Shown here: one piece after another, positions 1 through 64,000 of the stretch
Position numbering within the stretch: the stretch's first letter is position 1
How the letters are laid out: every line of letters begins with the position of its first letter
NCBI GenBank assembly: GCA_918797485.1
Contig: CAKKNE010000002.1
Span: 1,764,501-1,828,500 of the forward strand
Source: Pelagomonas calceolata
Taxonomy: Eukaryota > Sar > Pelagophyceae > Pelagomonadales > Pelagomonadaceae
Length of the DNA: 64,000 nucleotides
Direction of reading: 5' to 3'
Notes under the pieces: generated by a model
What the model was told of the DNA's origin: nothing
The model's database searches: none
What the model saw: the letters and a program-made list of their open reading frames with translations, nothing else
Translations under genes and position numbers: made by a program

Positions 1-1494
1 CAACGCCGCGCCCTGGGCCGCGTCCGTGCCCGAGCCGAGCTCGTCCAGTAAAACCAGAGGCGTCAGCGTTGCGGAAGATCGAGCCTCGGCGACCGCCGCC
101 GCCGCGACCCGCAGATGCCCGACGTACGTCGACACGTTGCCCTCGGCCGACTGCGCGTCGCCGACGTCGGCGAAGACCGGGTCGAAGACGCCTATGGTCG
201 GTTCGCCCCTGCAAGGGATGGGCGCGCCGAGCCGCACGAGCGCGGCACATAATCCTAATGTCTTGAGCCAGACGCTCTTGCCCCCGGCGTTCGCGCCCGA
301 GATGACTAAACAGCGCGCGTGGTCCTGCCCGAGCGCCGCGTCGTTGCCCTTGGGTTCGGGGCCGCCGGCGGCGCTCCGCAACGCGAGCACGGCGTGGCGC
401 GCGTCGCGCACCTCAATTGAGTCGCCCTCGTCGACGAGCGGGAGGCTGCCTTCCACGTCCAACCCAAACCGATGCCGGGCCCGACACGCGTCCACCCTCC
501 CAACGGCTTCTAACGCACATCTCAATTCATCGGCGTGGCGCGCGAGGACCGTGCCGCACTCCCTCAAGGCCGCGGCCTCCTCGGCGCGCACGGCGCCCTC
601 GGCCGCGCGCCACTCGTTCGTCGGCGCGACGAGGGGCGCCGGCTCGACGTACTGCGTCCGGCCCGTCCGCGACGCGCCGTGGACCAGGGCCCCGGGCGGC
701 GCGGAGCCGGCGCGCTGCGACACGACCCAGCGGCCCTCGTGGAGGAAGAAGCCGCCCTCCTTTTCCGCGGCTTTCAGGCCTCCATCTAGAGCGTCCTTCT
801 TGCTGGACTCGACGGCTTGTCTCGCTCGCTTGGCTCTGTCGCGCGCGGCGCCGAGGTCGGGAAAGGCGACGCCGGACAGGATCGTGCCGTCGTCGGTCTC
901 CTCCAGCGCGAAGCGGATCGGGTGGCAGTCCAACCGGGCTTTGTACGCGTCCTCGTCTTCGAGGGAGAGGGCCGAGCCCGCGACCATACTGGACAAGGCG
1001 GCGGCCTCGGCGCCGTCGAGGCGCCTTCTGGAAAGCCAGGCGTAGAGCGCGTCGAGCTCGCGCAGCGCGTCCGCGGCGAGCGCCACATCTGAAACTTCCG
1101 GGATCGTCGCCTTCTCGCAAGTGTCTAACAACGCGTCGAGGTTCGCCGTCAGGGCCGTCGCGAGGCTGTGGTTCGCCAGCGCGAGGCACGTCTCGTCGTG
1201 CGTGCGCTCGGCCTTGAGGAGCCACCGTATTTCGTCGTAGCGGCGCGTCGCGTCCTCGACGGTGTTTGCGAGATCGAGTCTTCGGAAGGATTCAGCGCCT
1301 CTGTATGTTGCTGTCCTTTGTTGAAGGGCTTCTAGCACTTGTGCGATGCCTAGGGCGTCGTACGCATTTGCTGTGGCGGCTGTGTCAGGGGCTGCAGAGC
1401 TTCTTGTGGGGGCTCGGAGCTGTGCAGATCGTGGCGGCGTGAAGGCATAGGTGCATAGCAGTGTTATTGTATGTAGGATGTGCATTTTGGGCAT
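1..1494 (-). CDS. MUTS2: MutS2-type mismatch-repair-like ATPase, 3' part beyond window
   Basis: The frame is open on the minus strand from ATG at 1494 to the window edge (498 codons seen). Near codon 396 it has a Walker A reading SGANAGGKSVWLKTLG, and near codon 485 a Walker B reading LLDELGSGTDAAQGAAL. Both are the MutS2 rather than the MSH forms, and there is no N-terminal mismatch-recognition domain, as expected for MutS2. The core/lever region precedes the ATPase; any C-terminal Smr domain would lie outside the window. Residues 1-38 look like a signal peptide (HILHTITLLCTYA) followed by FTPPRS and an Arg/Ser/Ala-rich stretch. That is the A-F cleavage pattern of stramenopile bipartite plastid leaders, so plastid targeting is inferred. 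MutS2 proteins act in organelle or bacterial DNA recombination and ribosome quality control; which applies here cannot be told. Confidence 0.88.
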   Translation of the reverse strand, partial: MPKMHILHTITLLCTYAFTPPRSAQLRAPTRSSAAPDTAATANAYDALGIAQVLEALQQRTATYRGAESFRRLDLANTVEDATRRYDEIRWLLKAERTHDETCLALANHSLATALTANLDALLDTCEKATIPEVSDVALAADALRELDALYAWLSRRRLDGAEAAALSSMVAGSALSLEDEDAYKARLDCHPIRFALEETDDGTILSGVAFPDLGAARDRAKRARQAVESSKKDALDGGLKAAEKEGGFFLHEGRWVVSQRAGSAPPGALVHGASRTGRTQYVEPAPLVAPTNEWRAAEGAVRAEEAAALRECGTVLARHADELRCALEAVGRVDACRARHRFGLDVEGSLPLVDEGDSIEVRDARHAVLALRSAAGGPEPKGNDAALGQDHARCLVISGANAGGKSVWLKTLGLCAALVRLGAPIPCRGEPTIGVFDPVFADVGDAQSAEGNVSTYVGHLRVAAAAVAEARSSATLTPLVLLDELGSGTDAAQGAAL

Positions 1495-2178
1495 CTCTAC
1501 GCGCGTTTTGCAAGTTGACTGTGTGATGGGCTGATGAGACCCGCACGCTTAGGGGGGTGCACAGACCTAAAAAAAAAGAAGGTGAAAAATATCACTGCTC
1601 GACGCCGACTCCAGCAAGAGTCCTATTAGGGCCCCCTTTTACACAGCCGCGAATTTCACCAGTACAAGTGCCTGCGCAAAGCAAACTGAAAACGACTTAA
1701 AAGTACAGCGCGGCGCACCGCTAACGTGGAGACTTCGCACAGTGCACCGCTTACACCTCCTCGACCGATAACCGCCGCGCGCGGCGCTTGCGCGCCTCGC
1801 GCGCGCGAGTTACAAGCCCTGCGACTCAAACCGCACTTTGTGGCTTTTTGAGCCGACGGGCGGCGCGCGCGCCCGCGGGGAGCGCAGCGCGGCATCCGCG
1901 CAGCCCCTGGAGCGCCGCTGCTGCGCCCGCGCGCGCCGCGCCGCCGCGGCCGCAAAATTCTTGCGCCGTGACGGCGAACTGTCAAAGAAGGCGTGCACAG
2001 GAACGCGACCGCGGCGCCGCGCAGCCGGCCGCGCCGCCTCCCAAGCCCTCTTGGATCGCAGCGCGGCGGCGCGGCGGGTCTCGCGACCGCACACACACCA
2101 AAACCCCACACACCGCTCGCTTTTCGAAGTACCCTCACCGAACGCGCGCCCCACCGCAGCTAACTCACCTACTCAACC
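1495..2178. other. intergenic region between divergent MutS2 and H2A.Z
   Basis: About 680 bases separating two divergent genes. It holds an A-run near 1570 and a very GC-rich stretch (1770-2060) directly upstream of the histone gene. Short open frames on both strands here have no recognisable domain and arise from GC-rich composition. It presumably carries both promoters, but I see no clear TATA box. Confidence 0.5.
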
Positions 2179-2589
2179 ATGTCTGGCAAAGGAGGCAAAG
2201 GCGGCAAGGGCGGCAAGGGCGGCAAGGCCCCCACGTCCAAGAAGGCGCCCCAGACCAAGTCGCTCAAGGCGGGCCTCCAGTTCCCGGTCGGTCGGCTCCA
2301 CCGCTTCCTCAAGCTCCGCGTGACGGCCTCGCAGCGCGTCGGCGCGACGGCCGCCGTGTACACGGCCGCCATCCTCGAGTACCTCACGGCCGAGGTGCTC
2401 GAGCTCGCGGGCAACGCGTGCAAGGACCTCAAGATGAAGCGCATCACGCCGCGCCACCTCCAGCTCGCCATCCGCGGCGACGAGGAGCTCGACACGCTCA
2501 TCAAGGCCACGATCGCGGGCGGCGGCGTGATCCCGCACATCCACAAGTCGCTGATCAACAAGACGTCCAAGAAGAAGAAGGCGGCCTAA
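2179..2589 (+). CDS. H2A.Z: Histone H2A.Z variant
   Basis: A 136-residue intronless histone. The N-tail is Lys/Gly-rich (repeated GGKGGK). The fold core contains [36 protein letters not shown] and the H2A.Z-diagnostic segment [18 protein letters not shown] followed by [12 protein letters not shown]. Canonical H2A differs in this acidic-patch/docking region and usually has an SQ or longer C-tail; here the tail is short and basic (KTSKKKKAA). H2A.Z pairs with H2B in nucleosomes at promoters and is deposited independently of replication. The ATG at 2179 gives the standard MSGKGGK start. It converges on RPL5, leaving about 255 bases between the stops. Confidence 0.96.
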
Positions 2590-2844
2590 GTCCGCGGTGG
2601 CGTTGGCGCTCACGCGCTACGTCCTCGCCCGCCCGTTCTTTCTCGGCGGTCGGGGCGCGGGTGGCGACCTGCCCTGTGCAGTGCGCGCCGCCGGCCCCTC
2701 TCGTCGAAAGTCCTCTCCACATCCCGCGTAAATACTTTATAAACTAGAGCGCCTCACGCCATCGCCGCGACGGTCGCATGCACTGTCACGGCGACGGGCG
2801 TCCCAACCCAGGCATTGTTTAATTGTTTTTTACGCCCCCCCAGC

Positions 2845-3810
2845 TCAGTAGTCCGCCTTCTTCGCCGGCGCCTCCTCTTCTTCCTCCTCGGACTCATCTT
2901 CGTCCTCCTCCTCCTCCATCGCGGCCTTCTTCGCCTCGACGCGCGCCTTGCGCTCCTCGTACGTCAGCTTCTTGGCCTTCTTGTACGTCGTCCGGTCCGT
3001 AACCTCGAACTCGCTCTTCTCGGCCGGCGAGGGATCCTCCCGGATCGCTTCATGGACCGACGTATACAAGTCCTCGAGACCGTCCGGTTCCACGCCCTCC
3101 TCGATGTACTTGCTGAACAGCTGCTGGTACTTCGCGTTATCCTCGTCCATGAGCTTCTCCATGTACTCACTGACATGAGCACCCTTGATCCGGTCGGCCA
3201 TGGCCTCGGCATCATATTCCTTGGCCTCCTTGTCGTAACCGGCGAAGCGCTTGTGGTTGTGCGGGACGTCGAGGCCGCCGTCCGACGCGCCCTTCAAAGC
3301 CGCGAAGACGCGGTGGCCCGTCGTCGTCGTCGTGACGCCCACATCTAGTAAACATTTGAAGGGCCGCTTGTCATCATCGAGCTCCTCGACGAAGTACGTC
3401 TTCTTGCCCGCTTCGGTGGACACGACCTCGCCGTCCGGGTCGTCGTTGCCCTCGTAGAGCTCATCTAAGCCCACTTTCTGGAGGAGTCTCCTAGCACATA
3501 GTAAACCAGTGGCGTACGCAGCGGCAAAGTTCTTCAGGCCATTTTTCAGCCCGTATCTAGGTAACTCCTTGGACGTCGCCGTGCAGATGCACTTGTCTCC
3601 CACAACTTCGGCGCAGTGGACGGAGACAGTCACGAAGCGGTTCGAGAACCGCACGACGAGCCGGTACTTGGCCGTGCCGTACTTGTTCTTGTCCTGCGTA
3701 ATTAAACGCTTGCGCGCGCGGTAGTCGGTCTTGCCCTCGCGCCTTCTTTTATATTTCACCTGGTAGCGCTTGAAGTAGGCCTTGTTCTTGATGAGCTTGA
3801 CGAACGGCAT
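2845..3810 (-). CDS. RPL5: 60S ribosomal protein L5 (uL18)
   Basis: A 321-residue protein starting MPFVKLIKNKAYFKRYQVK at 3810; the longer in-frame start at 4002 adds 64 low-complexity residues absent from the family, so I reject it. Family signatures include RRREGKTDYRARKRL, ITQDKNKYGTAKYRLVVRFSNR, the ELPRYGLKNGLKNFAAAYATGLLCARR region and the HNHKRFAGYDKE segment. The C-terminus ends in an acidic run followed by APAKKADY, longer in acid residues than animal RPL5. The protein binds 5S rRNA in the large subunit central protuberance; a 5S gene lies about 50 kb away in this window. The gene is intronless in the coding part. Confidence 0.96.
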   Translation of the reverse strand: MPFVKLIKNKAYFKRYQVKYKRRREGKTDYRARKRLITQDKNKYGTAKYRLVVRFSNRFVTVSVHCAEVVGDKCICTATSKELPRYGLKNGLKNFAAAYATGLLCARRLLQKVGLDELYEGNDDPDGEVVSTEAGKKTYFVEELDDDKRPFKCLLDVGVTTTTTGHRVFAALKGASDGGLDVPHNHKRFAGYDKEAKEYDAEAMADRIKGAHVSEYMEKLMDEDNAKYQQLFSKYIEEGVEPDGLEDLYTSVHEAIREDPSPAEKSEFEVTDRTTYKKAKKLTYEERKARVEAKKAAMEEEEDEDESEEEEEEAPAKKADY

Positions 3811-4422
3811 CGTGCCGTCGGCGCGTCGCGGGACCTGTGTGGCTCTAGCGTTGAGCGCTTGCGCGGCGACGGCGTATAGGGGGTCGTAGGCGTGCGGCGG
3901 AGGCTCTCGCCGAGCCGCAGCGGCGCCGCGGCGGCTCCTCTGGGCAAATCGCCGTCTGCACTTGGCGTCGCTGTAGCGTCGCCGCGGCGCGTCGAGACGC
4001 AATACCGCTTGCGCAGGGCTTTCACAAGGTCCGTTCCGGCACGTCTGTTGCCTCGTTTGTGATCGACGCTGCGTTGCACCTCGTCCACAGCCGCTGCTCG
4101 CCTACACTGAGGGCATCGCAAAATGGACCAGGCAAAAACGCGACTAACCCCGCCGCCTTTTTTTAGCCTCCTTTGCGCCTCAGAGACGTCCTCCAAGTCG
4201 AATGGAACCGTGTTCACGGCCGTTTCGCAATTCCCGATAAGCCGACTCACATTTTCACAGCTTATGCTTTGGCTGCGGATAACGCAACTCGTAAGGCATC
4301 TCAGCACTCGAAAGCACGCTCAGTACTGCCGACTACAACATATAAACAACATATAAAGCAGCGGCCTCCAGAAAAAGCGTAAGGCTGCGCACCCAAGCAG
4401 GCATCCTCAGCAGCCAAAAAAA
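3811..4422. other. divergent intergenic region, RPL5 / J-domain gene
   Basis: About 610 bases between two divergent starts. The base composition drops near 4140-4380 and there are short pyrimidine-rich runs, but no recognisable gene, RNA or repeat. Small open frames here (for example 4123-4356) show no domain and atypical codon use. Confidence 0.45.
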
Positions 4423-5913
4423 ATGCGAGGCCTCCTCCTCGCAGTCCTCCTCACGACAACAACCGCCGCAACGGAAACGCTCTTCGACCTCTTCGGCATC
4501 AGCCAGGTCGAACTCCCGGGCCTCGACGACTCGCAACTCAAAAAGCTCTACAAGCGGCGCGCGCTGGAGCTCCACCCCGACAAGAGCGACCACCCCGACG
4601 CCGAGGATCGGTTTAGGAGGTTGCAAGAAGCCTACGAAGGTTTGAAGGACCCCTCGACGCGGTCTTACTTCGCGAGATTTGGCCAGTACGATGTTTGGAG
4701 GAATGTGAAAGAATATGCGGACGAGAAACTCCACCATACGAGGAGAGGCTGGGTCCGCACGAGGAGAGGCGTGCAGATGGCGTCGGAGCGCGTCGACATC
4801 CGGGACGAGTTCGTCCGAGGCGACGGGCGGGTACTACCCCTCCATAAAGATTACTACGACCGAGCCTTTGGTTTTGATGGAGTCACCGTGCTCCTCGTGG
4901 CGGACCACGACGAACCCCACGTGACCCAAAAACCGGCGAACGCGCTCCGGGCCTTCGCGTCGCGGGTGACCAGCAACCAAATCCGGGTCGCTTCCTTAAA
5001 TGCGGCGGCGCTGGGCAACGGCGACTTGGCCATGAACCTCTGGGATGCGTTCGACATGCGGCGCGGCGCGGCGCTCTGCGTCGTCGTGCCGCCTTTCTCG
5101 AAGCCGACCAGCGGCGTCCGCGTGCCCTGCGACCCCTCGGCGTCGTTACCTCTACGTTTATCAAGGGTGGCCAAGTGGCTCAAGGACGACACGCTGGAGG
5201 CCGTCGCTTTTGCTGATGGCGGCTACTGCCTCTCCGACGCGGTGTCGAAGACCTGCAAACGCGTCGAGGGGCCTAGAGCCGCGCTCGTGGTGTCGACGCA
5301 TTCACCTGCATTGTCAAAGGCCGCGCGAAACGCGCGTTTGAAATTTAGACCCTTCGCCGAGGTCGTTATGATTAAATGTGACAAAGACTGCGCGAACACG
5401 CCTCGACTGCGCGTCGATATTGATGATAAATCCGTGGACCTGCCCTTAAACGACAAGCACCAGGCCGACGACGAGCGCCTGGCGGTGACCTTCACGCACC
5501 TGCTCGACGGGTTGCTGCACGGGCTGATCCCGCAAGAGAGGGCGCCGTCGTCCCTGGTCGTGGGAGGCCTCGGCGACCTCGAGGGCAATTGCAAATTACC
5601 GGGCCTCGACGGCCGCTTCGCGTTCGACGGCTATAGATTAGGCAGGCCGTCGTGGCGCAAGCGCAACGTGTACCTGCGGTGGCAGCCCGCGGCCTCCCGG
5701 AGCCGCGGCGTCGGCGCATGGTTGTTAACAGATATGGCCGACGAAGATAGAGCGTGGGGCTTCCTCGAGATCGATACGCTGACGCCGCTCGACGCCGCGG
5801 CGGCGTGCTGGACCTTCTACTGCCGGGGCCGGGCCGTCGAGTGGGAGTGCTCGCCCCACGTCAGTGTCGTGAACGGCGAGACGCCGGCGCCGAACCCGTC
5901 AAACTCTGTGTAA
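4423..5913 (+). CDS. Signal-peptide J-domain protein (DnaJ-like, ER-luminal type)
   Basis: A 496-residue protein. Residues 1-17 form a signal peptide (MRGLLLAVLLTTTTAAT). Residues about 19-90 are a J-domain with the HPDK loop (ALELHPDKSDHPDAEDRF) and a LKDPSTRSYFARFG end, so it should stimulate an Hsp70, most likely BiP in the ER. The middle (130-340) resembles tandem degenerate thioredoxin-like segments without a CXXC motif. The C-terminal 100 residues hold a G-x-Y-x-x-G-R-P-S-W...YLRW pattern that I do not recognise as a named family. Location and co-chaperone role are inferred from the leader and J-domain. The stop is only 4 bases from the convergent kinase-like gene. Confidence 0.8.
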   Translation: MRGLLLAVLLTTTTAATETLFDLFGISQVELPGLDDSQLKKLYKRRALELHPDKSDHPDAEDRFRRLQEAYEGLKDPSTRSYFARFGQYDVWRNVKEYADEKLHHTRRGWVRTRRGVQMASERVDIRDEFVRGDGRVLPLHKDYYDRAFGFDGVTVLLVADHDEPHVTQKPANALRAFASRVTSNQIRVASLNAAALGNGDLAMNLWDAFDMRRGAALCVVVPPFSKPTSGVRVPCDPSASLPLRLSRVAKWLKDDTLEAVAFADGGYCLSDAVSKTCKRVEGPRAALVVSTHSPALSKAARNARLKFRPFAEVVMIKCDKDCANTPRLRVDIDDKSVDLPLNDKHQADDERLAVTFTHLLDGLLHGLIPQERAPSSLVVGGLGDLEGNCKLPGLDGRFAFDGYRLGRPSWRKRNVYLRWQPAASRSRGVGAWLLTDMADEDRAWGFLEIDTLTPLDAAAACWTFYCRGRAVEWECSPHVSVVNGETPAPNPSNSV

Positions 5914-5917
5914 GTGA

Positions 5918-7134
5918 CTATGTTAATTCTTCTAGCAGCTCCGGGAAGGTCGACCGTTTCTCTGGGTCCGGCGCGAGCATGCGCTTTATCATAGCTCGAA
6001 GCGCGTCGGCGGCCGCCTTCGACGCGGAGAGCGCGGCGACGCGCGGCAGGAGCCACTCCCGGGCCGCCGCGTCCCAGACGTGCACCCTGCCGTCGAAGGC
6101 GCCGCACCTATTGGAGATACATCGGGACAACTCCGGCGCGCCAGTAAAATTGCCGGCGCAGCGCGTGTGCTGGTCGACGTCGCAGGCGTGCCACCAGTAG
6201 GTCCGCGACGAGCAGCCCCGCTCACAAACTTCGCCGCCGCGCCCCGGCCGGAAGTCTCGCAATAGCGTGTCGAGGTAGGGATTTTCGCGGCGCCGCTCCA
6301 GGCCCTCCGGGTGGCCCGTTCTCAACAAAGGGTCGTCCGCCGCGTAGCTGTCGCGCAGAAAGTCGACCAATAGACCGGTGTTCGGCGACGGCCCGTCGAC
6401 GAGAAAGATGTCCTCGCCTGTGTGAAATCAAATCTCAGTTCGAGGCTGACGAGTAAAATGTCACACAGGCGATCGCCGTCGAACGCGAACTGGTCGATCT
6501 TGAAGTCGGTGAGCACGAAGCCGCCCTCCACGATTGACTGAAAACAGCGGAACCAGGCCCTCGCTATGTCCAGAGGGCGGTCGCGGCACGCCTGTTGATA
6601 CGCGTCGCTCAGCGTGGACAACCTTCCGGCGCGGTCCTTGCCCTGGCCGACGATCTCGCCGGCGTGCTGCACGACCCAGACCAGCCCATGCTCCGTGCGC
6701 CAGCCGCCGTACAGCTCGGGCACGCCCGGCTCGCCCCGGAGCACTTCCAAGTACAGAATTTCGAAGAGCACCGCGGCGCGCGACCGCAGGTCCTGGCCGT
6801 GGCGCGTGTGGCCCTCGTTGAGGGCCTTGACGACGACGTCGTAGGTCTCTCCTCTATACGCGAAGGCCGACGCGTTGACTTCCTTCTGCCAGTGGCCGGC
6901 GATGCGTCGCGAGTCGGCGAACGCTCGCGGCGGCACCCACCACATGCTCGTCGCCGGCACGCCGGGCCGCACGCGCCAGAACTTGGGCGCCGGGCCGCCG
7001 TGGAACCAGTCGTTCACCGCCTTCAGGCGCGCGAGCGGCGGCGTCCACTTTTGTTGGGCGCGGACGTAGTCGAAGCGCGGCGGCGTTGCGGCGCGCGCCG
7101 CGGCGGCGACGACGAGTAGAGCTTGGATGCTCAT
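5918..7134 (-). CDS. Secretory-pathway protein-kinase-like protein, two exons
   Basis: Exon 1 runs 7134-6465 and exon 2 runs 6417-5918, joined across a 47-base intron (GTGACA...CACACAG) in phase 1 to give about 389 residues. Residues 1-16 are a signal peptide (MSIQALLVVAAAARAA). A kinase-like core follows: VVVKALNE resembles the beta-3 lysine strand, VLTDFKIDQFAFD the catalytic loop, and IFLVDGPSPNT the metal-binding loop. The end LRAMIKRMLAPDPEKRSTF is a classic kinase C-lobe helix. A Cys-rich insert (C-x3-C ... C) lies between, as in FAM69/DIA1-type luminal kinases. Whether it is active is uncertain because the loops deviate from HRD/DFG. The intron is unusual: its ends form inverted repeats (see findings). 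Confidence 0.7.
6418..6464 (-). mobile_element. 47-base introner-like intron with inverted terminal repeats
   Basis: The intron is flanked and bounded by CCTGTGTGA on one side and TCACACAGG on the other. On the plus strand its right-hand end, including exon bases, reads CGCCTGTGTGAAATC (6415-6429). The identical 15-mer recurs at 61376-61390, and near-matches bound the intron at 19654-19727. Terminal inverted repeats plus sequence sharing between introns are the hallmark of DNA-transposon-derived introners. Confidence 0.55.
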
Positions 7135-7402
7135 CCGTGCGGCCGCCGCCGTCCGCTGACGAGCCGTGCCGGTCCCGTCGCGCCGCTTAGCTTAGAGTCA
7201 CTAAAAAAGTGCTTGACTGCTCTCTCTTGAAACTGCTCTAATCGATCCCGTTTCTCTCTTGGCCGACTTTTGGACCACTGATGCGTGATCGAGCGAGGTT
7301 ACTGAGACCACGCGGCCGCGTCTTGCGCGATTGCGAGCGGCTAAATTGTCCCTTGTGGTATCAGTCTATATCACTCTCAGGAGCAGCAATCAACTGGGAT
7401 CA

Positions 7403-8038
7403 ATGAAGCCTCTCAGGGCGCTGGCGGCGCTCGCGTACCTGGCGCTCGCGACGGTGACCTGGTCCTCATTTATCGCACTGATGGTCCGCATGCGCGCGCG
7501 CCGACACAAACGACCTGAATATTGGCCAAGTAATGAGCCTTGGCCAGCACCAGACGGTCCAATCAACGGGCACACGGATTCAAAACCCCCGACGTACGTG
7601 CTATGGTCCGGAAGGTGTGTGCACGGAACGACGCGTTTGGATGATTTCGACGACGGCGCTTTACTGAGCAAGCCCGAGAAGTGGAACCATTATACGTTGG
7701 GGAAGGGTGACACGTCGCACTACGCGGTCTTGGGCGTCGCGCGCGACGCGACGGCCCAACAGATCAAACGAGCCTATAGGGAAAAAACCAAGACGTGCCA
7801 TCCCGACGTCGACCCGTCCGACGAGGGACGTGCCCACTTCCATCAGGTGACATTCGCCTACGAAACGCTAAGAGATGATAGGAACGCCTACGACGGCGCC
7901 TTGCAAGTCAAAGAACTACAATGGTTCTGTTCCATGCTTCGACGTCTTAACCCGGGGTTGTGCGAATCCAACTGGGTCTTGGCAAGTTGGTTGGCCAAGT
8001 TACGGCGCACCAGGAAATACTCGATTATTGGTCTGTAG
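7403..8038 (+). CDS. Membrane-anchored J-domain protein
   Basis: Start chosen at ATG 7403 (MKPLRALAALAYLALATV), because it begins with a hydrophobic segment; an in-frame ATG at 7331 would add 24 residues of no clear character. Residues about 5-30 form one membrane span or signal anchor followed by an Arg-rich stop-transfer (RMRARRHKR). Residues about 105-165 are a J-domain with an intact HPD (HYAVLGVARDATAQQIKRAY, then CHPDVDPSDEG). The C-terminal 45 residues are basic and hydrophobic with no domain I know. It probably presents its J-domain on one membrane face to recruit Hsp70. It is unrelated in its tail to the J-protein at 4423. Confidence 0.75.
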   Translation: MKPLRALAALAYLALATVTWSSFIALMVRMRARRHKRPEYWPSNEPWPAPDGPINGHTDSKPPTYVLWSGRCVHGTTRLDDFDDGALLSKPEKWNHYTLGKGDTSHYAVLGVARDATAQQIKRAYREKTKTCHPDVDPSDEGRAHFHQVTFAYETLRDDRNAYDGALQVKELQWFCSMLRRLNPGLCESNWVLASWLAKLRRTRKYSIIGL

Positions 8039-8375
8039 GGCTCCAACGGCGCCAGCAATTCAAACCGCGACGGCGCCGCCGCGCGCCGCCGACCGACGCG
8101 CGCTTCTACGACCGCCTGCCAGCCAACGTCCCCGCCCGCGAGGGATAGCTGCTTCCCACCCCCATCCATCCCCTAGACCCCAAAACCCGAGAACTATGCT
8201 AGCAGCTCGTAAGATACTAGCCAAATCTGAGTTTTTTTGAGCTCGAGCGCCCGCGCCGCGCCCGCGCGAACGCAATAAACCGCAGCCCGTGACACACGAG
8301 CATCGCATTCCTGCGAAGGGGGGCTGACACACGAGCATCGCATCCCTGGGCCGGGGGCTGCCCCAAGCAAAAACG
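8039..8375. other. intergenic region with 19-bp direct repeat and boundary element
   Basis: Upstream of the calponin-homology gene. It contains the inverted-CTAGC element at 8198-8221 and two exact copies of TGACACACGAGCATCGCAT at 8290-8308 and 8325-8343 (35-base period), the second only about 30 bases before the ATG. No gene is seen here. Confidence 0.6.
8198..8221 (+). promoter_or_regulatory. inverted-CTAGC gene-boundary element, copy 1
   Basis: Begins GCTAGC and ends GTAAGATACTAGC over 24 bases; lies 155 bases before the start at 8376. One of ten related intergenic copies (see findings). Confidence 0.5.
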
Positions 8376-10379
8376 ATGGCCACAACACAACAGAAACACA
8401 ACCAAGAGCACCAGCTCCAGTGCGAGCGCGACTCAAAACGATGGGCCGCCTGGATCAACAGCCGCCTGCGCAAGGCTATTAAGCGCGGCGACCTCGCACC
8501 CTTGGAAGGAGCAGACTTCGCGGAGCGACTGCGGAGCGGCGTCGTCTTGTGGCGGCTGCTCGGCACGTGCGCCGACGATTTGCCGCAGACGCCGCGCGGG
8601 CTCCGCCTGACGCGGCCGCTGTCGCGGATCGAGTGTTTGGACAACTTGGCGTTTGTGTTCAAGGCACTCGACAGGATAGGAGTGGACCACACGGGCATCG
8701 GGCCGCTCGACGTCGCCGACGCTAGGTTGGAGCTAGTACTGGGTTTAGTGTGGAGCCTGATGGCCCACGTCGCTTCGAGAGAACGGGACAACGTCTTCAA
8801 GTGGGCCGCCATCACGCACGCGAAGGCTGATGTCGTTGTACCACATACAATAAGGAAGATCGACGCGGCCGCGTCCGACGCCTTACCGGCTTCAAATGAT
8901 GCAAGACGGGACCTCGCGGACGCACTCACGTACGCGGAGCGACGCTTCGGCGTGGCGCCCCTCTTCGACGCCGACGAGCCCTCTGTGGATGAGCGGTGCG
9001 TCGTGGCCTACCTCGCGGAATTGAGAAGGAAGGTCATCGACCCCTCGCCGCCGCCCTCTCCCATTAAACAACGGGAGGCGCCCTGGCTCGCGACCTTAAA
9101 GGCGTGGCGCGACCGCGCAGCATCAAAGACAAACGGCGAGGGCCGCGCCTGGGCGGCAGCTTTACATGACGCGCTCGACTTGTGCGACGCCCCTCCTTCC
9201 AAAGCTTGGGACGCGTTAAGGGCGGACGCCGACACATTATCGAGGCGAAGCGCGGCGGAGGATGATAGTGAGGCGGCCGCGCTCGCCGCCGGGAAAGCGA
9301 TGGGCGCGGCCGAGGGCCGCGCCGAGGCACGAGCGGCACAAGCTGTCTCCAGAGCCATCGAGGGCAAGGAGGCCGCCGCGGCGCGCATGAACGTGCAGGC
9401 GCGCGCGGCGCTCAAGGCCGCGACAAAAGCGGACGCCGCGGCGGCGGCTGTTGTCGCCGAGGCCGCGGCGAGGCTACAAGACGTCGAAGAGAAGCGCCGC
9501 GCGGCCTTCGAGGAGGGGTGCCGGACGGCCCTGAAAGATGCCGCCGCCACGAACGCTTCGACAATAGTCGACGCGGACGCCACGCTCGCCGCGGCGACGG
9601 CGGCGACGGCGCACGCTGTCGCAAAGGCGCGACAAGACGCCGACGCCCAGCACGCGGCGGCCAAGCGCAGCGCCATCGAAGAGCAGGTCAAGCGCCTCGG
9701 CGAGCGCCACGGTCATGCGATTAGAGCCCTGCAGGAGCACGCCGAGGCCGCCATCGTCGAAGCTCAAGCCGCGGCGAAGACTGAAACCGTCATCGAGGCG
9801 CAGATTGACAATCTACAAGCGGCCTTCGACCCGGAGACGGCCTTCCAAGCATTGAGTGCGACGCTCGAGTTCGTCAGGGGCCACGCCGTGTCGCTGCATA
9901 GACGGGACGCGGGCAAACTTATTAGAGCGGTCGACGCGGCCTACGACCGGGATCAGAGACTAGCGCTCGTCAAGAAGGCGCATTTAAAAATCAAGGAGGT
10001 CGTGGTCCGGTTGACGCGGACGGAATTTCAGAGAGAGGCGCGGTGGACGCCGCGGCCCTCCGACGACGAGCTTGCGCGTTTGATCGAGCCCCACGAGCGA
10101 GCTCTATTATTATCACATCTGCGGAATTTTGTGGTGGCCTTTGATAACATGCCGGCGGCGGAGCGGCAGACGCTGTCGACGATGCGCGAGGTCGTCGTGA
10201 ATTTAGATTGGCTCTGCGCGCTGGCGAAGCTGGGCGTCGCAAGCGACCGGCGGCGGCGCTCGTCGCAAGGGTCGCCGTCCGCGGCTCCTCCCGACGCTTC
10301 TCCTCGGCGGCGTGCCGATTGGGCTGCGACGCCGCCGCGGCCGCCGATGCCCCTGGCGCTGTCGGCGGACGAGCGGTAA
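8376..10379 (+). CDS. Calponin-homology domain protein with long coiled coil
   Basis: A 667-residue protein. Residues about 20-125 form a CH domain (WINSRLRKAIKRGDL, DFAERLRSGVVLWRLLG, NLAFVFKALDRIGV). Residues about 140-225 contain a second, shorter CH-like unit ending ALTYAERRFGVAPLFDADE then YLAELRRKV, the pattern of the second CH in alpha-actinin and fimbrin. Residues about 300-490 are an Ala/Arg/Glu-rich coiled coil, and the end is a basic Pro/Ser tail. It is likely an actin-binding or cytoskeletal linker. The stop codon is embedded in GCG|GTAAGT, a perfect splice donor, so the true gene may continue through an intron beyond 10375; I cannot identify the next exon. Confidence 0.75.
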   Translation: MATTQQKHNQEHQLQCERDSKRWAAWINSRLRKAIKRGDLAPLEGADFAERLRSGVVLWRLLGTCADDLPQTPRGLRLTRPLSRIECLDNLAFVFKALDRIGVDHTGIGPLDVADARLELVLGLVWSLMAHVASRERDNVFKWAAITHAKADVVVPHTIRKIDAAASDALPASNDARRDLADALTYAERRFGVAPLFDADEPSVDERCVVAYLAELRRKVIDPSPPPSPIKQREAPWLATLKAWRDRAASKTNGEGRAWAAALHDALDLCDAPPSKAWDALRADADTLSRRSAAEDDSEAAALAAGKAMGAAEGRAEARAAQAVSRAIEGKEAAAARMNVQARAALKAATKADAAAAAVVAEAAARLQDVEEKRRAAFEEGCRTALKDAAATNASTIVDADATLAAATAATAHAVAKARQDADAQHAAAKRSAIEEQVKRLGERHGHAIRALQEHAEAAIVEAQAAAKTETVIEAQIDNLQAAFDPETAFQALSATLEFVRGHAVSLHRRDAGKLIRAVDAAYDRDQRLALVKKAHLKIKEVVVRLTRTEFQREARWTPRPSDDELARLIEPHERALLLSHLRNFVVAFDNMPAAERQTLSTMREVVVNLDWLCALAKLGVASDRRRRSSQGSPSAAPPDASPRRRADWAATPPRPPMPLALSADER

Positions 10380-11516
10380 GTTTCTGTTTGTTGTTGTTCT
10401 TTTTCTTCGGTGCTTTGCGATTTGTGGTGCTCCCGTCGCGTTCGTCCGCGAGTGTCGGAGGTGTCTTGCGATCGCTCGGAGGCGTCGAGGACGGTTCCAT
10501 GGACGGGTCTTGTGTTTGCCTTGCGTCCTTTCGTGGGCCGCCTTGCGCATAACTTGCCTGAGGAGAGCGCTCTATGGGGCTTTTGTTGTCTCGTAAGCGC
10601 GACGTCATCGACGAGAGTACTTGCTTGGCGTTTCAAATAGCCTTCATAAACGTGACAAGTCGACTTCGCAAGCAATCGTTGATAACGCTTACTCTACAAA
10701 TAGTTACACAGAGCACTGTCATCTCCCCGGCGGGACCGTCGCCGACCAACGGCCCACGTTCCGCCCCCCTCAGTTTTGCGCTTTTGGATGTAAGTGCTAT
10801 GTTAATAATATGAGTGCACCATGCACCAGCCCGACTCGCGGCGATGGCGTGCTGATTTATGACTCCGAGATTCGCGGACGGGCCACGGACGCGAGCAGCC
10901 AAGGGGCCCTACTCACGACGAAGCGCCACCAGAGGCCTCCAGCTCCCCGTAAAGAAGCTCCCCCGACGCGTGCGTGGCGTTTGGACGAAAAACCTCGGGT
11001 CAGGCCGGTTGCTTCAGGCCAAAGACTTCACCCAGCCATCGCTGTCAAAACAGCTCGATTTAGGCACCGCGCAGCGTACCACCGACAGACACACTTCGCC
11101 ATCTTGCCGTCTGACACGGGGCCTTGGCCGCTGCCAGATTGTTTCGCAGCGCTGCGCCCCTCCGCGCGCGCAAACACAAAAGCAACCACACTCGCTGAAG
11201 AGTTGCCGCAGCGATGCAACGCCGCGCGCGCGCGCCCCACACATCGCCCGCGCGCGCTGCGGCAACGCCGCGGCGCGCGCTGCGGCAAGCAAAAGCGCGT
11301 AAACCCACAACTTCACCACGAGCGCTTCAACCGACTCACACGACAAAACCGCGCAGGCCCTCTTCCGCACGAAGCAGGGCAACCACGTCCAAGCTGAGAC
11401 GATAGCACCACATCCTACACCGCGCGCGGGAGTACCACGGTACTCTCTGAGAAGCAGCGCCAAGACCCGGACCACGGTAATTCGTGCGGCGGGGAGCGTG
11501 TAGTTTATCAACAACG
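10380..11516. other. 1.1-kb region without a convincing gene
   Basis: Composition shifts from AT-richer (10380-10860) to a stretch full of GCGCGC and CGCTGCGGCAA repeats (11150-11300). A 258-codon frame at 10621-11397 has no domain and a random-looking composition. Part of this could be 3' sequence of the calponin-homology gene (intron plus last exon) and the promoter of the symporter. Confidence 0.4.
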
Positions 11517-14263
11517 ATGATTCATCGTTTGTTACAAGAGGAGCGGCCCTACGACATCCCCGTCGATGCGGCCTATGGCGTGCTGTTCGGCGTGCTCGGA
11601 GCGACGTTCCTCCTCACGGTCGCCGGTTTGTTCATGAAGAAGGGTTCTGGACTAGCAGGTGTCCTGCGGCCGACCGACGACTTCCTGTCGGCGCGGAACC
11701 GCTACAAGTGGCCTACTTTGGCTTTGTCGTTCTTCGCGTCGGGCATGGGCGCGTGGGTCATCTACGGCTCTCCGGAAATGGGCGCGATTCGCACTACCAG
11801 CTGGTGGGGCGTCCTCGGCTACTCTTCCGCCTCGGCGGCGGGCGGCTGGGTGCTCATGTGGCTCGGGCCCGTCGTGAAGCGCAAGGTTGGGGAAGACCAG
11901 GGGTTTTCGGCCGTCGACTTTGCGTTGAAGCGCTATGGTCGACTCATGCAGTTGCTCGTGATGGGCGTCTCGACCTTCTACATGTTCATCTATGTCGTGG
12001 CGGAACTGACGACGATCGCGAACGTGTATGCTACCTTTGTTGGTAAGAGTACGGTCGGGACCGACTCGGAGCATTACACGACCAAGATCAGTAGCATAGT
12101 GGTCATCTTCACCTGGGCTTACACGGCGCTAGCGGGTTTACCGGCGTCGATCCTCACGGACAAGTTCCAGGGCGTGACCATTTCTATTTTCGTCATCATG
12201 CTCCTCATTGCGACGACGACGCTCAAGTCGAACGAGGTACCGGCGCGGCGTCCCTATTCAATATTTATGGGAAGGGGGTGTAGCTCAGTGGCAGAGCGTC
12301 CGCTTTGCATGCGGAAAGCCCAGGGTTCAAACCCCTGCTCCTCCAAATCCCTTTATACACAAAAAACAACTCCGTGGCGCAATGGATAGCGTATCAGACT
12401 TCGAATCTGGGGGTTGCGGGTTCGAGTCCCGTCGGAGTTGTTTTGTATCATCGCTGTGACTGATCGCGCGGCGGCCGTTCAGTATCCGTGGCCGAGTTGG
12501 TCTTTCGTCGTTTGACGAGCCAAAAAGGCGTTGGATTTAAGCCCCAATCTCTTCGGAGGCGTGGGTTCGAACCCCACCGGATGCACATGAACGCCGTCGA
12601 CGCGATACCGGACGGACTGGAAATCTGAAGGCTACGGGTTCGACTCCCGTGTCGGTCTACCGCGGTTTGGACTTGTGATAGTGTGGCCGAGTGGTTAAGG
12701 CGGTAGACTTGAAATCTACTCCCGCAAGGGTCGCAGGATCGATTCTTTGACCAAGATCGATGCGCGTTCGAACCCTGTCACTATCGCACACGTTGATGAT
12801 GTGGCCGAGTGGTCTAAGCTCTTCTGAGCGACCAGAGGCGCTGGTTTTAGGCACCAGTCTTCGGGCGTGGGTTCGAACCCCACCATCATCACTTGAGTTC
12901 CATTCCGCCCATTTGTATCCGTGGCCGAGTTGGTCTAAGGCGTTGGATTTAAGCCCCAATCTCTTCGGAGGCGTGGGTTCGAACCCCACCGGATGCATTT
13001 GGACCGATTGGCGCAACGGCAGCGCGTCAGATTCCAGTCCTGAAGGTTACGTGTTCGAATCACGTATCGGTCACACTTTATCGTGTCGTATCCGTGGCCG
13101 AGTTGGTCTAAGGCGTTGGATTTAAGCCCCAATCTCTTCGGAGGCGTGGGTTCGAACCCCACCGGATGCACACGAACCGCGTGGCGCAATGGATAGCGCA
13201 TCAGACTTCTAATCTGGGGGTTGCGGGTTCGAGTCCCGCCGTGGTTAGCTCGCTAGACCGGTACATCTCCACACAGGTCTCGCAGAAGCAGTTAGACAAC
13301 GCGTCGGGCTGGTTCTCGGAAGGCTTCGAAGCCTTGGTGACGCTCTGGATCGCGATCATCTCCGCCGAGTTGTTTAATCAAGGCGCGTGGCAGCGGGTTT
13401 TTGCCGCCAAGACCGACCGCGACATGCGCATCGGCTTCGGCGTGGGCGGCTTCATGATCTTCCTGCTCATGCTGTTCTTTGGCATCATGGGCATGATCGC
13501 CTATGCGAGAGATCGGGAAAGTTACGATAACTTCATGAAGCTCGGGTACTTGTCGATCTTTGATTTGATCCGCAATTTGCCGCAGTTCTGGCATTATGTT
13601 ACTCTCATATTGTTGACGACCTTAGCGGCGTCGTCCATTGATACGCTCCAGAACGCTTTGGCTTCGGTCCTGTCGCACGACTTGATCAAGCACAAGCTCT
13701 CGCCGAACTGGTCTCGACTCGTCGTGATTGCTTTGAATATCGGCGCGGTCATCATGGCTAATAGACGCTACGAGGTCGTTCCCTTATTCTTAGTTGCTGA
13801 TTTAGTATGTGCGACGTGCGTCTTCCCCCTGTTCCTGGGGATCAGGACCGAAGACTGGGAGATTGGATCCATCAAAATCCCGGCGCCGACGGAGCTAGGA
13901 GCCTTCTTAGGAGCCATCAGCGCCATGGTCGCCGTCATTATTAATGGTGAAGTGAACAATGTCAACAAGGCCATCAACCCCTACACGGGCAAGGTCTACG
14001 ACCGCTCGGCTCTCGCCTACTTCTGGCTCATCCAGAACCCGACCGAGGAGTGCGCGTTGTGTGGTACGAAGACCATGGTGACCTTTATCATCGTGCCCCT
14101 CGTTGGGTTGTTTTTTACGTTCTTCTGGTCTTGTCTAGATGTGCTCGTCAGTGGCAAGTACGCGCGCAAGCCCTTCTGCTTCATTCCCCGGTTGGATGAT
14201 GTGGATGAGGAGGTGCCCCTCGTCAAGGATGATGAAAAGAAGGACGAGCCGCTCGAGGCCTAG
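11517..14263 (+). CDS. Sodium/solute symporter (SSS family, DUR3-like) hosting tRNA array in intron
   Basis: Exon 1 is 11517-12236 and exon 2 is 13277-14263, joined in phase 0 across a 1,040-base GT-AG intron (GAG|GTACCG ... CCACACAG|GTC) to give 568 residues. A second in-phase acceptor lies 9 bases downstream. The protein has a dozen or more hydrophobic spans; AVDFALKRYGRLMQLL, TALAGLPASILTDKFQG and LWIAIISAELFNQGAWQRV are typical of the SSS family and closest in feel to urea/polyamine permeases of the DUR3 type. The tail is acidic and Lys-rich. The split falls in the loop after the DKFQG span, and both halves are needed. Substrate is inferred only. An in-frame ATG at 11484 would add 11 residues. 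Confidence 0.85.
12274..12345 (+). tRNA. tRNA-Ala(TGC)
   Basis: Cloverleaf with D-arm GCTCAGTGGCAGAGC, anticodon stem TCCGC/GCGGA around loop TTTGCAT, and T-arm CAGGG TTCAAAC CCCTG. The acceptor has a T-T mismatch and one wobble pair. No insert. First tRNA of the intronic array, 37 bases after the splice donor. Confidence 0.92.
12368..12440 (+). tRNA. tRNA-Arg(TCG)
   Basis: Acceptor AACTCCG/CGGAGTT, anticodon loop CTTCGAA, T-arm GCGGG TTCGAGT CCCGT. No insert. It is the only array member followed by a TTTT run. Confidence 0.93.
12482..12585 (+). tRNA. tRNA-Leu(TAA) with 21-base D-loop insert
   Basis: Identical to the two Leu(TAA) genes at 12915 and 13088 except for 21 extra bases at 12504-12524, in the D-loop between GGTCT and AAGGC. 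The exon TTGG before the insert pairs with CCAA near its end. TCT and AAA form 3-base bulges around that 4-bp helix, and TTCGTC/GACGAG closes a GTTT loop, giving a bulge-helix-bulge. Removing the insert restores the sequence of the sister genes exactly. Confidence 0.88.
12504..12524 (+). other. putative ectopic tRNA intron (D-loop), Leu(TAA)
   Basis: 21 bases absent from two sister genes in the same array. The exact junctions are set by requiring the sister sequence. The canonical anticodon-loop intron is absent. Confidence 0.65.
12589..12658 (+). pseudogene. degenerate tRNA-like sequence (good 3' half only)
   Basis: The T-arm ACGGG TTCGACT CCCGT and 3' acceptor strand GTCGGTC are clear. The anticodon arm is CGGA/TCTG with loop CTGGAAA (would read GGA). 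The 5' strand GAACGCC pairs at only five of seven positions and no proper D-arm is present. The 3' half resembles the Trp gene at 13002. It is either a decayed tRNA or half of an unusual one. Confidence 0.5.
12677..12786 (+). tRNA. tRNA-Ser(TGA) with 29-base T-arm insert
   Basis: Acceptor GATAGTG/CACTATC, anticodon loop CTTGAAA in stem GTAGA/TCTAC, and a long variable arm TCCC GCAA GGG. The T-stem GCAGG is separated from TTCGAACCCTG by 29 bases (12738-12766, or shifted by one). Inside, two ATCGAT blocks and CTT/AAG pair as a hairpin. Exon CGC can pair with intron GCG, leaving 3-base bulges AGG and CGT. Removal gives a normal 81-base tRNA-Ser. Confidence 0.85.
12738..12766 (+). other. putative ectopic tRNA intron (T-arm), Ser(TGA)
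   Basis: 29-base insert at the junction of T-stem and T-loop. It is hairpin-forming, with a central helix of only 3 bp, weaker than the Leu cases. Confidence 0.55.
12795..12891 (+). tRNA. tRNA-Leu(TAG) with 19-base D-loop insert
   Basis: Acceptor GATGATG/CATCATC, anticodon stem CTGGT/ACCAG with loop TTTAGGC, T-arm GTGGG TTCGAAC CCCAC. About 19 extra bases lie in the D-loop after GGTCTA, at the same place and register as in the Leu(TAA) gene at 12482. Exon TGGT pairs with insert ACCA, bulges CTA and GAG flank it, and GCTC TTCT GAGC forms the inner hairpin. Confidence 0.87.
12817..12835 (+). other. putative ectopic tRNA intron (D-loop), Leu(TAG)
   Basis: Removal yields GGTCTAAGGC, the same mature D-loop end as the Leu(TAA) genes. 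Junctions are ambiguous by up to two bases because insert and exon both begin AG. Confidence 0.62.
12915..12997 (+). tRNA. tRNA-Leu(TAA), uninterrupted copy 1
   Basis: 83 bases; acceptor GTATCCG/CGGATGC, anticodon loop TTTAAGC, variable arm TCTCTTCGGAGG, T-arm GTGGG TTCGAAC CCCAC. It serves as an internal control for the interrupted copy at 12482. Confidence 0.94.
13002..13073 (+). tRNA. tRNA-Trp(CCA)
   Basis: Acceptor GACCGAT/ATCGGTC, anticodon loop TTCCAGT, T-arm ACGTG TTCGAAT CACGT. It starts only 4 bases after the previous tRNA ends. Confidence 0.93.
13088..13170 (+). tRNA. tRNA-Leu(TAA), uninterrupted copy 2
   Basis: Identical to 12915-12997 over 83 bases, implying recent duplication within the array. 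Confidence 0.94.
13175..13247 (+). tRNA. tRNA-Arg(TCT)
   Basis: Acceptor AACCGCG/CGTGGTT, anticodon loop CTTCTAA, T-arm GCGGG TTCGAGT CCCGC. Last member of the array, 29 bases before the splice acceptor. Closely similar to the Arg(TCG) gene at 12368. Confidence 0.93.
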
Positions 14264-14376
14264 TGCCTCCCTTCGCGACGAAGGGACACTACCCACCTTT
14301 TGTCGTGTTGTTTCCCCTCCCCTCCCCCGGCGTCGACCCAACGGGGTCCGCTAACACGTTTACGTTTATACATTCA

Positions 14377-17331
14377 CTAGTACGTCCCTGCGGGCAGCGC
14401 GACGCGCGCCTTCTTCCGGCAGAGGGGGCAGGCGACCGACACACCGCTCCGTCGGCTCATCGACCGCTCCGCCTCGACCTTGGCGTAGGTCTCCGAGCAC
14501 GAGGCGCAGAGGGCGTGCGCGCAGTCGAAGACCGTCGCATCCGCCGCGAGCAGCTCATAACATATGGGGCACTCACCCGACGGCGCGACGACGGGCGTGG
14601 CCGGCGGCGTGACAGGCGCCACCGGTTCGACCGGCGCCGCGGCCGGTGGCCGGCGGCGGGCGCGCTTGCGCGCGGACGGTTTCGGCCGCGGCGTCGTCGG
14701 CTCGCGCTTCGACGGCGTCGCCTTGGGCGAGAGTGCCTTTTCGACGGCCGCCCGCGCCTGGGCGTTGGGCCCCCGCGCACCTACCTTCGCGCCGCTCGGC
14801 GGGTTTTCGAAGACGTCGCGCAGCCACATGCTCTGCCGCACACCGTCGTCGAAGACGATCGAGTAGCACCGCGCGTGCGCGACGCCGCTAACGCTGATGA
14901 CGGTGCCGCACCACCACACGTCCGGCTCAAATAACGCCCACACGCGGCGTCCGACAGCGTCCTGCTCTGAGTCGCTCTGTGGCGCGGAGCGCCGCCGCGC
15001 ACTCCCGTCCGAGGGCTCCCGCGGCGACGCCTTGACGCGCGGCGGGCCGTCAGCCTTCCGCAGGAACTTCGGCCGGATGAACTTGGCGCCTTCGGCGTCG
15101 AGATTAACGATGTTCCAGCCGTGCTTTTCTCCCGCGACGACGCCCGTCTGCCCAGCGAAGCGCGGGTCCTCGACGCGGACGCGCGTGCCCCTAGGCAAGC
15201 AGCTCGTCGACGGCACGGACGGCGTCGGTGCGGCCACCGACGAATCCGCCACGAACTCGCTCGCGTAACGGAAGACGTTTTGTCTGCCGTCCGCCTCGAC
15301 GCGACAGCATTGATCTACAAGGGACTTCGACATGCCGTTTATGGCTCCGGCGCCTCGAGGCGAGCAGTAGTGCGCGAGAACGTCTCCGGTCGGCGAGACG
15401 AGCAAGACCTGTCCGTTCCAGTCTCGCTGGTGACACTCGCAGTCCGGATCGTCGCCGGCCGAGCACGCCATCTTCGAGCACGTGATGCCGCCGTCGGTGC
15501 AGGTCCACGGGGACGAGGCCGCCAACGCAGCCGTATCCGCGTCGACGACGCGCCACTTGTCGCACGCCACGCACTGGACCCAGGAAGCCGGCTCCGGCTC
15601 CGGCTCGGGTCTTGGCGCCGGTGCCGGCGCCGGCTTCGGTTCTGGCGCCGGCGTCGGCTCGGTCCTCGGCCGCGACTGCGTGCCGCGCGCCACCGACGGC
15701 GCGAGGACCAGCGGCGCGCGGAAATCAGCCACGTCCAGCGCTTCGGTTCCGTCGGGCGACTCCGATCCGTCGCTATGCGACGCCTCCGCGTCGGACTCGT
15801 CGGAGAAGACCGCCCCGTCGGCGCGACTCCACTCGTTGCCGTGATCGGCTGGTTCGGAGTCAGACGCGTCGTTGTCGTCCCACTCGTCGGTTCGTCGGAC
15901 GCGTCGTCTTCGGTTCCGACTCCGCGGCTGCCGACCCCCCACAGAATAAGCTTGACCGGACCGGGCCCCCTTTATGTATAAGCCGCAACCGCTTTGGCCG
16001 GGCGCCTCGTCGTTCGGCACCAGCGACGTCTTCCAGATCTGCACGAGAGACACGCTGGCGGTCAGGTCTATGGACCCGCCCTTCTGCCGCGCATCAGAGC
16101 GCTGGACGAGCTTGAACTCGCGGCCCCAGTAGCCGTGGTTGTCCTCCGTGGAGATCTCGGTGCCGTTCAAACGGAACCGCGACATCGTCCTTGCGTTGAC
16201 GCCGCGCGTCGGGTCCTGAGGATCCCACCAAAACGCCCCGGGCTGGAAGCGAACCCTGATGGCGTCTTCGGGTAGCACTCGATATTCGCGAACCGCCTTC
16301 GACACGAAGAAAGCTAGATGGGGGGTCGTAAATGGCTCGAACGCTATGGCAGAGCCGTGAACGGCAAAACCCACGGGAAACGCCGAAGCGTCGTGCGCTA
16401 ACGCGAGCCGCCGCAGCAAATTATAGGCGCCGTCGGGCTTGACGAACTCACCCGCATTGAGGCGCCGCACCGCGTCGAGCTCGGCGGGCGTCGCCGGCGC
16501 TGCGGTCAGGGCTACGTCCGCCCGTCGAGGCGCAGAGAGCGCCACACTCGCCGCACCGCCATAATTTGACTTAGGCGCGATCTGTCGTCGCGCCGCCTCT
16601 TCTCCCACGGCCTTGGGTGCGACGTATCCGCGAGCGGCGCGCCAGCGGGTCTTGCGGTCGGCCAGCCACGCTTCGAAGTCGGCGCGCGCGACGCGTTTTA
16701 AGCTTCTCCCGAGTTGCGGCGCCGCTGCCGCGTCCACCTCTTCCGTCATGCTGCGACAGAGCGCCCGAATCTCGTGCCGCGCTAATTGCGGCGAGACCAA
16801 CAAATCGACCGCTTCCGTCATTTCGTGACAGAGCGAGGTGATTTCTCGTGTGCTCTTCGCGCGCTCACGGAGATCGTCGAGGTCCACTTCCGAAAAATCT
16901 GAATCGTACTCGTACCCCCGCTCGGCGCGCCAGCGGGTCTTGCGGTCGGCCAGCCACGCTTCGAAGTCGGCGCGCGCGACGCGTTTTAAGCTTCTCCCGA
17001 GTTGCGGCGCCGCTGCCGCGTCCACCTCTTCCGTCATGCTGCGACAGAGCGCCCGAATCTCGTGCCGCGCTAATTGCGGCGAGACCAACAAATCGACCGC
17101 TTCCGTCATTTCGTCCAGCGCCTCCCGGATGGTGTCGTCCAGCAAGTGTGGTCGTCGCGCCTCTTGTCGCAGCGCCGGCGCCGCGACGGCCTTGGCGGGC
17201 GCCGCGACGACGGCCTCGAGCGGCGGCGCCTCCCTCTGCGCAGACCTCTTCGCAGCCGCGTGTCGTCCAGCGCGCTCACGGATGGTGTCGAGGTCTACAT
17301 CAGAAAAGTCCGAGTCGTCTTCTGCAGCCAT
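14377..17331 (-). CDS. Mosaic chromatin protein: repeat pair, CW finger, Tudor-like, RING
   Basis: A 984-residue single-exon protein. Residues about 74-136 and 170-232 are a near-identical duplicated helical module (EMTEAVDLLVSPQLARHEIR ...). Residues 285-465 are a globular part I do not recognise. Residues about 593-640 are a CW-type zinc finger (WVQCVACDKWRVV ... WTC ... C). It is followed by a conserved VLVSPTGD...YCSPRG...NVFRYA module vaguely like an MBD. Residues about 800-855 are Tudor/PWWP-like (RVWALFEPDVWWCGTVIS ... IVFDDG). Residues about 930-980 are a C3HC4 RING (CPICYELL ... CAHALCASC ... CPLCRK). Likely a chromatin reader with ubiquitin-ligase activity. Closest relatives are the next two genes on the same strand. 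Confidence 0.8.
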   Translation of the reverse strand: MAAEDDSDFSDVDLDTIRERAGRHAAAKRSAQREAPPLEAVVAAPAKAVAAPALRQEARRPHLLDDTIREALDEMTEAVDLLVSPQLARHEIRALCRSMTEEVDAAAAPQLGRSLKRVARADFEAWLADRKTRWRAERGYEYDSDFSEVDLDDLRERAKSTREITSLCHEMTEAVDLLVSPQLARHEIRALCRSMTEEVDAAAAPQLGRSLKRVARADFEAWLADRKTRWRAARGYVAPKAVGEEAARRQIAPKSNYGGAASVALSAPRRADVALTAAPATPAELDAVRRLNAGEFVKPDGAYNLLRRLALAHDASAFPVGFAVHGSAIAFEPFTTPHLAFFVSKAVREYRVLPEDAIRVRFQPGAFWWDPQDPTRGVNARTMSRFRLNGTEISTEDNHGYWGREFKLVQRSDARQKGGSIDLTASVSLVQIWKTSLVPNDEAPGQSGCGLYIKGARSGQAYSVGGRQPRSRNRRRRVRRTDEWDDNDASDSEPADHGNEWSRADGAVFSDESDAEASHSDGSESPDGTEALDVADFRAPLVLAPSVARGTQSRPRTEPTPAPEPKPAPAPAPRPEPEPEPASWVQCVACDKWRVVDADTAALAASSPWTCTDGGITCSKMACSAGDDPDCECHQRDWNGQVLLVSPTGDVLAHYCSPRGAGAINGMSKSLVDQCCRVEADGRQNVFRYASEFVADSSVAAPTPSVPSTSCLPRGTRVRVEDPRFAGQTGVVAGEKHGWNIVNLDAEGAKFIRPKFLRKADGPPRVKASPREPSDGSARRRSAPQSDSEQDAVGRRVWALFEPDVWWCGTVISVSGVAHARCYSIVFDDGVRQSMWLRDVFENPPSGAKVGARGPNAQARAAVEKALSPKATPSKREPTTPRPKPSARKRARRRPPAAAPVEPVAPVTPPATPVVAPSGECPICYELLAADATVFDCAHALCASCSETYAKVEAERSMSRRSGVSVACPLCRKKARVALPAGTY
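16636..17114 (-). repeat. 191-bp perfect duplication within the CW/RING gene
   Basis: Bases 16636-16826 and 16924-17114 are identical over 191 positions at a 288-base (96-codon) period. Zero divergence at silent sites implies a very recent duplication or gene conversion. A diverged relative of part of the unit is in the neighbouring gene at about 18922-19019. Confidence 0.9.
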
Positions 17332-17520
17332 CAGTGCGCGTTTGCGGCTGTCGGCTGTCAGAGCGACGCCGAGTGATGGTGCGTTACGCGTGCTGTGAGA
17401 AGCTGCAAGCAGTGAATGTTTGCGCGCACTGCGAGAAATGTTGCAGCAAGCCTACCTACCAATGCGTACCGTTGCCGTGCGCTTTGAACCTGCACAGCGC
17501 GAGAGCAAAAGGGAGAGCTT

Positions 17521-17543
17521 GCTAGTGTCTTACAGGTCCTAGC
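17521..17543 (-). promoter_or_regulatory. inverted-CTAGC gene-boundary element, copy 2
   Basis: Contains GCTAGTGTCTTAC ... CCTAGC on the plus strand, just beyond the stop of the gene ending at 17549. Confidence 0.5.
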
Positions 17544-17548
17544 AGAAG

Positions 17549-20500
17549 TTACTCGTCCGAGCTCCGGCGGCGGCGTTTCGTCGGGCCCAGGGACAGCGAC
17601 GTATGCATCTCCTCGGGTAGGACGACCTTCGACGGCGCGCGACAGAGCGGACACGTGACCGACACGCCGCTCCGCCGGCTCATCGACCGCTCCACTTCGG
17701 ACTTTGCGTACGAGTCCGAGCACGAAGCGCACATCGCGTGGGAGCACTCGAAGACCGTCGCGTCCACCGTGAATCTATCGTAACAAATGGGGCAGTTCCC
17801 TGACGGCGCGACGGGCTTCTTTTTCCGTCGTGGCGCTGGTCTCGGCGCCGGCTCGGAGCTCTCTGCGTAGGCGGCATAGAAGCCCCTTTTCGGGCGCTTC
17901 CGCGGTTTCGGGCGCACCGGCGTCGTTGCCTTGGCCGAGAGGGCCCTCGTGACCGCAGTCCGCGCCTGGGCGTTGGGCCCCTGCGCGCCGACTTTGCCGC
18001 CTGCCGGCGGGCTAGACCACACGTCTCTCGCGTAGAAGGTTTGCGGAATGCCGTCGTCAAAAATGATGCTGCACATGCGCTTGTCCTCGACACCACGAAT
18101 ACCAACGACCGTCCCGCCCCACCACACGTCCGGCTCGAATAACGCCCACACACGGCTGTTTCGTCCCAGCGACGCCCGCCACCCGACCACGCGTCCGACG
18201 GCCGCCGCCTCGTCGTCGGCTGATTCGTCAGGCACCGGCGTGCCCGCGGCCGGCCTAAGCGCGTCGGCGGCGGCGTCGTCGGGCTCCGGCGCCGCGGCCG
18301 CGTCGGGCTCGGTCGGCGCGTCATCGTCGTCGGACTCGGTCTCGGACCGCGGTCGCTTCGCCTCGAAGGCCCGTAGTTTTCTTCTAAAATCAATCGGCAA
18401 GTCGTGGGAGCCGCGACCAATCCTTCTAGCTCGCATCGCCTTTTGCAGCTGCGACGATGATAAATCGGAGAATTCGTCCTGAATGTGCGCGTCCGCAGCC
18501 AATTCATCCCATTTATCCTCGACGTCCCGGGCAGACCGGCTAGTCCCGAGGAGCTCCGCTATCTGCCTCCACTCGTTTGACCCAGTCGGGTGGTGCTCCT
18601 CGACCAGCTCCCGGAGCTCGTCCTGCTCCTCGGCGCCCCAGCGCTTCCCCGTAACTGACACTGATAAATCGGAACATTCGTCCTCCTGAATCGCGTCCGC
18701 GGTCAGTTCTTTCCATTTATTCTTGACGGCCGACGTTGACCGGCCGTTCCCGTGCAGTTCCACTATTTTCCTCCAATCTTCTGAGCTCTCCGGGCGGTGC
18801 TCCTCAACAAGCTCCCGGAGCTCGGCCTCCTCCTCAGCGTCCCAGCGCGTAATGACTATACGTGAGACTATACGTGAAACCGGTGGTGCCACAGAAGCCG
18901 GGCGTGCCGCTGCGACCCGCTCATCCACCTCTTCCGTCATGCTGCGACAGAGCGCCCGAATCTCTTGCCGCGCTAAATGCGGCGAGACCAACAAGTCGAC
19001 TGCTTCGGTCATCTCGTGACAAAGCGAGGTGATTTCCCGCATCACTGCCGCGTTGACCGCACGCGACACGCCACGCGTCGTCGCACGGGTCATCGCGGCC
19101 GGCGGGTTCTGTCGGCGCGGCGGCGGCGGCACCTCTTCTCGTAATGAGGCGGGCAGCGGCGGCAGCGCGGCCAGCGTCATTGTGGACGGCGCCTCGTCGG
19201 GAAAGTTCAGGGGCACCCTGGCGCTCTTCATCAACGCCTTCCACTTCGTGCGCGCCGCGTCATAGGCCCGCGCGGCGTCGGCCTCGTCCTCGAAGTCGCC
19301 GAGCGGGATGCGGTAGCCCTTGACTTGTATGTTCGCGCGCCACCTTCTAATCCTCGCGTCCCAGCAGCAGCCCGCAAACCTAGAAGCCCGGTAGGTCGCA
19401 CCCATGGGCGGGTCCGCGGTCAATGTCGGGGGCGACGGCGGCGACGCCGTCACGGCCGTCGGGGGCGGCGACGGCGCCGGCCAGGCGACGGGCGACGGCG
19501 GCGCCGGCGGCACGACGGGCTTGGCCGGCCGCCGCGCCGCCTGCTCGCGCCGGTACGCGGCGCGGATCTCCGCGACGCTCGGCGCCGGCGCCAGCGTCGG
19601 CGGGGCCACAGGGACGACCTTCGGCGCGACGCGGCTCGCCCGGTAGGTGGCGCCTGTGTTGAGAAATAGCATGGACCTTCGTGAACCTCCACGCCATCGT
19701 GGGGCGCCCGAAATTTGATTTCCACACAAAGGCACGTGCCGGTGGGAGGGTCCGCAGTCAGTGAAGGGGGCGATGGCGGCGACGCCGTCACGGCCGTGGG
19801 AGGCGGCGACTGCGCCGCCAGCGGCAGGTCGCGGGCCTCAGCGTCGGCGAGCGGCGTTTCGGGCGGCGACGTGAAGGGTGCAGGCGGCGACGCCTCTTGG
19901 GCGAAGGCCCTTTCCCGCGCGGCCTTCTGCTTCGCGGCGCACGTCTTCCCGTGCTGCACCGCAGCCGGTGCGTGCGTGAAGAAGCGGTCGCAGCCGGCCG
20001 GGCAGGGGAACCGTTTTTGAGAGACGGCGCGCGGCGAGTCCGAGGAAGGAGGCGTCGGCGTCGGCGACGCCGACGAGGCGATGTCGTCGTCCGACGCCGC
20101 GAGCGCGCGCGCTGCCGCCTCGGCGGCCGCGAAGGCGCGCCCCGCCTCGCAGTAGCGGTGGTGGTTCGACCGGCCCGAGAGCGTCGTGAAGGCGCGGTCG
20201 CAGCCGCCACATTTATAAGTTTCGGGCTTCTCGAGCTTGGGCCTCGAGCCGCCTCTGAGCCATCGCGACGGCTCAGCGGCGGCGTCGTCGGACTCGGACT
20301 CGGCGCGCTGTCGCTTGGCGGCGGGTGGTAGCTTGCCGCAGCTCTTGCCGTGCGACACCGCCGCCGGGCCGTGGGCGAATGATCTGCCGCACCCCGCCGG
20401 GCACAAGTAGCGGCCCGAGCTATCGTTCACCCGCGCTGGCGCGTGCGCCCGCCGCCGCGGCGGCGCGTTCATGTTCGCGGCGGGCTCCGGCACTGGGGCG

Positions 20501-20796
20501 GGTTCCGACCTCGGCTCCGGCGCGGACTCGACCACGGGCTCCGCTACGGGCTCCGGCGTATCGACGGCCATCGGCGCGGGCGCTGCACCCTCGCCCTTCA
20601 GCTCGCGCCAGGCGTCGACGAATCGTCGCCGCGTCAGGACCGGCCACGAGTTGAGTGCCAGCAGCGATTCGAGCTCGTCCAGGTCGGAGCAGCGGAGGTC
20701 TTCGAGCGTGTCGGCCACGGCCGAAACCGGCGCGCGGTAGGCCTCGCTCACGTTCGCACCGAGCCACATTTGGAGCTCCCTCGAGCCCTCGGCCAT
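17549..20796 (-). CDS. Mosaic protein: C2HC fingers, AP2, SANT/Myb pair, Tudor-like, RING; two exons
   Basis: Exon 1 is 20796-19728 (an in-frame ATG at 20808 is also possible) and exon 2 is 19653-17549, across a 74-base intron in phase 1; about 1,057 residues. Exon 1 carries three zinc fingers; two are the odd C-x3-C-x12-H-x3-C form (CPAGC ... HGKSC; CPAGC ... HGKTC) and one is C-x2-C type. Exon 2 has an AP2/ERF-like domain (WRANIQVKGYRIPLGDF ... AARAYDAA ... LNFP), the EMTEAVDLLVSP module shared with the previous gene, two SANT/Myb-like units (EEEAELRELVEEH, EEQDELRELVEEH), a Tudor-like segment (RVWALFEPDVWWGGTVVG) and a C-terminal RING (CPICYDRF ... CPLCRA). Probably a DNA-binding chromatin regulator with ligase activity. 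A Pro-rich segment (SPPPTAVTASPPSPP) is repeated on both sides of the intron. Confidence 0.78.
19654..19727 (-). mobile_element. 74-base introner-like intron
   Basis: Begins GTGTGGAAATCAAATTTCG and ends CTCAACACAG followed by exon GCGCC. Its start matches, in opposite orientation, the end of the intron at 6418-6464 (GTGTGAAATCAAATCTC), and its other end shares CGCCTGTGT. It splices a T|GC codon exactly like that intron. Confidence 0.55.
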
Positions 20797-21052
20797 CTTT
20801 CTCCTCATTCTCGTCGTTCGTGTGGCTTATATTTTCAGCTAAATATCGGAGCCTTCACTACTCGCAAGCCGTGCGCGTCTGGACGAGCTGTGGAAACTCG
20901 TACCTTGGTACTTTATCGGTATAGGTATAGGTATAGAGGCCTAGCCAAAACGGGTTCCGGATTCGCTAGTATGCCTCCGTGGGGGGAGAAAGCAAACCCA
21001 CCCACCAATCAGGACTCCCAAAACATAGATAAAGAAACGTAGTATTAATACC

Positions 21053-24000
21053 TCACAACACCCCCTCGGGCAGCGCGAGGCGCTCGGGCCGGCGGCAGAT
21101 GGGGCACGCCACCTACACACTACGGAGGATGGTGATCCGTCGTTCACTCTCGCCTGGATCCCGCCCAACAGTAGCGCTGGTACGCAGTCGGGCCCGCTTC
21201 GGCGAGGGCAGCGGCGGCGCCGCGTCGGCGCGGGGCCGCTTCGACTTGCCTTCGGACTCGGCGACGATGGCCCGGGCACGGGCGTTGGGCCCGTCGGCAC
21301 CAACTGTCGCCCCGGGCGGAGGCGAGCTGCGGACGTCCGCCGCCCAAACGCTCCGGCACTCGCCGTCGTCAAACACGACGTGGTAGCGCGTCTCGGCCAC
21401 GGGGCCGCTGCGAGACAGGACCGTCCCGCCCCACCATAGATCCGTATCGAAGTGGGCGAAGATTCGGTCTCCTGGTTCACTCTCCGTGCGGCCCGCGCCG
21501 ACGCGTCGCCGCCGCCGCAATTCCCACGTCAGGTCATGCGCGTATCGGAAGACGTTCTGCCTCCGGTCGGGATCGGGCTTGAGGCAAGCGTCGTGCACAG
21601 TCTTGCGCGATAAACGGTGACACGCCGCGGCGCCCTGCGGCGAGCAGTAGCGCATTTCGACGTCGTTCGCGGGCGAGACCAGCACGACCTCGCAGTTCGA
21701 CGTGTGGCACTCGCAAGTTGCGCACTCCGTCAGCGAGCACTCGACCGACTCGCAGGTCTTGATGCCATCGCGACAGGTCCACTCCTCCGGGAGATCGGCA
21801 AGGTCCGTTCCGGGGGGCAGCACGCGCCATTTTTCGCAGCGCGCGCACTGCGCCCAGGACGCCGATTCCGGTGGTGGTATTATTGGTATGGCCGCGTCGC
21901 GCTCCAGGCGAGGCATGTTGTGGTCCGGCGGTCTGGAGGCCGCCGCGCGTCCCGCCTCGCAGACGAGCGCCGCCGCGCCTTCACTATCGAAGTTCCCAAG
22001 GAACCCATCGCGCTCGCCGAGCTGCGCGCGGAACCGACCTTCGGTCCCCAGGCGGTAGACGCCGCGCCGCCGCGTCGCCACGGCGTGCGCAGGCAACAGC
22101 CAGTCCGTCTGCCAGCGGAAACACACGCCGTCAGCGTCCTTGGCCCGCCCCTCGAGGCAGTCGAACACGGCCTTTTCTGCCAGGCCGAACTCGGCGGCCG
22201 CGGCGGCCGGCGTCTCGTACGCGTAGAGCTCCTCCACCGAATTCGCCGGATCAAACCACGCCACCGTCGCGACGGCGTCGCCGACGGGCGCGGCGGCCGA
22301 CGGGCGCACGACGTGCTGGAATCTCTCGAGTAAGCGCAAGTCGCACGACAGCAGCCGCGTGATGGACCGCCGGCCCTGGATCTCGGACACCGCGCCGCTG
22401 CGCATCGACTTGAGGATGTCTTTGAACAGGTGGCATACGGGGCCCGGCTGGCGCCTCAGGGCGGCCTGGAACGCGTACAGGGCGGACGCGTCCCAGCTCG
22501 CCCGCGTTCCCGCCGCGACGTGGACTGATGAGATCATCTCCCTGCCAAGCTCGCCGAGCACCGCAGCGACGGGCCGCTCCCTGGCATAGGCCTCGCGGAT
22601 AGCCTCCAGGTCGGCCGCGGCGAGGGCCCGCGCTTCCGCCGCGGCCGCTTCGGCGACGCGCACCGCTTCGTTCATTAACCGGTTGAGCTCCTGCTCGAAC
22701 GCGCCCTTCGGCTCGCGCTCTCCGTCCCGCAGCTTGGACCAAGTCGAGAAGCGCATGGTAGCGAACCATCTGTAGACTTGTTCCGGGGTCTTGCCCGTCT
22801 GTCGCACGAGCGTCGCCCACTCGGCCTTGTTAGGATATGGGTGCGCCGCGTGCGCCAAGGTCCACTTCTGGAGCAACTCGAGCCAGTCGTCAGCCAGGGG
22901 AGGCGCGGCTGGAGCCGCCGTCACTACGGCGTCCACCGAGTCGTCGTCCGGCTCCGAGTCAGAAGAGGAGAAGCCCGCCGTCGGCGGCGCGGCCTTTGGT
23001 CGCGGAGGCGGCGGCGCGTCCTCTGGCACCGCGTCCTGTCGCGTCGGCGCGGGCTCTTGTGGGGGAGGCGACCCCTCCGTGGGCAGGACCGGCACGCCCG
23101 GCGGCGCGGCCTCGGCAGTCGCCGCCGCCGGTGCGAGGACAGCGGCCGTCGCGGCGGGCTGCTTTGGTCCGTCCGCCCGCATCGCCTTCATGAGGGACGC
23201 GCAAGTGACCTTGGGAGCGGGAGGGATGTCCAGGACTGTGACATCTCCGTTCCAGTGATGAGGTTTGGCGGCTGCGGGCTCGTCTTCTTCGTCGAAGAAC
23301 GCCTCGTCCGTCACGCAGTCCCCGTCGCCGTACCGCACGTGCCACAATATCGCGCCGTCCTCCTCGACACAGTGGACGTCCAGAAGCGTGCCCGTGAACG
23401 TCTCGCCGGCGTGGTCCGCGGCGAAAGCCTCGCCGAACGCCGTTGCCGGGACTTCGACGACCATGCCGGGCCGATACTCGGACTCGTCCGGCCAACTCAC
23501 TTGGGTCACCACGTGCTCCATCGTCTCGCGGAGCGCCGCCTGTGAAGCGGGCCCGGTACCGGCAAGCGCCGGCGCGGGGTGCTCGAGCCGGCGCGCTAGG
23601 AGCTGCTGGACGTGCCTCTTGCTGTGGGTCGCCCGATAGGTGACGCCGTAACGATCGCACATCTCGAGGACGTGCTGGTGGTCGTTCGGGACGAGGCGCC
23701 GTCTAACCTCGGCAGCACTCCGTTCGTGCGCCGTCGGCGACGGGAACTGGAGTGGCGCCGCGGCCGCGGCCAGGTCGGCCGTGGCCCACGCCACGGCGAC
23801 GGCCGCCTTGGCCTCGTCCTGCTGTCGGAGCAACAACACCCGGCGTTCTCTCCTCGTCTCGAGCGCGTCCCGAGCGGCGGCGCCGGCCCGCACGCGTGCC
23901 TCCCACGCGCCCCGAAACGCCGTGGGGCCGCGCCTGATGTCATCGTCGTCCTCGTCATCGTCGGTTTCGATTGTCTGGACCTTTGTATCCATTGTGCCAT

Positions 24001-25147
24001 CGGGGTAGGTCGTGCCGCGCGGCAGCGCGCGCGGCGGCCGGCGCTCGCGTTCGATCTGGCGAGACGCCACGCCGCGCGTGGGTGGCGACGGTAGCGCGTC
24101 CAGCACATCGGCGCGCGGCGCTTCCCCGGGGAAATTGAGCGTCCTCCCAGAAAGCTCGTACTTTACTACCGCTGCGTCGTAGTTCCGCGCGGCGTCCTCC
24201 TCGACGTCGAAGAGGCCGAGTTCTACTGTAGACCCTCGCACGTAGATCTGCGCCTTCCACTTACTGTAACTGTCGTGCCACGAAACGCCCGTAAAGCGAC
24301 TGGTCTTGGCGCGACCGTTATAGGCGCGGCCAGACACCGGCGCCGCGGGAGGCGGCCGCGCGCCGCGCGCCGCGCAGAACCTGCCGTGCTGAATGGCCGC
24401 CGGCGCGTACGTGAAGGTCCGCGCGCAGCCAGCCGGGCACCGGAAGCAGCCCCGCGTGCTGCGCGTGCTGCGGTCGTGCTTGTACTCGGCATCGGTTCGG
24501 TAGGCACCACCGGTTCCCGCGAGGGCGAGGGCGCCGTCCAGGTACTTCCTCAACGTGGCCAGCCCAAACACGTAGTCGCGGGCTGCGTATTCCTTGCCGA
24601 CGATGTCGTAGTAGCACGGGAAGTCCGGCGGCACCGTGATGGCATAATAATCACCTGATCTCCCCTGTTCCGGACCGCAGCGGAAGCCGCAGCTCGTCAG
24701 CGATTTGCGGAGGCCCCTCATGTTCGTGAGGTCCTTCGCGGCCTCGAGCAGGTCCGCGCACGCGGCGACCCAGGGCGACGCCGCGGACGCGACGTGGGGC
24801 AGCTCGCACGGCCGCTCCGCGTCCGCGTCCGCATCTGCGACGGGCGCGGCGGCGCCCTCCGCGCGGCGCCCTTTGAGCGTGCTCGCCGCCGACGCCGTCA
24901 GCGCGCCCGCGCCCCGCGCCGCGTCGTCTGCGTCGTCCGCGTCCACGTCGTCGTTTAGGACCTCGCAGATGACCTCGCACATCTCATCGCATATCTTCTC
25001 GCCGAGGAGGCACCAAAAAAGCGCCTCGCCCGCGCTGGCGCGCGCCGCCCCTGAGCTAGGTGAGCTAGGTGAGCTATGCTGCCCGCTGCCGGCCCGCGGC
25101 GCCGCCGCGGTTGCTTTGCGCTGTTCGGTGGGTCTGCTGGGGACCAT
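21053..25147 (-). CDS. Mosaic protein: C2HC finger, AP2, TALE homeodomain, CW finger, Tudor-like; RING end remnant
   Basis: The main open frame is 25147-21113 (1,344 codons). Residues about 236-259 are a C2HC finger (CPAGC ... HGRFC). Residues about 285-345 are an AP2 domain (SRFTGVSWHDSYSKWKAQIY ... LGLFDVEEDAARNYDA ... LNFPGEAP). Residues about 770-820 read as a KN/TALE homeodomain (HAAHPYPNKAEWATLVRQTG then VYRWFATMRFS). Residues about 1130-1180 are a CW finger (WAQCARCEKWRVL), followed by the SPANDVEMRYCSPQG module and a Tudor-like segment. The ORF stop TAG is itself a plausible splice acceptor: directly after it lies VACPICRRPERLALPEGVL and a stop (21112-21053), matching the RING C-terminus of the other two genes. 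A short phase-0 intron (about 57 bases) could join them, but the first half of the RING is missing. Confidence 0.75.
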
Positions 25148-25434
25148 GTAAGCTCAAGCTGCCCCTGCGGGTCCGTATCGCGCGAGCGCGCGCAACCTAC
25201 ATAGGAGGCGAGAAGGCCACCCCTTTGCCAGAGAGCGAGCTAGCGCTGCGCAATTGAGGCATCGGACGCCTCCGTCGTAGGCAGAGAGACGTCGCAGCGA
25301 CGCCTAGCCTCTTTTTTTGCGCGCCCTAGTGGGCATCTGCCGCTAGCTAGCTGCGACACGGACGAAGGACAAGAGCGACAAAATCCCGGCATCGATCGCT
25401 TCAGTCGACAAAACAAGGCAGAAAGTGCTGCCAG

Positions 25435-27153
25435 TTGCGGGCAGCATCGATTCTGCATCGCTGCGCATCACTGCTGGACTACAAGATGGCCAGCCTGCAG
25501 CACCTCCACGCCCAGTCGGCCGACTACGCCAACGCCGCGGACCGGTCGGATATAGTAGAGACGCTCGCCGCCGCGTGGTCGCGGCGGGGCGCGCCGCGCA
25601 TGGCCAAAGACGCGCCCGACGAGGACGCGCTCGGCGGCGCGAGAGCCGCGCTCGGCGAGGTCGAGAGCAGTTCGCTCAAGGCGGCCCGCGCCCGGGCGAA
25701 CGCCTGGGAGACGCTGGGCAAGGGTATGTTTGTTTGCCGCTCGGCCCTGAAGCTCGCGGCGCTCGACGCCGCGTTCCGCTTTAAAAAAGATGGCTTCGTC
25801 GACGCGTGCGCGGCGCCGGGCGGCTTCTGCCAGTACCTGAGCGCGAAGGGGAGCCGCGGCGCGGCGCTGTCGCTCGTCGGATGTAATACTGATGGCAAGG
25901 GCGCCAGATGGGAGGCGCCGGCCGACGACCGCGTGGTTGTTGTGGAGGGGGACGTCTACGAGAAGGGCAGGCGGGACGCCCTGGTGGACGCGGCCCCGCC
26001 GTCGGTCATGCTGTGTCTCGGCGACGGCGCGCACGATTCGTCGAGCGGCGCGCCGGACCAGGACGCCGCCATCGCTCGGCTGGCGCTCGCCGAGCTCGCC
26101 GTGGCCGTAGCTTGCCTGAGTGAAAAGGGCGACTTTGTCGTGAAATTATTTCTGCCGCTCCGGTGCGCCGCGACGGTCGCGCTCGTCCACGTCGCCTCGC
26201 GGCTCTTCGACACCATATCGCTCGCCAAGCCGGTCACGAGCCGGGCGTCGTCGGGCGAGGTGTATCTCGTCGGGCGCGGCTTCGGGGCGCTGAGCGAGGC
26301 GGAGCGGGGCGGCGTCGTGCGCGCGCTCGACGCGGCCGTCGCCGACACGACGCCCGTGGACCGAGAGCTACCGCAGACCGTCGCGCGGACGCTCGACTTC
26401 CTCGCCGGCGCGCGCCGCCTCTTCGTGCGCGAGCAGCTGAACGCCTGCACGAACGTCGCCGCGCTCGCGGCGGGGCTGCCCGGTACGAATGGGGAGAAGG
26501 TCGACGCGGAGGCCTACGAGCGGGCCTGGGGCCTCGCCCCGGGGAGCCTCGGGAAGCGGCGGCGGCCCTTCGTCGTCGGGCTGGCCGGGCCCTCGGGCTC
26601 GGGCAAGTCGACGCTCGCCGGTCGCCTCGCCGCGGCCTTGGACGGTCGAGTCGTCCACGAAGAACGGTCCTGGTTCAAAGCGAGCGCTGCGCCATCGTAC
26701 GCGTTCCGCGACCCGATCTCGGAAGCGCCTTGTCACGTCGACTGGTCTTTGGCGAAGGCGGCGGTGCGCGACGCGATCGCGGCGCCAGGACCGGTTGTTG
26801 TCGTTGAGAACTATCTGTTGCTTGCCCCGGACGGCGGCGGGCGCCACCTCGAGCCGGAGGTCGACGTCGTCTTATTGCTGGATGGACACGGCGCGTCGTC
26901 GCGCCTGCGAGAGAAGTGCCGCGAGCGCCGCGTCGCGCGGAACCTGGAGCGGCCGGAGGCCGAGAAGACCGCGCTGCGCACCTACTACGACGAGCACGTC
27001 TTCCCTGCGTATCAGAAGTACACGCGCGGGCCCTTCGATCGAAGGACCGGTCCGAAGGTCGAGCTCGACGCGATGGCGTCCGCAGACGACGTCCTGGCCG
27101 CGGCGGTTGCGGCCGTTTCTAACGCGCGGGCGAAGCGCCGGCGAGTAGTGTGA
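25435..27153 (+). CDS. FtsJ-type 2'-O-methyltransferase fused to uridine-kinase-like P-loop domain
   Basis: A single 572-codon frame (an alternative start at 25486 gives MASLQHLH). Residues about 95-290 form an FtsJ/cap-methyltransferase fold: SAM loop VDACAAPGGFCQYL, and a K-D-K-E tetrad visible as RSALKLAAL, CLGDGAHD, GDFVVKLF and SSGEVYLVGRGF. Residues about 380-560 are a P-loop kinase of the uridine-kinase/phosphoribulokinase class: Walker A GLAGPSGSGKSTLAGRL, VVVENYLLLA as the Walker B strand, and RDPISEAPCHVDWS with RRVARNLERPEAEK as substrate/lid segments. The first part should methylate the ribose of an RNA, perhaps a cap; the second should phosphorylate a nucleoside or a similar small molecule. 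The two are in one exon, so the fusion is not a splicing guess. Confidence 0.82.
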   Translation: MRAASILHRCASLLDYKMASLQHLHAQSADYANAADRSDIVETLAAAWSRRGAPRMAKDAPDEDALGGARAALGEVESSSLKAARARANAWETLGKGMFVCRSALKLAALDAAFRFKKDGFVDACAAPGGFCQYLSAKGSRGAALSLVGCNTDGKGARWEAPADDRVVVVEGDVYEKGRRDALVDAAPPSVMLCLGDGAHDSSSGAPDQDAAIARLALAELAVAVACLSEKGDFVVKLFLPLRCAATVALVHVASRLFDTISLAKPVTSRASSGEVYLVGRGFGALSEAERGGVVRALDAAVADTTPVDRELPQTVARTLDFLAGARRLFVREQLNACTNVAALAAGLPGTNGEKVDAEAYERAWGLAPGSLGKRRRPFVVGLAGPSGSGKSTLAGRLAAALDGRVVHEERSWFKASAAPSYAFRDPISEAPCHVDWSLAKAAVRDAIAAPGPVVVVENYLLLAPDGGGRHLEPEVDVVLLLDGHGASSRLREKCRERRVARNLERPEAEKTALRTYYDEHVFPAYQKYTRGPFDRRTGPKVELDAMASADDVLAAAVAAVSNARAKRRRVV

Positions 27154-27249
27154 GGCGCTATGTTGTTATTTTGTACTTGAATTAGCTGTTAATATACATA
27201 ATACCTGAACGCTCGACGTGACCAACGTTGCAACACCGAAGCCGTCGCC

Positions 27250-28314
27250 CTAGAAGTACCGCCGCCCAAATACTCTCTCGTCGAACTCTATCTTCCAGGA
27301 TTCGCGCGGCTTCGGCTCTACGGCGTTTCCGTCGTCGTCTAAGCACACCCGATTCATGCGCGGGTGATAAGGCGCGGCGCAGACCGCGCGCTGCGCCTCG
27401 CTCATACCGGCAAGCATCTCCGCGGGCCATTCGACGTAGCCGCGACCATAAGCGCTCCCGGCCGGCGCGAAGCGGTAGATGACCGTGCGGCGCTGGTGGT
27501 CCGCGGTCCACGGCAAAGTACCGTGCAAGGTCGCCTCAGAGAAAATCAGGACATCGCCCGCGTCCAGCGCGGGCTGCTGCACGTACTGGGCCAATTCCTC
27601 GTCCGCCAGGTCCGCCAACGCCGGCGGGATCGGGAAGTTCGACTTGTGGCTTCCGGGAACGGCGCAAAAGCCGCCTGCGCCCGCTGGCGCCGGCGTCAGC
27701 TGCAGGCACACCGTGAGAAGCTGGTTGCGCATCTGGCCGCCGACGCACTCGTACCGCAAGGGCCAAGCGGGCTCACCAGCCTCCGTCACGGCGCCGCCGT
27801 GGAGCGTGTGGCCCTCGGCACCTTTTTCCATCGCCAGCAAGAGGGGCGAGTGGTCCAGGCGGTAGCCGGCGCCCATCAGGTCCGTCATCGCGCCGACTAG
27901 TTTGGGGTGCGCAAGCGTGTTCCGGAACGGTTCTCTGTGTGGAGCCGCCCATCCTAACATGCCGCCGCCGTCGATGCGGCCCGTCTCGCCGTCGCCCGCC
28001 AGCGCGCTCGACTCGCGGCCGTAGAGCGCCGACGTCCGGAGCTGGCCCTTGCGCTCGTGCAACTTATCACTATTCGCGTCGATGGCCTCGTTGGCCGCCT
28101 TCACTTCGTCCGGCGACAGCGCGCCCTTGAGCACGAGGAAGCCGTTCAGGTCAAACAGGTAGCGCTGCTTGGCGCTGAGACCTGCCGTCGTCGTGTCCGG
28201 CGCGTCGTGCTGGTTCTTGAGATTGTCCGCGGATAAATGACCGCTGTGGCCGACGCCAGCTCGCGTCGAGAGCAATCGGCTTGTTGCGATGACGCGTCGA
28301 GTTGCAAGGAGCAT
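27250..28314 (-). CDS. Phytanoyl-CoA dioxygenase (PhyH) family protein, probably mitochondrial
   Basis: Start chosen at ATG 28314, giving 354 residues with an Arg/Ser-rich amphipathic leader (MLLATRRVIATSRLLSTRAG) typical of mitochondrial import; the longer frame from 28488 adds unlikely sequence. The double-stranded beta-helix core shows FDLNGFLVLKGALSPDEV at the start, HTLHGGAVTEAG around the first metal ligands, GGFCAVPGSHKSNFP, then GDVLIFSEATLHGTLPW with the distal His and RRTVIYRFAP with the 2-oxoglutarate Arg. It should be a Fe(II)/2-oxoglutarate oxygenase; the substrate is unknown. The HGG in place of H-x-D makes metal binding worth checking. Confidence 0.8.
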   Translation of the reverse strand: MLLATRRVIATSRLLSTRAGVGHSGHLSADNLKNQHDAPDTTTAGLSAKQRYLFDLNGFLVLKGALSPDEVKAANEAIDANSDKLHERKGQLRTSALYGRESSALAGDGETGRIDGGGMLGWAAPHREPFRNTLAHPKLVGAMTDLMGAGYRLDHSPLLLAMEKGAEGHTLHGGAVTEAGEPAWPLRYECVGGQMRNQLLTVCLQLTPAPAGAGGFCAVPGSHKSNFPIPPALADLADEELAQYVQQPALDAGDVLIFSEATLHGTLPWTADHQRRTVIYRFAPAGSAYGRGYVEWPAEMLAGMSEAQRAVCAAPYHPRMNRVCLDDDGNAVEPKPRESWKIEFDERVFGRRYF

Positions 28315-28561
28315 GATTGATGCGCTAACGGGTAAACGTTGATCGCTGCGATTAGTGACGCACTGCTGCTGGCCTGTAGTGCACCACACAGCGAACTGCG
28401 AGCACGGTTGACAAAACACGCCAGTGGCAAAAAACGGGTTTTTCGGCGCGCGGCGACGCGCTCGGGAAATTACTAATATGGAAGGCACAATGGCCCTCTA
28501 TAAAAGTAAGCTAAGAAAATTTAGAGAAGAACGAATGGCGCGGTACTGCTTGAAAGCAGAA

Positions 28562-30310
28562 CTACGCCTCCGGAATAAAGTGCGCGACGACGATCGAGAG
28601 GAGTGTCGCCGCCGTCATGCCGCACTGAAATATCAAATTGAGGAGATGTGACGCCTCCTCCTTGCGGGCTGCGTTTTGCGTGGGGCCGCCGGCCTCCGCT
28701 CCTGCGAGTTCGATGGTGAGCGTGTTGATATAACCGCTTCCGAACGAGAAGTAGGCCACGACGGCTACGACGGCCAGGTCGGAGCGCGGGATGAAATATA
28801 CGGGCCCGAAGACGTAGACGAAGTAGAAGGCCATCCACACGATGCGCTGTAAGGTATATATCAACACACCGCCGCCGCCCTCCTTGACGATCCAGCCCGG
28901 CTTATATATCTTGGCGAGAGGCCTCCCGAGGAAATCGCCGTAGAGCCGTGCGAAATAGAGAATCTCGTTGATGTCTCTACCCTCCGCCGACTTGGCGTAA
29001 GCGTAAAACGGCGCCTGAAAGACTGAACAGAAGAGCGACACCCCGAGGGCGATAAGGTAGGTCCGAATCGTTTTTGATACTGGATCCGCCGGCTCCTCTG
29101 CCGCCTCGAACGTCGACTCGCGTGCCTTCGAGCGTGGCGTCTTGTCGGCCTTGGCTCGTTCTAGGTTCTCGAGGCGGCGCGCGCCGTGCGCGCTGCCGAG
29201 GATGTAAATCCAGCACACGAGGCCGCCCGCGGAGAGAAGCGCCGAGCACCAGAGGAATAAACTAACATCACGAAGGCTCGAGGCGGGCCCGATGTGCAGG
29301 GCGATGGCGAGCGGCAGGGCCGCGAGCTCCGGCGCGCGGAAGCCCGTCTGGAGGGCAACGTTTGCGTCTGGAGGGAAGAGAAGTGTGACAACGCTCGCCG
29401 TTCCGTGCGACCACCAGGTCAGTACCCCGGAGAGGAACATCATCATGAGCGGCGGCCCGCGCCCGCCGCCCACAAACGACGCCGGGAAGGCCAGCATAGC
29501 TATCGCGAGGCCGCCCATACAGAGCGTGCTCCGCACCACAAAACTCGACCGCACCCCCAGGCGTTCGTCGAGGAACGTGTCCAGCCGCTTCTGGATATAC
29601 GAGACGCCGATGCCGGGCATATAGAATGCGGCCGAGAGCACGACGAAGAAGCTCGGACCGTAGTGGGCGTTGAAATAGGAGATGAGGACGCCCACCATGG
29701 TGAAAGAACTCATATATCCCAGCGACGTCAGGAAGAACAGGCCGTAGAACCAGCCTGGAGGCTCCGGCAGCGGCCGCCGCGAGAGCTGTTCCTGGTACGC
29801 CTCTAGCAGCCACGCGTCGACGCCGCGCGCCATCGCCGACGAGTAGGCCGACGACTTCCGGCGCTGCTGGCCGTAGAGCCGTCGCGTGTCGCTGTAGAGA
29901 CGGTCGCCGACCGATGGTGCGGCAAAGTGCGCGGTAGGTTGCGAGCCCGACACTGATGTTGGCCGCGGGCCTCCTTCCTCGTCGATGACCGGCTCATAAT
30001 GAGTGCGATCACCAAACAGCCGCCCGTAGAGGCGGTCGCTCAGTGAGCTTGCGACGACATGTTGCAGAGGCTGCGAGCCCGACACCGACGCACTACGCGT
30101 CAATCTGTTGTCAGTGCCCGCCGGCCGCAGATCAATGGGCGGCGCGCTCCGCGCCCGCTCCATGCTCTCCCTCTCCATGCTGTGAGCCTCCAATTGCCCT
30201 ACGAGCACCCGAGGCTGCCTCGCTGCGGTGGAGGGCAAAAGGATTCGATCAGTGGTTTGCACGCTGCCCAGCCGTGCCCGCCCCACGGGGCTCAGCTCCA
30301 GAACGCGCAA
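28562..30310 (-). CDS. Multispan membrane transporter, ENT (nucleoside transporter)-like
   Basis: A 582-codon frame; in-frame starts at 30178 (MERESMERA) and 30166 are equally plausible. The first 150 or so residues are soluble and include a repeated SVSGSQP-x-x-H...DRLYG motif. From about residue 185 there are 10-11 hydrophobic spans (FYGLFFLTSLGYMSSFTMVGVL, FFVVLSAAFYMPGIGV, CSALLSAGGLVCWIYILG and others) with a cytosolic loop rich in Arg/Lys/Glu near 390-420. ARLYGDFLGRPLA and YFSFGSGYINTLTIELAGAE resemble conserved spans of equilibrative nucleoside transporters. The family call is tentative; another MFS-type fold is possible. Confidence 0.55.
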   Translation of the reverse strand: MRVLELSPVGRARLGSVQTTDRILLPSTAARQPRVLVGQLEAHSMERESMERARSAPPIDLRPAGTDNRLTRSASVSGSQPLQHVVASSLSDRLYGRLFGDRTHYEPVIDEEGGPRPTSVSGSQPTAHFAAPSVGDRLYSDTRRLYGQQRRKSSAYSSAMARGVDAWLLEAYQEQLSRRPLPEPPGWFYGLFFLTSLGYMSSFTMVGVLISYFNAHYGPSFFVVLSAAFYMPGIGVSYIQKRLDTFLDERLGVRSSFVVRSTLCMGGLAIAMLAFPASFVGGGRGPPLMMMFLSGVLTWWSHGTASVVTLLFPPDANVALQTGFRAPELAALPLAIALHIGPASSLRDVSLFLWCSALLSAGGLVCWIYILGSAHGARRLENLERAKADKTPRSKARESTFEAAEEPADPVSKTIRTYLIALGVSLFCSVFQAPFYAYAKSAEGRDINEILYFARLYGDFLGRPLAKIYKPGWIVKEGGGGVLIYTLQRIVWMAFYFVYVFGPVYFIPRSDLAVVAVVAYFSFGSGYINTLTIELAGAEAGGPTQNAARKEEASHLLNLIFQCGMTAATLLSIVVAHFIPEA

Positions 30311-30327
30311 TCCTTCTTGGAAGGATT

Positions 30328-30353
30328 GCTAGTGTGTCAATCAATACGCTAGG
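30328..30353 (-). promoter_or_regulatory. inverted-CTAG boundary element, copy 3 (CGTATTG variant)
   Basis: GCTAGTGTGTCA ... ACGCTAGG on the plus strand, between the divergent ENT-like gene and glutathione synthetase. Related to the variants at 40302 and 50685. Confidence 0.4.
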
Positions 30354-30609
30354 TTTCAGGGAGTTGCCGAGAGGTCTGGCTCTGGTGCTAGGGAGCAACG
30401 GACCAATCAACTTTGCTTTCTGATCGTTGCGCTGCAGTGTGGTGCAAAGCCGCCCGCAATTTTTGCTGCGGCGCCGCGTAAAAACCGACGCTCTCAGCCA
30501 CCACTTGCAACACAGACCGGGGCGCCGGCGCCGCGCAAGACACCGATCTCCACAGCCACCACAGAGCAACAAATAGACCAGGGCGCAGGACGACGGGCGC
30601 CCGCCACGC

Positions 30610-32073
30610 ATGCGCATCCTCACCTTCATCGCACCGCTGCTCGGCAGCAGGAAGATGACGAAACTCCAGGGCCACGAGGAGGAGGCGCTCGGCGACGCCG
30701 TCGCCTGGTGCGTCGCAAACGGCGGCTGCTACGCGGACCCCAATGATCCCAAGTTGTATGGGCACGCGCCGTTTGCCCTCGAACCATTTCCGTTCCCTCG
30801 TGCTGAGTACGATCGGGTCGTTGCTCTGCAGCCGGCCTTCGGCCGATTGGTTGATTGTGTCGCGCGCGACGCGGCCTGGCTCGAGGAGACGCTCAAGGAG
30901 ACTGCCGCGTCCGACGAGTTTACACGGAAATTACTCGAGTTACGCCGAGAAACCGACGCGAAAGGTCTCAAGCAGACCTGCTCGTTAGGTCTACTCAGGA
31001 GCGACTACATGCTCGACGCCCCCGGTTCGAATGCGGAAGACGGCTCCGGGCGAGCGTTGCAGGTCGAGCTGAACACGATCGCCTCGTCCTTTGGGTGCCT
31101 CTCGACGGTCATTTCCGGTCTGCATTCATATATAGCGCAGAAGTACGAGGGGGCATCAAATGGCGTGTTACCGCCTAATAAAGCCAAGGATGGACTGTGC
31201 GCCGGTCTAGCGGCGGCCCACGCCGAGTTCCTGCGCCAGTTTCCGTCGTCGGACGTACCGAGGCGCGTCGCCATGGTCGTCCAACCGGGCGAGCGGAACC
31301 AGATGGACCAGCGCATGCTCGAGCACGGGCTCTGGGAGGGGCACGGGGTGGATTTGCGGCGCGTCACTTTACTAGATGTCGAAGAGAATGAGGGGAAGTT
31401 GATTTTTGGTGAGGGTGATGATAAATGGGAGGCGTCCGTCGTCTACTTCCGCGCGGGCTACGCGCCCGACGACTATGCGTCGGACAAGGAGTGGCAGGCT
31501 CGCGCTGTTATTGAGGAGTCGAAGGCGATCAAGTGCCCGACGGTCGCCTATCAACTCGCCGGCACGAAGAAGGTGCAACAAGCATTGGCGGCGCCCGGGG
31601 TGATCGAGAAGTGGCTGCCCGACGACGCGGAGTCGTTACGAGGCGTCTTCGCGGGGCTGTATTCTCTAGACGTGGCCGACGGTGCTTCAGTCGACGCCAT
31701 CGTCGCCGAAGCTATTGACAACCCTGCAAAATTCGTGTGCAAGCCGCAGCGCGAGGGCGGCGGCAACAACCTGTACGGCGACGAGCTGAAGGAGAGTTTG
31801 ATGAAGTTCTCTCCCCAAGAACGGGCCGCCTACGTGCTCATGGACCGCATCCAGCCTCCGTCAAAAACGGCGACGCTCGTCCGAGGCGGCGAGTCTATTG
31901 TAGGTGCCTGCGTCTGCGAGCTTGGTATTTATGGGACGATCCTGACGAATGGTGAAGGCGCTACTATCTTCGAGAACACGCCGGGCCATCTGCTGAGGCA
32001 GAAGTCGCTGGGGGTGGACGAGGGCGGCGTCGCCGCGGGCTTCGCGTGCCTGTCGTCGCCGGCACTTGTGTAA
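30610..32073 (+). CDS. GSS: Glutathione synthetase, eukaryotic type
   Basis: A 487-residue single-exon enzyme that joins gamma-glutamylcysteine and glycine with ATP. Signatures: QVELNTIASSFGCLS (substrate/ATP loop), LGLLRSDYMLD, TVAYQLAGTKKVQQ, the Gly-rich ATP-grasp loop KPQREGGGNNLYGDEL, VLMDRIQPP and the C-terminal GVAAGFACLSSPALV that closes the substrate pocket. Length fits eukaryotic enzymes (about 470-480). A second in-frame ATG at 30655 (MTKLQGHEEE) may be the cytosolic start; the 15 extra residues are weakly amphipathic. It is divergent to the transporter at 28562, 299 bases apart, with a boundary element between them. Confidence 0.95.
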   Translation: MRILTFIAPLLGSRKMTKLQGHEEEALGDAVAWCVANGGCYADPNDPKLYGHAPFALEPFPFPRAEYDRVVALQPAFGRLVDCVARDAAWLEETLKETAASDEFTRKLLELRRETDAKGLKQTCSLGLLRSDYMLDAPGSNAEDGSGRALQVELNTIASSFGCLSTVISGLHSYIAQKYEGASNGVLPPNKAKDGLCAGLAAAHAEFLRQFPSSDVPRRVAMVVQPGERNQMDQRMLEHGLWEGHGVDLRRVTLLDVEENEGKLIFGEGDDKWEASVVYFRAGYAPDDYASDKEWQARAVIEESKAIKCPTVAYQLAGTKKVQQALAAPGVIEKWLPDDAESLRGVFAGLYSLDVADGASVDAIVAEAIDNPAKFVCKPQREGGGNNLYGDELKESLMKFSPQERAAYVLMDRIQPPSKTATLVRGGESIVGACVCELGIYGTILTNGEGATIFENTPGHLLRQKSLGVDEGGVAAGFACLSSPALV

Positions 32074-32090
32074 CTACTAAGCTTATGAAC

Positions 32091-34331
32091 CTAGGCCTTT
32101 TTGGCGAAGAAGCTCATCATGGACGTCTGCTTCTTCCCGTCGGGCTTGCTCTGGAAGAGGTGCTTCGCCGCCTTCGGCGGCTTGGGCTCCTTGGGCTCCT
32201 TGGGCTCCTTGGGCGCCTTCTTCGCCTTGACCTCGACCATGGGCGCGTCGTCCTTGTACTTCTGCTTCGCGGCATCATCCAAAGCACCCCACATCTCGGC
32301 GAGCTTCTTCATGACGGCCTGGTTCGCTTCCTTGGCCGGCAGGTCCGGCTCCGCCGCCGCGACAGCAGCCTTGGCCGCCTCCCGGTTCTGGGCGTTGTGG
32401 TACATGTAGCCGCTCTGCTTCTTCATCTTCGGCTCGCAGTCGTCCTCGGCCGGCTCCGCCTCGCTCTTCATCTTCTCGGCCGTCGCGGCGGCCTTCGCTT
32501 CCTTCTTAGCGCCCTTGGGCGTGCCTCCCGTACTCTTTTTCTTCTTCTTCTTGACCGTGGTCTCCTTCTCGGGCGCCTCGTCCTTCCACTTTTGTTTGTC
32601 GGCGTCGGAGAGCGCCTTCCAGAGCGCGCCGATGCGCGCCAGCACCTCGCGGTTCCGCTCCTGGGGCGTGGCCTCGGCGTCGATCGACGCCTCGACCTCG
32701 GCCTTGACGGCGGCGCGCTTCTGCTGCGAGAAGTAGATGAAGGGGTTCATCTTGCGCATGACGACCTCCGTCTCGACGGGCTCCTCCTCCTCGTCCTTGG
32801 GCGCGGCGGCCTTGGTCTTCTTCGGCTTCGGCGGCGGCGCGTCCTCGAAGTCCTCGTCCGAGGCGTCGCCGGGCGCGTCCTCGTCCTCATCAGACTCCGC
32901 GTCCTCGGACGCGTCCGCCTTCGCGGCCTTGCGCGCCGCCGCGGCCTCGGCCCTCGCTGCGGCCTTCGCGTCCTGCTCCTCGCGCTTCTTCTGGCGCCGC
33001 GCCTCGTCCTCGGCGTCCAGCGCCGCGAAGCGCTCCTTGGCCTTGGCCTCCATCTCGGCGAGGCGCGCGAGCGCGTCGGTCGGCGTGACGACGGGCGCCG
33101 CGGCCGCCGGCGCCGCGGGCGCCGTCTCCACGGCGAGGGCCGGCCGCGCGGCCGCCGGCGCCGGCGCCGGCGCGTCGGGCGCCGGCGGCGCCTCCGCGGC
33201 CTCGGGCTCCGCGAGGACGCGGCGCTCGGCGTCGAGCAGCGACGCGGGCTCGACGGCCATGGGCGCCGGCTCGGCGGCCACGGGCTCGGCCGGCGCCGTC
33301 GGCTCCGCGTCCATCGCGTCCGCGGCGCCGGCGCCGGCACCGAAGGGCTCGGCCGGCGGCGCGGCCGTCGCGTGCTCGCCCGTCGCGACGGTGGTCACCT
33401 TGGCACCCTCCGCGGTCGCTTCCTTCGTGGATTCCGCGGTCGTCGCCTCGCGGTCCAACGCCAGCGGCGGCATGAGCTTCTCGAGCTCGCCTTGTTCCAA
33501 GTCCGCCAACGGCACGTTCGAAAAGGCCTGTTCGGTCACTAATAAAGCCTGGTAGGCCTTGAGTTTGCCCAGCGCGTGCGTGTAGGCCCAGCCGTTCGAC
33601 GTGTCCTCGCCGTGGACGACCTCTAATCTTTTCCCGCAGTACTTGAGCAGCTCCGTGTCGCTCCCGAGCGTCAACGGACTTTGATGATCACAAAGCCGCG
33701 CGCGGTCGGGCCAGTGCGGCAGCGTCAGCCCAATACCCGCCGCGCACCGCTCCAAGACGACCATGACCTTGTCGGTGTGCGTCGCGTTCTTCGTGGCGAG
33801 CACGGGCGACCTCTCGAGCGACGCGAGCCAGGGCGGCCGCCGCAGACCAGGCATGGCCGCCATGACCCTCCGACAGTCGCTCGCGCGGTTCCACTCTCCT
33901 TCTAACCGGCTTCGCGCTTGCTGCGCCGCCTCCCTTTCAGCCTCGGTCAACGACCCCGTCTCGCCGCAGACATTATCCAGGGACGTCGACGCGTCTGCGG
34001 TGAGGCGCGAGCCGCGCGGCACGCGGAAGTGGGCGCAGCGCCGCGCGGGCGCCTCGGCGTCGGCCTCGGCGAGCGCGTCGCGCCGCACGTCGAACAAATC
34101 GGGGGCCGGCTCGCCGGCGAGGCGGCTCGACTTGCGCTCGCCCTCGCGCGGCTCCCAGTCGCGCGGGCGCTTGGGCCGCGGCGCCGCGGCCGGCCGTCTG
34201 AGTTGGGGCACGACGACGCCGAGGCCGCCGCCGAGGCCGAGCGACCGCATGAACGCCTCGTTCCGCGCGATGCGCTCGTCGCGCTCGATCTCGTACTGGG
34301 ACTTGGGGGGCGGGACGTAGTTTGACGACAT
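32091..34331 (-). CDS. Two-HMG-box chromatin protein with C-terminal PIP box
   Basis: A 746-residue protein. The N-terminus (YVPPPKSQYEIERDERIARN ... KSSRLAGEP) resembles the N-terminal motif of WDR76-like nuclear proteins. A Pro/Ala/Glu-rich linker and a Lys/Ala/Glu coiled region follow. HMG box 1 (about 540-605) reads MNPFIYFSQQKRA ... IGALWKALSDADKQKWKDEA. HMG box 2 (about 640-705) reads SGYMYHNAQNREA ... LAEMWGALDDAAKQKYKDDA. The last 12 residues are QTSMMSFFAKKA; QTSMMSFF fits the PCNA-interacting consensus Q-x-x-M-x-x-F-F. It probably binds DNA at replication or repair sites. The stop lies 17 bases from that of the convergent GSS gene. Confidence 0.8.
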   Translation of the reverse strand: MSSNYVPPPKSQYEIERDERIARNEAFMRSLGLGGGLGVVVPQLRRPAAAPRPKRPRDWEPREGERKSSRLAGEPAPDLFDVRRDALAEADAEAPARRCAHFRVPRGSRLTADASTSLDNVCGETGSLTEAEREAAQQARSRLEGEWNRASDCRRVMAAMPGLRRPPWLASLERSPVLATKNATHTDKVMVVLERCAAGIGLTLPHWPDRARLCDHQSPLTLGSDTELLKYCGKRLEVVHGEDTSNGWAYTHALGKLKAYQALLVTEQAFSNVPLADLEQGELEKLMPPLALDREATTAESTKEATAEGAKVTTVATGEHATAAPPAEPFGAGAGAADAMDAEPTAPAEPVAAEPAPMAVEPASLLDAERRVLAEPEAAEAPPAPDAPAPAPAAARPALAVETAPAAPAAAAPVVTPTDALARLAEMEAKAKERFAALDAEDEARRQKKREEQDAKAAARAEAAAARKAAKADASEDAESDEDEDAPGDASDEDFEDAPPPKPKKTKAAAPKDEEEEPVETEVVMRKMNPFIYFSQQKRAAVKAEVEASIDAEATPQERNREVLARIGALWKALSDADKQKWKDEAPEKETTVKKKKKKSTGGTPKGAKKEAKAAATAEKMKSEAEPAEDDCEPKMKKQSGYMYHNAQNREAAKAAVAAAEPDLPAKEANQAVMKKLAEMWGALDDAAKQKYKDDAPMVEVKAKKAPKEPKEPKEPKPPKAAKHLFQSKPDGKKQTSMMSFFAKKA

Positions 34332-34698
34332 CTTACTTGGCGATACGGCGCGGCGCGGCGCCCTTAGGCTGTGAGAGGCTTTGGTATTTTTGAGCTTATT
34401 GGCTGCTGCGCGGCGTTTCAGCCAACAATCACGCGCGCAGTGGAAGATACCGACGCGCTGCTGCGTTAAAGCCTGCTGGCTCGTGTGCTATTTGCTGCAC
34501 AGCGGCGTCGCGCGGGCGTTTGGTTTGCCTTGGCTCGCATCCCGCCAATAAGCTGAGCCCCCCCCCGGCCCTCGACCGCATGGACCATTCCCTGGAAGGC
34601 ATTTGGCGTGCAGGTGACGGATCCCCCGATCATGCGTCGCTTCAGGGGCGCTCCCACGCGACGCGCCCCGACGCGACCACAAAAACATATATGGATAC
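34332..34698. other. intergenic region, HMG gene 5' to UFD1 3'
   Basis: About 370 bases with a C9-10 run near 34560 and no recognisable gene. It must carry the promoter of the HMG-box gene and the 3' UTR of UFD1. Confidence 0.5.
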
Positions 34699-35619
34699 TT
34701 ACTTCAGCGAGTTCCCGCTCCCGCTGAAGGCCGCTTTATTGGTTTTGGCCCACTTGTTGGTGGCCGGTCTTCTAAAAGCGGGCTTCTTCTTCGCGGGCGC
34801 GGCTGCCTCCACGGAACCGGACGCGACGGTCTGGCCCGACGACGCCCAGGCCTTGGACTGTTCAGAAGCCGTCGGCGGCTTGGGCATGGCTTCGAGCTGC
34901 GACGCTTGGGTAGCCTTCAGTTCCTTCCCATCTAGGCGTTGCCCACCCCCAGCAAAGGCCTTGAAACTTTCCGTAGGCTTGTTCTCCTCCTCCTCGCGGG
35001 CCTGGGACTTGGCCTTCTGGGGCGCGGGCACGTTCGCCTTCGGGGCCTGGGCTTGAGCCTTGTAGTCGGGCTCTTTATAACCGACAGGCGCGTCGAAGTC
35101 GACGTTACAGTCGCACTCGATGATGCACGCTGCATCTCTTGGCTTCACCTCTTGGACCTCCAGGTAATATCTCCGGTTGTTGTATGGTAAACAAATTTGA
35201 TCACCAACAGTAACGCACGAGAACATCCTTAGTTGTTTCTCTAAGACTGCTCTTGGATTGGAAATGTCCAGAAAGTCGACGTGCTGGGGCTTGAACTTGA
35301 CGAACTTGGCCTTTGGCAGGGAGACGTTTCTTACCGACAGTACTGAACCTTCTTCCAGTAACAGGTTGTTCATCATCCAGTGGGGCAGATACACGTTCCC
35401 TTCCGCGGCCGTGAACTCGAGCACGCCGCAGTGCGTCCGTTTTCCACTCTGGGTCCGTAACTCAAAGAGCATGGGGTAGCTGATCTGTAATCTCGCGAGT
35501 TGTTCGAAGGCCGACGCCGGCAGCAGGATCTTGTCGCCGCCCTCGAGCTGCGGCTTGTCGGCGAAGGCGCCGCTGTAGCAGTGGTACTGCTCGTCGAAGG
35601 GCTCGGTGTGGCCGAACAT
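34699..35619 (-). CDS. UFD1: Ubiquitin fusion degradation protein 1
   Basis: A 306-residue protein, the normal family length. Double-psi barrel N-domain: YHCYSGAFADKPQLEGGDKI, ASAFEQLARLQISYPMLFEL, VYLPHWMMNNLLLEEGSVL, VKFKPQHVDFLDISNPRAVL and LEKQLRMFSCVTVGDQICLPY are all canonical. The C-terminal half is Ala/Lys/Glu-rich and should carry the p97 (Cdc48) and NPL4 binding segments. With NPL4 it forms the Cdc48 adaptor that extracts ubiquitinated substrates; in plastid-bearing stramenopiles duplicated forms serve plastid import, but there is no leader here, so the cytosolic form is inferred. Confidence 0.95.
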   Translation of the reverse strand: MFGHTEPFDEQYHCYSGAFADKPQLEGGDKILLPASAFEQLARLQISYPMLFELRTQSGKRTHCGVLEFTAAEGNVYLPHWMMNNLLLEEGSVLSVRNVSLPKAKFVKFKPQHVDFLDISNPRAVLEKQLRMFSCVTVGDQICLPYNNRRYYLEVQEVKPRDAACIIECDCNVDFDAPVGYKEPDYKAQAQAPKANVPAPQKAKSQAREEEENKPTESFKAFAGGGQRLDGKELKATQASQLEAMPKPPTASEQSKAWASSGQTVASGSVEAAAPAKKKPAFRRPATNKWAKTNKAAFSGSGNSLK

Positions 35620-35999
35620 GGTGGCTGGGGAGTTCTTTTGTACTGCTGAGTATGACTTGGCGCGCGCGCGCGGCGGCGGCGTACTGCGCTAGGGCTGTAT
35701 TTTTCGACTGATGCTCGACAGCGCGCTTGCCCAGCGGCGCTCGTATGAGCCGTACCGCCCGATTGTGGCGGTGACTTGCCGAGCCTATAAAAATCCGTGG
35801 GCTAGCGGCCAGTAAGACACTAGCGACCAGGTGAAAGCAGGTGAATTGTTTTTTAATCGTAGCGGAAACGGGAATATTCGATATATCTTGATGGCGTGTT
35901 GGCGGCCTAGAGGCGAACAACTTCGTGCGACGAATTCGAAAGCGATCTAAAGCGATCGACCCACTCGCCCTGGGGTGACTCGCTGTCGCCGTCGGATGC
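35620..35999. other. divergent promoter region, UFD1 / small secreted protein
   Basis: Contains CCTATAAAAATCC at about 35784-35796 on the plus strand, a good TATA box roughly 20-30 bases before the boundary element at 35801-35824. No gene is seen. Confidence 0.5.
35801..35824 (+). promoter_or_regulatory. inverted-CTAGC gene-boundary element, copy 4
   Basis: GCTAGCGG ... GTAAGACACTAGC, 24 bases, about 180 bases from the starts of both flanking divergent genes and just downstream of a TATA-like sequence. Confidence 0.55.
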
Positions 36000-36388
36000 G
36001 ACGCGCGCTCGTCTTCCTCCTCGGCGCCCTCGGCGCCCGCGACGCTCTCGGTCTATTCGGACCGAAGCCGTGGGCCCGGGGCGCCGCCAGCTCTCGCGCG
36101 GCCGTCGTCGCCTCGACCATAGCCGGGCGCGTCGCGCGGCGCGCGCGACTCACTGGTCAACACGCAGGCTACCTCGAGTGGAGTGCGGTCAACCGTTTTG
36201 ACCGGTGCCTATCCTGCGATTTACTCGAATTCACACCTCGTCCGCACGCAGGCTACTTCTCCGACGTCAACAACCAGGACGCGAAGCTGGCCCGCGACGG
36301 GGACTTCGCCAAGGCCGAGTCCATCGCGTTCATGGACGAGGCCATCGATGGCGAGCTCAAGCTCTTCTCGGTCGCCGATCGCGAGTAG
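36000..36388 (+). CDS. Small secreted or organelle-targeted protein of unknown function
   Basis: Coding potential from ATG 35975 or, better, the later ATG at 35999 that begins MRRALVFLLGALGARDALG, a signal peptide followed by an Arg/Ala-rich stretch that could be a transit peptide. The remainder ends DVNNQDAKLARDGDFAKAES IAFMDEAIDGELKLFSVADRE and matches no family I know. Bases 36173-36244 are a 72-base insert flanked by a 12-base direct repeat (CACGCAGGCTAC); the frame stays open through it, but it may be an intron with a GC donor. Without it the protein would be about 101 residues. Confidence 0.5.
36161..36256 (+). repeat. 12-base direct repeat flanking an in-frame 72-base insert
   Basis: CACGCAGGCTAC at 36161-36172 and again at 36245-36256 (84-base period). 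The insert contains GGTCAA/TTGACC inverted bases and ends GAATTCACACC, similar to the ends of the introner-like introns (GATTTCACACAG). Confidence 0.6.
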
Positions 36389-37044
36389 AGCGCGCGGGTA
36401 AGAATCTCCTTGAAAATTACCACTAATAGACTACACCGGGAGCGCCCCGGAGCCTGCAAACTCGGCTCATCGGAATATGATGAACGAGGTCGCAGATCGC
36501 GCGCATGCGGCCCGTCGAGGCGCGAGAGGGTCGTCGCCGTAGGGCTCGCCTCGCGTTTGTGGACCCGCGGCCGAGGTGTTGGCGCGCGACGCGCCGCGCG
36601 TCAGAGGTCCTCTCCGAAGGTTCCTGGTCGCGTGGCCTCGCGAAGCACTGCTTTGGCGTGCTTCGTAGGACGCGGCGCCGCGGAGGCGCGACCACGCCAT
36701 CAGGTCGCGGTGGCCGCTCGCCTAGTAGTAAAGGTAGCCACATCTCCGCCAGAGAGACCAATTGCGACACTCTGGCCAACATGTCCCCTCAAAGGAGGCC
36801 CTGAGCGCGGTCTGTCTGGAGGCACGGTGTCATAAAGGCACGGCCCACCGGAAGTCATGAGCGGCCTTTGGCGCCCGTGGCGCAGATTTCTCGGAATCTC
36901 CTCGCGATGTGACGCCATCGTAAACCGCGTCGTGTCCATCATGCGATGCGGTCGGCGCACGCCGCACGCGTCCCGCAACGTTGCTCACACGGCGTCGCCG
37001 CGCTCAGGCACCTACAGATGCCGGCGGCCACGAACGCGCAGCAG

Positions 37045-37296
37045 TCATCGCAGCGCGTCGACCGGTTCCTGGCGGTCTGCGCATTGATGCTGGACGTACG
37101 CAGCGATCTCTTGCCTCACCGCGCCGCGCGTCCTGTCGTCCGTGATAGCTGCATCCTCACTCATGCTCGGCGTCGGGTGTATGCACAGCGCGACGACGGC
37201 TTCTTCGTGCGCGCGACGCAGCGCTGCTGCTGTCTCGCTTGACATGTGACTCCTTGCACCGATTCGTTCTTGTTTGGCTCTCGCAGAGCCGCACAC
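37045..37296 (-). pseudogene. fragment related to the neighbouring PHD-finger gene
   Basis: An 83-codon minus frame contains LRRAHEEAVVALCIHPTPS followed by an acidic stretch and RGAVRQEIAAYV. The neighbouring gene has TRAHRETVVALALHPDHDG then ERAFKEWVIAEMA at the same spacing. It is a partial, diverged duplicate lying just downstream of the parent on the same strand; no flanking domains remain. Confidence 0.45.
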
Positions 37297-37318
37297 GCAC
37301 GCGACAAGCCATGTGCTT

Positions 37319-37341
37319 GCTAGTGTCTTACTGCCGCTAGC
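37319..37341 (-). promoter_or_regulatory. inverted-CTAGC gene-boundary element, copy 5
   Basis: GCTAGTGTCTTAC ... GCTAGC on the plus strand, about 64 bases past the stop of the PHD gene. Confidence 0.5.
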
Positions 37342-37404
37342 CGAGCGACTCTCTCCCTCACGAGTCGCCCGGGCCCAAGTACAGTTACAATTATTCTTAC
37401 CAGC

Positions 37405-40176
37405 CTATAAGACGCCCATCCGCTCCATGTTTCGCAATCTCACGGAAGCGGCGTGGACGGTCGAGCCCACGTGCTTGAACCGCGCGTGGCCCGTATAGCG
37501 CTTGATCTCCGCTTTCTCGCGGCGGCCCTTCCAACGATAATAAAGTTCGAAGGGGCGCAGGACGACGGCCTCAATGACGAGCTCGTACTCGGAGAGGACC
37601 GTGTCCACCTTCCAGAGGCGCCGGATCACGCGGTATTGCCGGGCGGTCAGCGCGTCCTCGAGCCCGTAGACCTTCTGAAGGATGTCGGGCCCCGGCCCGT
37701 TCGGGCCGAAAAAGTCGCGCTCGATCTGCGCGACGCGCGCTTTCCCGGCCGTGTGCTTCGCCCGGGCGCCGTAGAAGATCGCCGCGAAACGATCGTCGAC
37801 CTCGCCCATGCCGAGGAGCAGGTCCGGCGGGCACGGCACCGCAAGGTGCCACCGGCGATCCAAATCGACGCCCACTCTGGAGCAGATCAGCCGGTGGCGC
37901 GCCTCGATAATCAGGAACTCCCGCTTCAGCCTCGCCGTGGGCTTCGTCTGCCACGCGCGGCGGCGGTGCAGCCGTTCCCAGTAATCGCGGTAACAGCGGC
38001 TGGACGGCGGCGGGTGGAGCGGCGCGGGCTCGTCCGGGTCGTCGTCGGAGTGGTCGCACTCGGTGCTGTCGGAGTCGGAGGCGTCGTCGTCCGACGGCGG
38101 CGGCGGCGGCGACGCGGCCTTTTTGCGGCGGCTGCGCTTCGAGCTCGACGGGCGGCCGCGCGACTCGCTCGATGCGCTCGGCGAGCGCGGCGGTATCGGC
38201 GATGGCGTCGGCGACCGCTGAGCAGCACCGCGGCCGCGGCCGCCGCGGCGCGCGCGCGCGCCGCGTGGCGACGCGGCCGCCGGTGCCGGGGCAGCTGCCG
38301 CGGCGCGGCGCGGCGGCTGGCGGCGCCGCGCGTTGGCCGCAGCTTCCGGCGCGGCGGCGACGGCGCCATCGCCGCGGCGGCCGTGCGTCGGCGAGATGGG
38401 CATGGCGTCCCGGTCGTCCTGGCCGTCGCTGCCTCTACCAGACGGTTTGGGCTTCTTTGACTTCCTCCCCGCCTTCGCGGACGACGTAGGAGCTGCCGTC
38501 GGCCTCCGTGCCGGCGTCTTGTCTCGAGGCCGCCGCGGCGCGGCGCCCGCGCGCGTGGGCCCGGTCGGCCCGCGGCGGCCCCGCGCCGCCGGCGGCGGCG
38601 GCGCAGGCGCAGGCGCGGGGTCGGCCGCGGCCGTGGCGCCGCGGCGCCGCGACGACGTGGCGGGCGCCGGCGCGCGCGCGGGCGGCACGCGCGGCGCGGG
38701 CGGCTCGCGGCGCCGCGGCGGCGGCCGCGGCGCGGGCGCGGGCGCGGGCACGGCGGCGGCGCCGGGGCCTCGGCGCGCCGCGGCCCCCGCTTCTTGGGAT
38801 CGGCAGCGGATGCACACGTAGTCCTCGGGGCACTCGGCGTCTTCCGCGCCGCCGGCGCACATGGCGTGCTGCCACGTGTTGCACGCCGGACACTCCCACA
38901 TGGCCGAGCCGTCGTCGAAGTTCGTGCCGGACACCCCGCACAAGCAATCAAAGCGCCACGTGGCGGCGCTTTCCACGGGAGTCGGCGCGCGCGCGGCGGG
39001 CGCGCTGCGCCGTCGCGGCGGCGCGGTCGGCGGCGGCGCGGTCGGCAGCGGCGCGGTGCGGTGGCCCCGCCTCGACGCGACCGCCGCCCTGCCGGGCTGG
39101 TTCGGCAGGTGCTCGTCCTTGACGCCGCGCTTGCTCGCCGCGAGGTTTTCCCGCAGCTCCGCGTGGCGCACCGCCTTGCCGCACCTCTTCAGCACGAGGT
39201 CGGCCGCCTTGGCGAGGCCGTTCTTGTCGCGCCGGAAGCGCTGCTTCTTGCGCACGCGCTGGCCGCGCGGGCCCTCGTAGTACCAGACCTCGACCCAGTT
39301 GTCGGGGTCGACCTGGCAGGGGCGAATGCCCGGGCCGAGGCCGAGGGCGCGCCGCAAGGCGCTATATCCACCGCCTTCTCCCACGAGGCCGCGCGGAACG
39401 TACCCGCCCGCCGCCTTCCGCCGCGCCATCTCCGCGATGACCCACTCCTTGAAGGCGCGCTCCTTCTCGGTGCCCACGGGGAGGCGCTTCTCCGCGCCAT
39501 CGTGGTCCGGGTGCAGCGCCAGCGCGACGACCGTCTCTCGATGCGCCCGCGTGAACGCCTCTTCCTCGCAGTCCTCCCGCGTGACCGCGGCCGCGTACCT
39601 TGCGAGTTCTTCGGCCGTCGGCTCGCGGGCGTCGCCGTGCGCGTCGTGGAAGCGCCGTCGCGCCAGGTCCTCCCGCATAGCGTCCGGCGCGAATGAGACA
39701 GAGTGGCGCCCCATCAGGACCGGGTACCAGACACCCTTCCCTCCATTCGACTGGAACGCGAGCACCTCCGCGCCCGTGCCGTCGTCCGACGCGTCCTCGT
39801 CGCGGCCGTCGTTGAAGACGACGGCTACCACCAAGTTTTCGCCCGGGCCGGCGGCGTCGACGCCTTTGTGCCACTTCTCCTTGGGCGGCGCTTTCTCCTC
39901 CGGCTTGCAGGTCTTGAGAATTCTCGTTAGCAGCCCACCGTCGGGCGCCTTGCGCTGGAACGTGATCCCCGGTTCGGTTTTGTTTCTTTCGCCCCACACA
40001 GGACCGGTGCACGTCACGAAGTTCAACAACTCGGTGGATTGTTTCAGCTGGTATTTCTCGCGCGCGATCTTGAGCAGCCGCGCGAGTTCGGGTATGTGCA
40101 AGGGGTTCTTGCTGTTGAACGGCGTCGGCTTTGCTTTTTTTTTGGCATCACCCTTGCGCTGACCCTTAGAGGCCAT
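37405..40176 (-). CDS. PHD-finger nuclear protein with basic low-complexity centre
   Basis: Start chosen at ATG 40176 (MASKGQRKGDAKKK), giving 923 residues; the frame extends to 40215. The N-terminal 320 residues include LVVAVVFNDGRDEDASDD and a WYPVLMGRHSVSFAPD segment resembling a chromatin-associated globular domain I cannot name. Near residue 420 is a PHD finger (CLCGVSGTNFDDGSAMWECP, then CNTWQHAMC ... CIRC) that should bind histone H3 tails. Residues about 470-730 are Arg/Pro/Ala low complexity. The C-terminal 190 residues are folded (YWERLHRRRAWQTKPTARLK ... LICSRVGVDLDRRWHLAVP) and unrecognised. Probably a chromatin reader. Confidence 0.72.
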   Translation of the reverse strand: MASKGQRKGDAKKKAKPTPFNSKNPLHIPELARLLKIAREKYQLKQSTELLNFVTCTGPVWGERNKTEPGITFQRKAPDGGLLTRILKTCKPEEKAPPKEKWHKGVDAAGPGENLVVAVVFNDGRDEDASDDGTGAEVLAFQSNGGKGVWYPVLMGRHSVSFAPDAMREDLARRRFHDAHGDAREPTAEELARYAAAVTREDCEEEAFTRAHRETVVALALHPDHDGAEKRLPVGTEKERAFKEWVIAEMARRKAAGGYVPRGLVGEGGGYSALRRALGLGPGIRPCQVDPDNWVEVWYYEGPRGQRVRKKQRFRRDKNGLAKAADLVLKRCGKAVRHAELRENLAASKRGVKDEHLPNQPGRAAVASRRGHRTAPLPTAPPPTAPPRRRSAPAARAPTPVESAATWRFDCLCGVSGTNFDDGSAMWECPACNTWQHAMCAGGAEDAECPEDYVCIRCRSQEAGAAARRGPGAAAVPAPAPAPRPPPRRREPPAPRVPPARAPAPATSSRRRGATAAADPAPAPAPPPPAARGRRGPTGPTRAGAAPRRPRDKTPARRPTAAPTSSAKAGRKSKKPKPSGRGSDGQDDRDAMPISPTHGRRGDGAVAAAPEAAANARRRQPPRRAAAAAPAPAAASPRGARARRGGRGRGAAQRSPTPSPIPPRSPSASSESRGRPSSSKRSRRKKAASPPPPPSDDDASDSDSTECDHSDDDPDEPAPLHPPPSSRCYRDYWERLHRRRAWQTKPTARLKREFLIIEARHRLICSRVGVDLDRRWHLAVPCPPDLLLGMGEVDDRFAAIFYGARAKHTAGKARVAQIERDFFGPNGPGPDILQKVYGLEDALTARQYRVIRRLWKVDTVLSEYELVIEAVVLRPFELYYRWKGRREKAEIKRYTGHARFKHVGSTVHAASVRLRNMERMGVL

Positions 40177-40301
40177 GGCTGCGACCGATAGTCCGAAGAA
40201 CGAAAGAATGCACAATTCTGGGCAGCTGGAGCCACCGAGAGCAGCTATACGACGGCTAGTGCTGCAATCGAACAGCGACGACGAGGCGGAAAAAAAGGCG
40301 A

Positions 40302-40321
40302 CTAGCGTATTGACATACTAG
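40302..40321 (+). promoter_or_regulatory. inverted-CTAG boundary element, copy 6 (CGTATTG variant)
   Basis: CTAGCGTATTGACATACTAG, 20 bases, lying between the PHD gene start and the XPC stop. Confidence 0.4.
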
Positions 40322-40457
40322 GATCGTGCGAGTCCCACTCTAGTCCAGCCGGACGGGTGGGCCCGGGGGGAGCGGGAGGGGTACGGGGGACCCGCGACGT
40401 AACTAGCCTGAGCCTGAGCTACCGAGCCGCAACAAAGACGCATAACACAAATTAAAA

Positions 40458-42056
40458 TCACGCCCCGTACCGCTCCCGGAGCACGTCGCGCGACAGCAGC
40501 CCGCGCGCGAGGACCGCCCACCGCTGATGGACCTTCGACCGCTTCTGAGAAATAGACTTGCGCTTCGCGACGGCCCGCACGCGCCGCAGCTCCTCCACCA
40601 CTTTGTCCGCATCCTCATCCCGCACCAAGACCCCGTCCTTCCGCGGCCGCGTACACCCCCGGCGCCGGTCGAAGCCGACGAGCACCGGCGCGCACTCTAC
40701 GCTAAGAGAAGCGCACGCCTTCGACGCGTCGTGACCCTTGACCCAGGTCGCGCCCGGCGGCACGCGCCGCGCGTCTCCATTCAAAATCTCGACGTCCCCT
40801 TGCTCGTTGGTGGGAAAGCCCTCATCTATTGAAGCTTGGACGAGGGGCTCGGTCTGGTCCTCGCCGTACAACCCGACGGCCCGGCCCTCGGCCACATCCA
40901 AAGCAACATTTCCCGCCTGAACGATGGGGTCGGCGTCTTCCTGGGACCCGCCCAGAGCACCTCTAGGCTGCTGACCATCTTTCACCCGGCGATGGTGGCG
41001 CGCCCAGTCCGCCTTCGTACGCAGCGTCTCCACATCCTTACGAGCGAAGACGGGCTCGCCGCGAAACGTCGCCACGGGTTGTGCGGAGCCTTTCAATCGC
41101 TCCCTCCTCAAGAGCTGGCTCCGCAGCGCGAACGCGTGATGCGTGCGAAAGGCGCCGATGGACGTCGGTAATGCATCGGGCGCCGGCGCGCGCCAGGGGT
41201 TTGATGAAGACGCGGCGTTGATATCCCGTAAAGCGTCCGCGAGCCACTCGCGCGAAAAGGCCGGCGCGCCTCGCGCGTTGTAATTAACACCGACGTCGTA
41301 CAATGAACCATTCGCGTCGCAGGCCATGATATACGCCCTCGGTTTTAATCTTGTTCGTGTCAGTTGTTCACTCGACAACACACAAGTCCCGGCCGCCGCG
41401 TCCACAAAAACGAAGCGCCGCCCGACGCGCGCCTCGCACCACAGCTCGCCCCGCGCCTTGCCCTTGGTATGAACGTCGAGCTGGCCGACGAGCCGCGCGT
41501 CGACGCCGCAGCCGCGGAGCGCCGCCACCAGCAACATCGCCGCGGCGCCCTCGTCCTTCTCGGCCGGGGTCGCGAGCGCCGCTCGTGCCAACGAAGCGGG
41601 CGCCAGGCCTAGTTTCGTGCCGGGCTTGAGCCCGCGCAGTAGAGTCGAGCGGCAGGCGTGCATCACCGCGGTGACGGCGCCGACGCAGTCGCCCTCGGTC
41701 GCCTCTCTCATATTCCGCCAGGCGCGCCCCGGGACGCAGGCCTCGGCGGCGTCGCGCGCGACGGGGTCGTCGCACCACCTGCTCAGCAGCCGCAGCCGCG
41801 CGAGGAAGTACGCGACCGCGGCCTCGTGCTCGAGCTTCCTTCGCCGCGTCTTCAGTCGGGCGGCCTCCGTCTCCTGCTTGGACCGCCGGCGCTTCTTCTT
41901 CCTGGGCGGCGCTGGCTCCTGGAGCGGCGGCGCTCGCTCCTCGGCCTCGTCGTCCTCCTCGTCCAGTACCGGCTCGCCGTCGGACGAGTCGCCGGCGGCG
42001 TCGCCGGCGGCCCAGTTGACGTTGTCTTCGTCGTCGGACGAGGAGGCTTGCTCCAT
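40458..42056 (-). CDS. XPC: XPC/RAD4 DNA-damage recognition protein
   Basis: A 532-residue protein, short for the family. After an acidic and Lys-rich N-terminus there is a transglutaminase-like part (GELWCEARVGRRFVFVDAAA). The beta-hairpin domains follow: BHD1 (RTHHAFALRSQLLRRERLKG ... EPVFARKDVETLRTKADW), BHD2 (GLYGEDQTEPLVQASIDEGF then VEILNGDARRVPPGATWV) and BHD3 (ECAPVLVGFDRRRGC). In XPC these grip damaged DNA and flip out bases to start global-genome nucleotide excision repair. QTEP in place of WQTE is a small deviation. The C-terminal region after BHD3 is short, so the TFIIH- and centrin-binding segments may be missing or diverged. Confidence 0.88.
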   Translation of the reverse strand: MEQASSSDDEDNVNWAAGDAAGDSSDGEPVLDEEDDEAEERAPPLQEPAPPRKKKRRRSKQETEAARLKTRRRKLEHEAAVAYFLARLRLLSRWCDDPVARDAAEACVPGRAWRNMREATEGDCVGAVTAVMHACRSTLLRGLKPGTKLGLAPASLARAALATPAEKDEGAAAMLLVAALRGCGVDARLVGQLDVHTKGKARGELWCEARVGRRFVFVDAAAGTCVLSSEQLTRTRLKPRAYIMACDANGSLYDVGVNYNARGAPAFSREWLADALRDINAASSSNPWRAPAPDALPTSIGAFRTHHAFALRSQLLRRERLKGSAQPVATFRGEPVFARKDVETLRTKADWARHHRRVKDGQQPRGALGGSQEDADPIVQAGNVALDVAEGRAVGLYGEDQTEPLVQASIDEGFPTNEQGDVEILNGDARRVPPGATWVKGHDASKACASLSVECAPVLVGFDRRRGCTRPRKDGVLVRDEDADKVVEELRRVRAVAKRKSISQKRSKVHQRWAVLARGLLSRDVLRERYGA

Positions 42057-42440
42057 GCGCGCCAGCCGCTCTGGTGCTCTCGCACCTGTGGTGCTCTCTC
42101 TGCCGCACGCCGCTTCTGGCTTAATTGGCCCGTCGCTTGGATCAATACTGGTGCAAGTGAATCGAAACGCAAGTCAGAGCTGGGCTCTGAGGCGTCGACG
42201 GCGCTGCAGCAATTGCTCCAAAAGCAGCCTGCCAAAAAGACTAGAATTTGTGAAACCGGCGCGCGCGGCGCTAAAATCTGAGCTCGAGCAGCGGCGAAGG
42301 AGAGCAGCGCAGCGCCCAGTCAGGACAACGAGAAGCGCTGCGCAACTTCGACGAGTGTGCAGCAGCCACTGATAGCAACAAGCCAGCACAAGTCCACAGC
42401 CATCGCCGCGCCTACGCCGCGGCACGCCAGCTTATCAAGG
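42057..42440. other. divergent promoter region, XPC / SET-domain gene
   Basis: About 380 bases, no recognisable element. In-frame upstream ATG at 42357 is probably 5' UTR of the SET gene. Confidence 0.45.
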
Positions 42441-43466
42441 ATGCGGCTCCTCGCCGCCGCCCTCCTCCTCCACGCCACAAAGGCCGCGGTAACGACGCTC
42501 CTGCCGGGCACGGCCGAGCCCGAGTCGAGCGACTCCGTCAAGTTACTGAAATGGATCAACGAGACGGAAAACGGCTTCGTCCATCCCACCCATTCCGTGA
42601 GACGATTGGGACCGGGCTTCCGCGGCATCTTCGCCCGGACCCCAATCGAGAAGGACGCGGTGCTAGCGGTCATACCGTGGGATTTATGTGTCACGCACCC
42701 CATGGACCAGGACGGCCACTGCGGCTTGTCGCGGAAGGCCGTGGATGCATTGGTGAAAGGCGAGACGCCCTACGCGAAGATGCTCCGGGAGTACGACCCT
42801 AGTCTCCCGAACGACTGGCCGCCGAACGCTCGTCAATCATTAGATGGGTTGCCGCCGGGCGACTGGGACCGGCATTTGAAGTGGTTCGAGGCGGGGTGTC
42901 TCAAAAGAAAAGCAACCGAGGACGAGCGGCGGGGCATGTATCTGATGGTGGCTCGCTCTGGAAGTTCTAGAGCTTATGAACAGGGCGGTTATTTGTTTTT
43001 GGCTCCTTTATATGATTTGTATAATCATAGAAATGGCAAGTATCACAACACGTTGGTGAAGGTCGAGGAAGGTGAAAGTATCTCTATCATCGCGGGCAGG
43101 GACATCAACGCTGGAGAGGAGATTTTCAACACTTACGGCGAGGGTACGTTGGAGTTGTTCCGCGACTACGGGTTTGTCGAGCCGCTACCGCGGGTCTGGA
43201 ACCTGGCTTCGTTAAGGTTTGTCGAGGACGAGGAAGGGCGCGTGACGTGGCCCGCGGCCGGCCCGCCGCGCGGGCCCGCGCGGGACGAGTTTTTGAATAG
43301 GCTCGCCACCCTCAAGCGCGCGCTGAGCGCGCCGCTGCCTTCACCTGATGATGACGCGGAGGCGGCGTTGTTGGAGAGGGCGTCGGCGTTCATCGGCGCG
43401 GTCGGCGGGGCCGTCGACGCGGCGACGGCGGACCTCGCGAACAACCGGCTGAGCGGGGAGCTCTAA
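42441..43466 (+). CDS. SET-domain methyltransferase (SETD3/Rubisco-LSMT class) with signal peptide
   Basis: Start chosen at ATG 42441, giving 341 residues beginning MRLLAAALLLHATKAAV, a signal peptide; the upstream ATG at 42357 would bury this. The SET domain is split by an inserted segment as in the Rubisco large-subunit methyltransferase class: RRLGPGFRGIFARTPIEKDAV (SET start), APLYDLYNHRNGKYHNT (cofactor NH motif) and INAGEEIFNTYGEGTLELF (catalytic Tyr). A leader on this class suggests secretory or plastid location. The substrate is unknown. The C-terminus is a helical Rubisco-LSMT-like tail. Confidence 0.78.
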   Translation: MRLLAAALLLHATKAAVTTLLPGTAEPESSDSVKLLKWINETENGFVHPTHSVRRLGPGFRGIFARTPIEKDAVLAVIPWDLCVTHPMDQDGHCGLSRKAVDALVKGETPYAKMLREYDPSLPNDWPPNARQSLDGLPPGDWDRHLKWFEAGCLKRKATEDERRGMYLMVARSGSSRAYEQGGYLFLAPLYDLYNHRNGKYHNTLVKVEEGESISIIAGRDINAGEEIFNTYGEGTLELFRDYGFVEPLPRVWNLASLRFVEDEEGRVTWPAAGPPRGPARDEFLNRLATLKRALSAPLPSPDDDAEAALLERASAFIGAVGGAVDAATADLANNRLSGEL

Positions 43467-43637
43467 CTCTAGATTCTGTAGGTAGCTACGCCTGCGAAAC
43501 CCGTTTTGTTTGCTGAATTCCTGCGGCGCCGGTGCGCGACGCGACGGCGTACCGCTCGCAATTACCACCGCGCACAGTCACCAGTGGTCGCCGAACACCA
43601 AACGTCTCTAAGAAGGCTGCCCCATGGCCGGCACGCG

Positions 43638-44846
43638 ATGACACCACTACTATGCTGGCTGCTCACAACAAGCGCCGCGGCCACGCTCCTCGACTTAAAA
43701 CAGGAGGACACAGTATGTCAAACGAAGACGGCCGCGAGCTTCCAGCGCCACGCGCACCATTTACCAACCAAGTGGACCGCGCGCTACTCGCGCGCCGCGG
43801 CGCCCGACCGGCCTGGTAGGTACCTGGAATTGTGGGGCCGCTTCGGGCTACTGAACAATCGGTTGCGGTGCCTGGCGAATGCCGTGGGCTTCGCGGCGCG
43901 CGCCGACGCTTCGTTGGTGCTGAGCGGGCCCTGGGAGCTGTTCGCGGATGCCGCTATAGACACTGATTGGTTGATAGAATCGAGAATCGCCGACGTCGTG
44001 ATCGTGGACCGGGACCACGCCTGGCCGCCCTCCGAGTACTTCGCTAATAGAACCGTCCGCCTGAGCTGCGCGGACGCGTTCTACTGCGGCGGCGTTTGTG
44101 AGAGGGGCAAAGGCGCCCGGGATGTTAAGAGGAGGTGGCCAGGTGTAAATTGGCGAGATTTGAGAGCCGGCGGTCAAAGGATAGAGACGCGATCTTCTGA
44201 ACTGTACGCGGCACACAAGGAGCCGGCGCTCTGTGGGTATGCGGCGTTGGCACCTCAATCGCGGATCCGCGAGGCCGCCTTACAATGGCGGGCGCCCGCA
44301 TCATTCATAATAGGCCACCACCAGCGCCTCGAGACGACCGTATCCAGAGAACCCGTCGCCCAGATGTGCCACAAGGCCGCTGCATTACTGAAGGGCGCCT
44401 TCTACGGGAAAGTTTGTGACGGTCAGGCAAGGCCCGCCGACATCGCCGACGGTGGTAAAATTCTTCTGGCGAGCGACAAGTTTTTGAAGGACGTCCATGG
44501 GGCGTGGGCCGCCGATCAAAGTGTAGTGCTGGCGGCGGCGCCTTCAGAATTAACTGCGTCGGAGGCGACGACGTACAAGGGCCCCTCGGCCATGTTCAAC
44601 ACGAGATTAGGAGAGGCCCTCTACGCGCCGGGGTTTCGGGGAGGGCCGCGCGCGCGGCGCGCCGCCCTCCAGACCCAGGTCGCGCCCGTGCTCTTCGACA
44701 TGCTGCTGCTGGCCGCGCGCGCGGAGCGCTTCTGGCCGACGCCGGGCTCGACCATGTCGCAGACCGTATGCTTCTGGCGCGCGGCCTGGGGCCTGGATGG
44801 CGCCGCCGCCATCAGTTCCTGCGAGGATATTTGTGTGGCGCCCTGA
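43638..44846 (+). CDS. Secretory glycosyltransferase-like protein (O-fucosyltransferase fold suspected)
   Basis: Start chosen at ATG 43638 (MTPLLCWLLTTSAAATLLDL, a signal peptide), giving 402 residues. ELWGRFGLLNNRLRCLANAV resembles the GRFGNQ/NR motif that opens GDP-sugar-binding O-fucosyltransferases, and FIIGHHQRLETT could correspond to the H-R motif; a C-terminal FDMLLLAARAERFWPTPGST matches the usual D-x-x-x-L...S-x-F/T end in outline. Several Cys residues fit an oxidising compartment. The fold assignment is tentative and the acceptor unknown. Confidence 0.45.
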   Translation: MTPLLCWLLTTSAAATLLDLKQEDTVCQTKTAASFQRHAHHLPTKWTARYSRAAAPDRPGRYLELWGRFGLLNNRLRCLANAVGFAARADASLVLSGPWELFADAAIDTDWLIESRIADVVIVDRDHAWPPSEYFANRTVRLSCADAFYCGGVCERGKGARDVKRRWPGVNWRDLRAGGQRIETRSSELYAAHKEPALCGYAALAPQSRIREAALQWRAPASFIIGHHQRLETTVSREPVAQMCHKAAALLKGAFYGKVCDGQARPADIADGGKILLASDKFLKDVHGAWAADQSVVLAAAPSELTASEATTYKGPSAMFNTRLGEALYAPGFRGGPRARRAALQTQVAPVLFDMLLLAARAERFWPTPGSTMSQTVCFWRAAWGLDGAAAISSCEDICVAP

Positions 44847-44851
44847 ATAAT

Positions 44852-44926
44852 CTTGTCACATGTACTTACTTACTTCGTAGTCGTCAAAAAGAGGCCGTGC
44901 GTCGCGCCCTAACTTGTCACATGTAC
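44852..44926 (+). repeat. direct repeat (61-base period) after glycosyltransferase stop
   Basis: CTTGTCACATGTAC at 44852-44865 and 44913-44926, each preceded by GCGCCCT. The repeat includes the end of the upstream gene, indicating a small tandem duplication in the 3' UTR. Confidence 0.7.
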
Positions 44927-44959
44927 GTACTTAACCAGGGGCCTTGTGCCCCTCACGCG

Positions 44960-45874
44960 TCAAAAGGCCGGCGACGCGACCACGGACGGTGGTCTTTCTG
45001 ATTCGTCGTCGGCCTCCTCTTCCAGATCAGGCTCCTCCTCTTCCAGCGCGCAGACCATGTGCTCGAGGAATATCTTGTCCTCGCCGCTATCGCTATCCAC
45101 GAGGTGCTGCACGCCCAGGATGCCCTGGGGCGAGACGCGCACGCACGTCTCGCGCGCGTGGGGCAGGGCCCGCATGGCGTGGAGGAACGCGCCCGTCCGG
45201 TACTTCCACCCGGTTCTCCTGGGAGGCGGCTCGAAGAGCACGAAGGCGTCGCGCGGCACGTCGATCTCCACCGTCCCCGTCGATCCTCTAGCGGAAAAGC
45301 GCGCGCGCTGGCGCCCGACGCTTAGGCGGATGTACTGCGCGGCGACGGCGGATTCATCTAAATCCTGGACGACGTCCCGCAATGCCGCCGACGCCGCGAG
45401 CAGGGTGCACGCCGGTGCGGCGGCAGCGAAGGCGTCCCTCAGGTCGTCCTGGAACAGGTCCTCGTCGTCGCCCGCGTCGAGCGCGCACAGGTCGCACGCC
45501 GTGAAGGCCCCCGGTTCTTCCAACGTCAGCTTGACGATCTCGTCGCGCTGGGCATACGATAAACTCACGTCGCAGTCGCCTAAGATGCGGAGGCAATCCA
45601 CCAACCCGCCCCCGTCCAGCGAGAGCGCGAGGGCCTCCTGGTCCGCGCCATCCACAAACTCGTTGTCGTGCTCGTCGCGTGCCTCGTAGGCCTGGAAGCA
45701 CCCTGAGGGGAACGTGAGCCGCGCGCGCGTCGTCTTGCTCCTTCCTAGGACATGGAACTCGACGTTCGCCGCGTCGACGACGACGTGCACCGCGTCGTCC
45801 GAATTCTGCATGAGCAGGCACTCGAGGAGCGCCGCCATCTGGTCGGCGCGGTCGAGGCGCGCGCAGAAGCTCAT
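44960..45874 (-). CDS. RAD1: RAD1 subunit of the 9-1-1 DNA-damage checkpoint clamp
   Basis: Start chosen at ATG 45874 (MSFCARLDRADQMAALLECL), giving 304 residues, close to the usual 280; the upstream frame to 46021 runs through a 39-base tandem repeat and is untrustworthy. RAD1 signatures: RDEIVKLTLEEPGAFTACDL, FSARGSTGTVEIDVPRDAFV and the C-terminal CVRVSPQGILGVQHLV with FLEHMVCAL. The protein forms a PCNA-like ring with RAD9 and HUS1 that activates ATR signalling. The C-terminus adds an acidic tail. Confidence 0.9.
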   Translation of the reverse strand: MSFCARLDRADQMAALLECLLMQNSDDAVHVVVDAANVEFHVLGRSKTTRARLTFPSGCFQAYEARDEHDNEFVDGADQEALALSLDGGGLVDCLRILGDCDVSLSYAQRDEIVKLTLEEPGAFTACDLCALDAGDDEDLFQDDLRDAFAAAAPACTLLAASAALRDVVQDLDESAVAAQYIRLSVGRQRARFSARGSTGTVEIDVPRDAFVLFEPPPRRTGWKYRTGAFLHAMRALPHARETCVRVSPQGILGVQHLVDSDSGEDKIFLEHMVCALEEEEPDLEEEADDESERPPSVVASPAF

Positions 45875-45891
45875 CCTCGCGATGAGGATCG

Positions 45892-45969
45892 GTCGGGGCG
45901 CTCGTATTTCGCAGCGATTCGGATCTATAAGTCGGGGCGCTCGTAAGGCGCAGCGATTCGGATCTATAA
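45892..45969. repeat. 39-base tandem repeat, two units, upstream of RAD1
   Basis: Units 45892-45930 and 45931-45969, each starting GTCGGGGCGCTCGTA and ending CGGATCTATAA, differing at about three positions. They sit 18-95 bases upstream of the RAD1 start and may be part of its promoter or 5' UTR. Confidence 0.8.
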
Positions 45970-46138
45970 GGCGCGCGCGCGCGGATTTGTTCCGGTCTGG
46001 GGTGCCAGATCCAGGCGCCAAATGCGTGTAAGCGCCCCAGCGATGGAGAATCTCGGCGCTACGCTGCAGACTTCCGACCTACGATCCGTGCGTCCCTCTG
46101 CTGCGGCCGTCCTGTATTTTGAAAGGCTGTGCGCTCCG

Positions 46139-47299
46139 CGCACAGGCCACGGCGCTAGCGATTTGTGCACACACTAGCCCTCCGTGTGCGCCGTGTGCGC
46201 GCGAAATAAAAATCGCTCCGTTTCACACGTGGGGCTACGAGGGGTGTCCTTGGACCTCGAACGACTGCGCGCAGGCTTCACACACGGAAAAAAACGCGCG
46301 CGCGCATGATTTTAGCCAAAAGCGCTGCGATGCCTACGATCGGTCACGGCCGCCCGTAAACGCCGCGCGGACTCATTTCGCGCCACGGGACAGTTGCCGA
46401 CCATACATACAACACGTCCGTTGCGCCAGCATGACTTATAACACTCTTTAGGACTCGCACACACCCATGCGCCGAGACGCGTTTTCGCACAAGTGCAGTG
46501 CGCGGATGAAAACCAGCCACTGATCGCTATGACGCGCTGTGGAGTCGCATCGCTCGCTATACGTGATCATGGCAACTGTGGTGCTCCGCCAAACTGGCGG
46601 AATCGATCGTCGCGGCTCGTGCGGTCGTCGGGTGGCCGTCCGCGAATGCGCGACCCGGCTCCCGTCCGCTCTAGGCCTACTAGGGAGGCCCTATGGGCGC
46701 GTCGGGTTGGGCTGTAGGGCGTTTGTTCCTTTCTGGGGCCGGGAGTGGCCAGTAGGTCCCATAGAAAGAGTCCCTGAGAAACCCGTTTAGTATATTTAAG
46801 AAATTGAATTTTAGGAAACAAAGGCGCTAAATGCCCCGACAGGCGGTTTCCGAGCCGATAGAAGCGCTCGCGACGCTCCACGAGTGCTGTGCGACCGCGC
46901 GCGTAGCGCGCATCCATCTGTTCGGCACTTTTGCGATTGCGCGTTCGTTCTCGACTCGATGCGCCGGGCCGGCACGGCTCACAAAATCCTTTGAAGTCGC
47001 GTCAGAGGTTTCGCTGCGTCCCAGAACTCACGCGAAACGATGCCGTGGGCCTCAAAGTTCGCAAAAACGGAAGGGCGTGAAAAATTGCATCTCGGCGATT
47101 CTCGGCGAACGCGTCTTTCGCGCACAGCGCGCGTCTAGAACCGTTTACAGCTAGAATTTTTGGCGTCGCGGCGCCCTAGGATGTCTGGCAGCTGCTGCGC
47201 GCGGTTGCAGCGCGCGAACGTAGAGTTCGCGGCCGTCGAAAGGCCTCGAGAGCAGTCGTGCCAAAATCCGTCCAAATCGCTAGCGCCGTGGCCTGTGCG
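46139..47299. mobile_element. 1.16-kb segment bounded by 27-bp perfect inverted repeats
   Basis: 46139-46165 (starting CGCACAGGCCACGG, ending GCTAGCGATTTG) is the exact reverse complement of 47273-47299. The enclosed sequence has lower GC and no transposase-like frame. Perfect inverted ends with a noncoding body fit a non-autonomous DNA element or MITE-like insertion; target-site duplications were not identified. Confidence 0.5.
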
Positions 47300-47303
47300 G
47301 CTT

Positions 47304-47420
47304 CACATGAGGCCTGTGCTGCACACGCAAAAACACGGCTGGCGGCTCCGCTGCGCAGCTTCGCTGCTCCGCTTCGCTCGCCAACCGTGTTTTTGCGTGT
47401 GCAGCACATGGCCTCATGTG
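47304..47420. repeat. foldback with ~40-base imperfect inverted arms
   Basis: Left arm starts CACATGAGGCC and runs through GCTGCACACGCAAAAACACGG; the right arm is its near-complement ending GGCCTCATGTG. The central 25 bases are CGCTGC/GCAGCG-like. It abuts the right inverted repeat of the 46139-47299 element. Confidence 0.7.
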
Positions 47421-47444
47421 CAGCCCGCGCGCGCCCTGGTGCCT

Positions 47445-47466
47445 GCTAGTGTCTCACACCGCTAGC
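47445..47466 (-). promoter_or_regulatory. inverted-CTAGC gene-boundary element, copy 7
   Basis: GCTAGTGTCTCACACCGCTAGC spans the 22 bases; one change (T to C) from the common GTGTCTTAC core. Confidence 0.45.
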
Positions 47467-47561
47467 TCTGAGCCAGAAACGTAGAAGAACGAAGAGCCTT
47501 ACTTAGTGGCTTGTGTAGTGGTGGCGCCGTCGCCGTGTGCGACGGCTACCGACGACGGCGC

Positions 47562-47705
47562 TCACTCGAGCCAGTCGCGCGCCACGATCGCCTCCTCGAC
47601 GAAGTGCGCGCGCTCGTCGTGGAAGTCCCGGACCCAGCGCTCGATCTCCCCGGGCGGGAGCATCAGCGCGCCGGGGGCGTTCGGGTCCTCGCTCGCGTTC
47701 TCCAT
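47562..47705 (-). CDS. Small 47-residue reading frame, unknown
   Basis: ATG at 47705 to TGA at 47562. The protein starts MENASEDPNAPGALMLPPGE and continues with WVRDFHDERAHFVEEAIVAR. Codon use (GC-ending) and a balanced, helix-forming composition look coding, unlike neighbouring open frames. It may be a complete microprotein or the last exon of a gene. I recognise no family. Confidence 0.35.
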   Translation of the reverse strand: MENASEDPNAPGALMLPPGEIERWVRDFHDERAHFVEEAIVARDWLE

Positions 47706-47910
47706 TTTCTTTTTGGGTCGGCGCGGCGCTGTCTCAATCCGTTATAACTCGTTGACCTTCGATTTGTTGCTATTTGCGGCGTCTCTCGCGATTGAGGTGG
47801 CGCCCGCCCTATTTTGGATGGACGTCTGGTTCCTCAGACTCACCTCACGCGACCTGTGACGAATTGAATGACCGTAAGGCGCCGCGCCGGCGCGCCGGAG
47901 CCCGAGTTAA

Positions 47911-47934
47911 GCTAGCGGACTGTAAGACACTAGC
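47911..47934 (+). promoter_or_regulatory. inverted-CTAGC gene-boundary element, copy 8
   Basis: GCTAGCGG ... GTAAGACACTAGC, 24 bases, ending 105 bases before the COG7 start. Confidence 0.55.
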
Positions 47935-48039
47935 AAGCTGGGCTTAGGGACCAAAAAAAACATACTGCCTGTCGGCTGTAGGACAGCACGCACCCGCATC
48001 GCTGCGCAAGCGGGCCGTCACGCATCACTAAACCCAAAA

Positions 48040-50607
48040 ATGGTAGGGGAGGAGGACGCGGCGGCCTGGGTGAATGCCGTCCTTGCGGAGGCGGCGGCCG
48101 ACGGCGGCACGGTCGACTCGCGCATCGCCTCGGTCTCGCTCAAGCTGCAGACGATGAGCGCGGACCTTCACGCGGACGTCGACGCGGACATGCGCGCGCT
48201 GCTGGCGGCGGCGCCGCGCGCGGTCGGCGAGATCGAGGACCTGCAGGCGGCGCTCCAGCGCGTCCAGGACGAGCTCGCGGCCGTGGACGCGCGCGTGGCG
48301 CGCGCGGTGCGCAACGCGACCGAGGCGGCCACGCTCGAGGAGCTCGACCGGCTGCGCGAGCACCTCGAGGCCGTGGGCGCGACGCTCGTCGAGGCGGCGT
48401 CGTGGCAGGCGGCGTCGCGCGCGGCGGCGGACGCGCTGGGCGCGTTCCTCGCGGACCGCGGCGCGGCCGACTGGGCGCCGGCGGCCGGCGGCGTCGCGGA
48501 GAAGCTCGAGAAGATGGAGCGGGCCGAGAAGGTGCTAAGGACGCTGCCCGAGGCCGACGCGCGGCGCGCGGCCGTCGACCGCGTGCGCGAGGACCTCGAG
48601 CGCGCGCTCGCGCCGCGGCTCGAGGCCGTGCTCCGCGCCGGCGAGGCCGACAAGCTGCCGGGCCTCTACGCCCTCTACGAGCGCCTCGGCCTCGGCGACG
48701 CCTTCCGGCGCACCTACGCGGAAGCGCGCCCCTTCGCGGCCCGAAATGTGTGGTTCGCGGGCGACGGCGGCGGCGCGCTCGCGCCCCGGCTGGCGGCGTT
48801 CCTCGACGCGCTGCTCGCGGAGGCGATCGCGGAGCGCGCGGCGTGCGAGCGGTGGGCCGCCGCGGACCGGGCGGCGGAGGTCGCGGCGCGCGTCGCGCGC
48901 GCGGCGTGCGCGCCGCTCGCGCCGTCGCTCGCCGAGGCGCTGCGCGGCGCGGCGGCGGCGAGCCTCGACGACTGCGCGGCGTGCGCCGACGCCTGCGAGC
49001 GCTTCGTCGTGGACCTGGCGCGGGGCCTGGGCCTCGACGCGGGCGGCGCGCTCGTGCTCGACGCGGGCCACGCGCTCGTCGACGCCTTCGCCTTCTTCGC
49101 GGCGCCGGCGCCGGCGGCGCCGGGCGCGCAGACGACGACGCTCTACGGCGCGCTCGAGGGCGCGGCGCTCGCGCGCGCCGCGGCCGCGGACGCGGCCGCG
49201 TGCCGCGACGCCGGCGCGGACACGGACAGCGACGCGGCCGCCTTCCGGGCGACGGTCGCGGCGGCGCGGCGCTGCGCGGCGCGGGCCGGCGGCGTCGGGG
49301 ATGCCGCGCTGCGGCGCTGCGCGGCGCTGACGGGCGGCGCCGCCGCGCGCGACTGCGCGGCGGCCGTCCGCGCGGCGCGCGTCGCGAGCTGCCGCGGCCT
49401 CGCGCGGCTCTTCGCCGACTGCCGCGAGGCGCTCGTGCCCGCGGCGAGCGGCCTGCCGCGCGACCCGTCGCTGCTGAGCGACTGCTGGGCGCACGCGCGC
49501 GAGGCGGTCTACGCGCTCGACGTCGCCGGCGTCCTGGCGCGCGACGCGCGCGCCTGGCCCGACGCGGCCCAGCGCGCCTTCGACGCCTGGCGCGCGGACG
49601 GCGCCGACGCGCCGCCGGCCGCCGCGGGCCTCGCGCCGCCGCCGCCGCTGCCGCCCGTGGCGCGCCGCGCCGCGCGCCGCGCCGGCGCCGGCGCGGCTGC
49701 GGCGCCGCCGCGCGTCGTCGCGGAGTCGCCCTTCGCGCGCGTCGCCGTGGACCGCGCCCTGGACGCCGTCGCGGCCGAGGCGTGCGCGCTCGCGTTCGAG
49801 TGCGCGTTCGCGCCGGTGCGCCGCGCGCTGCGCGCCTACTCGGCGACGCGCGCGGCGCCCGACCCGCCGGGCGCCACGACCTACTGCCGGCCCGTCGCCT
49901 GGGCCGCGGGCGCCGCCGCCGCGCCGCCGCCGCCGCCGACCGACGTCGCGACGTTCGTCGGCGAGCACCTCATGTCGGCGCTGCGGCACCTCGAGCCCTT
50001 CCTCGAGTCGCCGGCGGCGCGGACGGCGTCGCTGCTGCGCCTCGAGGCGCTCGGCCGCCTCACGGACCAGCGCGAGTGGGCCGGCGTCGCCGCCGCGCCG
50101 GGCCTCGACGCGGGCGACCGCCGCGCGCTCGTCGCGCTGGGCGGCGCCGTCGCCGACGAGGACGGCGGTGCGGCGCCGGCGCCGGCGGACGCCGACGCGG
50201 CGACGCGCTTCTGCGCGGCGTGGCTGGCCGTGCTCGTCCGCGCGACGGCCGCGGCCGTCGTCGACGAGGCGCTGCGGGTGCGCGCGCTGGACGCGGGCGG
50301 CTTCGCGCAGCTGGCCGCCGACGCCGCCTACCTGCTGAACGTGGCCCGCGCGCTCAACGCGCCGCGGCCCGCCGCGCTGGCGCGGCTCGCGACCATCGCG
50401 GCCGCGGCCGCGGCCGGCGAGGCCTCGAATCCGCTCGGCGGGTCGTCGGGCTCCGTCGAATCCCTCCTCGCGAAGATCGAAGCCGTGCTCGTGGCGAAGG
50501 GGTCCGCCGCCGACGAGGAGGAGTGGGAGGTGGTCCCTGCCGCGGCTGGTGAAGTCGCGCCGGCAGACGTGCCGGTAGACGTGCCGGCAGCGGCGGGCGC
50601 GGAGTAA
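48040..50607 (+). CDS. COG7: Conserved oligomeric Golgi complex subunit 7
   Basis: An 855-residue protein (animal COG7 is about 770). The N-terminus follows the COG7 pattern: WVNAVLAEAA, SLKLQTMSADLHADVDADMR, APRAVGEIEDLQAALQRVQD, a Leu-rich coiled region, EAASWQAASRAADALG-like heptads, then ADWAPAAGGVAEKLEKMERA and LPGLYALYERLGL. The rest is Ala/Arg/Asp-rich and helical. COG tethers retrograde vesicles at the Golgi. The gene is extremely GC-rich, so two other frames are also open for over 700 codons; frame choice rests on the N-terminal match. The last 40 residues (EEEWEVVP ... DVPAAAGAE) are a low-complexity tail. Confidence 0.75.
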   Translation: MVGEEDAAAWVNAVLAEAAADGGTVDSRIASVSLKLQTMSADLHADVDADMRALLAAAPRAVGEIEDLQAALQRVQDELAAVDARVARAVRNATEAATLEELDRLREHLEAVGATLVEAASWQAASRAAADALGAFLADRGAADWAPAAGGVAEKLEKMERAEKVLRTLPEADARRAAVDRVREDLERALAPRLEAVLRAGEADKLPGLYALYERLGLGDAFRRTYAEARPFAARNVWFAGDGGGALAPRLAAFLDALLAEAIAERAACERWAAADRAAEVAARVARAACAPLAPSLAEALRGAAAASLDDCAACADACERFVVDLARGLGLDAGGALVLDAGHALVDAFAFFAAPAPAAPGAQTTTLYGALEGAALARAAAADAAACRDAGADTDSDAAAFRATVAAARRCAARAGGVGDAALRRCAALTGGAAARDCAAAVRAARVASCRGLARLFADCREALVPAASGLPRDPSLLSDCWAHAREAVYALDVAGVLARDARAWPDAAQRAFDAWRADGADAPPAAAGLAPPPPLPPVARRAARRAGAGAAAAPPRVVAESPFARVAVDRALDAVAAEACALAFECAFAPVRRALRAYSATRAAPDPPGATTYCRPVAWAAGAAAAPPPPPTDVATFVGEHLMSALRHLEPFLESPAARTASLLRLEALGRLTDQREWAGVAAAPGLDAGDRRALVALGGAVADEDGGAAPAPADADAATRFCAAWLAVLVRATAAAVVDEALRVRALDAGGFAQLAADAAYLLNVARALNAPRPAALARLATIAAAAAAGEASNPLGGSSGSVESLLAKIEAVLVAKGSAADEEEWEVVPAAAGEVAPADVPVDVPAAAGAE

Positions 50608-51829
50608 TATGAGTAATTGGGATGGATTGGTCGTTCGACGAGACCGTTTAGCGGCCCAGGAACGCGTCGCATCTATCAATAATACCTAGCGTATCGACAT
50701 TCTAGCAAATTCAAAGATACGCTTCGATAGCGTCAAAAGAATGACCCAAATTCAGAATACATCCTAGTCGTTCGCCGCGCCCAAATATTTCAGAGTAGCG
50801 GCCCGGGAACATACCCTCGCGCCTCCCGGAAGGCACCGCCCGCGACATTCGCGGATGAGTCTTACGAGTTGCCAAAGTAGACCAGCGCTTGACGCCGCCA
50901 TCTACCGTCCAAATGGTACATTATATCAACTCCAGCCCAGTTTTCATACACAATCGACGGAACCGGAGCCGACGGCCCGCGCTCGGAGGGCGGGAGAAGA
51001 ATTCTACTAGACAACTCTCGTGTTTATGTTCGTTTCCTTCCGTTTGTTAGTGTTACAGTCCATCTAGGCCGATTGAACACGTACTCATCTATTTTAGATA
51101 CTCCGTTAGAGCCGCGCGAAACTGCGATTCGGGAGCCCTACGTTTTTACAAAGACGGCCGCAAAACCTAAACCTGCGAGTATCAGCGACGCCACTATCCA
51201 GATGGATCATAACGCCGTTGTTCTATTCACGATCGACCGACTTGCCCGTTCTCCGCGGACGACGGTGCGTACGCGGGGCACTGAATTGGCCCCAGACCGG
51301 TGGTTTATAAAATAAATTTGCGTTTCAGGCGCTTTGGTTACGGGACGGGCCAGATAACCGGCCTGACTGCCTACTACATTGCTCCGAGACCCAAAGATGC
51401 TCGGCGCGGGTCAGTAGAAGGGGGCGCTTTTAGACTATTATGGCAAGTTACCTTTTGGCGGATAACGCCCCACTAGCCGGGGTCGCGGGGTCCCCGAGGG
51501 AGTGGGTGTTGATCCCGGCCTACTCGGAGAGGCCGTGGAAGAGTCCTGAGAAGGGTGCCCATCCTCTGCTCCCCCGCAGCGAAGAGAGCGCGTAGTGCCC
51601 TCGGCGCGTAGACGACGAGGCGCACGACAGCATGAGCTGAACCTTGAAACACTAGCAGGTACTGCTGGCCTGGACCATCCTGCATGGAACGTGTTCGCGG
51701 TTCGGAATTGCCGACGATTACGATCGAGTTGAGACGTCGCAGCAGATGCGGCGTCGATAGGGTGCAAATGCAACATTCAGCAAGGTATAATATGGCCATT
51801 ATGAGTTTGCTTCATGCCATTCGCACCAG

Positions 51830-51863
<34 letters not shown>

Positions 51864-52005
51864 ATGGATAGAAATATTGAGGAAGTGAAGGCCGCGACTG
51901 TAGAACACCGGGCAGCCACACAGCCGCGCGCGGCGCCCGCCGCCAGGCGGCGGGCGCCGCACACAACGGCGCAGCCGCGCGCGGCGGCGCGCGGCGGCAC
52001 CTCCA
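50608..52005. other. 1.4-kb low-GC region flanking the retroelement
   Basis: Clearly AT-richer than the host genes, with a (TA)n run at about 51832-51856. No gene is recognised. Probably transposon-derived or part of the flank of the copia fossil. A boundary element is at 50685-50706. Confidence 0.45.
50685..50706 (+). promoter_or_regulatory. inverted-CTAG boundary element, copy 9 (CGTATCG variant)
   Basis: Starts CCTAGCGTATCGACA and ends TTCTAGC, about 78 bases after the COG7 stop; nearly identical to the element at 40302. Confidence 0.4.
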
Positions 52006-53447
52006 TTAAGCAGCCCGCTCCGAGGGCCGCACGTCCCGCGCCGGGCCCTCCGGCGGGCGCCCAGTCATAACGTCGACGGAGCGCGCGAAGCGATCGCGGT
52101 CCTCGGCTGCAGTCATGGCATTGGCCGGGTTCTCGCCGGAGCGGACAAACCGAGCGTCGATCTCGTTTGCCTCGAGCGCGTCGAAGATAAAGCCCAAGTG
52201 CACACGGATGTGACGCGACCTCGCGGATAGGTCGCGACGCTTCAGCTGTAGAAGTACGGAGTTGTTGTCGCAATGAACAATGGTCGGCGGTAGCGTGACA
52301 CCGACTAGAAATGTGATGAGATGGCGTAATGCTAAAACCTGGCGAATCACCTGTACAAGCGCATAGAGCTCGGCCTCGAAGGTCGACAGAGCAGTTGCCC
52401 CTTGTACAGCGGAGAAGGCGCTTACGACAGCCATGTTGAGCGTAATGAAGCCACCGCTTCTAGATTTGCAATAACCAGATGCTGTGTGATGTATCTCACG
52501 CCCATGAGATGCGTCGCACCACGCCTCAAGTCTGATTTCACTATTGTTTAACCGCTGGAAGAGCAGCCCGAGATCCGTCGTGCCTACCAGATAACGCAAA
52601 CTCCTCTGAAGAGCTGCGCGGTGACCCGGGCAAGGCGCCTCGGGGCAGCTCGCGGACGGCGCAGACACTGTGGCCAGGACGCCGACCGAGAAGAGAAGAT
52701 CCGGACGTGTACGTGTAGCGATGTACATGAGCATGCCGAGGACCGACCGAAACTTCGCCGAATCAAAGGCCGCCGCGCCCTTGGGTAGGCCGCCACTTGG
52801 AGCCTCTATAACACTTGCAGTAAAGTCTGTAGGGAGCGGTGTCTTGACCGGTTTGGCGTCGCTCATTTCGAGGCGCTCAAGTATCTTTTCTGAATAGCCT
52901 CGCTGCGTGACTCGCACGCGACCGGCTCCTGCATCATGGTCTATTTCCATGCCAAGATAATTGGTGCCTGAATCAGTGATTGGTACAAGCGTCTTGAGTG
53001 TAGTTTTGACTCGATGGCAAAGTTCTTGATTGCCCATCATTAGAATGTCATCAACATATAGGAGAATGATGCAAACCGTAAAATATTTTTAACAAAGGTC
53101 AAAGGACCGATAACAAAGGTCAGTCCCCAGCAAAGTGAGGAATCCGCTTTGCTAAAAACTATTTTGCTTTTTTTAGCATGGTAGTTGTCTGCGCACTGCT
53201 GGGGACCTGTACTGATTTGTATCCACCGATGGAAGCACTGGTACATGCGGCGTAGGCGCTTGCCCACGTCTAGTACCGACCCTATTCGACCCCCGGGAGA
53301 CCCCAGGGCCGCGAATGGACAGGATTTCACAACTTGAGCCGCCCCACTACACGGCGAATCCGACGCGCGCGCCGGCGGTTCAGAAGTAGCTCTCAAAAAG
53401 AAGTCCATGGACATGCCCCCACCCAACGCCGTCGACGCGCCATTCAA
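52006..53447 (-). mobile_element. Ty1/copia retrotransposon fossil (RT and RNase H part)
   Basis: Minus-strand sequence matches the C-terminal part of the copia polyprotein: the reverse-transcriptase YVDD region near 53050-53080, the thumb, and the RNase H domain (AWCDASHG, FEAELYALVQ, HCDNNSV, TRSRHIRVH-like). The 5' part of the element (gag, protease, integrase) is absent from the window and no terminal repeats were found, so it is truncated and broken, with a few breaks at least. A short segment with inverted ends, possibly a nested insertion, lies near 53090-53220. The long surviving frame suggests a fairly young copy. Confidence 0.85.
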
Positions 53448-53739
53448 GAAAAAAGCAACAGCCTTAGAAGGGCACCCCCCTAAACTGCACCCGTCTAGGC
53501 GCCTCCAGGTCCCGCGGGTCGCCCGTCCGGTCCGCGCCCGTCTCTTGCGCCACCCGCGCCCCGCTGGCGGCGAGCTAAGGAGCGAGCCAAGCGCTCGCGA
53601 GCAAGGGACGCACTAGCGAGCATACGATGCGCTAGCGAGCAAACGACGCGGAATCGGACAACCCGAGTATCGACCGGCTCCACGAACCTTCGAACCACAA
53701 CAAGTCAACAACCACACAATTTCCGCGAGGGCCGCGGCA
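53448..53739. other. intergenic, short repeats
   Basis: Includes a repeated GCGCTAGCGAGCA / GCACTAGCGAGCA pair at about 53607-53645. No gene seen. Confidence 0.4.
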
Positions 53740-54069
53740 CTAGGCGAGCGTCATCTCAATGTCGCCGCCTGTGGCATCGTCTTCGTTCAGGCGGACCCGC
53801 GCGTAGCGCCGCGGCGGCTCCTTGGCGCCGAGCGCCGCGAGGACGCGCCGCGCGGAGAAGGGGCCGCCGCCGCCGCCGTCGGCGTCGTAGGCGATCGACG
53901 CGCACCAGCAGGCGGCCGCGCAGGCGCAGGCGCAGCAGGCCCCGAGGACGAAGGCGCCCAGCGCGACGGTCGCGAGGGCCTGGCGCACGGCGCCGGGGTC
54001 GAGCGGCGCGTCTGCGGCCGCGGCGCGGCAGACGACGCCGCCCAAGAGGGCGAGCCGCCGCGGTGGCAT
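53740..54069 (-). CDS. Small single-span membrane protein of unknown function
   Basis: Start chosen at ATG 54069 (MPPRRLALLGGVVCRAAAA, signal peptide), 109 residues; an ATG at 54090 adds 7. One strongly hydrophobic Ala/Cys-rich span (VALGAFVLGACCACACAAAC) is followed by a cytosolic Gly-rich and basic part ending YARVRLNEDDATGGDIEMTLA. The palmitoylation-like Cys cluster is notable. No family recognised. Confidence 0.55.
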   Translation of the reverse strand: MPPRRLALLGGVVCRAAAADAPLDPGAVRQALATVALGAFVLGACCACACAAACWCASIAYDADGGGGGPFSARRVLAALGAKEPPRRYARVRLNEDDATGGDIEMTLA

Positions 54070-54192
54070 AGGCCCGAGCCCTCGAAACAAAAATCACCGC
54101 AAACCCGAAAGTTAGCCAAGTAGCATTCATATGCAGGCGCCGACCCAATCCTCCCATCGCGTCCTCGGGAGCCCTCACTCCCGGGACAGTGC

Positions 54193-54308
54193 GAGCGCTC
54201 AGATCATAGGGAGAGCACCGATACCCGTCAGCTCATCGAAGTTAAGCCCTATCGAGCCCGGTTAGTACTACGGTGGGTGACCACGTTGGAATCCCGGGTA
54301 GCGCTCTC
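54193..54308 (+). rRNA. 5S ribosomal RNA
   Basis: Starts GAGCGCTC and ends GCGCTCTC, forming helix I. Internal signatures: GTTAAGCCC (A-box region), GAGCCCGGTTAGTACTACGG, GGGTGACCACGTTGGAATCCCGGGT (C-box region, given in pieces: GGGTGACCACG, TTGGAATCCCGGG). It is followed by TCTTTTCTTTTT, a Pol III terminator. Length about 116-118. A single copy, not in an array, about 270 bases upstream of a Pol II gene on the same strand. Confidence 0.95.
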
Positions 54309-54574
54309 TTTTCTTTTTGCCATTTTTCCATTTTTTTTGCCCCCCTGCTCCCTGCGCACGGCCAGCGCCTTCGAGCCTGCATGCCAAAACGGATTCGAAA
54401 AAGCGGACGGACGGCACTCAAACTCGTCAGAGGACGTCTCCCGCGCCGCCCTCCGACCGGCTTCGGCCGGCGACGGGCTGCGAGCCAAACCTTGGGCGGA
54501 GAGGCTTGGCGTCGCACGAGCGCACAGAGCAAATTCAGGTGCCTGGGAGTTGGTGTTCACGCGAGGCCACACCG

Positions 54575-55905
54575 ATGCCGTCGAGGACGCTCGTCGTCGC
54601 ACGGCTGCTCGCGACGTATGCGGTGGCGCTGACGCCGCGGCTCCGGCCGAGGCTGCCGCCGAGGGGTGCCACCAGGCTCGCGTCGACGCCGACGACGGAC
54701 GCGGAAAAGGCCTACTTCGAGAAGCAGGACACGGTCTACGACGTCGACGAGGGCGCGTGGAAGAACGACGCGTTCTGGGCGCAGGTCGACGCGGAGCTGC
54801 CGGGCTGGCGGACGGACGCCGCGCTCGAGCGGTTCCGCGGCTTCTGCGAGAACCTGCGGACGAAGCCGCCCGGTGCGGGCCCGGCGCCGAGGCCTTCGGT
54901 GGGGGGTCGCGTCGCGTCGGCGGCGAGCGCCGACGCCGGCGAGAGAGAGGTCCCGACGCCGCCGCGCGCGCAGGCGAGGACCTGTTCATGGACAACCGGC
55001 AGCAGCTGCTCTCGCAGTACGTCTACCCGGGCCTCGGCGAGGACGCCGCGTCGGGCGAGAGCGTGCCGCGCGGGGCGTACCCGCACGACGCGTACCCCGA
55101 GCTGGCCGAGCTCCGCGCCAAGCTCTCGACGGAGGTGGCGGCGGCCGCGCGCGCCGAGTTCGACTCGGTGCTAAACGCGCGGCCGCTCGCCGACGACGAG
55201 GACGGCTTCGACGCGGACGCGGGCGAGTGGGACCCGCTGGGCCTCAACGAGGAGGAGGAGGACGAGACGTGGCAGAAGGCCGCCTGGTTCGGCTGGCAGT
55301 TCCTGTCGCTGCGCGGCGCGAAGACGACGGCGCCGAAGACGACGGCCGCGCTCGTCGCGGCCATGGGCGACCTCGGGCCCGCGCACCGCTTCGTCGGCTT
55401 CACGCGCCAGAAGGCCGACTCGCGCGGCACCGTCCACTCCGACGGCCGCAACTACATGCTCTCGACGCTGACGCCCGTCGACGCGCCCGAGGGCTGCGGC
55501 ATCTTCGTCGACGACGAGGAGGAGACCATCGCCACGGGCGGCGACGCCGTCATCCTCGACAACACGTACCCGCACTACATCTACAACACGGCCGACCGCG
55601 ACCGCATCTGCCTCATGAGCGAGTGCTGGCACCCCGCGCTGGCCGCGGCCGAGCGCGACGCGCTCGCCACGCTCTTCGCCGTCAAGGACCGCTTCACGGT
55701 CCTCGACCTCGGCATGGCGCCCTGGGGCTACGGCGAGGACGACCTCGCCAAAGCGCTCAAGTCGGGCGCCGTCAACGACCTCGACTACTGGCGGCGGCTC
55801 GACTACGAGCCGCCCAAGCGGAAGCCCAAGGCGCCCAAGAAGAAGAAGGTGGGCGCCTCCGGCCGGAACAAGAAGAAGGCCGCCAAGTCCCGGGCCTTTG
55901 GGTAA
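54575..55905 (+). CDS. Aspartyl/asparaginyl beta-hydroxylase-like dioxygenase, two exons
   Basis: Exon 1 is 54575-54872 and exon 2 is 54974-55905, joined in phase 1 across a 101-base intron (CCCG|GTGCGG ... GCGCAG|GCGAG); 409 residues. The leader MPSRTLVVARLLATYAVALTPRLRPRL looks like a signal or transit peptide. The catalytic part has VHSDGRNYMLSTLTPVD, GCGIFVDDEEETIATGGDAV, LDNTYPHYIYNTADRDRICL and SECWHPALA, matching the His and Arg positions of the AspH family of Fe(II)/2-oxoglutarate oxygenases, with substrate unknown. The Lys-rich end (PKAPKKKKVGASGRNKKK) is nuclear-signal-like and odd beside the leader. Confidence 0.8.
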
Positions 55906-56244
55906 CACCTGTGTTTGAACTCCGCGTCGCGCGGGCCGCGCTCCACGATGTCTCGACTCCTATCTCCCGTCGCATACCTCCCGGGGTCCCTACGAGTCGC
56001 GAAGGGACGAAACGTGGGCCGTGCGCTTTCGTCGGCTGGCCGGAACACCAAGCGCATTCTTCCTGGTTCCGCAAAACCCGCCGAGCAAGCACAGTCCAAA
56101 GCACTGCACTCAACCTCAATCACAAAAACTCGCAATCGTAGCGATCACGGCGTGAAACCACTCGCCCCAGACGCCCGCGCGCGCGACTCGAGCGCGCGGA
56201 CGCGCGCTCACCTTTGCTGGCTCACAGGCACAAACATCACAACT
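55906..56244. other. intergenic region
   Basis: About 340 bases between two tandem genes, no recognisable element; should hold the lectin gene promoter. Confidence 0.45.
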
Positions 56245-57255
56245 ATGGCCTCTTACGCTACCATCCCGGCCGAGGCCGAGACCGAGAAGCCGCTTCTGAA
56301 CCGCGACGTGCGCGTCAACCTCAAGACCGTCATCGGCGGCGCCGCCGTCGCGTCGTTCGTCCTCGGCGCGCTCGCCGCGGCCGTCGTGAGCGGGCCCGCG
56401 CGCACGAACTCCGCCGCGCTCTACGCGCACAGCGGCTACCAGCTGAACGCCCAGACGCCGATGGCTTTCTCGTCTGGTCTTTTAAAGGACGGCGCGCATT
56501 GCAAGGGCGACAATTTCTGCGCGAGTGGTGATTGCCAGGGGCGCAACAGCAAGTGGTGCCTCGCGGTCGAGGACCACAACAACGTCCATGAAGGCACGAA
56601 GCTCCAGCTCTACGAGTGCTCGCACCCGGTCGGCCAGACGTTCCAGGTCGAAAAGAACAAAGACGGCTCGATGAACCTCCGCTACGGAAACACTGACTTC
56701 TGCGTGGACGCGCTCGGAGGCACCAAGTTCACGAACCACGGCTCCTACTTCGGGCTCTACCCTTGCCGCACGAACGGGTTCAACCAGGAACTGACGCACA
56801 CCAAGATCGGCACGCTCGAGCTCACGGAGTTCCCGGGGAACCTTTGCATGACGGTGAAGAACGGCCTTCTCGCCGAGGGCTCGCACATCGTCGGCGCGCC
56901 CTGCACCGGCCACGGCGGCCTCCTCGACCAGTTCCAGCTGTGGGACATCGAGGGGTCCACGCCCGCGCCGGCGCCGACGCCGTCGACCAACACGTGCGGC
57001 AAGACCTGCAAGAGCAACAGGGACTGCGCCACGGGCGGCTTCCTCGAGTGCGGTCAGTGCAACCTTCAGCACGGCACGGATGGCTTCCAGACCTGCATGG
57101 CCGCGCCGACGACGCCTCCGACGGACGCGCCCCCGAACCCGTGCGGCAAGCCGTGCAAAGAAGACAAGGACTGTAACGGGAAGGGCGGCTTCTTCGGGAA
57201 CACGTGCCTTGTCGCCGGCACCCGTTGCGCCGGCCACTGTGCCAAGCGGGACTAG
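56245..57255 (+). CDS. Type II membrane protein with ricin-type lectin and Cys-rich repeats
   Basis: Start chosen at ATG 56245 (MASYATIPAEAETEKPLLN), giving 336 residues; the upstream frame is non-coding in character. One transmembrane span (VIGGAAVASFVLGALAAAVV) near residues 30-50 makes it type II. Residues about 75-235 are a beta-trefoil, ricin-B-like lectin (NSKWCLAVEDHNNVHEGTKL, LQLYECSHPVGQTFQV, DQFQLW). Two Cys-rich repeats follow: CGKTCKSNRDCATGG and CGKPCKEDKDCNGKGG, each with six or so Cys in a knottin-like spacing. It should bind carbohydrate on the cell surface or in the Golgi. Confidence 0.75.
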   Translation: MASYATIPAEAETEKPLLNRDVRVNLKTVIGGAAVASFVLGALAAAVVSGPARTNSAALYAHSGYQLNAQTPMAFSSGLLKDGAHCKGDNFCASGDCQGRNSKWCLAVEDHNNVHEGTKLQLYECSHPVGQTFQVEKNKDGSMNLRYGNTDFCVDALGGTKFTNHGSYFGLYPCRTNGFNQELTHTKIGTLELTEFPGNLCMTVKNGLLAEGSHIVGAPCTGHGGLLDQFQLWDIEGSTPAPAPTPSTNTCGKTCKSNRDCATGGFLECGQCNLQHGTDGFQTCMAAPTTPPTDAPPNPCGKPCKEDKDCNGKGGFFGNTCLVAGTRCAGHCAKRD

Positions 57256-57531
57256 GCGTCTGAGACGACCAAGCTCTCCTTTTCCTCCCCGCGCGACCCG
57301 ACCTCTCCCCGCCCACTTTCGAGTAATCTCCACCAATTCTGAATTCCTGTGGGCGCGTCCGGGCCCTGAGTCCTCCTCAGCAGATTTACAAGGCGCCCGC
57401 GCCGCACGAAGTAAGACCCGTTTTTTCTTTCGACCGCACGAAGTATCTCCTCCTACGAGTGCATCGCTGGAGCCGGCATCCTTCTCGGGAATACTAGAGC
57501 AAAGACGTACGGGCAGCACTTTCACAGGAGG

Positions 57532-59595
57532 TTGGCGGCATACAAAAAGTGGGCAGCCGAAAGCACCATGAGTGCCGCGTCGCACCACGACGCGGCGGTC
57601 CTGAGGCAGTCGTTCGCCAAGTACGACGCGGATGGCTCGGGTTCGATCGACGTCCGCGAGCTGCGCGCCTTGATGCACGACGTGACCGGGGAGGAGCCAA
57701 CGGACGAGGAGACGGCGGAGTTCTCACGCGCCGTGGACATCGACGGCGACGGTGCGCTGTCCTTCGATGAGTTCAAAGCCATCTACACCAAAGTCAAGAG
57801 CGGCGAGCTCGCGTTCGGCGGTCTGCAACTCGCCATGGACGCGTTCGACACGCTGGTCGCCGCGGAACCCGACGGCAGCAGCGACAGCGAGGCCGAGGCC
57901 GAGCCGGAGCCCGCCGCCGAGGCGGCGCCAGCGCGCGTGCCGTCCGCGGACCGCGCGCCGGCGGCGGACCGGCCGGCGGCCCCGGCCGAGGCGAAGATGA
58001 AGCCGAAGCGGAAAAAGGATATCACGGGGGGCGACATCGAGGCGCCGGCGCCGGAGGCCCCGCCGAGTAGCGCCTGGGTGTGCCTGCGCACCTGGTTCGG
58101 CTGCCTCTGCGGGTCGACGGTGCTCTACAGCCGCGACGCGTTGAAGCGCGCCGTGCGCAACGGCTGTCCCTGCCTGCATCCACGGGTCGAGCAGGCCGTC
58201 GTGTGCCTGGCGCTGCCGCCGCTCTGGATCTGGATGGGCATCCGGCTGCTCCTGCTGCCGTGCCTGTACGCGTACGGCGGGCGCTGCCTCGGCGCGTTGT
58301 TTCGCTTCTTCTACGAGGGCTTTGAGCGCTTAATGAGCCGCTGCGGCTGCAACTGCGACATCCGGTACCACGACCCGTTCTTTTCCTGCCGGGACGGACC
58401 GCTGTCCGGCTTCACGGATTCGGAGGGCGGCGACGTCGCCGAGGACGTCGTCTGGCTGCGACCGCACCAGATCTGGGGCAAGGAGGGCGAGGAAGGATCG
58501 CTCTTCGAGAACGGCGTCTCGCCCGACGACATCGACCAGGGGAGCCTCGGCGACTGCTGGCTGCTGGCGGCGTTCGCGTCGGCGGCGGAGTTCCCCGGCG
58601 TCGTCCGCCGCGCGTTCCTGACGACGGAGGCGAACTGGCGCGGCCGCTACGCCGTCACGCTCTGGGACGGCCACAAGCGCCAGTGGACGAAGATCGTCGT
58701 CGACGACCGGATCCCGTGCAAGGCGGGCACGACGACGCCCGTCTTCTGCCGGCCGGCCGGCAAAGAGCTCTGGGTGGTCCTCCTCGAGAAGGCGTTCGCC
58801 AAGTTCGTCGGCGGCTACCCGAACCTCGCCGGGGGCTTTAGCATCTGGGCGCTCCAGGCGCTGACCGGCGACGACGCCTACACGCTGAGCCGCGACAGCG
58901 CGAAGGACGCCGCGCGCCCGTGGTACCGCGTCGACATGAAGCACGCGCCGACGGCCGAGAACCCGCGCGCCGTCAAGTGGCTCCACCACCTCGGCGCCGA
59001 CGGCGAGACCGAGCGCTTCGCCGACGACCTGCTCTTCGACATGCTCCTCAAGTACGACCGCCTCGGCTTCATCATGAACGCGTCGACGTGCTTCTCCGGC
59101 CGCAAGGACGGCCTCGTCGGCGGCCACGCCTACTCGCTCATCGCCGCGAAGCGCGTCAAGGTCAAGGGATCGGACCCCGTCCGCCTGCTCCAGCTCCGGA
59201 ACCCGTGGGGCAATTTCGAGTGGACCGGCCGCTGGTCCGACGCCTCGGCCGAGTGGACGACGCACAAAAAGGTGGCCAAGGCGTGCGGCGTCGACCCCGG
59301 GAAGCCGAGCGACGACGGCGTCTTCTGGATGGCGTACGAAGATTTCCTCGCGTACTTCGACTCGATCGACGTCCTCAAGCGGACCGAGGACCTCCACGAC
59401 ATCTACCTCGACACGCACGAGGACATGAAACCGCGCGTCTTCGGGCCGCTCCGCGGCTGCGTCGTCGGCCTCTGCCGCTACTTTGTCGCCTGCCAGGGCG
59501 TGCGGAAGCTCTGCTGCGGCCGCGCCCCGACGGGCGACGACACCGTCGAGGTCGACCAAAAGCGGCTACACTGCTGCGGCCGCCAGTGGTGCTAA
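57532..59595 (+). CDS. Membrane-associated calpain with N-terminal EF-hands
   Basis: A 687-residue protein (alternative start at 57568). EF-hand loops at residues about 32-43 (DADGSGSIDVRE) and 69-80 (DIDGDGALSFDE) should bind calcium. An acidic/Pro linker follows, then a Cys-rich region and a hydrophobic segment (VVCLALPPLWIWMGIRLLLL) near 224-243. The cysteine protease core has Cys342 (QGSLGDCWLLAA), His about 531 (GLVGGHAYSLI) and Asn about 557 (LRNPWGNFEW), the full catalytic triad. No C2-L or PEF domain is seen after the core; instead a Cys-rich tail (CVVGLCRYFVAC ... LCCGR ... HCCGRQWC). Likely a calcium-activated intracellular protease anchored to a membrane. Confidence 0.88.
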   Translation: MAAYKKWAAESTMSAASHHDAAVLRQSFAKYDADGSGSIDVRELRALMHDVTGEEPTDEETAEFSRAVDIDGDGALSFDEFKAIYTKVKSGELAFGGLQLAMDAFDTLVAAEPDGSSDSEAEAEPEPAAEAAPARVPSADRAPAADRPAAPAEAKMKPKRKKDITGGDIEAPAPEAPPSSAWVCLRTWFGCLCGSTVLYSRDALKRAVRNGCPCLHPRVEQAVVCLALPPLWIWMGIRLLLLPCLYAYGGRCLGALFRFFYEGFERLMSRCGCNCDIRYHDPFFSCRDGPLSGFTDSEGGDVAEDVVWLRPHQIWGKEGEEGSLFENGVSPDDIDQGSLGDCWLLAAFASAAEFPGVVRRAFLTTEANWRGRYAVTLWDGHKRQWTKIVVDDRIPCKAGTTTPVFCRPAGKELWVVLLEKAFAKFVGGYPNLAGGFSIWALQALTGDDAYTLSRDSAKDAARPWYRVDMKHAPTAENPRAVKWLHHLGADGETERFADDLLFDMLLKYDRLGFIMNASTCFSGRKDGLVGGHAYSLIAAKRVKVKGSDPVRLLQLRNPWGNFEWTGRWSDASAEWTTHKKVAKACGVDPGKPSDDGVFWMAYEDFLAYFDSIDVLKRTEDLHDIYLDTHEDMKPRVFGPLRGCVVGLCRYFVACQGVRKLCCGRAPTGDDTVEVDQKRLHCCGRQWC

Positions 59596-59607
59596 CATAC
59601 TTTTAAG

Positions 59608-61243
59608 TTACTTTGTGTACTCGACCGAGGCGCCGCCGCTGATGTGCCAGTGGCGCGTGTTGTCGATGATGAGCTGGCGCGCGTTGTCGTCCTCGCGGTT
59701 CCGGTGCTCGATCTCGGCGTGGGGCGTGCCGTGCTCGAGCAGGAATTTGTAGGCGCGCATGGCCTGGGCGCGCGCGGCCTTGACGAGCGGCGTCTCGCCG
59801 GACTGGCAGCGGGGCTCGAGGTCGCAGCCGACCGAGCGCAGGTACTCGAGCGCGTGGGGCGAGTCGAAGAGCGCGGCGACGTGGACCGGCGAGTTGCCGT
59901 TGTTCATTTTCCCCTCGAGCACGTCGATCGGCGGCGGCGGCGGCCTCATCGCGTCCTCGAGGAGCGCCGCGGCGCGGAGCTCGGCGGCCCGCGCGGTCGC
60001 CTCGGCCCCGGTCGCGACTTCGCGCGCGTCGATGACGTCGAGGTCCACCTCGGCGATGCGTTTCTCGCGCGATTCGTTCTTGGCCAACGCCTTCTGGTGC
60101 TTGATCCGCTTCTTGGTCAGCTTGTCCTCCTCCTTTTGCATGCGCGGGTCCACTCGACCGTCCTTCTTTATCTTGCGGCGCTCGAGGTCTTCCTCCTTCT
60201 TCTTCCGCGCCGCGACCTCGGCGGAGAGCGTCCTCTTCGCGACCTCGAGCTGGTTGCGGAGCTCCCGCGCCTTTCGCTCGAGCTCGTCGAGCTTGTCCCA
60301 CGCCTCGTTTGCGGATGCGCGCGCGATCGGGGCGGGCGGCAGGGTCGCGCCCTCGTCGTCCTCGGGCGACCGGAAGTCGTAGCCGGGGCACCCGCAGAAG
60401 TTGGTGCAGTACCGGCCCTTGCGGCCGAAGTCGTCGTCGTCGTCGGGCCAGCCGTCGTCCGTCTCGTCGTCGTCGTCGTCGCCCGCCTTGCCGTCGCCGG
60501 ACCTCGTCGACGCCCTCGACGCGAGCGACGACCGCGACGCGCGCGACGTCGTGCGGACCGCGCCGGACCGGTCGGCGTCGCCGCCCTCGAGCTTGACCCT
60601 GGGCCTGGGCTGGCAGCGGTGGATCGTCGCCAGGAGCTCCGGGTTGTCGGCCTGCGCCGCGTAGTGGGCCGGCGTCGCGCCCGTGTTGTCGCGCTCGCGG
60701 ACCGAGAGGCCCGTCTCGTAGCTGCGCGGGACCAGGCGGTGAGCGACGAGTCGCGTCGACGGCGCCCCGAACTCTAGGGAGGCGTAGACGCGGTCCGACG
60801 CTCGCGCGTCGAAGGAGGACGCCGGCCGTCGACAGCGCGCGGAAGACCTTTGCGTGGCCGCCGACGCACGCGGCGTGCGCGGCGGTCCAGCCCTTGTTGT
60901 TCCGCGCCAGCGGGTCCGCCTCGTGGTCCAGGAGCCGCTCGACGAACTCGAGGAAGCCCTTCTCGCAGGCGAGGTGCAGGCACGTGTTCCCCCAGCGGTC
61001 GCGCGCGTCGACGTCCCCGGTGCGGAGGAAGTGGCCCAGGCCGCTGAGATTATTCGTTTCGGCGCACTTGTGCATCGTCGTGTACTGCGTCGCGAAGATT
61101 TGCGCGCCCTTGATGTATTGCTTGTGCTGGAGGTCGTTGATGCGGTCGCGGATGGTCCGCGGCTTTGGCTTCTCCGCGTCCTCCTTGCCGAGCACCTTCT
61201 GCATCGCCGCGCGGTCCTTTTGCTTCTGCAGCATGCGATTCAT
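59608..61243 (-). CDS. Ankyrin-repeat protein with coiled-coil middle; apparent frame change
   Basis: The first part (61243 to about 60810) encodes a basic N-terminus (MNRMLQKQKDRAAMQKVLGK) and ankyrin repeats (RWGNTCLHLACEKGFLEFVERLLD, NKGWTAAHAACVGGHAKVF). Near 60800-60830 the coding frame shifts by one base to a second frame encoding further ankyrin-like sequence (NTGATPAHYAAQADNPELL), an acidic low-complexity region (DDDDDETDD), a C-G-C-P motif (NFCGCPGYDF), a Lys/Glu coiled coil and a final ankyrin pair (GNSPVHVAALFDSPHALEYL, GETPLVKAARAQAMRAY), ending SVEYTK. No plausible intron bridges the shift, so it is a real frameshift, a sequence error or a pseudogene. It is convergent with the calpain gene, stops 12 bases apart. 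Confidence 0.65.
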
Positions 61244-61571
61244 CTTGGCGTTTCGCCCCTTGGCTGCCCCGCGCCGCGCGGCTGCCCGAGCCGCCTCGAC
61301 AACGGTCCCTGACGATCGCGAACGTCCTGATTACGCCGCCAGGCGGCGCGTAGGCCGGGCAAAGCGTTGGGGCAGCGCCTGTGTGAAATCTAGTGGGTTA
61401 TTAACTAGCTCAATTACTGGATAACGACGGGAACTACTCAATACCCGCACGTCCTTGGGTCAAGCTTCAGCGGTCGACCGGTCGTCGGGACTGCGCATAC
61501 TAGTCCTAGCACCGTAACAGAAAATGCCCCAGGCACAAGCTGCGTGGAATTAAAATTATGACGTTGCGGGC
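61244..61571. other. intergenic region with introner-terminus match
   Basis: Contains CGCCTGTGTGAAATC at 61376-61390, identical to the end of the intron at 6418-6464. In minus orientation it reads as an intron 3' end (GATTTCACACAG then GCGC), so it may be a 5' UTR intron of the ankyrin gene. No partner end was found nearby. Confidence 0.5.
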
Positions 61572-62333
61572 CTACTCGGCGGCAGGCTCCGCCGCGTCGG
61601 CGTCCGAGGCGCCGGCGTCCTCCGAGGGGCCCGCGACGGCGGCCTTCCAGAGAAACGCGGCGGCGATGGCGGCGACGACGGCTGCGGCGCCCTTGGCGCC
61701 GGCGGCGGCGAGGCTCGACATGATGAGTCCGGCGACGATGACGCCCGCGAATATGGACGACATCGCCTCGGAGAACGGCATGCCGAGGACGAAGGCGACC
61801 ATCGCGCCGGTCCAGGCGCCCGTGCCCGGAAACGGCACGCCGACAAAGGCCGCGAGCGCGGTCCAGCGCGCGTTGCCCGAGACGGCTCCGGCCTTGGCCC
61901 GCGCCTTCGAGAGCGGCTTGTCAAGCAGCTTCTGCACGAAGTTCGATCGCAGCGCGAGGAGCAACGGCGCGATCGGGACCATGTTGCCCGCGACGCACAA
62001 AAAGAAGACCTTGGGGAGCGGCATGCCCATCATCGCGCCGACGGGGATCGCACCGCGGAGCTCGACGACCGGCATGGCCGCAATCGTCGCGACGATCCAG
62101 GCGTCCGCGAAGCCCGACGCGCGCAGCTTCGCGCTCACGACGTCCGCCAAATGGCTGGCGGACGCCGGCTGCGGGGCCAGCAGCGCGAGCGACGCGACCG
62201 CGGCGACTTGTGCGACACGCTTTGCTCTGGGCGCTGCCGCGACCGCCGGGGCTTTGGCAAGCCGCGGCGGGGCGAGGCGGGGCGCCAGCCGCAGCGCGCT
62301 CGCAGCGGAGCACAGGACGAGGAGGCGCTGCAT
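61572..62333 (-). CDS. Plastid-targeted Sm_multidrug_ex (small multidrug export) family membrane protein
   Basis: A 253-residue protein. Residues 1-60 look like a signal peptide plus Ala/Arg/Pro-rich transit region (MQRLLVLCSAASALRLAPRL, then APAVAAAPRAKRVAQ). The membrane part has the family pattern: MPVVELRGAIPVGAMMGMPL, FFLCVAGNMVPIAPLLLALR, VPFPGTGAWTGAMVAFVLGM and AGVIVAGLIMSSLAA. These are found in bacterial and plastid homologues of unknown transport specificity. The C-terminus is acidic. Targeting is inferred from the leader. Confidence 0.8.
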   Translation of the reverse strand: MQRLLVLCSAASALRLAPRLAPPRLAKAPAVAAAPRAKRVAQVAAVASLALLAPQPASASHLADVVSAKLRASGFADAWIVATIAAMPVVELRGAIPVGAMMGMPLPKVFFLCVAGNMVPIAPLLLALRSNFVQKLLDKPLSKARAKAGAVSGNARWTALAAFVGVPFPGTGAWTGAMVAFVLGMPFSEAMSSIFAGVIVAGLIMSSLAAAGAKGAAAVVAAIAAAFLWKAAVAGPSEDAGASDADAAEPAAE

Positions 62334-62394
62334 GGCGTGCGAGCGTGCTCAGAGTTGCGCGAGCGTGCTCTGTAGCGAGGGTGCAAAGGCGAAG

Positions 62395-62417
62395 GCTAGC
62401 GGCATAAGGCCACTAGC
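62395..62417 (+). promoter_or_regulatory. inverted-CTAGC gene-boundary element, copy 10
   Basis: GCTAGCGG ... CACTAGC, 23 bases, between the divergent starts at 62333 and 62569; its middle (CATAAGGC) deviates from the usual GTAAGA. Confidence 0.45.
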
Positions 62418-62568
62418 ATGAAGGGCCGGTCCCAGTCGCGTCCCGCGTGCGCGCTGTCCGCGTTGAGCAGCAGCTTCCAGAGGCTGCAGCTGTCAGACGC
62501 AGCAGCGCGCTCTCGCAGAGCAGCGCTTTTGAGCGCTAAACCGCATTCTCACAGGAGGAACAAAAATA

Positions 62569-64000
62569 ATGGACCTCAAATTCCTCCCGCTCAGCGTCGA
62601 GTGCACCGACGGCCCGCCGCCGGACGTCGAGAGCCTGCCGCACCCGCTCTGCGCGCCGGGGTTCGACGGCTACCACTCGAACTCGTGGCCGCGCGTGGAC
62701 CTCTGGGGCACGCTCCCGACGGGCCAGCGCGCCACGGTGCACGTGCACGGGTGCTTTCCGTACTTCTACGCGCGGCCGCTGGAAGAGGACGCGGAGGCCG
62801 TCCGGGCGTTTAGCGTCGACCCGAACCTCCGGTCGATCTGCAAGCGCACGGCGGAGGGCCTCGACGAGATGCTGCGAAACGGCGACGGGGCCCACGGCAC
62901 CGGCGACGCGCGCGTGCGGTCGGTGACCGTGGCGACGCTGACCCCGTTCTACGGCTACCACCCCGAGCCGCTCCCGTTCCTGCGCGTCGCGCTCTACCGC
63001 GCCCGCGACGTCGTCCGCGCCGCGAAGCTGCTCCTCGACGAGGGCTGCTGCAAGTACCAGGGCCGCGCGCTCCGGCTCCAGCCGTACGAGTCGCACGTCA
63101 ACGCGCACATGAAGTTCTTCGCCGACGTGGGCGCCGGCGCGCTGCGGCCGCTCGCGCTCGACGACGTGCGCTTCCGCCGCGCGCCGAAGACGGCGCGGGT
63201 GGAGGGCTGGGTGTCGGAGGCGACCGTGCGTAAGGCGGGCGCCGGGTACGCGCCGACGAAGAGGCGCCTCGCGGCGCCGACGCTCGCGGCCGACGACGCC
63301 GTCGAGGTCGACGTGGCCTTCGCGCGCGTCTCCGCCGCGACGAGCGTCCGAGGCGACGACGACGACGACGACTACGCGGTCCCGGCGCTCCGCGAGCTCT
63401 TCGACGACGAGGCGGACCGCCTCGCGGCCGACCACGCGCCGGCCGAGGTGCGCCGCCTCGTCGCGGTCGACCCCGCGTGGCGCGCGCCCGACGGCGCCGC
63501 GGGCGCGACGCCGACGCTCGGGCCCGGGACCGCCGAGCGCCAGGCCCGCTGGGCCGAGCCGCTGGCCGCGCTCCGCCGCGTGCCGGATTCGCCGGCGCCG
63601 GCGCCGGCGCCGCGCGCCGACGACGTCGCGGCCTCGCAGCTGCCGCCGCGGCTGTCGCAGGAAATGTGCACGCAGGCCGACAAGGAGGCGCGCGACCAGG
63701 ACGACGCGAGCCACGCCAGCGACGACTCCCTCGACGTCCGGGAGCGAGAGGGGCGCCTCGAGGAAAACGACGACGGCAAGGAGCCCGACCCATGGTTCGA
63801 CGACCCGAACGAGGGCGACGAGGACGACGATCGCGCGCGCGACGCCGCGTGGGACGCGATTCTCGGCACGGACGACGCGGACGAGGGCACGGACGAAGAC
63901 GACGGCACGGACGAAGACGACGACGCGCCGTCCGCCCTCCCGAAAGCGTCCTCTCAGACCCCGGCGGCGCCGCGCGCCCTGACGCCGACGGGCGCGCGCG
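62569..64000 (+). CDS. REV3: DNA polymerase zeta catalytic subunit, N-terminal part (runs off window)
   Basis: The frame is open from ATG 62569 to the window edge (477 codons). The N-terminal domain follows the REV3 order: MDLKFLPLSVECTD, then VHVHGCFPYFYARPLE, LPFLRVALYRARDVVRAAKL, LLDEGCCKYQGRALRL and PYESHVNAHMKFFADVGAGA. A long acidic and Pro/Ala-rich low-complexity insert (DDDDDDYAVP; DEDDDRARD; GTDEDDGTDEDD) begins near residue 250. The exonuclease-like and polymerase domains would lie to the right. Pol zeta extends past lesions in translesion synthesis with REV7. Most of the protein is out of sight. Confidence 0.82.
   Translation, partial: MDLKFLPLSVECTDGPPPDVESLPHPLCAPGFDGYHSNSWPRVDLWGTLPTGQRATVHVHGCFPYFYARPLEEDAEAVRAFSVDPNLRSICKRTAEGLDEMLRNGDGAHGTGDARVRSVTVATLTPFYGYHPEPLPFLRVALYRARDVVRAAKLLLDEGCCKYQGRALRLQPYESHVNAHMKFFADVGAGALRPLALDDVRFRRAPKTARVEGWVSEATVRKAGAGYAPTKRRLAAPTLAADDAVEVDVAFARVSAATSVRGDDDDDDYAVPALRELFDDEADRLAADHAPAEVRRLVAVDPAWRAPDGAAGATPTLGPGTAERQARWAEPLAALRRVPDSPAPAPAPRADDVAASQLPPRLSQEMCTQADKEARDQDDASHASDDSLDVREREGRLEENDDGKEPDPWFDDPNEGDEDDDRARDAAWDAILGTDDADEGTDEDDGTDEDDDAPSALPKASSQTPAAPRALTPTGAR

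Follow-up and report, generated by a model that had tools for sequence, protein, structure and literature searches.

Putative D-loop and T-arm introns in three tRNA genes of a dense array that appears to lie within a protein-gene intron

The tRNA-splicing endonuclease of yeast is described as acting at position 37/38 alone, by a ruler mechanism (PMC4033280, PMC3978253). Eukaryotic exceptions to this position are given for Cyanidioschyzon merolae, for nucleomorphs and for a few green algal genes (PMC4090602, PMC3978253). C. merolae possesses introns in tRNA D- and T-arms (PMC9602550), and the ectopic introns of its nuclear tRNA genes are credited to Soma et al. (2007, 2013; via PMC3978253, PMC4090602, and PMC9602550). 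For the nucleomorph of Guillardia theta, RT-PCR is reported to have demonstrated excision of the tRNA introns (Kawach et al. 2005; via PMC4090602, PMC3978253). Archaeal tRNA introns are found at positions 20/21, 22/23, and 53/54, among others, and the relaxed HBh' and hBH motifs occur in archaea as well (PMC4090602); in one archaeal complex, the cut is observed between bulge bases 2 and 3 (PMC12397907).

The initial annotation of the DNA analyzed here had rightly invoked Cyanidioschyzon as a eukaryotic precedent, and nucleomorph tRNA genes serve likewise (PMC4090602, PMC3978253). Among the papers listed in a literature search, judged by titles and the beginnings of abstracts, we recognized none that described such misplaced tRNA introns for stramenopiles, haptophytes, or dinoflagellates.

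Three interrupted tRNA genes and their setting

The 64,000-nucleotide stretch of DNA analyzed here (the window) contains three interrupted tRNA genes within one 1-kb array, namely, Leu(TAA) copy a, Ser(TGA), and Leu(TAG) (Table 1). Only the first of these had been noted in the initial annotation, with correct coordinates for both the gene and its insert; the other two, and the apparent GT-AG intron that surrounds the array, had been overlooked. The insert of Leu(TAA) copy a reads TTCGTCGTTTGACGAGCCAAA. Its removal leaves a sequence that matches both uninterrupted sisters, copies b and c, at 83 of 83 bases, and a single placement of the insert restores this sequence, so that the boundaries are unambiguous, just as had been argued from the sister genes.

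Table 1. Positions of the tRNA genes, the putative introns, and the surrounding host-gene intron
Feature	Position	Strand	Support or remark
Predicted GT-AG intron of host gene, 1,040 nt	12237..13276	+	holds entire tRNA array
tRNA-Ala(TGC), without insert	12274..12345	+	ARAGORN, Rfam
tRNA-Arg(TCG), without insert	12368..12440	+	ARAGORN, Rfam
tRNA-Leu(TAA) copy a, D-loop interrupted, 104 bases	12482..12585	+	spliced form of 83 nt equals sisters
Putative ectopic intron, 21 nt, D-loop	12504..12524	+	approximately position 20b/21 (hand numbering)
tRNA-Ser(TGA), T-arm interrupted	12677..12786	+	ARAGORN after excision; Rfam tRNA 47.9 bits unspliced
Putative ectopic intron, 29 nt, T-arm	12738..12766	+	approximately position 53/54 (hand numbering)
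tRNA-Leu(TAG), D-loop interrupted	12795..12891	+	ARAGORN after excision; Rfam tRNA 53.3 bits unspliced
Putative ectopic intron, 19 nt, D-loop	12817..12835	+	approximately position 21/22 (hand numbering)
tRNA-Leu(TAA) copy b, without insert, sister of copy a	12915..12997	+	ARAGORN, Rfam, sequence identity
tRNA-Trp(CCA), without insert	13002..13073	+	ARAGORN, Rfam
tRNA-Leu(TAA) copy c, without insert, sister of copy a	13088..13170	+	ARAGORN, Rfam, sequence identity
tRNA-Arg(TCT), without insert	13175..13247	+	ARAGORN, Rfam

In its unspliced form, Leu(TAA) copy a is absent from the ARAGORN list and falls below the Rfam gathering score. The Ser(TGA) and Leu(TAG) genes were likewise detected by ARAGORN, run with intron search off, only once their inserts had been removed, and excision gave a regular cloverleaf in all three interrupted genes (none of the three before). 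Standard tRNA scans can thus miss interrupted genes, since ARAGORN in this mode missed all three and the Rfam gathering score missed one. No anticodon-loop intron is present in the six uninterrupted genes or in the three spliced forms, which together make up the nine full-length tRNAs encoded by the array. The exact Leu(TAA) pattern had no match in viral_contigs or genome_contigs, and a Leu pattern with a D-loop gap had none in viral_contigs.

The array appears to be nested in a predicted GT-AG intron of a sodium:solute-symporter gene. When the flanking exons (11517-12236 and 13277-14263) are spliced together, the reading frame continues and encodes a 568-amino-acid protein, with a donor picked by eye and with four further AG acceptors (13204, 13285, 13288, and 13291) that leave the frame open too. 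The joined protein gives a single continuous match to TIGR00813 of 50.5 bits, compared with 31.3 and 31.8 bits for the separate parts. When exon 2 of this transporter was sought in viral_contigs, 37 stretches fitted the pattern and none was confirmed. The window also carries ribosomal L5, UFD1, and calpain genes of eukaryotic type, indicating that the host is a eukaryote, and it looks like part of an algal nuclear genome.

A decayed tRNA relic lies in the same array at 12590-12658 (the end, at about 12658, was set by inspection). Most of the relic can be aligned with Arg(TCG), whereas its final 33 bases align with Trp, and it is therefore best described as decayed or chimeric. We rejected a permuted or split tRNA at this site, as a restrictive 5'-half pattern run on both strands of the window recovered the intact Trp gene only; the motif GACTGAT near 12459, weighed by eye as the 5' half of the relic, was without support from any test. 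A tRNA-Pro(ggg) call by ARAGORN at 5004-5094 lies inside an open frame and was missed by Rfam, and we attribute it to chance.

Pairing at the insert boundaries

At the exact insert boundaries, each of the three genes can form a complete 4-bp central helix with 3-nt bulges, such that cutting behind bulge base 2 reproduces the boundary, whereas the eight neighboring placements (−4 to +4) fail in every gene. In Leu(TAA) copy a, the central helix is TGGT/GCCA, the bulges are CTT and AAA, and the inner helix, TCGTC/GACGA, has 5 bp; cuts after base 2 of both bulges land exactly on the ends of the insert. The initial annotation had proposed that these flanks fold as a bulge-helix-bulge (BHB). A BHB is indeed present at the boundaries, but the register proposed for it (TTGG/CCAA, with bulges TCT and AAA and inner helix TTCGTC/GACGAG) is one base off and would shift the 5' cut to a point behind bulge base 3. 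In Ser(TGA), the central helix CGCA/TGCG is accompanied by bulges GGA and CGT and a 6-bp inner helix, and in Leu(TAG), GGTC/GACC is accompanied by TAA and AGA and a 4-bp inner helix; the BHB fits at one of two equivalent insert placements in the former and at one of three in the latter. The more general proposal, of an ectopic tRNA intron shaped like a substrate of the tRNA splicing endonuclease, finds good support in the boundary-exact BHBs of three genes within one array.

Unconstrained folding gave central-helix pair probabilities of 0.79-0.94 in both Leu precursors, which share one layout. The minimum-energy fold of the Leu(TAA) copy a precursor contains the central helix, the inner helix, and an open 5' bulge, and it gains a fifth pair that encroaches on the 3' side; forcing the two 3-nt bulges open changes the energy from −38.4 to −36.4 kcal/mol, a loss of 2.0 kcal/mol in stability. 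The minimum-energy fold of Leu(TAG) has the same layout, and its form with both bulges open lies 2.3 kcal/mol higher. For Ser(TGA), the minimum-energy fold is 4.8 kcal/mol more stable than the BHB fold, and the BHB central helix has a pair probability of 0.0. The stability of the local stretches relative to shuffles is moderate in all three genes (z of −1.53 for Leu(TAA) copy a and of −1.23 and −1.61 for the other two). None of the three has the strict hBHBh' form: one pair is stacked outside the bulges in each Leu gene and none in Ser(TGA), and the helices on the D-stem or T-stem side sit past an internal loop. Since Leu(TAA) copy a has one pair stacked directly outside the bulges and its D-stem lies past a small internal loop, its BHB is closer to the relaxed HBh' form.

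Pairings that resemble a BHB also arise often at arbitrary positions, at 17-22 per kb (23 in 1,036 array bases and 201 across the initial 12 kb), and the evidence therefore lies in the match to the boundaries. As a chance criterion, we used a 4-bp central helix plus at least four inner pairs at the exact boundaries. When stretches of the window served as inserts, such pairing arose in 146 of 62,880 cases for Leu(TAA), 80 of 62,872 for Ser(TGA), and 86 of 62,882 for Leu(TAG), or about 0.1-0.2% each; with random hairpin-bearing inserts, the corresponding counts were 993, 134, and 1,682 of 200,000. Over all five null models, the chance per gene was 0.04-0.84%. The product over the three genes, if they are independent, is about 4e-9 for window stretches and about 3e-8 for random hairpins.

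We also considered a common origin of the three inserts and rejected it, as their pairwise scores were equaled by 44, 52, and 227 of 500 shuffles, and there is thus no evidence of transposition among the three. None of their 11-base words is repeated elsewhere in the window.

Explanations for the inserts

We consider it likely that all three genes, Leu(TAA) copy a, Leu(TAG), and Ser(TGA), carry functional ectopic tRNA introns that, as in C. merolae, are cut by a SEN/EndA-type enzyme and ligated. The insert boundaries, the intact exons, and the boundary BHB pairing are shown at the level of DNA sequence; we infer transcription, cleavage, ligation, and use in translation of the three tRNAs. In each precursor, the 4-bp central helix would form between a stretch of exon and the 3' portion of the insert, with one 3-nt bulge per strand. 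A SEN/EndA-family splicing endonuclease would then cut behind bulge base 2 on either strand, and once a tRNA ligase had sealed the exons, regular Leu and Ser tRNAs would result. Transcription would presumably be carried out by RNA polymerase III, because, by inspection, the A-box region is intact and a B-box-like GTTCGAACCC survives in unspliced Ser(TGA) at 12766-12775, starting at the last intron base. Several observations weigh against this reading, namely, the fold energies, the incomplete outer helices, the frequency of BHB-like pairings elsewhere, the decayed relic in the array, and a TTTT at 12845-12848, within the Leu(TAG) anticodon loop, that might stop polymerase III.

The alternative that survives best, although we regard it as unlikely, is that the interrupted genes are young pseudogenes, in which random inserts entered redundant tRNA copies while intact copies elsewhere remained functional. 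Two intact Leu(TAA) copies adjoin the interrupted one, a decayed relic occupies the same array, and a review is cautious about such eukaryotic insertions (PMC4090602). However, the exons of Leu(TAA) copy a are identical to its sisters, each of the three genes yields a regular cloverleaf once spliced, and boundary-exact BHBs in three of three genes are hard to reconcile with random insertion at the per-gene chances given above. Considerably less probable are fold-back palindromes produced by template switching, in which replication copied the exon onto itself and the resulting hairpin into the exon mimics a BHB. This would account for the ability of all three inserts to form hairpins with a helix running into exon 1, but a simple fold-back would be expected to copy the bulge bases too, and the boundary would then not fall two bases into both bulges; moreover, random hairpin inserts, a null not built from exon-derived fold-backs, gave the required pairing in only 0.07-0.84% of trials. 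That the inserts are retained and the tRNAs used with expanded D- or T-arms is scarcely credible, for although neither the acceptor arm nor the anticodon arm is disturbed, nothing direct speaks for it, the Ser(TGA) insert parts the T-stem from the T-loop, and the inserts end where the regular tRNA resumes.

Beyond the three genes, a functional-intron reading could be extended to a eukaryotic lineage outside red algae and nucleomorphs with archaea-like, position-independent tRNA splicing, in which D-loop and T-arm BHB introns would occur across nuclear tRNAs and here be expressed from a dense array, possibly as a polycistronic transcript, inside a spliceosomal intron; this broader picture seems to us evenly poised.

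Relation to known tRNA introns

If the inserts are introns, this would be another eukaryote with BHB introns in the D- and T-arms, and relaxed recognition would have arisen or persisted more widely. The locus would provide a further test case for how endonuclease subunits set specificity, and it would hold introns within genes within an intron (tRNA introns, tRNA genes, and the host spliceosomal intron).

Compared with the canonical eukaryotic introns at 37/38, the enzyme family is presumably the same and the position differs. The noncanonical introns of archaea (Thermoproteales and others), as described in PMC4090602 and PMC8450103, share the positions near 20/21 and 53/54, the 4-bp central helix, and the 3-nt bulges, whereas the host here is eukaryotic. 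With C. merolae, the locus has in common nuclear tRNA genes whose D- and T-arms carry BHB-type introns and a presumed SEN-type cleavage. It differs in that three single-intron genes share one dense array, apparently inside a protein-gene intron, in that no permuted gene was recognized in the array, in its GC-rich genome, and in that its introns are putative. In the nucleomorph of G. theta, too, algal tRNA genes have insertions in their D and T arms; these measure 3-24 nt and many are without a defined BHB, whereas the inserts described here measure 19-29 nt and have boundary-exact BHBs.

Interrupted tRNA genes of the array

The initial annotation had reported one interrupted tRNA gene in the array, a copy of tRNA-Leu(TAA) with a D-loop insert. 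This insert is exact, because its removal yields a product identical over 83/83 bases to the two uninterrupted sister copies (12915-12997 and 13088-13170) and only a single placement restores the sister sequence. The reported case stood but was incomplete, as three of the nine full-length tRNA genes are interrupted. In tRNA-Leu(TAG) and tRNA-Ser(TGA), the insert boundaries follow from the cloverleaf fold, which leaves three equivalent placements in the former and two in the latter. With its intron search off, ARAGORN detected none of the three interrupted precursors and all three spliced forms. An Rfam scan detected the Ser(TGA) and Leu(TAG) precursors with the insert in place (47.9 and 53.3 bits). 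None of the nine full-length tRNA genes shows an anticodon-loop intron.

Coordinates of interrupted tRNA genes and other features in the window
Feature	Position	Detail
tRNA-Leu(TAA), interrupted copy	12482-12585	21 extra bases at 12504-12524
tRNA-Ser(TGA)	12677-12786	29 extra bases at 12738-12766, T-arm
tRNA-Leu(TAG)	12795-12891	19 extra bases at 12817-12835, D-loop
5S rRNA gene	54191-54309	94.6 bits
Ribosomal L5 gene	2845-3861	same window as 5S rRNA gene
Retrotransposon reverse transcriptase domain RVT_2	52006-53088	minus strand

Bulge-helix-bulge geometry at the insert boundaries

In bulge-helix-bulge (BHB) introns, exon 1 pairs with the 3′ portion of the intron in a central helix of 4 bp, and each strand carries a 3-nt bulge (PMC3978253 and PMC4090602); in an archaeal complex cleavage falls between bulge bases 2 and 3 (PMC12397907). 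This published rule, including cleavage after the second base of each bulge, was applied unadjusted at the insert boundaries. At the known boundaries of the Leu(TAA) insert, we found the central helix TGGT/GCCA, the bulges CTT and AAA, and five inner pairs, while none of the eight neighboring placements (−4 to +4) gave this geometry. A BHB had been proposed here in the initial annotation and was recovered at the exact boundaries, but the proposed register was one base off. Leu(TAG) combines GGTC/GACC with bulges TAA and AGA and four inner pairs, and Ser(TGA) combines CGCA/TGCG with bulges GGA and CGT and six inner pairs; in each, exactly one of the equivalent placements conforms to the rule.

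We then counted how often substitute inserts produced this geometry at the boundaries of Leu(TAA), Ser, and Leu(TAG), respectively. It arose in 146 of 62,880, 80 of 62,872, and 86 of 62,882 window stretches from outside the array; in 194, 53, and 62 dinucleotide shuffles (each of 50,000); and, each of 200,000, in 544, 83, and 187 mononucleotide shuffles, 380, 110, and 256 random inserts of 65% GC, and 993, 134, and 1,682 random inserts bearing a 4-bp hairpin. Assuming independence, the three-gene products were ~4 × 10−9 for window stretches and ~3 × 10−8 for hairpin inserts. A BHB-like fold by itself is weak evidence, because such pairings are frequent at arbitrary places (23 in 1,036 array bases and 201 across the window's first 12 kb); the strong part is the agreement with independently known boundaries.

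Unconstrained folds of both Leu precursors share one layout, which leads from the D-stem through a small internal loop to a helix of 5 bp, a 3-nt bulge in the 5′ strand, and the inner helix. The central 4-bp helix has pair probabilities of 0.79 to 0.94 in Leu(TAA) and 0.92 in Leu(TAG). Part of the 3′ bulge is occupied by the fifth helix pair, and structures with both bulges open lie 2.0 (Leu(TAA)) and 2.3 (Leu(TAG)) kcal/mol above the minimum. The Ser precursor favors a different pairing, the BHB form being 4.8 kcal/mol less stable, with a pair probability of 0.0. Against shuffles, the full precursors of Leu(TAA), Ser, and Leu(TAG) had fold z scores of −2.54, −2.30, and −2.99 (4, 5, and 1 of 200 shuffles folding as well), and the local stretches had weaker scores of −1.53, −1.23, and −1.61. 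In none of the three interrupted precursors is a long outer helix stacked directly on the bulges, so that the motifs are closer to the relaxed HBh′ form than to the strict one.

Array layout and surrounding sequence

By its gene content, the window is apparently eukaryotic nuclear DNA, encoding 5S rRNA, ribosomal protein L5, UFD1, calpain, a glutathione synthase of eukaryotic type, and a reverse transcriptase from a retrotransposon. In composition it may be algal, possibly from a pelagophyte-like stramenopile. Ribosomal protein L5 is a 5S rRNA-binding protein in other organisms. A tRNA-Pro called by ARAGORN at 5004-5094 is probably false, lying within an open reading frame and having no Rfam match.

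The array, nine tRNA genes and one relic with spacers of 4 to 41 bases, runs Ala-TGC, Arg-TCG, interrupted Leu-TAA, relic, Ser-TGA, Leu-TAG, Leu-TAA, Trp-CCA, Leu-TAA, Arg-TCT. It appears to lie inside a predicted 1,040-base GT-AG intron (12237-13276) between two same-strand open frames. With the donor picked by eye and, among frame-keeping acceptors, only the joint at 13276 scored, the joined frames give a 568-aa protein that aligns to TIGR00813 (sodium/solute symporter) in a single unbroken match. This match scores 50.5 bits, short of the model's curated cut-off (184); the separate halves score 31.3 and 31.8 bits. Four further acceptors preserve the open frame: 13204 (inside Arg(TCT)), 13285, 13288, and 13291. 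Pfam SSF matched the first exon at 22.0 bits, slightly below its cut-off of 22.8, and no Pfam family matched the second exon. The host protein may be a DUR3-like urea transporter.

Several array genes may be read as one transcript, because only one of the two runs of at least four T is intergenic (12441-12444), the other (12845-12848) falling inside Leu(TAG). The latter TTTT lies in the anticodon loop and is a possible RNA polymerase III stop within the gene. By eye, an AT-rich, TATA-like stretch (12256-12266) lies directly upstream of Ala, the first tRNA.

The decayed relic (12590-12658) starts 4 bases past the interrupted Leu(TAA). Most of its sequence can be aligned with Arg(TCG) and its last 33 bases with Trp, and on inspection its acceptor strands (AACGCCG and GTCGGTC) do not pair. 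Arg(TCT) lies 4 bases past the last Leu(TAA), and the two spacers are alike (CACG and CATG). Given this arrangement, a Leu-Arg unit may have been duplicated, but Trp likewise lies 4 bases past the middle Leu(TAA).

Probable excision of the inserts and known systems

Given their boundaries, intact exons, and motif geometry, the three inserts are most likely ectopic tRNA introns that a tRNA-splicing endonuclease of the SEN/EndA family would excise, with subsequent exon ligation. We infer that the three genes are transcribed, cleaved, ligated, and functional. Their internal promoter may survive, since, as judged by eye, the A-box region (positions 8 to 19) ends before the D-loop inserts and Ser(TGA) retains a B-box-like GTTCGAACCC at 12766-12775 via the last intron base. 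The main rival is that the interrupted genes are pseudogenes, as one review supposes for comparable insertions in redundant eukaryotic genes (PMC4090602); however, the intact exons and the three boundary matches argue against this status.

Among the literature matches listed, with most subscription papers outside the scope, we recognized no report of ectopic tRNA introns in stramenopiles, haptophytes, or dinoflagellates. Among the eukaryotic precedents in the papers covered, C. merolae has tRNA introns in the D-, anticodon-, and T-arms (PMC9602550). Nucleomorphs, including that of G. theta, provide further eukaryotic precedent, and O. lucimarinus has one intron at 27/28 in a permuted gene (PMC3978253 and PMC4090602). 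Archaeal tRNA introns occur at 20/21, 22/23, and 53/54, among other positions (PMC4090602). Because of these precedents, the array inserts would belong to an already known kind of intron, in another eukaryote.
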